Positions 1 to 35,353 of a stretch of DNA of 35,353 bases are shown in pieces. A program made the translations under genes and the position numbers. Position 1 is the first letter of the stretch. Each line of letters starts with the position of its first letter. The notes below the pieces were generated by a model that ran no database searches, had not been told where the DNA came from, and was given only the letters and a program-made list of their open reading frames with translations. The stretch covers positions 1-35,353 of the forward strand of contig PTKE01000016.1 in the NCBI GenBank assembly GCA_002937585.1, written 5' to 3'. Origin of the DNA: Alphaproteobacteria bacterium MarineAlpha9_Bin6 (GTDB taxonomy: Bacteria > Pseudomonadota > Alphaproteobacteria > UBA7887).

Positions 1-346
1 GTGTTTGGATGAGAGCTTCAGTTTTAGCAGGTTGCATCCCATCCGAACCCTCGCTGGAGGTTATTCGCAGAACTGCCTCTACCTCTGCGCCGCCCACGGG
101 CAAGTCACGTTTGAGCATGTCGTACAACTCAAGAAACACTTTTTTGGCAGTATTAGTTGCATTTGATGAGCCAGACAGCGCCACATGATTGCCCCTACTT
201 GTCACCCAAATCCCGAGGGCCTGTTCTATGCGGGCAAGATGCTCATCATGTTCTCCAAATAATGCAGGCAACAAGCGATTGTCGTCAAAGGTCAGATAGA
301 GTGGAGCCTCACCCTCGCGCGCCGCAGCAGATGCAGGTGAAGCCAT
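1..346 (-). CDS. phoH: PhoH-family ATPase, N-terminal part (cut by window edge)
   Basis: The minus strand reads from an ATG at 346 to the window edge, about 115 codons with no stop. The protein begins [18 protein letters not shown] and continues with FDDNRLLPALFGEHDEHLAR, which is the N-terminal (KH-like) part of alphaproteobacterial PhoH-like proteins. The P-loop ATPase domain would lie beyond the window. The start A is shared with the last base of the miaB TGA stop (TGATG), so the two genes are probably translationally coupled. The order miaB-phoH, usually followed by ybeY, is standard in this class. PhoH-like proteins are predicted ATPases linked to RNA metabolism; the exact role is not settled. 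Identity is fairly certain from sequence plus context. Confidence 0.9.
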   Translation of the reverse strand, partial: MASPASAAAREGEAPLYLTFDDNRLLPALFGEHDEHLARIEQALGIWVTSRGNHVALSGSSNATNTAKKVFLELYDMLKRDLPVGGAEVEAVLRITSSEGSDGMQPAKTEALIQT

Positions 347-1797
347 CAAACAAAATTCTCCTTTTCAATGCCGTCCCCATCAACGTTGGTGTCTAAAACC
401 CCGGCGAGGCTGTTTGGACAGCTCCCCGTGATCTCCACTTTGATAAGTTCACCTATTCGGGGCGGTACAGCATCATCTTTTGAGACTACATGAACAGGCT
501 GTAGGTAAGGGCTTCGGCCAACTAATTGACGCGGGTATCGGCCGGGCTTCTCCAGCAACACCTCCAACCGCCGTCCGATCATTGAGTCATTAAACTTGTG
601 TTGCTGATCAGACAACAAAGCCTGAAGGGTCAACAACCGCTCCCCTTTAACTGCCTCATCGACATGGTTCCCCAACGATGCCGCCGGAGTGCCAGGACGT
701 GAACTGTATTTAAACGAATACGCTTGTGCAAAACCAATTTGTTTTACGAGAGTCATAGTTGCTTCAAACTCCACTTCCGTCTCACCTGGAAAACCAACGA
801 TGAAATCTGACGAAAGTGCAATGTCGGGGCATGACGTCCGCAAGCGGTCGACCAAGCGGAGATAATCGTCAACACTATAGCCACGGTTCATCTTCCCCAA
901 AATACGATCAGAGCCAGACTGAACAGGTAAATGCAAAGAGGGCATTAAGGCAGGGACTTTCCCATGAGCTTCAATCAGGGCCACATCCATGTCGCGAGGG
1001 TGCGAAGTCGTATAGCGAATACGAGCCAACCCCTCGATATCTGCAAGGCGTTCTATGAGCTTACTTAACGATGAAACTTGAACATCGTCAAAAACTCCAT
1101 GATACGCGTTAACATTTTGGCCAAGCAGAACGATTTCTCGAACACCCTTTTCAACCAGCCCCTCGGCCTCGATGATCAAGTCGGCGACCGGTCGGGAGTA
1201 TTCGGCTCCACGAGTATAAGGAACAACACAGAAGGTACAGAATTTGTCACAGCCTTCCTGGACAGTTAGGAACGCACTTACACCACGCACGTGGCGTGCC
1301 GAAGGCAAGTGGTCAAACTTAGGTTCAACGGGAAAATCTGTATACAAAATTTGCCCGTTCACCGCGCGTTCAGCTCGCACAATCAGTTCGGGCAAACGAT
1401 GATAAGTCTGCGGCCCAACCACAATGTCTACTTGTGGAATGCGACGAATTATCTCCTCCCCAGCGGCCTGCGCAACACAACCGGCAACAGTAATAATCAT
1501 ACGTTTACCCATAGAAGCGCGGCGCTTTTTTAGGACCCGCAGTCGTCCTAACTCGGAGAACAACTTTTCGCTTGCCTTTTCGCGGATATGGCAAGTGTTG
1601 AGAATCACCATATCAGCATTGTCTGGAACAAAGGTCGGCTCATAACCAAACGGAGCCAACAACTCCGACATGCGGTCAGAGTCGTAGACATTCATCTGGC
1701 ATCCAAATGTTTTTATAAAAAGCGACTTAGGTGTTGGTCGCGGCCCGACTTGCGTTTTTTGCTTCGCCGGCACCCTCTGCGCCTCAGGCTCGATCAC
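346..1797 (-). CDS. miaB: tRNA-2-methylthio-N6-dimethylallyladenosine synthase MiaB
   Basis: A 483-residue radical-SAM methylthiotransferase that adds the 2-methylthio group to i6A37 in tRNAs reading U-starting codons. The N-terminal MTTase domain holds [23 protein letters not shown] and TVAGCVAQ, whose three Cys bind the auxiliary 4Fe-4S cluster. The radical-SAM motif is [16 protein letters not shown] (CxxxCxxC), followed by a C-terminal TRAM domain (about 400-470). Length is normal for the family. The start is GTG at 1797, with a weak AAAGG upstream; the first ~24 residues are not conserved, so a slightly later start is possible. It is the first clearly intact gene upstream of phoH and overlaps phoH by one base. 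Confidence 0.97.
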
Positions 1798-1936
1798 GAT
1801 GACCTTTGTCTGCCCTCACCACGTTCCGTTGTGCGTCCCCAGCCCCCACGACCCTCACCGGTGCGTGTATTACGGCCATAACCGCCGAAAAACCAAGGTT
1901 CCCGACGGTCTGACTTTAGCACTGGACCATGCTCTG

Positions 1937-2746
1937 TCAAGCCGACGCCACCATCAATTGGACGGGCCTACCGCTCAACATGTCAGAAACACAGGTCGCC
2001 ACCATTAATTGGCAGTGCCGCGCCAGGTCCTTGCGGGATTCACACGTTTCGATGGTTACCGTCGGCAAAAAGGCAATCTCAACGGTCACGGTGCTTTGAC
2101 TAAGTACCGACCATAAGTGGCTTACAAGATCCATTTCGCCGTACCATGCGAAAAGTGGCCGGCGACTTCGGCCTAAAGGTAGCCCATCAAGACCCGTATA
2201 AGCTATCGCGATCGGCTGAACCGTGATTGGCACACCTTGAATCCTATTCTCCGCAACACTAAAAAAAGTGCTGTTGAAATTAAGCACCCGATTGCCGTCG
2301 CTGCTAGTACCTTCAGGAAACAATATTAGACTTTCACCAGAACCAATTCGGTGACGCATCTCATCACGATGCTCGCGGCTTTGGCGCGCCTTTCGTTGGA
2401 CGAAAACTGTACGGTTGAGCCGAGCCAAAAGCCCAAACACTGGCCAGTCGGCAACCTCTTGCTTTGCGACAAACGATGCTTCCAGGAGCGCGGCCAAAAC
2501 CACAATGTCCAGGTAGGAACTATGATTTGACACAAACAGGACAGGGTTTACCGGGCTTGGCGAGCCGTGGCAAACCACGCGCAGACCCAAGATAACGCAG
2601 TTCCCTCTGTGATAGAGGCGCGGAACGAACCAACTTAACCGCATATCAAATTTAAGTGCAATCGCCTGAACGGGTAGCCAAAACAATGTCCAGCCCAAAA
2701 AAACGACTGCGCGAGCAAAGGCAACTGCATGTGCCAATCCGCTCAT
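1937..2746 (-). CDS. olsA: 1-acyl-sn-glycerol-3-phosphate / lyso-ornithine lipid acyltransferase (PlsC family)
   Basis: A 269-residue PlsC-family O-acyltransferase. The catalytic HX4D box is NHSSYLDI (near residue 94) and the acceptor-binding box is FPEGTSSDG (near residue 165). A hydrophobic stretch at residues 5-30 would anchor it to the inner membrane. It lies 13 bp downstream of the OlsB-type N-acyltransferase gene, so the likely job is the second step of ornithine-lipid synthesis, acylation of lyso-ornithine lipid. A general lysophosphatidic-acid acyltransferase role (PlsC) is also possible, and sequence alone cannot separate the two. The family assignment is firm; the symbol olsA is inferred from the neighbour. 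Confidence 0.88.
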   Translation of the reverse strand: MSGLAHAVAFARAVVFLGWTLFWLPVQAIALKFDMRLSWFVPRLYHRGNCVILGLRVVCHGSPSPVNPVLFVSNHSSYLDIVVLAALLEASFVAKQEVADWPVFGLLARLNRTVFVQRKARQSREHRDEMRHRIGSGESLILFPEGTSSDGNRVLNFNSTFFSVAENRIQGVPITVQPIAIAYTGLDGLPLGRSRRPLFAWYGEMDLVSHLWSVLSQSTVTVEIAFLPTVTIETCESRKDLARHCQLMVATCVSDMLSGRPVQLMVASA

Positions 2747-2759
2747 AAGGTTAGCACAC

Positions 2760-3581
2760 TCAAGCGGTGTTAATCGGCCGGCGGTTGCCCTCGTAATGTT
2801 GCCGGTATTTTCCCGTGACCCGCTCCGTTTTTACCACAATGCAAACATCCGTGGTCTGAAACTGGTGATCAACAACTGCTCCGTCGCCAACAAAACAGCC
2901 AATACGAAGATAACCTTTAATTAGGGGCGGCAGTAGTTCACGAGCTAGCCGCTTTTCGATTTGTTCCTTTGGGAACCGGTTCATCGGCGTGTGGAGGTGC
3001 TCCAGCGCGCGAGGCCGCAATCCCTCTGGTGCTAAATGAAAATGATATAAGTAGGAAAGTGGCAACGCTAATTCATCTGGGTTAGTCCCACTCAAGCTCG
3101 CACAACCAAACAGCCACGCAACATCGTGACTGAAAACATAGGCAGCAATCCCGCGCCACAGAAGGGCCATAGTGTGCCCAGTACGATAGTCTGCTGCGAC
3201 GCAAGAACGCCCAAGCTCGAGGATTTCGCCTCTCTGGGCGGTAATAACAGCGATATCATATTCACCGGCAGTATAAAAACCCCCCGCGCGACCAGCATGC
3301 TCGCGTCGACTCAATCGATACGTACCTACCACGGAATCATACAAACCAACGCGACTGTTATCTATTACCAATAGGTGATCACAGGCCGAGTCAAATTTAT
3401 CGAAGTCGCGCTGCCGCGCAGCCATTTCACGACTCGGAATTGCATTCATTTCATTATAGAAGACCCGGTATCGAAGTTCTTGGGATGCATCGATCTCGTC
3501 TTCAGAGGAAGCAAGTCGAACCTCAAGGTCTCCAGATCTTATGCCGTAACTTAAATCATCAAGTTGTTCGGCTGTAGCCAT
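2760..3581 (-). CDS. olsB: L-ornithine N-alpha-acyltransferase (OlsB-type GNAT)
   Basis: A 273-residue GNAT-fold protein of the family that transfers a 3-hydroxyacyl group from acyl-ACP to the alpha-amino group of ornithine, the first step of ornithine lipid synthesis. Family-typical segments are ELRYRVFYNEM (residues 36-46), VVGTYRLSRRE and ILELGRSCVAADYRTGH in the middle, and a C-terminal part containing LPPLIKGYLRIG. The start is ATG at 3581; the upstream ribosome-binding site is weak. The gene directly precedes the PlsC-family gene on the same strand, as in known olsBA pairs. Ornithine lipids are phosphorus-free membrane lipids, useful when phosphate is scarce; that physiological link is inference here. 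Confidence 0.88.
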   Translation of the reverse strand: MATAEQLDDLSYGIRSGDLEVRLASSEDEIDASQELRYRVFYNEMNAIPSREMAARQRDFDKFDSACDHLLVIDNSRVGLYDSVVGTYRLSRREHAGRAGGFYTAGEYDIAVITAQRGEILELGRSCVAADYRTGHTMALLWRGIAAYVFSHDVAWLFGCASLSGTNPDELALPLSYLYHFHLAPEGLRPRALEHLHTPMNRFPKEQIEKRLARELLPPLIKGYLRIGCFVGDGAVVDHQFQTTDVCIVVKTERVTGKYRQHYEGNRRPINTA

Positions 3582-3683
3582 AATCAGTTCACTCGCTCAC
3601 TAGCTATGGACAAATGGAAGGTAAAGCACCTTCGTCGACAAATAGACAACCAAATACGTCACCTCCGCACATCACGCCCAGTG

Positions 3684-4118
3684 TTAACCGTCCTCTGTAT
3701 CAACACCTTTTTTATTCAGCGGAGTACCGTATAACTCAAGGCGATGATCGACCAACTCATATCCTAATTGACGAGCAACCTCACGCTGCAGGCGCTCAAT
3801 GTCCGGGTTCTGGAATTCAATAATATTGCCGGATACTACATCGATTAAATGATCGTGATGTTCTCGAGAGGCTTCTTCGAATCGTACCCGACCATCACCA
3901 AAGTCATGTCGCTCCAAAACATTACACTCTTCAAACAACCGAATGGTCCGGTATACCGTTGCCATACTAATCCGAGGATCAATGTCGATAGCGCGCTTAT
4001 AAACTTCGCCAGCGTCGGGATGGTCATAGGCCTCTGATAAGACTTGGGCGACAAGCCGCCTTTGTTCGGTCATTTTCAGACCCTTTTCCTGGCATCGTTC
4101 TTCAATTCGTGAAGACAT
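3684..4118 (-). CDS. fur: Fur-family metal-dependent transcriptional regulator (Fur/Mur type)
   Basis: A 144-residue winged-helix repressor of the Fur family. The recognition helix region is ISMATVYRTIRLFEE. The dimerisation domain carries the metal-binding cluster REHHDHLIDVVSG and ends DIERLQREVARQLGYEL. The HHDH signature favours the Fur/Mur branch over Irr (which has HHH); whether it senses iron or manganese cannot be told from sequence. I chose ATG 4118 (MSSRIEERCQEKG) because GAGG lies about 10 nt upstream and homologues begin close to this point; in-frame starts exist 27-60 nt further up. It is divergent from the TusA-like gene. Confidence 0.92.
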   Translation of the reverse strand: MSSRIEERCQEKGLKMTEQRRLVAQVLSEAYDHPDAGEVYKRAIDIDPRISMATVYRTIRLFEECNVLERHDFGDGRVRFEEASREHHDHLIDVVSGNIIEFQNPDIERLQREVARQLGYELVDHRLELYGTPLNKKGVDTEDG

Positions 4119-4270
4119 TCGACGGCATCCTCGCACCACAGTCATGTTGAGCAAAAACTGGCGTCTTGACCGCAGCATACGTTACCCTTTGTAGGCAAAC
4201 AACCAGTGCCACTCCGAGCACAAAAATGTTATAGCTACGGCGATTAACGCCGAAGATAGGTTTGATACGC

Positions 4271-4558
4271 GTGGCGCCTGTTTTGCACACCAGTGAAGAC
4301 TGCGACCGTGAGTTGGATATAACGGATAAAATATGTCCGCTTACGTTTGTCCACACTCGCCTCACCATAGATTCAATGGAACCAGGGGCAGTACTTGCTA
4401 TCCTCCTTAATGGAGGTGAACCGTTAGAAAACGTGCCGCGTTCCATAAAGGAACTTGGCCATGAGATAATCTCTGTTAAACCAATTGCTAACTTACCGGG
4501 CCGCTACCGTCTACGCGTGCTAATACGGCAAAAAGTTGGGGAAAGATCACGTGTGTAG
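4271..4558 (+). CDS. TusA/SirA-like sulfurtransferase-fold protein
   Basis: A small protein of about 95 residues with the TusA fold. The core reads ELDITDKICPLTFVHTRL and then GEPLENVPRSIKELGHEI, matching a common alphaproteobacterial TusA-like subfamily. The active-site Cys is present (KICPLT), but the usual CPxP motif is CPLT. TusA proteins carry persulfide sulfur in tRNA thiolation and other sulfur-transfer routes; the partner of this subfamily is not established. The start is uncertain: no ATG is available, GTG 4271 has AGG about 11 nt upstream, and TTG 4262 is possible. A short perfect hairpin (CGGCG-ATTAA-CGCCG, 4238-4252) lies just upstream. Its 3' end overlaps the 3' end of the convergent rimI remnant by 12 bp. 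Confidence 0.82.
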   Translation: MAPVLHTSEDCDRELDITDKICPLTFVHTRLTIDSMEPGAVLAILLNGGEPLENVPRSIKELGHEIISVKPIANLPGRYRLRVLIRQKVGERSRV

Positions 4559-5010
4559 CCCGAAGCGCATAATGTCAGCTGCTATTCGGTTTCTCGCACC
4601 TGAACCATAGTAAATCTCCCGCCGGCCTACCCGAACGAATCCAAGCGCATTGTAAAGTGATTGTGCAGCCTCGTTGCGCTCCGCCACCTTGAGTACGATA
4701 GTATTTGCACCAGTTGCGCGTGTTTCAGCCAAGACAACAGACGAGAGCGCCCGACCCCAATCCAAACACCGTCTTTCGGGAAGGATCCCAATGGATAACA
4801 ACTCCGCCTCTTCGACAACCACCCCACATATTGCGAACCCCCCCAAACCCGCCTGAACCCTTATCAGTTCCAATCATGCCAAAAATGCCGGGTAAGTAGA
4901 GCATTCCCCCATTCGCGCTACCATTTGATGGCGGAGCAAAACAGGCAGCATGCGCGCGCGCCAAAAATTTCAACATGACGTTTATTCTCGATTAAACGAA
5001 CCTCAAGCAT
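4547..5010 (-). pseudogene. rimI: rimI, ribosomal protein S18 N-alanine acetyltransferase, two frameshifts
   Basis: No single frame spans this gene. Frame one, from ATG 5010, reads MLEVRLIENKRHVEI. Frame two reads LARAHAACFAPPSNGSANGG and on to TDKGSGGF. Frame three reads ICGVVVEEAELLSIGILPE and on to the RimI-like end NALGFVRVGRREIYYG. Together they form one full-length RimI (about 150 residues). The shifts are each one extra base in a homopolymer: a T5 run (plus-strand A5, 4963-4967) and a G7 run (plus-strand C7, 4838-4844). The acetyl-CoA loop, normally RRxGxG, reads RCLDWG, so the first conserved Gly is Asp. The ancestral start overlaps the tsaB stop by 8 bp, the usual tsaB-rimI coupling. 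A sequencing error cannot be excluded, but the lost Gly supports true decay. Confidence 0.83.
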
Positions 5011-5698
5011 CGGCGGTATCACCCCTGGCAATTTTAGGGAGCGTAGCATCAGGAGCGCGCAGGTAAATTGGGCGTATTGTTGTTGCAGGAAGGGGTTCAC
5101 GCGCACTAGCAATCCTAGCTACCACTACCGCCCTCGGAAATCCATCACCTCTGTCAAACATCACGTCTCCCTCAGGGGTGGTCGGGCGAAGAAGGTGTGG
5201 TCGAGCCAGTGCCGCACCTGTCCCGGCCACCACGTACGGGCCATCAGGCCTGAGAGACTGTATGTTTTGGAGGGGTAAGACAGAGGGCGGACCGATTGGC
5301 ACGAGCATCGGATCGAAAGCTTGAGCGTACAGTTGACTGCGTCGAGCATCGAGCACAGCAAGCACTGATCGCTCATCCGAATGAGCGGCATGTGCAATCG
5401 CTTCTAGCGTAGTAACACCAATCATAGGCTTGGATGAGGCTAAGGCCAAACCGCGCGCAGCAGCAAGCCCTACACGTAAACCCGTGAATGTTCCCGGTCC
5501 TATAGTCACTGCGATAGCATCTAGCTGACCATAACAGAGACCAGACTCTGCCATTACTGATGCGACCATAGGCACCAGCGCTTCCGCGTGGCCATGGCCA
5601 AGATGTGCATAGTCTTGGGCAAGGACCTCTCCCCAACGCCAACAGGCAACCGAACACGCTTCCGTACTCGTATCAAGAGCTAGAATAGTTAGCCTCAT
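5003..5698 (-). CDS. tsaB: tRNA threonylcarbamoyladenosine biosynthesis protein TsaB
   Basis: A 231-residue ASKHA-fold protein, partner of TsaD and TsaE in forming t6A37 on ANN-decoding tRNAs. Signature segments are ILALDTSTEACSVACW at the N-terminus, ITIGPGTFTGLRVGLAAARG near residues 67-86, and GVTTLEAIAHA. The start at ATG 5698 (MRLTILALDTS) matches family starts; the open frame extends 20 codons further up without conservation. The gene precedes rimI with overlapping ends, the common tsaB-rimI arrangement. No frame problem is seen here, although both neighbouring genes are broken. Confidence 0.95.
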   Translation of the reverse strand: MRLTILALDTSTEACSVACWRWGEVLAQDYAHLGHGHAEALVPMVASVMAESGLCYGQLDAIAVTIGPGTFTGLRVGLAAARGLALASSKPMIGVTTLEAIAHAAHSDERSVLAVLDARRSQLYAQAFDPMLVPIGPPSVLPLQNIQSLRPDGPYVVAGTGAALARPHLLRPTTPEGDVMFDRGDGFPRAVVVARIASAREPLPATTIRPIYLRAPDATLPKIARGDTADA

Positions 5699-5922
5699 CT
5701 CTACAACACAACTCCCAGCAGATAGTTTCTTGGCCGCAAGCTCATGCTCCCAATGCACTTGGGTGCCTGGCTCCCAGTAAGAATCTATATTATGACTATC
5801 GGTAAATCATATATTCGGGCAACGTGAAAGCATCACAACACAGATCATGGTGTTGTCCCCCTTAACAACAACTCTGGAAACGCTAGGTGCATTTTAGATA
5901 GACTGAAGTAAGGGCAAGAATT

Positions 5923-6920
5923 GTGCTTATGGCTGCACCGACATTGGCTGCGTTTTTAGTCAGCGTAGATTGCCCGGTTCGCACTCAAGATTCTTCTGTG
6001 GCACTGATGTACAATAGAGTTGGCGCTGCCGATGGCGCAACTACCGAGATTGCAGCATTCGAGAACCATCTCACCCACCTTTCTACAAACAATTATGAGG
6101 TGCTACCTTTAGCGCAGATAGTAGCCGCACTGCAGGTTGGTGCGACTGTCCCTGGGCGCGCGGCTGCGATCACTTTCGACGGCAGACATATTTCGATCTA
6201 TCGTGAGGTATGGCCGCGATTGAGAGCCCTAGGCTTTGCCTTCACCGTATTTCGTCACCACTGATTTTATCGATGCCGGCGGCGAGAACTACATGTCATG
6301 GGACCAACTTCGTGAGCTCTCATCATCCGGAGTCGTAATCGGTACGTTGGGAGCAAGTTACCGTCATCTAGTTTCACTCAACGAAAGCGAGGTTGCAGCA
6401 GATATTGCGCAGGCAAATCAGCGTTTTATGGATAAGATTGGCATCATACCAGAACTTTTCGCGTATCCATTTGGCGAGTACAGTGCTGATTTGCAGAAAA
6501 TAATTACGCGCTATAGATATAGCGCCGCGTTTGGTCAGCACTTAGGTGTTATTTATCCTGGCGCTGATTACTTTGCTCTCCCACGTTATCCCTTGGTTGA
6601 AAGTTATTCTAACATGGCTAGGTTCCAAACGGTAGTTGACACCCCCCCTTCCGGTGACCGACTTGGTGCCGACAGACCCTCTGGTTAAAAATAATCCACC
6701 AACCCGTGGTTTCACAATAATTGGTGATATAGGCCCGCTGGATACCTTGGCCTGCTATTTAGCGCAATTTGGAAAACTCAATATTGAGCGACTCGGCCCC
6801 TCTCGCACAGAGGTGCGGTTCCCAGAGGCCCTGCCCGTTGGTCGCAATCGACTCAACCGTACACTGCCCAACCCTGGAGGTAGGTGGCGCTGGTTCGGCC
6901 TCCAATTGCTAGTACCATGA
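5923..6920 (+). pseudogene. polysaccharide deacetylase family protein, two frameshifts and degraded active site
   Basis: Three overlapping frames make one protein of about 330 residues. The first (from GTG 5923 or ATG 5929) reads LMYNRVG and on to WPRLRALGFAFTVF; the second continues VTTDFIDAGGENYMSWDQLR to RFQTVVDTP; the third continues PLPVTDLVPTDPLVKNNPP to the family-typical end PGGRWRWFG. The first shift is one extra C near 6253; the second is one extra base in a C7 run (6642-6648). Catalytic motifs are also altered: the NodB TFDDG-type motif reads TFDG, losing an Asp, and the SHxxH-type His motif reads SYRHL. Homologues are predicted secreted or periplasmic carbohydrate deacetylases. 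Combined frame and active-site loss makes this a convincing pseudogene. Confidence 0.87.
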
Positions 6921-6955
6921 CGCAGTGGTGGCCTATCTACGAGAAAGGCACCTCT

Positions 6956-7444
6956 TCAAGTTAGGTTTTTGATTTGCTCATCTGTCAAATTGCCTGGCAC
7001 AATCAAGAGTGGTATCCGAAGCCGTTTGGTTAATTCGTTACTAAGCTCCTGGACCAAGTCATTGCTGCCTTTGCCCTCAGGAGCACATCCGAGCACCATC
7101 GCGTGGATGTCCGGTTCGTTATCTATCAACTTCAGAATTTGTTCTAATTTACTGCCCTCCTCAACGAACAGCACGGGGCGAATATCAGCGTAATCGTGGA
7201 CCTCAGCTGCAAGTGTTTGTAGCCGTTCTTCAGCTTCCTGACGTCGCTCCTCGACCATCACCTCACTCACTGCACCCCAATGCTGAAAACTCGCCGGCTC
7301 AATCACATACAATAGGACCACTTGACCGCCGGTATTGCGCGCACGTAGTGCCGCCATGCGCATCGCAACACGGCAGTCATCACTCTCATCTACGGAAACC
7401 AGATACGTGATTTTGCCAGGAATGTGATTTTGTTGATCAGCCAC
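6956..7444 (-). CDS. universal stress protein (UspA family)
   Basis: A 162-residue single-domain Usp with an alpha/beta Rossmann-like fold. The first strand is TYLVSVDESDDCRVAMRMAA. The nucleotide-binding loop region near the C-terminus is less canonical: VLGCAPEGKGSNDLV stands where G-2x-G-9x-G(S/T) is expected, and the last strand is RIPLLIVPG. ATP binding is therefore uncertain. It is the last gene of a compact minus-strand operon, starting 3 bp after the TIGR02186 gene stop. In related genomes a Usp gene often sits near these genes and trpS. The molecular role is unknown beyond the family-level link to stress survival. Confidence 0.88.
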   Translation of the reverse strand: MADQQNHIPGKITYLVSVDESDDCRVAMRMAALRARNTGGQVVLLYVIEPASFQHWGAVSEVMVEERRQEAEERLQTLAAEVHDYADIRPVLFVEEGSKLEQILKLIDNEPDIHAMVLGCAPEGKGSNDLVQELSNELTKRLRIPLLIVPGNLTDEQIKNLT

Positions 7445-7447
7445 TGG

Positions 7448-8218
7448 TTAAGTTCTTCGGAAAATTGCGCTTGCCAGCCATCCTGCCATTAAAGCCAGAA
7501 CTACGGCAAGGATGCCATACAACCATGGACTATCGTGCGCAGTGCCATATATGCGTGCTTCCATACCAGTCTTACGAATTACCAAATCGGCAGTGCCGCT
7601 AGCTACTACCTCGCCGTCATCAACCTGGTGCGCGATAGCTTGATAAATACCCGGAGGGACGTTCGAGGGAAAATTGAATCTAACCCGAAACAAATTAGTG
7701 CCGATGAATTCCACCGGGGATGGCTCGGTAAAATAGAGACCCTGGTTCACTTTATGTCGCAACAAAGCGTCGCTGTATTTGTTAAAAACGCTCCCCCTTG
7801 TCACACCCCCTGCAGGCACTAACTTTATGTTATTCAGTCCAATCCGGTTAGCCTCTCGCTGCCTTGTATCTAGGATGTCGTCAAGCGAACCCGATGCACC
7901 TACCGCGTAATAACCGGGTGCCGTTTCAAATACCACTTCGCTCCGGTTTAGCCAAACTCCGGCCATTCGAGCCTTGCGGCGCACCACCACAGGCTGATTT
8001 GGGCCACTCAGCACAACAATTATATCGCCACCGCCCGTGCCCCGGATTGCTCCAAACAAAAGCACCTCGGCACCCGTAAAGCTTGAGTGAATTGCGATCC
8101 TGTGGTGACTGAGATCAACATCCAAAGGCTCACAATGAGCCGGCGTTGTTACTGCCAAAATGCATAGGCAAAACACTGCGCCAGCACATTTCCATCGATT
8201 TAGCGTCTCCGTCTTCAT
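7448..8218 (-). CDS. TIGR02186-type membrane-anchored protein (alphaproteobacterial, unknown function)
   Basis: A 256-residue protein with a signal peptide (hydrophobic residues about 12-28, likely cleavage after AHC), a predicted periplasmic beta-rich domain and one C-terminal transmembrane helix (YGILAVVLALMAGWLASAIF). Recognisable family segments are HHRIAIHSSFTGAEVLLFGA, IVVLSGPNQPVVVRRK and FRVRFNFPSNVPPGIYQA. I recognise it as the conserved alphaproteobacterial TIGR02186 / Alph_Pro_TM family. Its function is not established. The start ATG overlaps the TauE stop by 4 bp, so the two are probably co-translated and may act together at the membrane. Confidence 0.88.
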   Translation of the reverse strand: MKTETLNRWKCAGAVFCLCILAVTTPAHCEPLDVDLSHHRIAIHSSFTGAEVLLFGAIRGTGGGDIIVVLSGPNQPVVVRRKARMAGVWLNRSEVVFETAPGYYAVGASGSLDDILDTRQREANRIGLNNIKLVPAGGVTRGSVFNKYSDALLRHKVNQGLYFTEPSPVEFIGTNLFRVRFNFPSNVPPGIYQAIAHQVDDGEVVASGTADLVIRKTGMEARIYGTAHDSPWLYGILAVVLALMAGWLASAIFRRT

Positions 8219-9129
8219 CCGATAAATGGGGCAGTCGAATAGACATCGACAGGTGTTGCCAGCAAATCATAGGCAAATTTGATACACACCAGAATTACCA
8301 AGAGAGCGAGTAAAATTCGCAACTCGTCGCCGCGCAGCCGCGCGCCAACTCTAGTGCCAAACTGAGCCCCCACGACGGCACCTAGCAGGAGGATCAACGC
8401 CAACAATATGTCTACAGTCTGATTGGTGGCGGCATGCAAAAGAGTGCTATTAGCCGTGACAAAGATAATCTGAAACAGCGATGTGCCCACTACCATGGCG
8501 GTTGGCATGCCGAGAATATAAATCATAGCGGGAATCAGTATAAAGCCGCCTCCAACCCCCATGATCGCGGACATGATGCCAACACACAGCCCAATCCCGG
8601 CTGGAACTAACGCGCTGATGTACAATTTAGACTTACGGAAACGCATCTTGTAGGGCAGCCCATGTACCCAATAGTGAACATGCATGCGTTCCCGTCGGCC
8701 GCCCCGCCGTCTACGTATTATGGAACGCCCGCTCTCGATAGCCATCAACGTTCCTACCACACCCAAAAACAATACAAAGGTGAGCGATATAAATTCGTCG
8801 ATATGCCCTGTGGAGCGCAACTTCCTAAATAGCCAGACACCCAAGCCAGAGCCAATTGCGCCGAATATGACCAGCACAAAGCCCATCTTTAGGTCCACGT
8901 TTCCTCGTCGCCAGTGTGCAAGAAATCCAGAAACGGACGAAGCGGTGATTTGGTTTGCCTCGGTCGCCACTGCGACTGGAGGCGGCACACCTATAAGTAT
9001 GAGAAGCGGTGTCATTAAAAACCCACCGCCAACTCCAAACATGCCTGAAAGAAAGCCAACCCCCGCACCCATGCCTAACAACAGCACAATGCTGACCGAC
9101 ATTTCGGCGATGGGCAGGTAGATTTCCAC
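8215..9129 (-). CDS. TauE/SafE-family sulfite/organosulfonate exporter
   Basis: A 304-residue polytopic inner-membrane protein with about eight hydrophobic segments. The two repeat halves each carry the family motif: SGMFGVGGGFLMTPLLIL (residues 28-45) and SAIMGVGGGFILIPAMIY (near 185-202). TauE/SafE proteins export sulfite, sulfoacetate or related anions. The start ATG 9129 (MEIYLPIAEMSVSI) matches homologues. It heads the TauE-TIGR02186-Usp operon; no sulfonate-degradation enzymes are nearby, so the substrate cannot be named. The upstream gap (9130-9293) shows no other feature I can support. Confidence 0.93.
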   Translation of the reverse strand: MEIYLPIAEMSVSIVLLLGMGAGVGFLSGMFGVGGGFLMTPLLILIGVPPPVAVATEANQITASSVSGFLAHWRRGNVDLKMGFVLVIFGAIGSGLGVWLFRKLRSTGHIDEFISLTFVLFLGVVGTLMAIESGRSIIRRRRGGRRERMHVHYWVHGLPYKMRFRKSKLYISALVPAGIGLCVGIMSAIMGVGGGFILIPAMIYILGMPTAMVVGTSLFQIIFVTANSTLLHAATNQTVDILLALILLLGAVVGAQFGTRVGARLRGDELRILLALLVILVCIKFAYDLLATPVDVYSTAPFIG

Positions 9130-9293
9130 CGGCGCTATTTACAAAAACATTAGGTTGCGAAAGGTTTTGCTCTTAGACTCACCAGTGCGCAAGTTTTTTT
9201 TAATTGCCCACCCATAAAACCACTGATAGCCAAAGCGTCGCCCCTTTGCCAAACGAATTTCCAATTCCCGTGCCGCCCTTGTGACACAACCAT

Positions 9294-10286
9294 TCACAAC
9301 AGCCCTGCCAGTTTCTTGACTTCGGATAATATTGGTGTCGCAATTTCCGTTGCGCGTTCTGCGCCGTCCGACAGCACCTGATCTACATAGTTTGGATCGT
9401 CGCAGAGTCGCTTCATTTCCTTGCCGATAGGTGCCAGAACCGAAACCGCAAGATCAACGAGCTGTAACTTGAAAACAGAAAATGGCTCGCCCGCGAATTC
9501 TTCGCAGACTTGTGCAACGGTCTTGTCAGCAAGAGCACCATAGATGCCCAGTAGGTTAGCCGCTTCTGTGCGCCCTTCAAGACCGTCCGGTGATCCCGGT
9601 AAAGGCTCTGAGTCGGTCCGTGCTTTGCGGACTTTAAGTGCAATCGCATCGGCATCATCAGTCATGTTAATACGCGAATAATCGGAGCCATCGGATTTGC
9701 TCATCTTCTTAGAGCCATCGCGCAAGCTCATCACTCGTGCTGCAGCTCCCAGAATCAGCGGTTCAGGCATCGGAAAGAGTTCGGTTTTGAACATACTATT
9801 GAATGCCTGCGCTATATCCCGGGTCAACTCCAAATGTTGTTTCTGATCCTCGCCCACTGGAACGTGTGTGGCCTTGTAGAGGAGTATGTCAGCAGCCATC
9901 AGTGTGGGGTAGGCGTAAAGTCCCACCGTCGCGTTGTCGCGGTGCTTGCCCGCCTTCTCCTTGAACTGCGTCATTCGGTTGAGCCACCCGAGACGTGCAA
10001 CACAGTTAAAAATCCAGGCCAGCTCGGCGTGTCCAGAAACTCGGCTCTGATTAAACACTATGTTGTTCGCTGGATCGATACCAGCAGCCAGCAGACCGGC
10101 TGTTACCTCGCGAGTATTAGCGCGCAACTCGTCTGGATCTTGGGGTGCGGTAATTGCATGTAAATCGACGACACAATAAATGCAGTCATATTGTTCCTGA
10201 AGGCGGACCCAATTGCGGATTGCACCCAGATAATTTCCTAGGTGCAGGTTGCCGGTAGGCTGAACGCCAGAAAAAATACGGTTCAT
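9294..10286 (-). CDS. trpS: tryptophanyl-tRNA synthetase
   Basis: A 330-residue class I aminoacyl-tRNA synthetase that charges tRNA-Trp. The HIGH-like motif is [12 protein letters not shown] (residues 12-23) and the KMSKS motif is [11 protein letters not shown] (near residue 193), both intact. Length is normal for the bacterial enzyme. The start ATG 10286 has a strong GGGGGAG ribosome-binding site. It lies downstream of murJ on the same strand, with a 186-bp gap containing a terminator-like hairpin, so it probably has its own promoter. Confidence 0.97.
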
Positions 10287-10417
10287 GGCTCCCCCATTTG
10301 AATGAGCGCACTGCCGGCGGTGTATCGTCCCAACAGGGATAGGTCAATCTTCCACGCCATTCAATTCAAACATAAGGCTCAAGGCTACACACCTTATGCA
10401 GTAAACTTTTGAAAGGC

Positions 10418-10446
10418 GTTCTCCAATTCCATCCGTTTTGGAGAAC
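10418..10446 (-). terminator. hairpin downstream of murJ, likely terminator
   Basis: A perfect 9-bp inverted repeat, GTTCTCCAA and TTGGAGAAC, with an 11-nt loop, lies 26 bp past the murJ stop. A second, shorter stem (CCCC-N8-GGGG, 10449-10464) sits between it and murJ. In the direction of transcription the stem is followed by GCCTTTC rather than a clean T-run, so termination may be partial. Confidence 0.5.
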
Positions 10447-10472
10447 TACCCCATTGTAACGGGGAAAAGTAC

Positions 10473-12011
10473 TTAGCCCCTCAGCGCCATTTTTAAATCT
10501 CGCCATCGCATGGCTTCAATAGCGGTCGCTACCATCGCAAAACTGCTCACCCCAAGCAAAACCAGGCCAAGAAGTGCTAACACTTTCAGTCCTAACCCTC
10601 CCTCCAACCAAGGATCTACGACTTTAGAGAAGGCCAGTAACAAAAGTGCCATCACCACGCATGCGATCAACATGCGCGGAACTCGGCGCCGAAGCAATCT
10701 ATCGGGGTTAAAATAGCCGCGCCCATGCAAGCCTTTGGCTAACAGAACAACGTTTAACCAGGATGACAAAGCACTAGCCAGCGCAATACCGATCACACCA
10801 AAAGGTTTAATAAATGCCAGGTTTAGGACCACATTCGCAACAAGCGCCCAGATTGCTGCCCGCACGGGTGTACGGGTATCCTTTCGTGCAAAATATCCGG
10901 GCGCAAGGACCTTTACTAAAACAAATGCGGGTAACCCGACCCCATAAGCCGTCAGCACACCAGCAGTAATCATCGTTGCATTTGCATCAAAGGCTCCACG
11001 TTCAAATAATACATGGATGACCGGCATAGCTATCACTATCAGAGCCGCTGCGGCGGGTAAGGTCAGCAGTAGTGAGTATTCGATCGCCCTATTTTGTGAG
11101 TTAAATGCAGCATCCGTCTGCTTTTCACCTACCTGACGAGACAGGGTTGGGAGAAGTGCTGTACCAATTGCAACCCCGATTACACCTAGTGGCAATTGCA
11201 CCACCCGGTCCGCATAGTAGAGATGTGATACGGAGCCATCCGACAACAATGAAGCAATGATCATATCCACCACCAAATTTAGCTGCACGACACCAGCACC
11301 AACCACCGCGGGCAACATCAGCACTAGAAGATTTTTTACAGCAGGAGTTAGACTCGGCAAGGGCAGGCGAGGTAACATATTCGCCCGTTTGCAGTTCCAG
11401 GCGAGCCAAAGAAATTGCACAAGTCCCGCAGCAGTCACACCCCAGGCAAGCGCATGGGCTGGGGTTTGGCCTGTGCGGGCGAAGGCTAATAAGGACCCGA
11501 TCAAGCAAAGGTTTAGTAACACGGGCGCCGCAGCGGCTGCAGCAAAACGATCGAGGCTATTCAACAAACCACCTAGCAGCGACACAAGAGAGATAAACAA
11601 CAGATACGGAAAGGTAAGGCGGGCTAGGTAAACCGTCAGATCAAACTTCGCAGGATCATCTGCAAATCCCGGCGCAATCGCGAGCATCAGCCACGGCATT
11701 GCGATCTGAGCCAGCACCACCACTGCTAACAAAGCCCACAATAGAACCGAGAGCGCATCCTCAGCAAAGGCTCTCGCAGCCGTTCGCCCGTCAGCTGCTA
11801 GGGCGCCTGCAAACAACGGCACGAATGCCAGGTTGAAAGCACCTTCCGCGAACAAACGACGAAACAAGTTGGGAAGTTTAAACGCAACGAAGAATGCGTC
11901 GCCCGCCGCACTCGCCCCCAGAAAAGCGGCAATTAGAATATCGCGCGCGAACCCGAGAACGCGCGAGAGCATTGTAAATCCACCGACAGTTGCCGCAAAT
12001 CGAATTAACAT
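10473..12011 (-). CDS. murJ: lipid II flippase MurJ (MviN)
   Basis: A 512-residue multi-pass membrane protein of the MOP superfamily that moves lipid II across the inner membrane for peptidoglycan synthesis. The N-terminus AATVGGFTMLSRVLGFARD is the hallmark MurJ start, and the helical pattern fits 13-14 transmembrane segments. Conserved segments are GDAFFVAFKLPNLFRRLFAE (residues 37-56) and PLGVIGVAIGTALLPTLSRQ near 275. The start is ATG 12011. In related genomes glnD and murJ are neighbours; here the deacylase remnant and a mandelate-racemase-family gene lie between them. Confidence 0.97.
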   Translation of the reverse strand: MLIRFAATVGGFTMLSRVLGFARDILIAAFLGASAAGDAFFVAFKLPNLFRRLFAEGAFNLAFVPLFAGALAADGRTAARAFAEDALSVLLWALLAVVVLAQIAMPWLMLAIAPGFADDPAKFDLTVYLARLTFPYLLFISLVSLLGGLLNSLDRFAAAAAAPVLLNLCLIGSLLAFARTGQTPAHALAWGVTAAGLVQFLWLAWNCKRANMLPRLPLPSLTPAVKNLLVLMLPAVVGAGVVQLNLVVDMIIASLLSDGSVSHLYYADRVVQLPLGVIGVAIGTALLPTLSRQVGEKQTDAAFNSQNRAIEYSLLLTLPAAAALIVIAMPVIHVLFERGAFDANATMITAGVLTAYGVGLPAFVLVKVLAPGYFARKDTRTPVRAAIWALVANVVLNLAFIKPFGVIGIALASALSSWLNVVLLAKGLHGRGYFNPDRLLRRRVPRMLIACVVMALLLLAFSKVVDPWLEGGLGLKVLALLGLVLLGVSSFAMVATAIEAMRWRDLKMALRG

Positions 12012-12220
12012 TCCTGCGTTCTAATCATCAATTAGGGCGAACATAAGGAAGCTCTCATCCAAACCCCGTACCCCCTGACATCATAGGACAAAGATCATTG
12101 CGCCGAAGCCAACCCACCCCATTAGTTAATAATGAAAGGGCTCAACTATTTGCTGGCCGGCCAAAGTCGGTTGGATTGCCACGTTCTCCCATCGCGGTTC
12201 TCCGATTCAGAGCGTTTTTG
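12012..12220. other. non-coding gap between murJ and the deacylase remnant
   Basis: About 210 bp without a convincing gene. On the minus strand one short open stretch ends in the frame IQPTLAGQQIVEPFHY (stop near 12130); it could be the tail of a deleted gene, but it is too short to identify. No promoter, repeat or hairpin that I would defend. Confidence 0.4.
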
Positions 12221-12561
12221 TTAGGCTAGCGCACCCTGCATGAGGTTAATGAGATAACCCTCGCTTCCGGGCCGATTCGTTGCAAAACCAACCCACAATT
12301 GCCAAAAACTGTCGTTGTCACACCGTGGCATGACGACGGAGTGAGATATGGATACCAAGTAGCTTGTCCGTCGTAATGAGTCTGGACATCGACCCAACCT
12401 GGCAGCACTAGAAGATCAGTTGCGTCAATTTCACGGCGCGCCGACATTAGATTTGTGCCTACTGCACTAATGCATGCTCCGTCGATTACAACATCCCCTA
12501 GCCGCGCAGGTTTTCCTGTACCGTCAATAATAGTGCCGATACGGATAACCAAGTCATGCAT
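12221..12561 (-). pseudogene. N-acyl-D-amino-acid deacylase family amidohydrolase, 5' remnant
   Basis: Only about the first 110 residues remain of a family that is normally about 500-570 residues long. The frame from ATG 12561 reads DLVIRIGTIIDGTGKPARLG and then VLPGWVDVQTHYDGQATW, the usual amidohydrolase opening. The metal-binding HxH motif (normally HTHYDGQ) reads QTHYDGQ, losing the first His. After GVTTTVFGNCG the frame shifts: a missing base in a short G run (plus-strand CCC, 12292-12294) must be restored to continue GFATNRPGSEGYLINLMQGA, which then hits a stop at 12221. The unshifted frame ends at 12226. The rest of the gene is absent. Homologues hydrolyse N-acyl-D-amino acids; this copy cannot. 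Confidence 0.87.
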
Positions 12562-12569
12562 GGATGTTG

Positions 12570-12589
12570 CAGTTCAAAAAATTGAACTG
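12570..12589. promoter_or_regulatory. perfect 8-bp inverted repeat with AAAA centre
   Basis: CAGTTCAA-AAAA-TTGAACTG lies between the mandelate-racemase-family gene and the deacylase remnant, 9 bp upstream of the remnant's start. An ATGCAT hexamer stands on each side (12556-12561 and 12591-12596). It could be an operator for the former deacylase gene or a hairpin ending the upstream transcript; no T-run follows the stem. Regulatory function is inferred only from symmetry and position. Confidence 0.4.
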
Positions 12590-12614
12590 TATGCATATAT
12601 CAATCAACTGGATG

Positions 12615-13805
12615 TCAAATTTTAGGTGGATGTGCTCGTATCACTTCCTCGTCGAGATCTGCCCCCCATCCGGGGCCTGTGGGTAGTTTCAAATACCCAT
12701 CCTTAATCACCGGAGGTACCGTCACTAGGTCATCCTTCCAAGGGACATCGTCGATGTCAATCTCCATAATTCTCAAATGCGGGACTACAGCACAAAAGTG
12801 AGCGCTCATCAGCGTGGACAAATGCCCATAGAAATTATGCGGAGCCACATTGATCTCATAGGGTTCAGCCATAGCGGCAATCTTGAGCGATTCCAGAATC
12901 CCATTCCACGGCACGTCGATGATTGCTACATCCATCGCATGCTGCTCAAGGAAAGGCTTGTATTGGCGACGTCCGTAAAGTGACTCACAGGAAGCAATCG
13001 GAGTTTTGCATGCACGCCTAATATCGCGCAGCGCTTCGGGATCATAAGTATCGATTTCAAACCACATCAGACCGAGGTCGTCGAGCGCCCGTACCATCGT
13101 AAGATAGCCTTCGGTTTTGAAGTTGAAATTCATGTCAAGCAACACCTTGACTCCCGGTCCTGCGCCTTCCTGGAGTGCCATAAGCTGGTCTCGCACTGCC
13201 GCAGTAAGGCCGTCGTGAGGGTTGAGCGCAAGGTCCCATGAGCCTTGGTCTTCACGTCGCGTCGAAAAACCGGCCATATACATCTTTGGCTCGCTGCCAT
13301 CGAACAAAAACATATTGGTCTTAAGTGCCGTGAGACCGGACGCCGCCACCTCACTACCTAACTTCTGGCAACCATCTAACGAATTGAGTTGCGGAACACC
13401 CAAGACTTCATGATGATGGAGCCGATAGGTGCCACAGTGCGACCAGTACAGTCGTATTGAGTCCCGCACTGGTCCGCCAAGCATTTCATAGACCGGTACC
13501 CCAAGTGCTTTTGCCTTCACGTCAACTAATGCATTCTCAATAGCCGCGATCGCCTGCGAAACCATCCCGCCCGGCGCCTGTCGGGTCTGTCCATAAAGCG
13601 AAGCGGTGATCCGTTCGACAGAACGGGGGTCGACGCCAATGAGGCTATCGGCCAGCGGGCGCATTACAGCAGTTAGACCCTTTGAGCCGTAGGATTCGTT
13701 GTATTCCGAGTAGCCAACCACACCCGCGTCGGTAACAACCTTGAGAAAGGAAAACACGCGCCAACCGGCGTCGCAGTGAAGGTCCTCAATTTTTGTGATT
13801 TTCAT
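12615..13805 (-). CDS. mandelate racemase / muconate lactonizing enzyme family protein (enolase superfamily)
   Basis: A 396-residue enolase-superfamily protein with an N-terminal capping domain and a C-terminal barrel. The metal ligands are visible: Asp224 (LLDMNFNF), Glu250 (WFEIDTYD) and Glu274 (SCESLYGRR). Candidate catalytic residues are Lys162 in GLTALKTN and His323 in VAPHNFYGHL. The KxK motif of mandelate racemase itself is not present (KTN), so an acid-sugar dehydratase or a different racemase is as likely; the substrate cannot be assigned. The start ATG 13805 fits the family, though the ribosome-binding site is weak. It sits with the deacylase remnant between glnD and murJ, an unusual position that suggests insertion of a catabolic patch. 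Confidence 0.88.
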   Translation of the reverse strand: MKITKIEDLHCDAGWRVFSFLKVVTDAGVVGYSEYNESYGSKGLTAVMRPLADSLIGVDPRSVERITASLYGQTRQAPGGMVSQAIAAIENALVDVKAKALGVPVYEMLGGPVRDSIRLYWSHCGTYRLHHHEVLGVPQLNSLDGCQKLGSEVAASGLTALKTNMFLFDGSEPKMYMAGFSTRREDQGSWDLALNPHDGLTAAVRDQLMALQEGAGPGVKVLLDMNFNFKTEGYLTMVRALDDLGLMWFEIDTYDPEALRDIRRACKTPIASCESLYGRRQYKPFLEQHAMDVAIIDVPWNGILESLKIAAMAEPYEINVAPHNFYGHLSTLMSAHFCAVVPHLRIMEIDIDDVPWKDDLVTVPPVIKDGYLKLPTGPGWGADLDEEVIRAHPPKI

Positions 13806-13847
13806 AGTGACTATTCGGTTTCAATTCGGGATTGAGAATGTTGACGA

Positions 13848-16625
13848 TTATTCTGCCGCCGTTGCCGCAGTTTCTGGATTGGACGGCAGTTGATTTGGTT
13901 CTGCCAAGATATTCAGCAACATCTTTTGTATTTGCGTTATATGAATATCCTCCATTATCTTCATTCCAAACATGTCCTTGACGTAAAAGACATCTACTGC
14001 CCTTACTCCGTAGGTGGTAATTCGTGCGGAACCGACTGACAAGCGCAGTTCGCCAAGCGTCCGAGTGATATCGTAAAGCAGTCCGGCTCTATCTCGAGCA
14101 TTGACCTCAACCACCGTATAGGTTGCACTAGCGTTGTTGTCGACGAGGACACGCGGCGCAACAGTGAACACATTTGTGCGAGTTGGCAACAAAGTCAGTT
14201 CTGCCAAGGCACGCGCCGGCTTAAAATCACGCGTTAGCGTCTTTTCGATGGTAGTTGCGAGTCTCTCCAGGTGCTCAGGTCTTTCATAAGACCCACCGGC
14301 CGCATCCTGAATCCAAAACACATCGAGAGCCATCCCGTCCGTGGTGGAGGACACGCGCGCATCAACAATATTTGCGCCAGACACCGCCATAGCCCCTGCA
14401 ATGCCCGCAAATAACCCGTGATGGTCTGGGCAATAGATTGTGATCTCAGTCACAGCACGAAAATGGTCGACACGGGCATCAAATGCAAAGGTGCGTTGCT
14501 CCTCATCAGCGTAACGAATAAAGTTTGCATGACGAGCATGAGAGTCCGTGTCAAATGACAACCAGTAACTCGGATATCCACGTCCAACGTGAGTTTCTTT
14601 CTTATCTTCGGGCCAGTCCGTGAGTGCGGCGCGAAGCGCGTCCTTTGCTGCCTTGACACGTTCTTTTCTATCCAAGCGGGTGCGCCCTGCACTCAGCTCC
14701 GCTGCCGCCTCATCATACAGATCTCGCATCAATTGGCCTTTCCACCCGTTCCAAACTCTCGGCCCAACAGCACGAATGTCTGCCACGGTAAGGACCAACA
14801 ACAACCGCAACCGCTCCAATGATTGCACCACCTCAACGAAATCCTGCACGGTCCGCGGATCGCCAATATCTCGTTTGAAGGCCGTGTTTGAGAACAACAA
14901 ATGATGTTCCACTAACCACGCTACGGTTTCCGTATCCTCAAAGCTCAAGCCAAGCCTTGGCCCCAGCTTGCGTGCAATTTGTGCCCCAATTATTGAATGG
15001 TTCCCGCCTCGTCCTTTGCCAATATCGTGAAGGAAAAGGGCAAGATACAGCACTTCACGAGACAGCAAGTCCCCAACGATTTTCGTCGCTAAGGGAAGCT
15101 CCTCGGTGAACTCTCCGCTCTCCATCCCTGACAGGATTCCAACTGCAAAGACCGTATGCTCATCAACCGTGTAAACATGGTACATATCGTGCTGCATTTG
15201 TGCGACAACGCGACCGAAATCCAGAATGAACCGGCCCAGAACACCTGCCTCGTTCATTCTTCGTAAGGTCGTCCCCGGATCCTTACGGGAAGTCAGAATT
15301 TCTAAAAAATACCGATTGGCCAGCGGATTCGCCCGCAAACGCGCATCAATTCTCGTTAAACTGCGGGTTATCAGGCGAAGCGCGTGCGGATGGACATCGA
15401 GCTCGTGGCGCTGCGCCACTCTGAATAGTTCTATCATTTTGACTGGATCGACGTCAAAAGTGTCATCAGCAATAATGTTGAGGCGGCCATGGGCAGCTAT
15501 GAACCCATCGACCAACTGCTCCGTCGCTCCCAGCCAGGGCAGACGGAGTCTCGGCCGGCGTTGATGCTCTACTTCCAGAGCAGCGCAAAAAATACGGGTC
15601 AAATTTCCAACGTCCTTAACGACCCTATAATAATATTTCATAAACCGCTCTACGCCGACGGCATTGGACCGATCCGTAAAATTCATTGCCTTAGCAACAA
15701 TCAGCTGCTGATCAAACGTTAAACGATCTTCTGCGCGTTTAGCCGAGTAGTGCAGATGAAAACGTACGGTCCAGAGAAATCGGTGTGCCCTCCGAAAAAC
15801 CTTAATCTCTTCAGCCGTCAGCACCCCATGGGTAACCATGTCATCAATGTGCACAATCCGATACAGATATTGAGCAATCCAGAACAGCGTGTGCAAATCA
15901 CGCAACCCGCCCTTGCCGTCCTTAACATTGGGTTCCAATACATATCGGGAATCTCCCATCTGAGCGTGGCGCTCATTCCGCTCCGCAAGTTTAGCTGCCA
16001 AATAACTTGCGCCTCCACCACTGATCACCTCGTTCTCGAAGCGGTTTTTCAGCTCAAGGAATAACGGTTGTTCTCCGCATACGAGTCGTGCTTCCAGCAG
16101 GCTGGTGCAAATAGTCGTATCCTTCTTGGCTCGCGCAACAGATTCATTGATCGATCGTGTCGCATAACCGACCGTCAAGCCTAAGTCCCACAAAAGGTAA
16201 AGAACGTATTCAACTACCTGCTCCGCACGCGGCGTCAGTTTCCAAGGATGAAGAAATGAAAGATCAACATCTGAAAATGGGGCCATTTCTCCGCGCCCAT
16301 AACCGCCAACCGCGATCAGTGCAAGCCTGTCCGCAGCGGTAGGATTAACGGCGGGGAAAACGCGCCTGTCAACGTACTCAAAAATAATTGTGATTAATTG
16401 GTCAAACAGATAGCTATTGGCTGCGCCAACTTCAGGCCCTTTAGCTCCGGCCTGGAAGGCTCTCTTGATTGCTTCACGACCAGTCTGGAGGCTATCCTTT
16501 AGCAAGGAAGCTAATACCGCACGTCGTCGGACTGGGTCCGAAATTTGTTCCGTCAGAGCAGTAACCCTACCGCTCAGTGTCCGTCGATTAATAATCTCGC
16601 GTCGGTTTTTATTGATGTTCATCAA
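13848..16625 (-). CDS. glnD: bifunctional [protein-PII] uridylyltransferase / uridylyl-removing enzyme
   Basis: A 925-residue nitrogen sensor that uridylylates or deuridylylates PII proteins according to the glutamine level. Domains in order: nucleotidyltransferase with GGYGRGEMAPFSDVDLSF (residues 107-124); a helical linker with NVKDGKGGLRDLHTLFWIAQ; an HD hydrolase domain with LFLHDIGKGRGGNHS (near the middle); and two C-terminal ACT domains (ITIYCPDHHGLFAGIAGAM and VEVNARDRAGLLYDITRTL) that bind glutamine. All catalytic motifs are intact and the length is normal. Start choice between the two adjacent ATG codons is open. It is 100 bp downstream of mutS on the same strand. Confidence 0.97.
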   Translation of the reverse strand: MMNINKNRREIINRRTLSGRVTALTEQISDPVRRRAVLASLLKDSLQTGREAIKRAFQAGAKGPEVGAANSYLFDQLITIIFEYVDRRVFPAVNPTAADRLALIAVGGYGRGEMAPFSDVDLSFLHPWKLTPRAEQVVEYVLYLLWDLGLTVGYATRSINESVARAKKDTTICTSLLEARLVCGEQPLFLELKNRFENEVISGGGASYLAAKLAERNERHAQMGDSRYVLEPNVKDGKGGLRDLHTLFWIAQYLYRIVHIDDMVTHGVLTAEEIKVFRRAHRFLWTVRFHLHYSAKRAEDRLTFDQQLIVAKAMNFTDRSNAVGVERFMKYYYRVVKDVGNLTRIFCAALEVEHQRRPRLRLPWLGATEQLVDGFIAAHGRLNIIADDTFDVDPVKMIELFRVAQRHELDVHPHALRLITRSLTRIDARLRANPLANRYFLEILTSRKDPGTTLRRMNEAGVLGRFILDFGRVVAQMQHDMYHVYTVDEHTVFAVGILSGMESGEFTEELPLATKIVGDLLSREVLYLALFLHDIGKGRGGNHSIIGAQIARKLGPRLGLSFEDTETVAWLVEHHLLFSNTAFKRDIGDPRTVQDFVEVVQSLERLRLLLVLTVADIRAVGPRVWNGWKGQLMRDLYDEAAAELSAGRTRLDRKERVKAAKDALRAALTDWPEDKKETHVGRGYPSYWLSFDTDSHARHANFIRYADEEQRTFAFDARVDHFRAVTEITIYCPDHHGLFAGIAGAMAVSGANIVDARVSSTTDGMALDVFWIQDAAGGSYERPEHLERLATTIEKTLTRDFKPARALAELTLLPTRTNVFTVAPRVLVDNNASATYTVVEVNARDRAGLLYDITRTLGELRLSVGSARITTYGVRAVDVFYVKDMFGMKIMEDIHITQIQKMLLNILAEPNQLPSNPETAATAAE

Positions 16626-16725
16626 TCTCGCCCCTGCCCAGCAAACCGGCAGTAGAGTTCGAATGCCAATTCCACACTATACAGCTTGGGTAGACGCACA
16701 CACCACCAGGCGCCGGTCACCGCTC

Positions 16726-19434
16726 CTACTCACCGATTTGTTTTAGCTTGTAAAGAATTTCTAACGCCTCCCGCGGGCTAAGCGAATCGGGCTCGATTGC
16801 CTTAATTTGTGCAACTAAGGAGTCGATTTCTGGTAGTTCGACGGCTGAAAAAGAAGTGGAGAACAACGGCAGGTCTTCCGTTAAACGTGCGGCCTCCGAC
16901 CCGCGCTCATCACTTTCCAGGACGGCAAGCACCTCCTTAGCTCGTGCCAAGACAGAAGCCGGCAAGCCCGCCAGACGGGCGACTTGTATTCCGTACGAAC
17001 GATCGGCTGCTCCAGGCCCGACCTCATAAAGAAATACCACCTCATCTCGCCATTCACGGATACGCATGTGATGACAACTTAAGGACTCAAGTTTCGGTGC
17101 TAGCGCGGTCAGTTCATGAAAATGTGTCGCAAAAAGAGCGCGACAGCAGTTATGAGTATGCAGATATTCGACTGTCGCCCACGCTATTGACAAGCCATCA
17201 TAGGTTGCAGTGCCACGGCCGATCTCGTCGAGCACAACTAATGCCCTAGGGCCCGCTTGATTGAGAATAGCAGCAGTTTCAACCATTTCGACCATGAACG
17301 TCGAACGGCCACGTGCCAGGTTGTCGGCTGCCCCGACACGACTGAATAAGCGATCGACGATCCCTATATGGGCCGCTCGTGCGGGCACGAATGAGCCCAT
17401 CTGACCAAGCAGCGCGATTAACGCATTTTGCCGAAGGAAAGTGCTTTTACCCGCCATGTTAGGCCCAGTCAGCAACCACAGACGTTGCTCATCAGAAAGA
17501 TCGCAATCGTTTGCAATAAAAGATTGAGCCTCCGTCCGCATATCTCCAACCGCCTCAACCACTGGATGCCGGCCATCGCTTACACGAAACGTATAACTAT
17601 CATCAACAATAGGTCGGACATATCCGCGTGCTGCAGCCAATTCCGCGAGACCCGCAGCAACATCAATTTGAGCTAACGTTTCGGCGGTTAGGGCGAGTGC
17701 TTCATCCTGTCCACACACTTCATCGACCAACTTGCCGAATAGCTCGAGTTCCAGCGCCAAGGCGCGCTCACCAGCTCGCGAAATTTTATCCTCTAGATCC
17801 CCTAATTCCACCGTAGTGAAACGTACTGAACTCGCCAACGTCTGCCGGTGAATGAAGGGACCTGTCATCTTATTTGCATGAGCAGGCGTCACCTCGACAA
17901 AATAACCAAGGACATTGTTGTGCTTAAGTTTGAGGACGCCAATTCCCGTTTCTTCCCTGTATCGTTTTTCAAGATCACGAATTAGTCGCCGACTCTCGTC
18001 GCGCGCCATTATCTGCTCGTCAAGATCCGTCGCATAGCCAGATGCTATAAAACCGCCATCACGAGCAAGCAAAGGCAAATCCTTGCCGAGGGATTGTGTT
18101 AGCCGTTCTATAAGTACATCATTATCGCCGAAGCCCGCGCAAACGGAGCGCAGTTCATCGGGCAACCCGGACTTGCCACTAACGGCCAAAAGTTCCTTAA
18201 GCTCTCTAGCCCGCGTGATAGCATCTCGGATCGCGGCCAAATCCCTTGGGCCACCACGGTCAAGCGTAAGCCGGCTTAAAGCCCGTTCGATGTCCGGACA
18301 GGTACGAAGAGTCTGGCGGGTCTGTTCTCTAAAATCGCGTTCAGTTAAAAACCATTGCACCATATCCAAGCGTGCAGCGATCACCATCGGATCAGTAAGC
18401 GGTGCTGTCAAACGAGCCGCCAACAGCCGCGCACCGGCTCCCGTCAAAGTGCGGTCTATGACGCCGAGCAAACTCATTTCGCGCCCACCATCTAACGCGG
18501 CAGTTATTTCAAGATTTCTTCGTGTGGCCGCGTCAATTGCCATTACTGCAGTAGCCATCTGTTGGCGTGGTGGTAGTAACCGCGGCATACGACCCTTTTG
18601 GGTCAGTGCAACGTAATCAAGTAGACCGCCGCACGCCGCCCATTCGGCGCGCCCAAATGCTCCGAAGGCATCAAGGGAAGCCACCCGGAAGGTGCGTTTA
18701 AGGCGGCGTTCACCTGCAATGCTATCGAAACGCGTAGCCGGAAGCGGTGTCAATAAAGCTCTCCAATCCATCAACGATGTGCCAAGAAGGCTGTCCTCAA
18801 CTAACGAGTCTGGCACCAACAACTCGCCTGGGGAAATCTGAGAGAGTGTTGCCGCTAAATCACCCTGGGCCGGCACGGTCACCCAGAAAACCCCTGTAGA
18901 AATGTCTATCCACGCCAATGCAATTTCACCGCCGGCTCTAGCCACAGCCGCGAGATGATTGTTCGACCGCGCATCTAACAGCGTATCCTCAGTAAGCGTG
19001 CCAGGTGTAACCAACCGATCAACAGCTCTCTTGACCAGAGCTTTGCCACCTCTTCTACGTGCTTCTGCCGGGTCTTCGGTTTGTTCGCAAATTGCGACCC
19101 TAAAACCTTCTTTTATTAGTCTCTGGAGATAGGCCTGATGGCTGTGAACTGGAACTCCACACATGGGCACGTCCGCCCCATCATGCTTCCCGCGTTTAGT
19201 TAATGCGATATTCAATACACCAGCTGCGGCAACAGCGTCGTCAAAGAACATTTCGTAGAAGTCACCCATGCGGAAAAAAAGCAAACTGTCTGGATGCGCA
19301 TTCTTGATTTCAAAATATTGCGCCATCATGGGCGTCGATCTCGCCTCAGACTTGCTCTCATCTGGGGAACGACTCCCTGCCATTCCAGCGTTTGGTTCGT
19401 CTCTCGTCATGGTTTTAACAATAGCATAAGGCAT
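16726..19434 (-). CDS. mutS: DNA mismatch repair protein MutS
   Basis: A 902-residue MutS. The N-terminal mismatch-recognition domain has LLFFRMGDFYEMFFDDAV with the Phe-x-Glu wedge. The ATPase domain carries Walker A GPNMAGKST (near residue 655), Walker B with VVLDEIGRGTATYDG, and the conserved FATHFHEL. I chose ATG 19434 because GGAG lies 5 nt upstream; a later ATG at 19410 has no ribosome-binding site and an earlier in-frame start at 19464 is possible. It recognises mismatches and recruits MutL. It is divergent from maeB with 86 bp between the chosen starts. Confidence 0.97.
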   Translation of the reverse strand: MPYAIVKTMTRDEPNAGMAGSRSPDESKSEARSTPMMAQYFEIKNAHPDSLLFFRMGDFYEMFFDDAVAAAGVLNIALTKRGKHDGADVPMCGVPVHSHQAYLQRLIKEGFRVAICEQTEDPAEARRRGGKALVKRAVDRLVTPGTLTEDTLLDARSNNHLAAVARAGGEIALAWIDISTGVFWVTVPAQGDLAATLSQISPGELLVPDSLVEDSLLGTSLMDWRALLTPLPATRFDSIAGERRLKRTFRVASLDAFGAFGRAEWAACGGLLDYVALTQKGRMPRLLPPRQQMATAVMAIDAATRRNLEITAALDGGREMSLLGVIDRTLTGAGARLLAARLTAPLTDPMVIAARLDMVQWFLTERDFREQTRQTLRTCPDIERALSRLTLDRGGPRDLAAIRDAITRARELKELLAVSGKSGLPDELRSVCAGFGDNDVLIERLTQSLGKDLPLLARDGGFIASGYATDLDEQIMARDESRRLIRDLEKRYREETGIGVLKLKHNNVLGYFVEVTPAHANKMTGPFIHRQTLASSVRFTTVELGDLEDKISRAGERALALELELFGKLVDEVCGQDEALALTAETLAQIDVAAGLAELAAARGYVRPIVDDSYTFRVSDGRHPVVEAVGDMRTEAQSFIANDCDLSDEQRLWLLTGPNMAGKSTFLRQNALIALLGQMGSFVPARAAHIGIVDRLFSRVGAADNLARGRSTFMVEMVETAAILNQAGPRALVVLDEIGRGTATYDGLSIAWATVEYLHTHNCCRALFATHFHELTALAPKLESLSCHHMRIREWRDEVVFLYEVGPGAADRSYGIQVARLAGLPASVLARAKEVLAVLESDERGSEAARLTEDLPLFSTSFSAVELPEIDSLVAQIKAIEPDSLSPREALEILYKLKQIGE

Positions 19435-19520
19435 TGTTCTCCGGACCGCTTTACGGTTGCCCAAAGCAGCTCTACAGTCATCAAGATAAGGCGCTGCACC
19501 TCTACCTTCGAGGCAAAACT

Positions 19521-21848
19521 ATGCCATCATCCAACACGACATCAAAGGCAATGCGCGACGAAGCGCTTGCTTTTCACGCCAATGGAAAACCAGGAAAGTT
19601 GGAGGTGCGCGCAACCAAACCTCTAACCACAGCGCGAGAGCTATCGCTCGCATATTCTCCTGGTGTGGCAGAACCGTGTCTGGAAATCGAAAAAAGTCCC
19701 GAACGGGCCTACGACTACACCTCCAAGGGTAATATGGTAGCTGTAATTTCCAACGGCACTTCCGTGCTTGGACTTGGCAACCTCGGAGCCCTAGCCTCTA
19801 AACCGGTAATGGAGGGCAAGGCCGTATTATTCAAACGTTTCGCCGACATAGACAGTATCGATCTGGAAATCGACACTGAGGATGTTGACGAGTTTGTCAA
19901 TTGCGTCCGCTTTTTGGGGAAAACTTGGGGCGGTATTAACCTAGAGGATATTCGCGCACCGGAATGTTTCATCATTGAACAGCGTCTCCGGGAGGCAATG
20001 GACATTCCAGTATTCCATGATGACCAACACGGCACAGCAATCATCGCAGCGGCTGGATTTATCAACGCTCTACATCTGACGACCCGAAACATCAAAGACA
20101 CGCAGGTAGTGATTAATGGTGCGGGTGCAGCTGGCATAGCCTGTGCTGAATTGCTTAAGGGCATGGGCGTGCCGTCAGACAAAGTGATCCTTTGCGACAC
20201 TCACGGCGTGATCTACACGGGTCGCGAAATCGGCATGAACCAGTGGAAATCGGCGCACGCAAACAACACCAAATCCCGTACTTTGCCCGAGGCCGTTGCT
20301 GGAGCAGACGTTTTTTTTGGACTATCAAAAAAGGGGGCTATGACACCCGACATGGTCAGGGGTATGGCGTCACAACCAATTATTTTTGCGATGGCTAACC
20401 CTGATCCTGAGATTTCTCCCGAAGACGTAGCCGCAATTCGTGGCGATGCAATCATGGCTACTGGTCGCTCTGACTATCCAAACCAAGTCAACAACGTCCT
20501 CGGCTTTCCATACATCTTCCGGGGCGCCTTGGACGTTCGTGCATCAACAATTAACGACGCTATGAAGATCGCTGCAGCCGAGGCAATCGCCACCCTCGCG
20601 CGGGAAGATGTGCCTGACGAAGTAGCTGCCGCCTACTCCTCAGACCGACTCCGATACGGCCCCGAGTATATCATTCCCGCACCTTTCGACCCTCGCCTGA
20701 TAACCTCTGTTCCAATTGCAGTGGCGAAAGCGGCCATTGCCAGCGGCGTAGCCCAGAAGCCGTTCGACGATGAACCCACCTACCGCCGCCAACTGGGTGT
20801 TCGGCTTGATCCAACCGCTAGCAGCGTCCAATTGATTCAGGACGACGTGCGCGCTCATCCCGTACGTATGGTATTCGCCGAAGGTGAGGAGGAACGGGTA
20901 ATTCGTGCAGCGGTGCAATGGCGTGTTCTCGGGTTGGGGACCGCTATTCTCATTGGCCGCGAGCGTCAAATTCTCGAGACCATGTCCAGAATGGGACTAA
21001 GCGGGCCAGAGGACCTAGAAATCCATAATGCGGGTCTAAGCAAACAAAACAAAGTCTACACAGATTTTCTCTACCAACGACAACAGCGTAACGGCTTTCT
21101 TTATCGGGACTGCCAACGACTGGTTAACCAAGACCGCAATATCTTTGCGGCTTGCATGGTTGCAATGGACCACGCCGATGCAATGGTTACCGGTTTGACC
21201 CGCAGCTATTACGTTGCTTTGAAGGAAATCCAACGGGTGCTGGATCCACGTCCTAACGAACGTATGTTTGGTCTTTCAATGGTCATCGCCGGAAACCGCA
21301 CCGTATTTATCGCTGATACCACCGTGCATGAACTGCCAACCCCCGAGGAACTTGCCGACATTGCCTGTCAAACGGCCGCCAAAGCCCGCTCGATGGGCCA
21401 CGAACCGAGGGTCGCACTGCTGTCGAATTCGAATTTTGGCAATCCGCGTTGGGAACAAGCAGACCGCATTCGGGATGCTATCCATGAGCTTGATTCACGC
21501 CAGGTCGATTTTGAGTATGACGGCGAAATTGCGGCCGATGTTGCGTTGGACCCAGAACTACTGAAACTCTATCCGTTCTGCCGGTTATCGGCACCAGCAA
21601 ACGTACTCATTATGCCTGCACTTCATAGTGCAAACATATCGGCAAAGTTACTCAAAGAAATCGGTCGGAGCACGGTGATAGGGCCTCTTCTAATGGGTTT
21701 GAGCAAGCCGGCCCAGATCGTGCCTATGGGTTCCACCGTCTCGGCAATTATAAATCAGGCCGCATTCGCAGCCCACGAAGCGATCCGTCATCGGGCAGCG
21801 CCAAGACTTCGGGGCTCAGAGAAAGGTTCCCGCCGCAGGAGCGCATGA
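19521..21848 (+). CDS. maeB: NADP-dependent malic enzyme with C-terminal phosphotransacetylase-like domain
   Basis: A 775-residue fusion. The malic enzyme half (about 1-430) has LAYSPGVAEPC, catalytic and metal-site region FHDDQHGTAI, and Rossmann loop VINGAGAAGIACAELL. The second half (about 440-760) is phosphate acetyltransferase-like, starting near VRMVFAEGEEERVIRAAVQW and including NVLIMPALHSANISAKLL. In MaeB proteins this domain is usually regulatory, responding to acetyl-CoA, rather than catalytic. The enzyme makes pyruvate, CO2 and NADPH from malate. The start ATG 19521 has GAGG 8 nt upstream; the frame is open further up, toward mutS, but without conservation. A hairpin follows the stop. 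Confidence 0.96.
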   Translation: MPSSNTTSKAMRDEALAFHANGKPGKLEVRATKPLTTARELSLAYSPGVAEPCLEIEKSPERAYDYTSKGNMVAVISNGTSVLGLGNLGALASKPVMEGKAVLFKRFADIDSIDLEIDTEDVDEFVNCVRFLGKTWGGINLEDIRAPECFIIEQRLREAMDIPVFHDDQHGTAIIAAAGFINALHLTTRNIKDTQVVINGAGAAGIACAELLKGMGVPSDKVILCDTHGVIYTGREIGMNQWKSAHANNTKSRTLPEAVAGADVFFGLSKKGAMTPDMVRGMASQPIIFAMANPDPEISPEDVAAIRGDAIMATGRSDYPNQVNNVLGFPYIFRGALDVRASTINDAMKIAAAEAIATLAREDVPDEVAAAYSSDRLRYGPEYIIPAPFDPRLITSVPIAVAKAAIASGVAQKPFDDEPTYRRQLGVRLDPTASSVQLIQDDVRAHPVRMVFAEGEEERVIRAAVQWRVLGLGTAILIGRERQILETMSRMGLSGPEDLEIHNAGLSKQNKVYTDFLYQRQQRNGFLYRDCQRLVNQDRNIFAACMVAMDHADAMVTGLTRSYYVALKEIQRVLDPRPNERMFGLSMVIAGNRTVFIADTTVHELPTPEELADIACQTAAKARSMGHEPRVALLSNSNFGNPRWEQADRIRDAIHELDSRQVDFEYDGEIAADVALDPELLKLYPFCRLSAPANVLIMPALHSANISAKLLKEIGRSTVIGPLLMGLSKPAQIVPMGSTVSAIINQAAFAAHEAIRHRAAPRLRGSEKGSRRRSA

Positions 21849-21859
21849 CATTTTGCGAT

Positions 21860-21887
21860 GTGCGTCCATGAGAACCTCTCAACGCAC
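21860..21887 (+). terminator. hairpin downstream of maeB, possible terminator
   Basis: The stem GTGCGT pairs with ACGCAC, and inside it TGAGA pairs with TCTCA around an ACC loop, with a 3-nt bulge. It starts 12 bp after the maeB stop. The following CTAACGTCTTTG has only a short T stretch, so it is a plausible but not classical intrinsic terminator. Confidence 0.45.
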
Positions 21888-21995
21888 CTAACGTCTTTGA
21901 TGTCAGGGCACTAAGCCCATTGAAATCCCCTTAAATGGAATGAAAAAATGATCACAACAATTACTGACTTTTTCGCGCTATGGAGGCAATAGGCT

Positions 21996-22433
21996 ATGTC
22001 GAAAACTGCCACCCAGAGGGGCCTCACAGCAATTGCCGCCATTGTCTTTTTATTTTTAGCGATACCTGCCTCCGCCGAAACCGATCTGGAAAACCGAATC
22101 CAAATGCTCGAACAAGAGCTGAAACTGATCAGGGAGCAGCTACAGAGCGGGGTAAAATCGGCCCAGGAATCGACGACTGCACCGAAAAAAAAAGGATTTA
22201 GCACACTGCCTGGTTGGTCAGCAGGTTATAGATACAACTTTGATGCAGATGATAACTCAGCAACTAGATTAAGATTATTTCTAAAAAGAAAATCACTAGC
22301 CGGGAGTATAGTCAAATTGGCATGGGAAAGACAAACAGGTACTATTCCTAACTTTTTCAAAACTGGCACGATTGATGGGAACTCCCTTAATAAGTTTGGC
22401 ACTTTCTATATAGAACAAGAGTATAAATTCTAA
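21996..22433 (+). CDS. small secreted protein: signal peptide, coiled coil and C-terminal beta segment; possible mini outer-membrane protein
   Basis: A 145-residue protein I do not recognise. It has a clear signal peptide (hydrophobic AIAAIVFLFLAIPASA, cleavage after ASA at about residue 27), then a heptad-like stretch (LENRIQMLEQELKLIREQL, about 31-49), a Ser/Thr/Lys linker, and about 75 residues with alternating beta-strand patterns ending in YIEQEYKF. A terminal Phe after alternating aromatic residues is typical of outer-membrane barrels. GGAGG lies about 10 nt upstream of ATG 21996. Base composition changes inside the gene: the 5' part resembles its neighbours, while the 3' part from about 22200 is AT-rich. 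It may be a real small outer-membrane protein, or the start of a longer porin joined to foreign sequence. Confidence 0.6.
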   Translation: MSKTATQRGLTAIAAIVFLFLAIPASAETDLENRIQMLEQELKLIREQLQSGVKSAQESTTAPKKKGFSTLPGWSAGYRYNFDADDNSATRLRLFLKRKSLAGSIVKLAWERQTGTIPNFFKTGTIDGNSLNKFGTFYIEQEYKF

Positions 22434-22806
22434 TCGATAGTGTACTATGGGACGCAATATATTTTAATAAAGATTACCTATTAGTCCCATAATCAGAATA
22501 TGGATTAGGACTCTTTTCCCTCTCAAAAACACTCTTCTCTAGGTTCTCTTTAAGTTTTTTGAGTTTAAGATTCTGAATCGTATTCTCACGTTTAGTTTTT
22601 ATAGGTTTAATAGGCGAATCGTTTTTGAACATCAGGTGCCGTTGGCATAAGCGCCAACACATCTATATTCCGATATTATATCTGACCAGACGGCGTTAGA
22701 ATCGCCGCTTCTCTCGCATCCTCCTTGAGGCGGAAGAAGATCCCAACGCAGGTGTTGAGGACTAAAAAATACGCTTCGTTCTGGGGCTTCTCGAAGACAA
22801 AGTCAT
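22434..22806. other. AT-rich intergenic patch
   Basis: About 370 bp with no certain gene. The left two-thirds (to about 22680) is clearly AT-rich compared with the rest of the window. It includes an 8-bp inverted repeat, TATGGGAC (22446-22453) and GTCCCATA (22484-22491), and a minus-strand open frame from ATG 22632 to 22474 encoding a Lys-rich 52-residue peptide (ends SPNPYSDYGTNR) without a visible ribosome-binding site. I cannot identify that peptide. The right third returns to normal composition and leads into the methyltransferase gene. Confidence 0.55.
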
Positions 22807-23568
22807 ATGGTCGGATCTCCTCGTGACACGTCAGATCAACCCACACCAACTGCTTGCCAGATATGTGGTAAGAAAACCCCCGCAGCGTTTGCTTCAAAAA
22901 ATGGCTATCAATTATATCAATGCCGAGGCTGTCGCTTCGTTTATCTAGACCCAATGCCCAGCGCTGGCGAATTTTCTGCGCTGTATGACGATGCCTACCA
23001 AGGAGCGACTGCAGGCTACTTTGCTAAAACGGATAAGAAACTGCGCCGTTCACGTCGCCAGCTCGCTCGTATCCGTCGCAAGGTATCAGGAGGCCGGTTT
23101 CTTGATATCGGATGCAATGGTGGCTTTACAGTAGAAGCCGCCCGTGAATACGGTTTTGAGGCTTTTGGGATTGAACTTGATCCAGTGTCGCTCGCGTACG
23201 CCCAAAGCCATTTCCCCACCAATCACTACTTTCATGGCCGAATAGAGGACTACCCAAGCAAGAATCCCTTCGATGTGGTCTATTGCTCTGAAGTTATAGA
23301 ACACGTTGCCGATGCCAATGGATTTCTTTCTGCAACCGCCCGCCTGATGAGACCAGGCGCTTTGCTCTACTTAACTACCCCTGACATCAGCCATTGGCGG
23401 AGACCTCAGGATATTAACGAATGGGATGCCTTTTGCCCGCCCGCACACTGCCTGTATTTCAATCCACTAAATTTAACTACAATACTCGCTCGTCATGGCC
23501 TACGAGTTATCCGGCGACGCTGGGCATGGAAACCCGGCATCAAACTTTACGCATGCCGAACGGCTTGA
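22807..23568 (+). CDS. class I SAM-dependent methyltransferase with N-terminal zinc-ribbon-like Cys motif
   Basis: A 253-residue protein. Near the N-terminus, CQIC (17-20) and CRGC (39-42) form a CxxC...CxxC zinc-ribbon-like pair. The methyltransferase core starts with motif I FLDIGCNGGFTVEAA (near residue 98), followed by the acidic strand GFEAFGIELDP and the post-motif YCSEVIEHVADANGFL, typical of the Methyltransf_23 type. Such proteins often lie in polysaccharide or secondary-metabolite clusters, but the substrate here is unknown. The start ATG 22807 has no clear ribosome-binding site. The 3' end overlaps convergent ampG by 22 bp. It follows the AT-rich patch and may be an acquired gene. 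Confidence 0.85.
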   Translation: MVGSPRDTSDQPTPTACQICGKKTPAAFASKNGYQLYQCRGCRFVYLDPMPSAGEFSALYDDAYQGATAGYFAKTDKKLRRSRRQLARIRRKVSGGRFLDIGCNGGFTVEAAREYGFEAFGIELDPVSLAYAQSHFPTNHYFHGRIEDYPSKNPFDVVYCSEVIEHVADANGFLSATARLMRPGALLYLTTPDISHWRRPQDINEWDAFCPPAHCLYFNPLNLTTILARHGLRVIRRRWAWKPGIKLYACRTA

Positions 23569-24842
23569 TTCCGTTCCGCTCGCATCAAAACCAGTACCAA
23601 TACAATGGCAGGCACGCCCGCCAAGGCAGCGTAAATGAAAAACTCAACATACCCAATCGAGTCAACAGCTAGGCCAGTAAACCCACCAAGAAATTTCCCT
23701 GGAAGCGTCATTAGAGACGTGAATAACGCATATTGGGTGGCCGTGTAGGCAGTGTTAGTTAGGCTCGACAGATAAGCGATAAACACTGTGCCAGCAAGAC
23801 CCGCGCTAAGATTGTCAGCGGTGATCGTAACCGTCAGCATAACGAGATCTGGCCCGACCAAAGCAAGAGCAGAGAACAAAAGATTGGTTGATGCCAACAA
23901 CACCGCTCCAGCCAATAAAGGCCACATGATCCCGTATCGCACCACCAATGCGCCTCCGACAAATGCGCCTATGATAGTTGCAAAGGTGCCGTAAACCTTA
24001 ATGATCAGACCAATTTCTGTAAGGGAAAAACCGAGGTCAATGTAAAACGGGTTTGCCATCACACCCATCAAAAGATCACTAATTCGGAAAAGCCCTACAA
24101 ACAAAAGGATTACTAGAGCAAGCCGTCCATTTCGGGAGAAAAAGTCAACGAATGGATTGACAACAGCAGCTACAAACCAACTCTTCCCCCCATCTAAACG
24201 CTGGCTCAGATCAGTAGAAATTGCAGGTTCGTGAATCATGAGAACGGTGCCGATACCCACAAGCGTTAGACTGGCAAGCACCATGTATGCAAATGCCCAG
24301 CTGGTCGCGTCAGCCAACACCAATGCGCCGCCGCCTGCGACCAGAAGCGCGATCCGATAGCCGAGCTGATAGGTAGCTGCCATCGCCCCCTGAAGCTCTC
24401 GTGCTACCGCTTCAATCCGGTAAGCATCTATTGAAATGTCTTGGGTCGCAGACGAAAAAGCGACTAGTAGCGCAAACAGGGCTAGCACGCGAAGATCTCC
24501 AGTGGGATTCATATGGGCCATTCCCAGTAAACCCAACGCGATACCTACCATCGCAACTAACATCCAGCTTCGCCTCCGGCCAAGGACGCGTGTTATTATG
24601 GGCAAAGGGACACGATCAACTATTGGCGCCCAGAACACCTTGATCGAATAGGTAATACCAACCCAGCTGAAAAATCCGATTGCAGCGCGACTTACTTCCT
24701 CCGCTCGCAACCACGCAGAAAGTGTAGAAAACACCAACAGGAAGGGCAAACCTGCAGAAAACCCCAGAAACATCATGGCTATAACTCGGCGATGTTTATA
24801 AGCGCCAACCGCCGCGCGCCAATTGCTACCCGAATGTGTCAC
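23547..24842 (-). CDS. ampG: AmpG-family muropeptide permease (MFS)
   Basis: About 431 residues with 12 predicted transmembrane helices of the major facilitator superfamily. The opening MMFLGFSAGLPFLLVFSTLS and the motifs KVFWAPIVDRVPLP, GRRRSWMLVAMVG and FSSATQDISIDAYRIE are characteristic of AmpG. The protein imports GlcNAc-anhydroMurNAc-peptides for cell-wall recycling. I prefer GTG 24842, which has AGAGGGA just upstream, over ATG 24863, which has none. Its end overlaps the methyltransferase gene tail to tail. No ampC or ampR is seen in the window, so a role in beta-lactamase induction is not implied. Confidence 0.92.
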   Translation of the reverse strand: MTHSGSNWRAAVGAYKHRRVIAMMFLGFSAGLPFLLVFSTLSAWLRAEEVSRAAIGFFSWVGITYSIKVFWAPIVDRVPLPIITRVLGRRRSWMLVAMVGIALGLLGMAHMNPTGDLRVLALFALLVAFSSATQDISIDAYRIEAVARELQGAMAATYQLGYRIALLVAGGGALVLADATSWAFAYMVLASLTLVGIGTVLMIHEPAISTDLSQRLDGGKSWFVAAVVNPFVDFFSRNGRLALVILLFVGLFRISDLLMGVMANPFYIDLGFSLTEIGLIIKVYGTFATIIGAFVGGALVVRYGIMWPLLAGAVLLASTNLLFSALALVGPDLVMLTVTITADNLSAGLAGTVFIAYLSSLTNTAYTATQYALFTSLMTLPGKFLGGFTGLAVDSIGYVEFFIYAALAGVPAIVLVLVLMRAERNQAVRHA

Positions 24843-24892
24843 TGTTCCCTCTGCTGTGCACATTTTTGTACATCTGAGGCAAGTATGTCAGA

Positions 24893-25876
24893 TTAAGAAA
24901 CCACCAAATCAATAAGTGGGGTGTTGGGTCGGGCGCCGTAGTGGCTAATTACTTCCGCAGCGGCTTTGGAGCCATAGGCCCCACATATTGCAAGATCGTG
25001 GCCCGCTGTATAGCCGAACAGGAAGCCGGCAGCATACAAATCTCCCGCACCAGTCGTATCGACCAATCGATCAACAGGAGCCGGGTCGACCACGTGAACC
25101 TGACTTCCACTAAGAACTATCGAGCCACGCGCACCAAGGGTTAATGCGGCGACCTTGCAGTGGCCGCGTACTTGCCGGACCGCATCTTCGAGATCCTTTG
25201 CCTCATAAAGAGATATGATCTCCTTTTCGTTCGCGAACAAAATGTCGACACTTTCCGCAACAAGTTGGACAAATTCCGTACGGTACCGATCAACACAGAA
25301 AGGATCAGAGAGTGTGAGTGCCACCAACCGTTGGGCGCCGTGAGCTATTTGCATCGCTTTGCGGAAAGCTGACTTAGCGCTCGGCGGATCCCATAAATAA
25401 CCCTCCAGGTAGGTCACCTGAGCTGCTCGAATCAAATCCACGTCCACATCCTTAGTTTCGAGACCAACGCAAGCTCCCAAATAAGTATTCATGGTCCGTT
25501 CCGCGTCGTCGGTGACCAAAACCAAACAGCGCGCGGTACCAGCGCCGCTGGTCGCCGGCGGGGTGTCAAACCGTACGCCTAAGGATCGAATGTCACGTCG
25601 GAATATTGCACCGAGTTCGTCGTTACGCACTTTCCCGATAAACGCGCCTCGCCCGCCCATCGACGCCAGACCGGCAATGGTATTTGCCGCCGAACCCCCG
25701 GACATTTCCGTCTCTGCAACCACCTGGTCATAAAGCGCCTCAGCCTGGTCAGCGCCAATAAGTGTCATGACACCCTTTTCGATTTCGTTAACAACCAAAA
25801 ATTCGTCTTTCGTTTGCACAATTACATCTACGATGGCGTTGCCGAGCGCCACAACACCAAACTCAGCTTTGGACAC
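24893..25876 (-). CDS. adenosine kinase (PfkB family)
   Basis: A 327-residue ribokinase-fold sugar kinase. The N-terminal motif is ALGNAIVDVIVQ, the PfkB signature 1 region contains MSGGSAANTIAGLASMGGRG, and the C-terminal anion-hole motif is VDTTGAGDLYAAGFLFG with the catalytic Asp. In Alphaproteobacteria this subgroup is annotated as adenosine kinase, phosphorylating adenosine to AMP in purine salvage; a different nucleoside or sugar cannot be excluded from sequence. The start is GTG 25876, supported by AAGGA about 9 nt upstream. It is about 50 bp upstream of ampG on the same strand. Confidence 0.9.
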   Translation of the reverse strand: MSKAEFGVVALGNAIVDVIVQTKDEFLVVNEIEKGVMTLIGADQAEALYDQVVAETEMSGGSAANTIAGLASMGGRGAFIGKVRNDELGAIFRRDIRSLGVRFDTPPATSGAGTARCLVLVTDDAERTMNTYLGACVGLETKDVDVDLIRAAQVTYLEGYLWDPPSAKSAFRKAMQIAHGAQRLVALTLSDPFCVDRYRTEFVQLVAESVDILFANEKEIISLYEAKDLEDAVRQVRGHCKVAALTLGARGSIVLSGSQVHVVDPAPVDRLVDTTGAGDLYAAGFLFGYTAGHDLAICGAYGSKAAAEVISHYGARPNTPLIDLVVS

Positions 25877-26008
25877 AGCTTTGTTCCTTTTGGTTAGAGA
25901 GGGTTTCGATCACTCACGATTAGCCCCCGGGAGCTATGGGTGCCCAGTGAGCGCGGGGAAGTATACCTGTGTACTATCCATGGACAACACGGTGTCACGA
26001 CAATTCAA

Positions 26009-26653
26009 TTACACAGCCTCAGCCTCCGTCTTTTCAGAGTAACCACATAGATCCTCAATCGGACAGATTGGGCATTTCGGTTTCCGTGCCTGGCATACAT
26101 ACCGACCGTGCAAAATTAACCAATGATGTGCGTGGCGTTTGTATGCGGGCGGCACCTTCTTCTCGAGACCCAGCTCTACTTCAAGGGGGGTCTCCCCCGG
26201 TGCAAGACCCGTCCTGTTTCCTACCCGAAACAAGTGTGTGTCTACTGCAATGGTTGGCGCGCCGAAAGCGATGTTAAGCACCACGTTCGCTGTCTTCCGA
26301 CCAACACCGGGAAGCGATTCTAGTTCTTCTCGCGTCTGTGGCACCTGACTATCAAACTCGTCGATCAGCTTCCGACTGAGCGAAATAACATTTTTCGCCT
26401 TGTTTTTATATAACCCAATTGTTCGGATATATTCGCGGACAGCTTGTTCCCCCAACGCTATCATTTTCTCCGGACTGTCTGCTCGCGCAAACAGTGGGCC
26501 GGTTGCTTTGTTGACCCCTGTATCAGTTGCCTGCGCGGACAGAACCACCGCGACCAAGAGCGTGTAAGCGTTTCGGTAGTTGAGCTCACCCTTCGGATCA
26601 GGTTTGAGAGCGGCCAGTCGAAGAAACATCTCTTCAATTTGAGTTTTCTTCAT
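26009..26653 (-). CDS. nth: endonuclease III (DNA glycosylase/AP lyase)
   Basis: A 214-residue base-excision repair enzyme that removes oxidised pyrimidines and cleaves AP sites. The helix-hairpin-helix motif is LPGVGRKTANVVL with the catalytic Lys (near residue 121). The catalytic Asp is in AVDTHLFRVGNR (near 139). The C-terminal 4Fe-4S cluster has the usual Cys spacing, C-x6-C-x2-C-x5-C, in CQARKPKCPICPIEDLC. The start ATG 26653 has AAGGGA 5 nt upstream. It is divergent from the DUF2244 gene. Confidence 0.97.
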   Translation of the reverse strand: MKKTQIEEMFLRLAALKPDPKGELNYRNAYTLLVAVVLSAQATDTGVNKATGPLFARADSPEKMIALGEQAVREYIRTIGLYKNKAKNVISLSRKLIDEFDSQVPQTREELESLPGVGRKTANVVLNIAFGAPTIAVDTHLFRVGNRTGLAPGETPLEVELGLEKKVPPAYKRHAHHWLILHGRYVCQARKPKCPICPIEDLCGYSEKTEAEAV

Positions 26654-26750
26654 AAGATCCCTTGGTCTGGTACAGGTCCTTTAAGCTATTTTAGTCCAAT
26701 TTTTTTGGCCACCCAAACGCTGCCAACGCACTTTGCCAGTGACAAAAGCA

Positions 26751-26762
26751 AGCAAGCTTGCT
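26751..26762. promoter_or_regulatory. 12-bp perfect palindrome in the nth / DUF2244 divergent region
   Basis: AGCAAGCTTGCT is fully self-complementary and lies 98 bp upstream of nth and 79 bp upstream of the DUF2244 gene. It could bind a dimeric regulator; there is no other support, and a 12-bp palindrome can occur by chance. Confidence 0.25.
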
Positions 26763-26840
26763 CAAGCGGCGCAGAAACCTATCATAACGCCATGCCATCA
26801 GCTTCACTGACTGAATTCTATCAACTCTGGATTTATCCGT

Positions 26841-27320
26841 ATGAATGATGAAGTCTTGTTCAACGCCGTTCTGAGTCCGAACCGATCTCTGGCTAAGAAT
26901 GGATTTCTAGTGGTGCTGGGACTTACGACGCTATTATCTATGGTTGGGGGTACTCTTTTTTTGTTGATGGGTGCCTGGCCTGTCACTGGCTTTCTAGGCC
27001 TTGATTTAGCGCTTCTATATGTCGCCCTTCGGCTAAGCTATCGCTCCGGATTTTTGACAGAAACTGTTCAATTGCGCCGCGCCAGTCTGACCGTATCTAG
27101 ATTTTTCCCAAATGGACGCGAGGCGTCGTGGCGTTTCCAACCCTATTGGGTCAAGGTCGAGTTCAATCACGAGGCAGATCATAACAACCAGGTTATACTC
27201 ACCTCTAAAGGCAAGCGTTTAAGCGTAGGGTCATTTTTATCACCCGAGGAACGCACCGAGTTTGCCACCGCCTTGATGATAGCACTTCACCGGTGCCGAG
27301 GCCTGACAAACACAACCTAG
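26841..27320 (+). CDS. DUF2244 family membrane protein
   Basis: A 159-residue protein with two transmembrane helices (about 20-42 and 45-65) followed by a cytoplasmic or periplasmic beta-rich domain. It matches the DUF2244 family: FNAVLSPNRSLAKNGFLVVL at the start, SRFFPNGREASWRFQPYWVKV in the middle and SVGSFLSPEERTEFATAL near the end. The family is widespread in Alphaproteobacteria and often adjacent to nth and cytochrome c oxidase genes; function is unknown. The start ATG 26841 is taken from the family pattern. It is divergent from nth and convergent with dapB. Confidence 0.9.
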   Translation: MNDEVLFNAVLSPNRSLAKNGFLVVLGLTTLLSMVGGTLFLLMGAWPVTGFLGLDLALLYVALRLSYRSGFLTETVQLRRASLTVSRFFPNGREASWRFQPYWVKVEFNHEADHNNQVILTSKGKRLSVGSFLSPEERTEFATALMIALHRCRGLTNTT

Positions 27321-27458
27321 CTGATGTCACCGAACAACAGTATTGCACAATCTTTGCCGAACAGAGGAGCCAGCCCAACTTCGGTCTAGCCTGCATCGCC
27401 TCAACATTAAAGTAGAGCAGTGGCTCCGGCTCAGAAAACGACCGCGCCTTCCGGCAAA

Positions 27459-28271
27459 CTACCCGGCAAAACCCAACATATCGCGCATGCCATAAAGACC
27501 CGGAGGCTTCCTTTGTAACCATATCGCGGCTCGCACCGCACCGGCAGCAAAAATTTGTCGCGAAGTTGCTTGGTGAGTAAGTTCCAATCGATCGTTTCCC
27601 CCGGCGAGGATAACACTGTGGTTCCCGACCACGTCTCCCCCGCGTAATACAGCAAAGCCGATATCGCCGCGGCGACGTTCACCGGTTATGCCATCACGGG
27701 CCCGTTGGCTCACTTCTTCCAGGTCGACGCCACGTCCTTTAGCAACTGCGCGACCAAGGGCGAGCGCTGTGCCGGAGGGAGCGTCGACTTTGTGGCGGTG
27801 ATGCATTTCAAGAATTTCGATATCAAAGTCATCATTTAGCGCACCTGCAGCCTGCTCAGCCAAAGCTATTAGTACGTTGACAGCAATGCTCATATTAGGT
27901 GCCCAAAAAATTGCCGTCTTCTCGGCCGCCGCTCCCAGCGCCGCTTCTTCTTTGGGGTTCAAGCCAGTTGTGCCGATAACATGACAAACCCCAGCAGCGG
28001 CGGCTAAACCAGCATGACTTACTGTCGCCTGGGGCCCGGAAAATTCGAGCACTGAATCAGCTATCTCGAATACTTGCCCAGAATCATCTGTAATTTTTAT
28101 CCCTAGAGCACCAAGTCCTGAAAACGAACCCGCATCCTGCCCGAGCGCCGGGTGTGTTGCGTGTTCACTCGCTGCCACCAAGCGGACTCCATCTGTCTGC
28201 ACTATTTCCCGGACCAGCGATTGCCCCATACGCCCAGCCGATCCCACTATGCCAATTTTCAGGTGTGCCAT
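27459..28271 (-). CDS. dapB: 4-hydroxy-tetrahydrodipicolinate reductase
   Basis: A 270-residue NAD(P)H-dependent reductase of the diaminopimelate/lysine pathway, which also supplies peptidoglycan. The Rossmann loop is IGIVGSAGRMGQSLV (residues 6-20). The catalytic and substrate-binding motif is EMHHRHKVDAPSGTALALG (near 154-172). Length is normal. It lies 67 bp downstream of dnaJ on the same strand, a common alphaproteobacterial arrangement, and may be read from the dnaKJ transcript. Confidence 0.97.
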   Translation of the reverse strand: MAHLKIGIVGSAGRMGQSLVREIVQTDGVRLVAASEHATHPALGQDAGSFSGLGALGIKITDDSGQVFEIADSVLEFSGPQATVSHAGLAAAAGVCHVIGTTGLNPKEEAALGAAAEKTAIFWAPNMSIAVNVLIALAEQAAGALNDDFDIEILEMHHRHKVDAPSGTALALGRAVAKGRGVDLEEVSQRARDGITGERRRGDIGFAVLRGGDVVGNHSVILAGGNDRLELTHQATSRQIFAAGAVRAAIWLQRKPPGLYGMRDMLGFAG

Positions 28272-28338
28272 CTAACAGATCTCGCCAGACATACTGGATA
28301 AGCGCATCCATGTGACGGACAAAAAGCCATAGAAGGAC

Positions 28339-29463
28339 TTAATCTTGCAAATCGTCCCATAATTCCTTCACTTTTGTGAAAAAACCGTCGGCTTCCGGAC
28401 TATTGTTTTTGCCCCCATTTTTCTCAAACTCACGCAATAATTCCTTTTGTTTATCCGTCAAATTAACCGGTGTCTCAACTTTCGTCTGAACAATCATGTC
28501 GCCGAAGCCCTTACCTCGCACCGCCGGCATGCCCTTACCTCGCAGCCGAAATTGCTGACCGCTGTGCGTTCCCTCGGGGATAGTCACCCTGGCCCGGCCA
28601 CCGTCGAGAGTGGGCACCTCGATCATGCCGCCAAGCACAGCTTGGGTCATTGCCAGCGGCACGCGACAATAAAGTTCCGATCCCTCACGCTGAAACAAGC
28701 TGTGAGGAGAAATTTTTATGAAAATATAAAGATCCCCCGGCGGACCACCTCGGACCCCCGCCTCTCCTTCTCCAGAAAGTCGGATACGCATTTCATCGTC
28801 GACACCCCGTGGGATATTGACCTGAAGTTGCTTTTCTTTTGCTACCCGGCCACCACCACCACATGCGCCACACATGTTTTCGATGATTCGGCCAATCCCT
28901 TGGCAAGTTGGACAGGTACGTTCGATGGTGAAAAATCCTTGCTGCGCACGAACCTTGCCGACACCTTGACAAGCGTTGCAGGTGACGGGAGACGACCCTT
29001 TTGCGGCGCCGCTCCCGCGACAATCGTCGCAAGTCGCGGCGCTGCTGGTGCGAATTGTGGCGCGTTTGCCATGGTAGGAGTCTTCAAGAGATATTTCGAG
29101 ATTGTAACGCAGGTCGGCCCCAGAATGGGTGCTCGAGCCCCCTCGGCGCCCCACAAAATCTCCAAATAGATCGTCAAACACATCAGCAAAGCTTGAGGCG
29201 GTAAATCCAAAACCTCCGCCTGGGCCGCCGGAGGCCCCATCAAAGGCAGCATGTCCGAATTGATTATAGGCGGCACGTTTCTCGCCGTCCTTGAGCACAC
29301 CGTACGCCTCTGATAACTCCTTAAAGCGCTTCTCAGCATCGCTATCACCAGGATTGCGATCGGGATGACATTTCATCGCTAGACGACGATAGGCTTTTTT
29401 GATATCCCCTTCGCTCGAGGTTCGGTCTAGACCGAGCATTTCGTAATAGTCGCGCTTGGCCAT
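28339..29463 (-). CDS. dnaJ: chaperone protein DnaJ
   Basis: A 374-residue type I Hsp40. Domains in order: J domain with the HPD motif (KCHPDRNPGD, near residue 33); a Gly/Phe-rich linker (GGPGGGFGFTASSF); four CxxCxGxG zinc repeats (starting CDDCRGSG, CNACQGVG, CPTCQGIG and CGACGGGG, residues about 140-210); and the C-terminal substrate-binding domain. It stimulates DnaK ATP hydrolysis and delivers unfolded clients. I use ATG 29463 (MAKRDYYEMLG), with GGAG about 11 nt upstream; a TTG two codons earlier is less likely. Confidence 0.97.
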   Translation of the reverse strand: MAKRDYYEMLGLDRTSSEGDIKKAYRRLAMKCHPDRNPGDSDAEKRFKELSEAYGVLKDGEKRAAYNQFGHAAFDGASGGPGGGFGFTASSFADVFDDLFGDFVGRRGGSSTHSGADLRYNLEISLEDSYHGKRATIRTSSAATCDDCRGSGAAKGSSPVTCNACQGVGKVRAQQGFFTIERTCPTCQGIGRIIENMCGACGGGGRVAKEKQLQVNIPRGVDDEMRIRLSGEGEAGVRGGPPGDLYIFIKISPHSLFQREGSELYCRVPLAMTQAVLGGMIEVPTLDGGRARVTIPEGTHSGQQFRLRGKGMPAVRGKGFGDMIVQTKVETPVNLTDKQKELLREFEKNGGKNNSPEADGFFTKVKELWDDLQD

Positions 29464-29498
29464 CGACAATCTACTCCGCTACAAGCCTGGGACAGTGA

Positions 29499-29522
29499 AA
29501 CGCTGCAGCTACAAACAGCGTT
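29499..29522 (-). other. intercistronic hairpin between dnaK and dnaJ
   Basis: A perfect 7-bp inverted repeat, AACGCTG and CAGCGTT, with a 10-nt loop, lies in the 118-bp gap between dnaK and dnaJ, ending 36 bp before the dnaJ start. There is no T-run after it, so it is more likely to affect mRNA processing or partial attenuation than full termination. Confidence 0.45.
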
Positions 29523-29581
29523 CGATTTAACGCCATTTAGATACGCCCGTGGACTCTAGGGAACCGGTCTTGTTGCCGCTC

Positions 29582-31540
29582 CTAATGAGCCGGTTGATCG
29601 TCGTCCTTGACCTCTTCGAAGTCAGCGTCGACCACAGTTTCATCGGCGCCAGAAGCATTCCCCCCAGCATCGCCATCAACGCCATTACCGGCTGCACCGG
29701 CTGCACCGGCTGCACCGGGTGCCTGTGCCTGTGCCTGCTCCTTATACATAGCCTCACCAAGCTTCATCGAAGCTTCTTGGAGTTTATCAATGCCGGCCTG
29801 TATAGGAGCCGGATCTTCTTCGGTCATGGCTTCCCGAAGTGTGATAATTGCCTTTTCGATCACATCTTTATCGGTATCCTCGACCTTATCGCCAAATTCA
29901 CCAAGCGACTTTTCAGTCGCGTGGATCAAGCTATCAGCGTGGTTCCGTTTGTCCACTAACTCACGCCGCTGGCGATCTTCATCGGCATGCTGTTCAGCTT
30001 CCGCCACCATGCGCTCAATATCTTCCTCGCCAAGACCTCCCGAGGCCTGAATTCGTATCTGTTGTTCCTTGCCCGTGCCCTTGTCCTTGGCCGACACATT
30101 GACAATACCGTTAGCGTCAATATCGAAAGCGACTTCGATCTGCGGCATCCCTCGCGGCGCGGGCGGAATTCCAACCAAATCAAATTGTCCGAGACCCTTG
30201 TTGTCAGTGGCCATTTCTCGTTCGCCCTGAAATACCCGGATGGTGACCGCATTTTGATTGTCATCGGCGGTGGAGAATGTCTGGCCTTTCTTAGTGGGAA
30301 TTGTGGTGTTACGGTCGATCAGACGAGTGAACACACCCCCTAAAGTTTCGATCCCGAGCGATAGCGGAGTTACATCCAGCAACAGCACGTCCTTCACATC
30401 GCCGCTGAGGACCGCGCCCTGAATTGCAGCGCCTTCTGCCACAACTTCATCCGGGTTGACACCCTTATGGGGCTCACGACCGAAGAAATTCTTCACCGTT
30501 TCTATCACCTTGGGCATCCGGGTCATGCCCCCAACCAGGACCACTTCGTCGATCTCGCCAGCGCTTAATCCCGCATCCTTTAACGCCTGTTTGCACGGTG
30601 CGATGGTGCGATCTATCAAATCTCCTGCGAGTGCCTCAAGCTTGGCGCGGGTCAATTTAATGGCCAGGTGTTTGGGTCCTGCCTGGTCAGCTGTAATGAA
30701 GGGAAGATTAATTTCAGTTTGGGCTGTGCTCGAGAGCTCAACCTTGGCCTTTTCAGACGCTTCCTTTAGGCGTTGCAAGGCAAGTTTATCGTCCCGCAGA
30801 TTTATGCCGCTTTCCTTCTTAAACTCGTCGGCCAAGTAGTTAACGATGCGCAGATCGAAGTCTTCTCCCCCCAAAAAGGTGTCGCCGTTGGTCGCTTTAA
30901 CCTCAAATACGCCGTCACCAATTTCGAGAATAGAGACGTCAAAGGTGCCTCCGCCTAGATCATAAACTGCCACAACTCCGCCGTCTTTCTTAGTATCTAG
31001 CCCATACCCAAACGCAGCAGCGGTCGGCTCATTAATGATTCGTAAAACCTCAAGGCCAGCAATTTGCCCTGCATCCTTTGTCGCCTGGCGCTGTGAATCA
31101 TTGAAATAGGCAGGCACAGTAATCACAGCTTGATCTACCTTTTCACCCAGGTAACTTTCCGCAGTTTCCTTCATTTTCTGAAGCACATAGGCGCTAACCT
31201 GGCTCGGTGCATACTTTTTGCCCTTGGCCTCAACCCAAGCATCTCCATTGTCGCCTTTGACGATCTTATAAGGCACCATATCGGCGTCCTTATGCACCAT
31301 AGGATCTTCATACGAACGGCCAATAAGGCGCTTGATAGCAAAAAAACTGCCCGCGGGGTTCGTCACCAACTGTCGCTTGGCTGGCTGGCCTACCAAGCGT
31401 TCTCCATCATCAGCGAACGCGACAATGGACGGCGTCGTGCGTGCACCCTCTGCGTTTTCGATCACGCGTGGGTTCTTGCTGTCCATTACTGCGACACAGG
31501 AATTAGTAGTACCTAAATCGATGCCAATAATCTTGCTCAT
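29582..31540 (-). CDS. dnaK: chaperone protein DnaK (Hsp70)
   Basis: A 652-residue Hsp70. The ATPase domain starts [18 protein letters not shown] and includes [16 protein letters not shown] and [13 protein letters not shown]. The linker is [17 protein letters not shown], followed by the substrate-binding domain and a lid. The tail is low in complexity: a Gln-Ala run, then GAAGAAGAAGN encoded by tandem repeats, and it ends [12 protein letters not shown] use ATG 31540 with AGAGGA upstream; the open frame begins five codons earlier. It works with DnaJ and GrpE. A sigma-32-like promoter and a structured leader precede it. Confidence 0.98.
29690..29748. repeat. short tandem repeats inside the dnaK 3' end
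   Basis: On the plus strand, a 9-bp unit of the form CCGGCTGCA is repeated about three times, directly followed by repeats of GCCTGT. On the coding strand these give the Gln-Ala and Gly-Ala-Ala runs of the flexible DnaK tail. Copy number is likely to vary between strains; no effect on chaperone activity is implied. Confidence 0.6.
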
Positions 31541-31562
31541 CACATCCTCTTCCACCTAAACG

Positions 31563-31580
31563 AGCACAGCTTCGTGCTGT
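31563..31580 (-). other. small alternative hairpins in the dnaK leader
   Basis: Two overlapping stems are possible: AGCAC with GTGCT, or ACAGC with GCTGT around a 5-nt loop. They are mutually exclusive and lie shortly upstream of the dnaK ribosome-binding site, within the long predicted leader. A role in translation control is only inferred. Confidence 0.35.
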
Positions 31581-31625
31581 CTAAATGCGTCGTGGATTTT
31601 TGCTTCCAATGCCGGTTTTCCGGCC

Positions 31626-31655
31626 GCTCCCTGGTTCCATGTTAGAACTTGGAGC
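31626..31655 (-). other. two-part hairpin at the start of the dnaK leader
   Basis: In transcript direction, GCTCC pairs with GGAGC and, inside it, GTTC pairs with GAAC around a 7-nt loop. It begins immediately after the -10 box of the sigma-32-like promoter, so it would form at the extreme 5' end of the dnaK mRNA and could protect it from decay. Confidence 0.4.
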
Positions 31656-31663
31656 AGGGGATT

Positions 31664-31692
31664 ATATGGGGGCACTAAGCGTCTGGTACAAG
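31664..31692 (-). promoter_or_regulatory. sigma-32 (RpoH)-type heat-shock promoter for dnaK
   Basis: On the minus strand, CTTGTAC (31692-31686) and CCCCATAT (31671-31664) are separated by 14 nt. The -10 box matches the sigma-32 consensus CCCCATNT fully, and the -35 box has the CTTG core. The leader to the dnaK ATG would be about 115 nt. It lies just after the grpE gene and its hairpin. I saw no CIRCE inverted repeat here. Confidence 0.75.
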
Positions 31693-31709
31693 CACAAGGG
31701 ACCCTGAAT

Positions 31710-31731
31710 CGTGGCAAAAACCCACGCCACG
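31710..31731 (-). terminator. hairpin directly after grpE
   Basis: A perfect 6-bp inverted repeat, CGTGGC and GCCACG, with a 10-nt loop that itself holds five T residues, starts 4 bp after the grpE stop. An alternative smaller stem (ACGC-CGTG-GCGT) followed by GGGTTTTT would look more like an intrinsic terminator. Either would separate hrcA-grpE from the dnaK transcript. Confidence 0.5.
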
Positions 31732-31735
31732 GCGT

Positions 31736-32425
31736 TTATGACTCCGTCGGAGCACTAGTCTTTTTTGCCACCCCTACCATGGCTGGCCGCAGCAGCCGGT
31801 CATGTATCCGATAGCCTTCTTGCAGTACTTGTACCACCGTTCCGGCGGAGTGTTCTTTATCCTCTATCTCGAACATTGCTTGGTGAAAGTTGTGGTCGAA
31901 GAGTTCACCAAGAGGCTCGATCCGCTCTATTCCGTGGCGAGCCAGAACAGCCTCGAATTCCTGTTGAGTCAAAGCAACACCCTCACGGAGGCTTTTTATC
32001 CGCGCATCACTTTCTTTCGACTCCGCAGGTACACTTTCTAACGCGCGTCGTAGATTGTCAGCTATGCCAACAATGTCACGTGCCAAGCTCGTGATCCCAT
32101 ATTTTGCGACTTCCTCACGCTCACGATCAGCGCGTTTGCGAACGTTCTCAGTTTCAGCCAACGCCCGTAGCAATTTGTCCTTTAGTGCCTCGATCTGAGC
32201 CTGCTCGTTATCTTCGGCTTCATTATCTTCGTTATCGTCACCCTGTACTCCGCCGTTGCCGGCCTCAAAGTCTGAGCCATTGTCACTGGGTTCCAAACTT
32301 TTGGACACACCTGAATCTTCTGCTTCTTGGATTGACTCCTCCTCGACAGTATTTTCCTCATCCTGGCAATCGACCGGTTTTTCCGTGTCCGTACTTGCCT
32401 TTCTATCGTTATGGTCGTTCGTCAT
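31736..32425 (-). CDS. grpE: nucleotide exchange factor GrpE
   Basis: A 229-residue GrpE that releases ADP from DnaK. The first ~75 residues are very acidic and low in complexity. A long coiled-coil follows (ALKDKLLRALAETENVRKRA), and then the beta-wing domain with HNFHQAMFEIEDKEHSAGTV and VLQEGYRIHDRLLRPAMVGV near the end. It starts 17 bp after the hrcA stop, so the two form an operon. A hairpin follows the stop. The long acidic N-terminus is common in alphaproteobacterial GrpE. Confidence 0.96.
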   Translation of the reverse strand: MTNDHNDRKASTDTEKPVDCQDEENTVEEESIQEAEDSGVSKSLEPSDNGSDFEAGNGGVQGDDNEDNEAEDNEQAQIEALKDKLLRALAETENVRKRADREREEVAKYGITSLARDIVGIADNLRRALESVPAESKESDARIKSLREGVALTQQEFEAVLARHGIERIEPLGELFDHNFHQAMFEIEDKEHSAGTVVQVLQEGYRIHDRLLRPAMVGVAKKTSAPTES

Positions 32426-32442
32426 TCGTTCGCGTAATCCCT

Positions 32443-33489
32443 TTAACTCATCAGGCGACTTATGGCACGCGCGGTATAATCCACCATCGGTATAATGCGA
32501 GCATAATTGATCCTAGTTGGGCCGATTACACCGATTGCGCCGAGAGGACGCGCGGGCTTAGATTCCACCACCGCACTGAGCGGTGCTACGATTAGTGAGC
32601 AGCCCGCCAAATCAAACAAACGGTTGTCAGAACCAATAAATACGTGGACGCCATCGGCAGCCTGAGTCTGTTCAATTACCCTTAACAGGCTTTTCTTTCT
32701 CTCCAATATATCGAATAGCTGGCGTAGTCTTTCAAGATCGACGAGGGCATCAACATCCTCAAACAAATTTGCACGGCCACGCAAAATGAGCATATTCTCG
32801 CTGCCATCACTGGACCAGGTAGCCACGCCGGCTTCAACTATGCTCGCCGCAAGTGCATCTAACTGACTCGAATGCGTTTCGAGTTCCTCAGTGATCGCTT
32901 GGTGCGCCTCTCCTAAAGTACGTCCAGACAAACGAGCGTTGAGGTAGTTAGCGGCCTCAGTAAGGGTAGAAGGGGTAAAACCTACAGGCAGGTCAATCAG
33001 TCTGTTTTCAACTAACCCAGTCTCAGTGATCATAATGGCAAGTGCTTTGCCCGACGACAAAAGGACAAACTCTACATGACTAACAGGCGCCTCAGACTTG
33101 GGCGCGACAACCAAACTCGCCGTTTTGGTGAGGCCAGATAAAAGTTCGGTGGTTTCGTTAAGCACCTCGGATAAACTGCGCCCGTTACCTGCGCATTTAC
33201 TTTCGATGTTTTCCCGCTCGTCGGTCGTTAACTCTCCCACTTGCATTAGGCCGTCCACGAACAACCGAACGCCGCGGTCAGTCGGCAGCCTTCCAGCCGA
33301 TGTGTGTGGCGCATACAAGAGGCCTAATTCTTCTAAATCCGCCATAACATTGCGGATCGTCGCCGGCGATAATTCTAACGAGAGACGTCTCGACAGGGTC
33401 CGCGATCCCACAGGTTCGCCTGTTTCCAAAAATGTTTCTACAATCTCGCGAAAGATTTCACGCGAACGGTCATTCAGCTCGTTGATCAT
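32443..33489 (-). CDS. hrcA: heat-inducible transcription repressor HrcA
   Basis: A 348-residue repressor that binds CIRCE elements, usually upstream of groESL. The winged-helix N-terminus has INELNDRSREIFREIVETFL and GEPVGSRTLSRRLSLELSPA, followed by the family segment LYAPHTSAGRLPTDRGVRLF and a GAF-like domain, ending in GPTRINYARIIPMVDYTARA. I use ATG 33489 because a sigma-70-like promoter (33531-33559) would start transcription only about 5 nt before the alternative GTG at 33519. No CIRCE sequence is visible in this window, so its targets lie elsewhere. Confidence 0.95.
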   Translation of the reverse strand: MINELNDRSREIFREIVETFLETGEPVGSRTLSRRLSLELSPATIRNVMADLEELGLLYAPHTSAGRLPTDRGVRLFVDGLMQVGELTTDERENIESKCAGNGRSLSEVLNETTELLSGLTKTASLVVAPKSEAPVSHVEFVLLSSGKALAIMITETGLVENRLIDLPVGFTPSTLTEAANYLNARLSGRTLGEAHQAITEELETHSSQLDALAASIVEAGVATWSSDGSENMLILRGRANLFEDVDALVDLERLRQLFDILERKKSLLRVIEQTQAADGVHVFIGSDNRLFDLAGCSLIVAPLSAVVESKPARPLGAIGVIGPTRINYARIIPMVDYTARAISRLMS

Positions 33490-33530
33490 ATTCGTTACAG
33501 ATCGCCGCTCAGAGCTCACAAAGCGTTGGG

Positions 33531-33559
33531 AATCTAATTGTCGTCCAAGAGTGCGTCAA
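33531..33559 (-). promoter_or_regulatory. sigma-70-type promoter for hrcA-grpE
   Basis: On the minus strand, TTGACG (33559-33554) and TAGATT (33536-33531) are separated by 17 nt. The predicted start of transcription is near 33524, giving a leader of about 35 nt to the chosen hrcA ATG. This would give constitutive rather than heat-shock transcription of hrcA-grpE. Confidence 0.5.
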
Positions 33560-33661
33560 CGCCAGCTCGATGATAACTGCTTTTGGCCGCGGGGCTAGAC
33601 GAAGTTTACCCGCAACGTTAGCTTGATCCCAGGTTTGTGGTTTTAAGTTAGGTGGTTCGCC

Positions 33662-34402
33662 ATGCGACCTTTTGGCCGTAGAGCAGTTGATTTGCGCCAA
33701 ATTACGCTCCAAGCTGACGTCAGTAAACATGCAGAAGGATCGTGCTTAGCAAAGTTCGGCGATACACACGTCTTGTGTACTGCCAGCCTAGAGGACCGTG
33801 TTCCGCCCTTTCTCCGCAATAGCGGCCGGGGATGGATTACCGCGGAATACGGCATGCTACCGAGATCCACTAATACACGGACTGATCGCGAAGCTGTTCG
33901 TGGGCGCCAATCCGGCAGAACACAGGAAATTCAGCGTCTTATCGGCCGCAGCCTACGTGCGGTCGTCCGGCTGGATGGTTTCGGGGAACGCCAAGTTCGT
34001 CTCGATTGTGATGTAGTCCAGGCTGATGGCGGTACCCGCACCGCCTCGATCACTGGTGCCTATGTGGCACTTCACAGGGCGTTTGACCATTTAGTCAACG
34101 AGGACCTGATTCCATCAATCCCACTTGTCGACCAAGTAGCCGGTATATCCTGCGGTCTGATCGCCGGGGAGGCCGTTGCTGATCTCGATTACTCTGAGGA
34201 CAGCACTGCAGAAGCGGACGCTAATTTCGTAATTACCGCAGGGGGGGGATTAGTTGAAATACAAGCGACTGGGGAACAGGGACCGTTTACTCGACGTCAG
34301 TTCGAGCAAATGTTGGAGATCGCTGAAACAGCTTGCGATCAGCTTTTTGATGTACAGCGCACCGCCTTAGGGCTATCTGAAGACACCTTCCAAATACGAT
34401 GA
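33662..34402 (+). CDS. rph: ribonuclease PH
   Basis: A 246-residue phosphorolytic 3'-5' exoribonuclease that trims tRNA precursors. The N-terminus MRPFGRRAVDLRQITLQADV and segments GSCLAKFGDTHVLCTASLED, WITAEYGMLPRSTNTRTDRE and RTQEIQRLIGRSLRAVVRL are classic RNase PH. The phosphate-binding region DADGGTR-like sequence reads QADGGTRTASITGAYVAL. The start ATG 33662 has AGGTGG about 8 nt upstream. It is divergent from hrcA and leads the rph-rdgB-hemW run, a standard alphaproteobacterial layout. Confidence 0.97.
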   Translation: MRPFGRRAVDLRQITLQADVSKHAEGSCLAKFGDTHVLCTASLEDRVPPFLRNSGRGWITAEYGMLPRSTNTRTDREAVRGRQSGRTQEIQRLIGRSLRAVVRLDGFGERQVRLDCDVVQADGGTRTASITGAYVALHRAFDHLVNEDLIPSIPLVDQVAGISCGLIAGEAVADLDYSEDSTAEADANFVITAGGGLVEIQATGEQGPFTRRQFEQMLEIAETACDQLFDVQRTALGLSEDTFQIR

Positions 34403-34449
34403 TTGGGTTTTGTTGGGCCAACTTCAAGGCCTGCGGCCGGTAAACGATA

Positions 34450-35076
34450 ATGAGGTCACTGTCGGATCGAGAGCTAGTGGTTGCAAGTCATAACCCAGGA
34501 AAAGTGCGCGAGATCGAAGCTCTGCTTGCACCACACGGTGTGCGAGTTAGCTCTGCAGCCAAATTTAATCTCTCCGAACCTGACGAAACTGGTACAAGTT
34601 TTGCCGCCAATGCGAAAATCAAAGCGACGGCTGCCTGCGATACCACTGGCTTAGCGGCTATCGCCGACGATTCCGGTCTGGTGGTGCCCGCCCTTAATGG
34701 CGCGCCGGGAGTTTATTCGGCACGTTGGGCAGGGCCTCGCAAAGATTTTAGCATAGCTATTACGCGGCTGGAACGGGAGCTCGGAACCAGAGATCGGGCA
34801 GCCCATTTTGTTTGCGTCCTCGCTATTGCTTGGCCCGGAGGCCCTTGCCAAATCTTCCAAGGGAAGGCGTTCGGAACCCTAGTGTTTCCGCCGCGCGGTG
34901 GGAACGGTTTTGGATATGATCCAATTTTTCAGCCTAGAGAAACCAACCAGACGTATGGAGAAATGCAGCCTAAGGCAAAACACTTGATTAGCCATCGCGG
35001 GTCTGCCTTTGCGAAACTGAGCAGGAAGTACTTTAATTCGGGGTCAGAAGATGCGGATGACCTTATCAGCCGATAG
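34450..35076 (+). CDS. rdgB: XTP/dITP diphosphatase (RdgB/HAM1 family)
   Basis: A 208-residue house-cleaning pyrophosphatase that removes deaminated purine nucleotides (XTP, dITP) from the pool. The signature N-terminus is LVVASHNPGKVREIEALLAP. The active-site region is AIADDSGLVVPALNGAPGVY, and a second motif is GNGFGYDPIFQP, followed by HLISHRGSAFAKL. All motifs are intact. It follows rph by 47 bp on the same strand, and its end overlaps the start of hemW by 26 bp. Confidence 0.97.
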   Translation: MRSLSDRELVVASHNPGKVREIEALLAPHGVRVSSAAKFNLSEPDETGTSFAANAKIKATAACDTTGLAAIADDSGLVVPALNGAPGVYSARWAGPRKDFSIAITRLERELGTRDRAAHFVCVLAIAWPGGPCQIFQGKAFGTLVFPPRGGNGFGYDPIFQPRETNQTYGEMQPKAKHLISHRGSAFAKLSRKYFNSGSEDADDLISR

Positions 35077-35353
35077 CACGTGCTCCGGACGGTATATAGA
35101 GAAGGGGGTTCGGGGTAACGATTCGTTAGCGCTGTATTTTCACTGGCCTTTTTGTCTATCAAAATGCCCCTATTGTGATTTCAACAGCCACGTTGCATCC
35201 GATGTTGACGACGCCGAATGGCGCAACGCATTACTCACCGAGACCAAGCGGATAGCTCCACAGCTTCGCACACGCCGGATCAGCAGTATTTTTTTTGGCG
35301 GTGGCACGCCCTCGTTGATGGCGCCCGAGACAGTATCAGCAATACTCGACCTA
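35051..35353 (+). CDS. hemW: radical SAM protein HemW, N-terminal part (cut by window edge)
   Basis: 101 codons are visible, open to the window end. The N-terminal radical-SAM motif is present: FCLSKCPYCDFNSHV (CxxxCxxC), preceded by SLALYFHWP and followed by SSIFFGGGTPSLMAPETVSA. This is the HemW subgroup (formerly called HemN-like), implicated in heme transfer or insertion rather than anaerobic coproporphyrinogen oxidation. ATG 35051 or ATG 35057 may be the start; both lie inside the rdgB 3' end, so coupling is likely. The order rdgB-hemW is typical. Confidence 0.92.
   Translation, partial: MRMTLSADSTCSGRYIEKGVRGNDSLALYFHWPFCLSKCPYCDFNSHVASDVDDAEWRNALLTETKRIAPQLRTRRISSIFFGGGTPSLMAPETVSAILDL

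Follow-up and report, generated by a model that had tools for sequence, protein, structure and literature searches.

TolC is a trimer of four-strand chains. Three chains with four strands each also make up the barrel of trimeric autotransporters, according to the available portion of PMC12963341, which further describes that the AtaA barrel conducts ions (0.17 nS) when stripped of its coil and that chloride is trapped at luminal Arg of the coil-less form in simulations. Some phages encode secreted proteins that carry a four-strand anchor, such as the agglutinating adhesin of phiEco32 and the YadA-like proteins of Aeromonas phage D6. The phosphate-selective porins of family Porin_O_P (PF07396) have a full barrel of 370 positions.

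The window, which is the whole 35,353-nucleotide stretch of alphaproteobacterial DNA that was analyzed, contains a gene for a much shorter protein (Table 1) that resembles several of these systems in part. Its family shares with trimeric-autotransporter anchors (YadA_anchor, PF03895; AtaA, Hia) a predicted C-terminal four-strand meander and an aromatic last residue, and the window protein also has a coil ahead of the strands, but the family lacks profile homology and a passenger, most of its members have no lumen-filling coil, and the phage precursors are only 90-137 residues long. AtaApore likewise combines four-strand chains without a luminal coil with basic luminal residues, but it is an engineered open AtaA barrel and not a natural one (PMC12963341, available portion). 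The phage YadA-like proteins differ in being longer, in having a passenger (collagen-like in phiEco32) and in possessing anchors that match YadA anchors. With Porin_O_P, the window protein shares a homologous signal peptide and coil and a phosphate-transport neighborhood, but its core is unrelated. No sequence relation between AtaApore and the mini-protein family is known.

The mini gene and its conservation

The mini gene is preceded by an ORF of the malic enzyme/phosphotransacetylase type (19434-21848, named by eye) and followed in the window by a methyltransferase gene (22807-23568). The earlier note described a 145-residue protein that has a signal peptide, a heptad-like segment, about four amphipathic strands and a terminal Phe, and this description of the ORF holds; the heptad-like stretch, recognized by eye, consists of L31, I35, L38, L42, I45 and L49 with a spacing of 4-3-4-3-4. 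GC content within the gene is 0.517 over residues 1-60 versus 0.367 over residues 67-145 (GC3 0.291), and both GC and GC3 of the core are below those of all 639 segments of 79 codons from 16 other ORFs of the window. The drop in composition is weaker in the sister species, where the GC content of the core is 0.40-0.43.

Table 1. Positions of the mini gene, its predicted parts and adjoining sites in the window.
Feature	Position	Strand	Basis or remark
Predicted mini outer-membrane protein gene	21996..22433	+	ATG start, 145 aa, stop included
GGAGG, likely ribosome-binding site	21982..21986	+	Sequence
Signal peptide, residues 1-27 (ASA|E)	21996..22076	+	By eye; model helix 5-22; Porin_O_P N-terminus profile match from residue 12
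Short coiled coil, residues 29-56, porin-derived	22080..22163	+	Model helix 29-56; hhalign to Porin_O_P alignment
Phage-shared core of four predicted strands, residues 67-145	22194..22430	+	Profile searches, composition
Strand 1, residues 73-81	22212..22238	+	AlphaFold2 model
Strand 2, residues 90-99	22263..22292	+	AlphaFold2 model; invariant F95, K97, K99 on putative lumen face
Strand 3, residues 105-115	22308..22340	+	AlphaFold2 model
Strand 4, residues 135-142	22398..22421	+	AlphaFold2 model; E140, E142 invariant; chain ends in KF
Site without the PiT/chromate-transporter/GPP34 block of the sister species	22434..22813	.	Alignment to G003; PiT absent from the G000 assembly

A search among 60 relatives found full-length copies with 69-71% identity in the three other species of the genus, so that the gene is present in all four species with its 145-residue length and stop kept, the conservation for which the earlier note had suggested looking. 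The core was found in four of four genomes of the genus and none of the five other genomes of an order-level sample. By the Nei-Gojobori method, omega in six pairs is 0.11-0.17 for residues 61-145, which indicates purifying selection, and 0.24-0.64 for residues 1-60. The last residue is Phe in all 44 aligned sequences and in 78 of 78 viral copies that are complete at the 3' end; homologues end at the same Phe and do not run on past the stop at 22433 as full-length porins, the outcome that the earlier note had named as refuting. There can be hardly any doubt that the mini-protein family is real.

A porin-type N-terminus joined to an unrelated core

Residues 12-57 of the genus alignment matched a 12-row Porin_O_P alignment with an hhalign probability of 96.5% (E 1e-9), and the N-terminal part also matched the N-termini of reading frames of 483-548 residues in four genomes (G004-G007). 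Of these frames, the two that were examined (L008, L009) belong to Porin_O_P, and in G006 and G007 a PF07396 search hit the same places; a full Porin_O_P is encoded elsewhere in the genome of the window (C115). Comparison of the core with the porin alignment gave an hhalign probability of 0.6%, as expected of unrelated sequences, and no Pfam match to the PF07396 barrel domain was obtained in the window protein. The coil, which is porin-derived in the genus of the window, is absent from a distant host relative (G126) and usually absent from viral relatives. Judged from these comparisons of sequence, the mini gene is a chimera of a Porin_O_P-type signal peptide and coil with a core that is shared with phages. 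The suggestion that the coil is a YadA-type luminal coil thus fails on its homology to the Porin_O_P N-terminus and its absence from most of the family.

The earlier note offered a truncated porin as the alternative to a stand-alone four-strand domain of outer-membrane type. The resemblance of the N-terminal half to Porin_O_P N-termini is what a truncated porin or pseudogene would show, but a stop and length kept in four of four species, purifying selection on the core (omega as above), a core unrelated to Porin_O_P and the independent presence of the same core in phages lead to rejection of this explanation, which is extremely improbable, in favor of the stand-alone domain.

A core family carried mainly by phages

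Profile searches for homologues, another of the checks proposed earlier, found the same core in phages and in G126. Scans of IMG/VR with the core profile gave 50 and 82 relatives (80 of the 82 were kept) on a total of 81 distinct contigs, many with near-identical copies, so that there are 46 distinct complete cores. The core always lies at the C-terminus; the 76 complete viral copies that begin with Met are 90-137 residues long (median 109), and a median of 38 residues, signal included, lies ahead of the core (78 copies). The contigs checked are true phages by their hallmark genes, which on representative contigs include terminase, portal, capsid, DNA polymerase, and T7-like RNA polymerase with a gp2.5-like SSB. 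Grouping of the 81 contigs by neighbor genes, with group names assigned partly by eye, gave six contexts: portal/capsid/GroES (A, 23 contigs), TerS/glycosyltransferase (B, 34), the DNA-polymerase side (C, 12), the PhoH/exonuclease side (D, 9), T7-like (E, 2) and other (F, 1); groups C and D are probably T4-like. The core is thus mainly a phage-borne family, a distribution beyond the view of the earlier note.

In many viral copies, a long basic n-region is joined to a hydrophobic stretch, and the two could together be an uncleaved inner-membrane anchor. A lipobox is plausible in seven of the 78 copies (L039-L041, L100-L103); the same pattern also hit five implausible ones. Asp after the lipobox Cys causes retention in the inner membrane of E. 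coli, and this residue occupies that position in two of the lipobox copies. The possible anchor and the Asp both count against an outer-membrane pore.

No confident match to the core family was found in Pfam, PHROGs or NCBIfam (the last searched with the window protein only), or to the family among 50,697 INPHARED phage records, and the family is therefore probably unannotated in ocean viral sequence. DUF5065 of Pfam matched two of the 44 members (best E 6.5e-5), probably through similarity of the signal region. Neither YadA_anchor nor CsgF of phage curli systems (PMC9599517, available portion), a candidate that was dropped on this ground, was among the best 25 of the 40 Pfam families matched by the 44 members at E<=1. 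Weak matches of the window protein to coil families of Pfam, Striatin and Spc24 among them, and to the Pizza proteins of the PDB appear driven by composition; a match in G274 (E 0.008) with three internal stops was dropped as chance, as were further matches at E 0.04-0.09. The literature searched contained no published description of the family, which does not prove that none exists; the available portion of PMC6163359 does not mention a porin.

Host copies and the PiT transporter

Beyond the genus, the only host found among 385 and 384 genomes of the class and 398 genomes of the phylum, samples that overlap, was G126, a distant alphaproteobacterium of a different family, in which the protein has 88 residues and consists of signal peptide and core only. 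In a tree of the core (77 columns, 44 rows), the genus of the window nests among phages L038-L041 (support 100/100), and G126 nests among phages of groups C, D and E (clade support 99/93, nearest group 88/91). A single host clade was rejected (p-AU 0.0008), and at least two separate captures of the core by hosts are most likely; since the root of the tree is its midpoint, the direction from phage to host is a presumption.

A PiT transporter lies 3' of the mini gene in four of the five hosts. It is a PHO4/PiT gene 105 bp downstream in G001, G002 and G003 (Pfam match of the G001 copy), in the same cluster as chromate transporter and GPP34/CYTH-like genes, and in G126 the beginning of a PiT gene lies approximately 300 bp 3' of the mini gene, past a short ORF, where the contig then ends (by eye). 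In the assembly of the window (G000), a search for PiT gave no match, and positions 22510-22813 of the window align (66.6%) to the stretch ahead of the methyltransferase gene in G003. As G000 keeps the mini gene without PiT, PiT is not an obligate partner, and the case for a strict partnership is weakened. Conversely, G005 has PiT, chromate-transporter and GPP34 genes (the last two by eye) without the mini protein.

Predicted fold of the core

The AlphaFold2 monomer of the full protein, from the 44-row alignment, consists of the two helices and four strands of Table 1, unlike the strandless monomer that the earlier note had named as refuting. Its mean pLDDT is 70.3, with 77-90 in ten-residue blocks that are mainly strand and 66-68 in loop blocks; a model of the core only again has four strands (mean pLDDT 73.8, pTM 0.57). 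By column counts, one face of the sheet carries W74, A76, Y78, Y80, L92, L94, W110, I139/F139, F143 and F145, and the opposite face R79, K91, R93, F95, K97, K99, K107, D/E111, E140, E142 and K144. This alternation exceeds chance: when residues were shuffled within strands, the observed sum was reached in only three of 20,000 trials for the family and in 45 of 20,000 for the window protein by itself, with strand ends that were chosen after inspection of the model and the columns. The charge of the polar face, putatively that of the lumen, averages +4.3 per chain (range 2-6 in 44 sequences), and the invariant E140 and E142 may partly neutralize it.

Among 255 chains compared by VIA-align, the anchor of AtaA (9vnj) ranks 4 with Z 5.2 and an rmsd of 1.9 over 56 residues, and the Hia anchors (3emo and 2gr8) rank 5 and 8 with Z 5.0 and 4.9 and an rmsd of 2.0 over 57 residues; they are among the best and tightest solved matches. 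Five chains reach Z>=5, but unrelated proteins score alike, the best at 5.6, and Z<8 can reflect a common arrangement, so the match to AtaA and Hia is only suggestive. Foldseek searches had no hit at E<=0.001, either with the full model in the PDB or BFVD or with the core model in BFVD; phage YadA-anchor/agglutinating-adhesin proteins recur with the full model at E 0.09-0.6 only and appear once (rank 30) among the best 50 listed matches of the core model in BFVD. Comparison with YadA-anchor alignments of 5 and 9 rows gave hhalign probabilities of 0.3% and 0.4%. Of the YadA-type architecture proposed in the earlier note, the four C-terminal strands per chain are thus retained as a prediction, together with AtaA and Hia among the closest folds (Z ~5). 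The profile comparisons give no sign of YadA-anchor homology, and the origin of the coil speaks against a YadA-type luminal coil: in place of a coil that enters the barrel and a surface passenger, there is a porin-derived coil in the window's genus only. It is highly probable that the core is a four-strand outer-membrane domain.

Possible functions of the mini protein

The best explanation, held tentatively and at a little under even odds, is that the mini gene encodes a secreted oligomeric subunit of an outer-membrane pore, spread by phages and captured by hosts. The C-terminal core (~64-79 residues) would fold as a four-strand beta meander, and because a barrel cannot be closed by only four strands of 8-11 residues, an oligomer is expected. 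A trimer, which is somewhat favored, would form one 12-strand (3x4) barrel. That this barrel is a pore is a serious possibility; it would be narrow, with a net positive lumen (R79, K/R91, R93, K97, K99, K107 and K144 versus D/E111, E140 and E142) if the polar face points inward. An open 3x4 barrel appears workable because coil-less AtaA conducts ions and retains chloride (PMC12963341, available portion). Marine phages would spread the family and express the core in infected cells, most likely to pass anions or other small nutrients across the outer membrane, and hosts would have captured it at least twice, upstream of the PiT phosphate transporter; a role for phosphate or another anion is conceivable, though doubtful. 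In the genus of the window, fusion of the core to the Porin_O_P signal peptide and coil may aid assembly. The most specific version, a natural minimal porin in which chains of ~65-80 residues form a trimer with an open, anion-favoring 12-strand pore lacking a plug, encoded by an auxiliary gene that marine phages of several lineages carry to feed nutrients such as phosphate to the infected cell, captured twice beside PiT and once fused to a porin coil, is rather improbable in full.

A late phage protein that inserts into the outer membrane to disrupt the envelope, replacing or helping spanins, with the host copies as tamed relics, is an unlikely alternative to which the surroundings of the gene lend some weight: 46 of the 81 contigs have a lysis-type gene (holin, lysozyme/SLT or M15 peptidase) no more than three genes away, a GTA-type holin lies immediately upstream in 10, and some copies have a lipobox. 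However, in groups C, D and E the genes around it serve replication (DNA polymerase, exonuclease, RNA polymerase/SSB), the group D lysozyme that was checked scores best as a baseplate tail lysozyme, and chromosomal host copies under selection are ill-suited to a lytic protein. Cor, Llp and the Lc porin are phage-encoded outer-membrane proteins that act in superinfection exclusion or receptor masking, and a similar display of the mini protein to block the receptors of competing phages, with capture by bacteria for defense, is about as unlikely as a lytic function. It would suit a small, phage-borne, host-captured protein of outer-membrane type with acidic loops between strands 1-2 and 3-4, but the position of both host captures 5' of PiT argues against it, and the Porin_O_P gene that adjoins the mini gene in some phages is better suited to transport, though a decoy porin would also fit.

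Still less probable is a true but extremely reduced anchor of the trimeric-autotransporter type, with the task of displaying its N-terminus or of holding a partner. Anchor folds are among the closest solved structures, phages do encode YadA-anchor proteins, and the window protein has a coil before its strands; against this, a sequence-profile match and a passenger are absent and the coil is missing in most of the family. The nutrient setting that would favor the pore is itself limited, as a nutrient-transport gene lies directly beside the mini gene in only eight of the 81 phage contigs, from few lineages.

If the pore reading is true, the protein would rank with the smallest pore subunits in nature, its gene would be an auxiliary gene through which phages act on the outer membrane and not on metabolism, and parts of the outer membrane would be traded between phages and hosts. 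Current database descriptions may thus lack a very small, virus-spread pore subunit. So small a barrel would be a directly testable case for barrel assembly, for the origin of porins by oligomerization and for the ways in which marine phages cope with nutrient limitation.

Genes adjoining the mini gene

In five phage contigs, a Porin_O_P-type gene immediately precedes the mini gene (L088:3343-4515 (+), likewise L089, L092, L104 and L133); the five porins are members of one cluster, of which one was checked (E 2.8e-36), and none of the 50,697 records of isolate phages matches the L088 copy. An ammonium transporter (AmtB) is immediately upstream in three putative phage contigs with identical mini proteins (L068:1968-3188 (+), PF00909, E 4e-101; L069; L070). 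Directly 3' of the mini gene, 44 of the 81 contigs encode a protein of 113 residues that matches nothing in Pfam or PHROGs (L083:3016-3357 (+)).

In G126, the short ORF between the mini gene and PiT is PiT-like and contains an in-frame TGA (L030:1798-2045, by eye), which could reflect gene decay, a sequence error or a recoded stop. In G007 (L162, G007:C55), from which the mini protein is absent, PiT is flanked by two Porin_O_P genes. A fragment of 90 residues in G003 that resembles a PhoB receiver domain (by eye; L024:7489-7761 (-)), between the malic enzyme gene and the mini gene, is another pointer to phosphate. The GPP34 protein (Golgi phosphoprotein 3 type) encoded beside the chromate transporter and PiT (L022:9482-10699 (-), L024:3724-5082 (+)) has an extra C-terminal region that is VTC/CYTH-like by eye.
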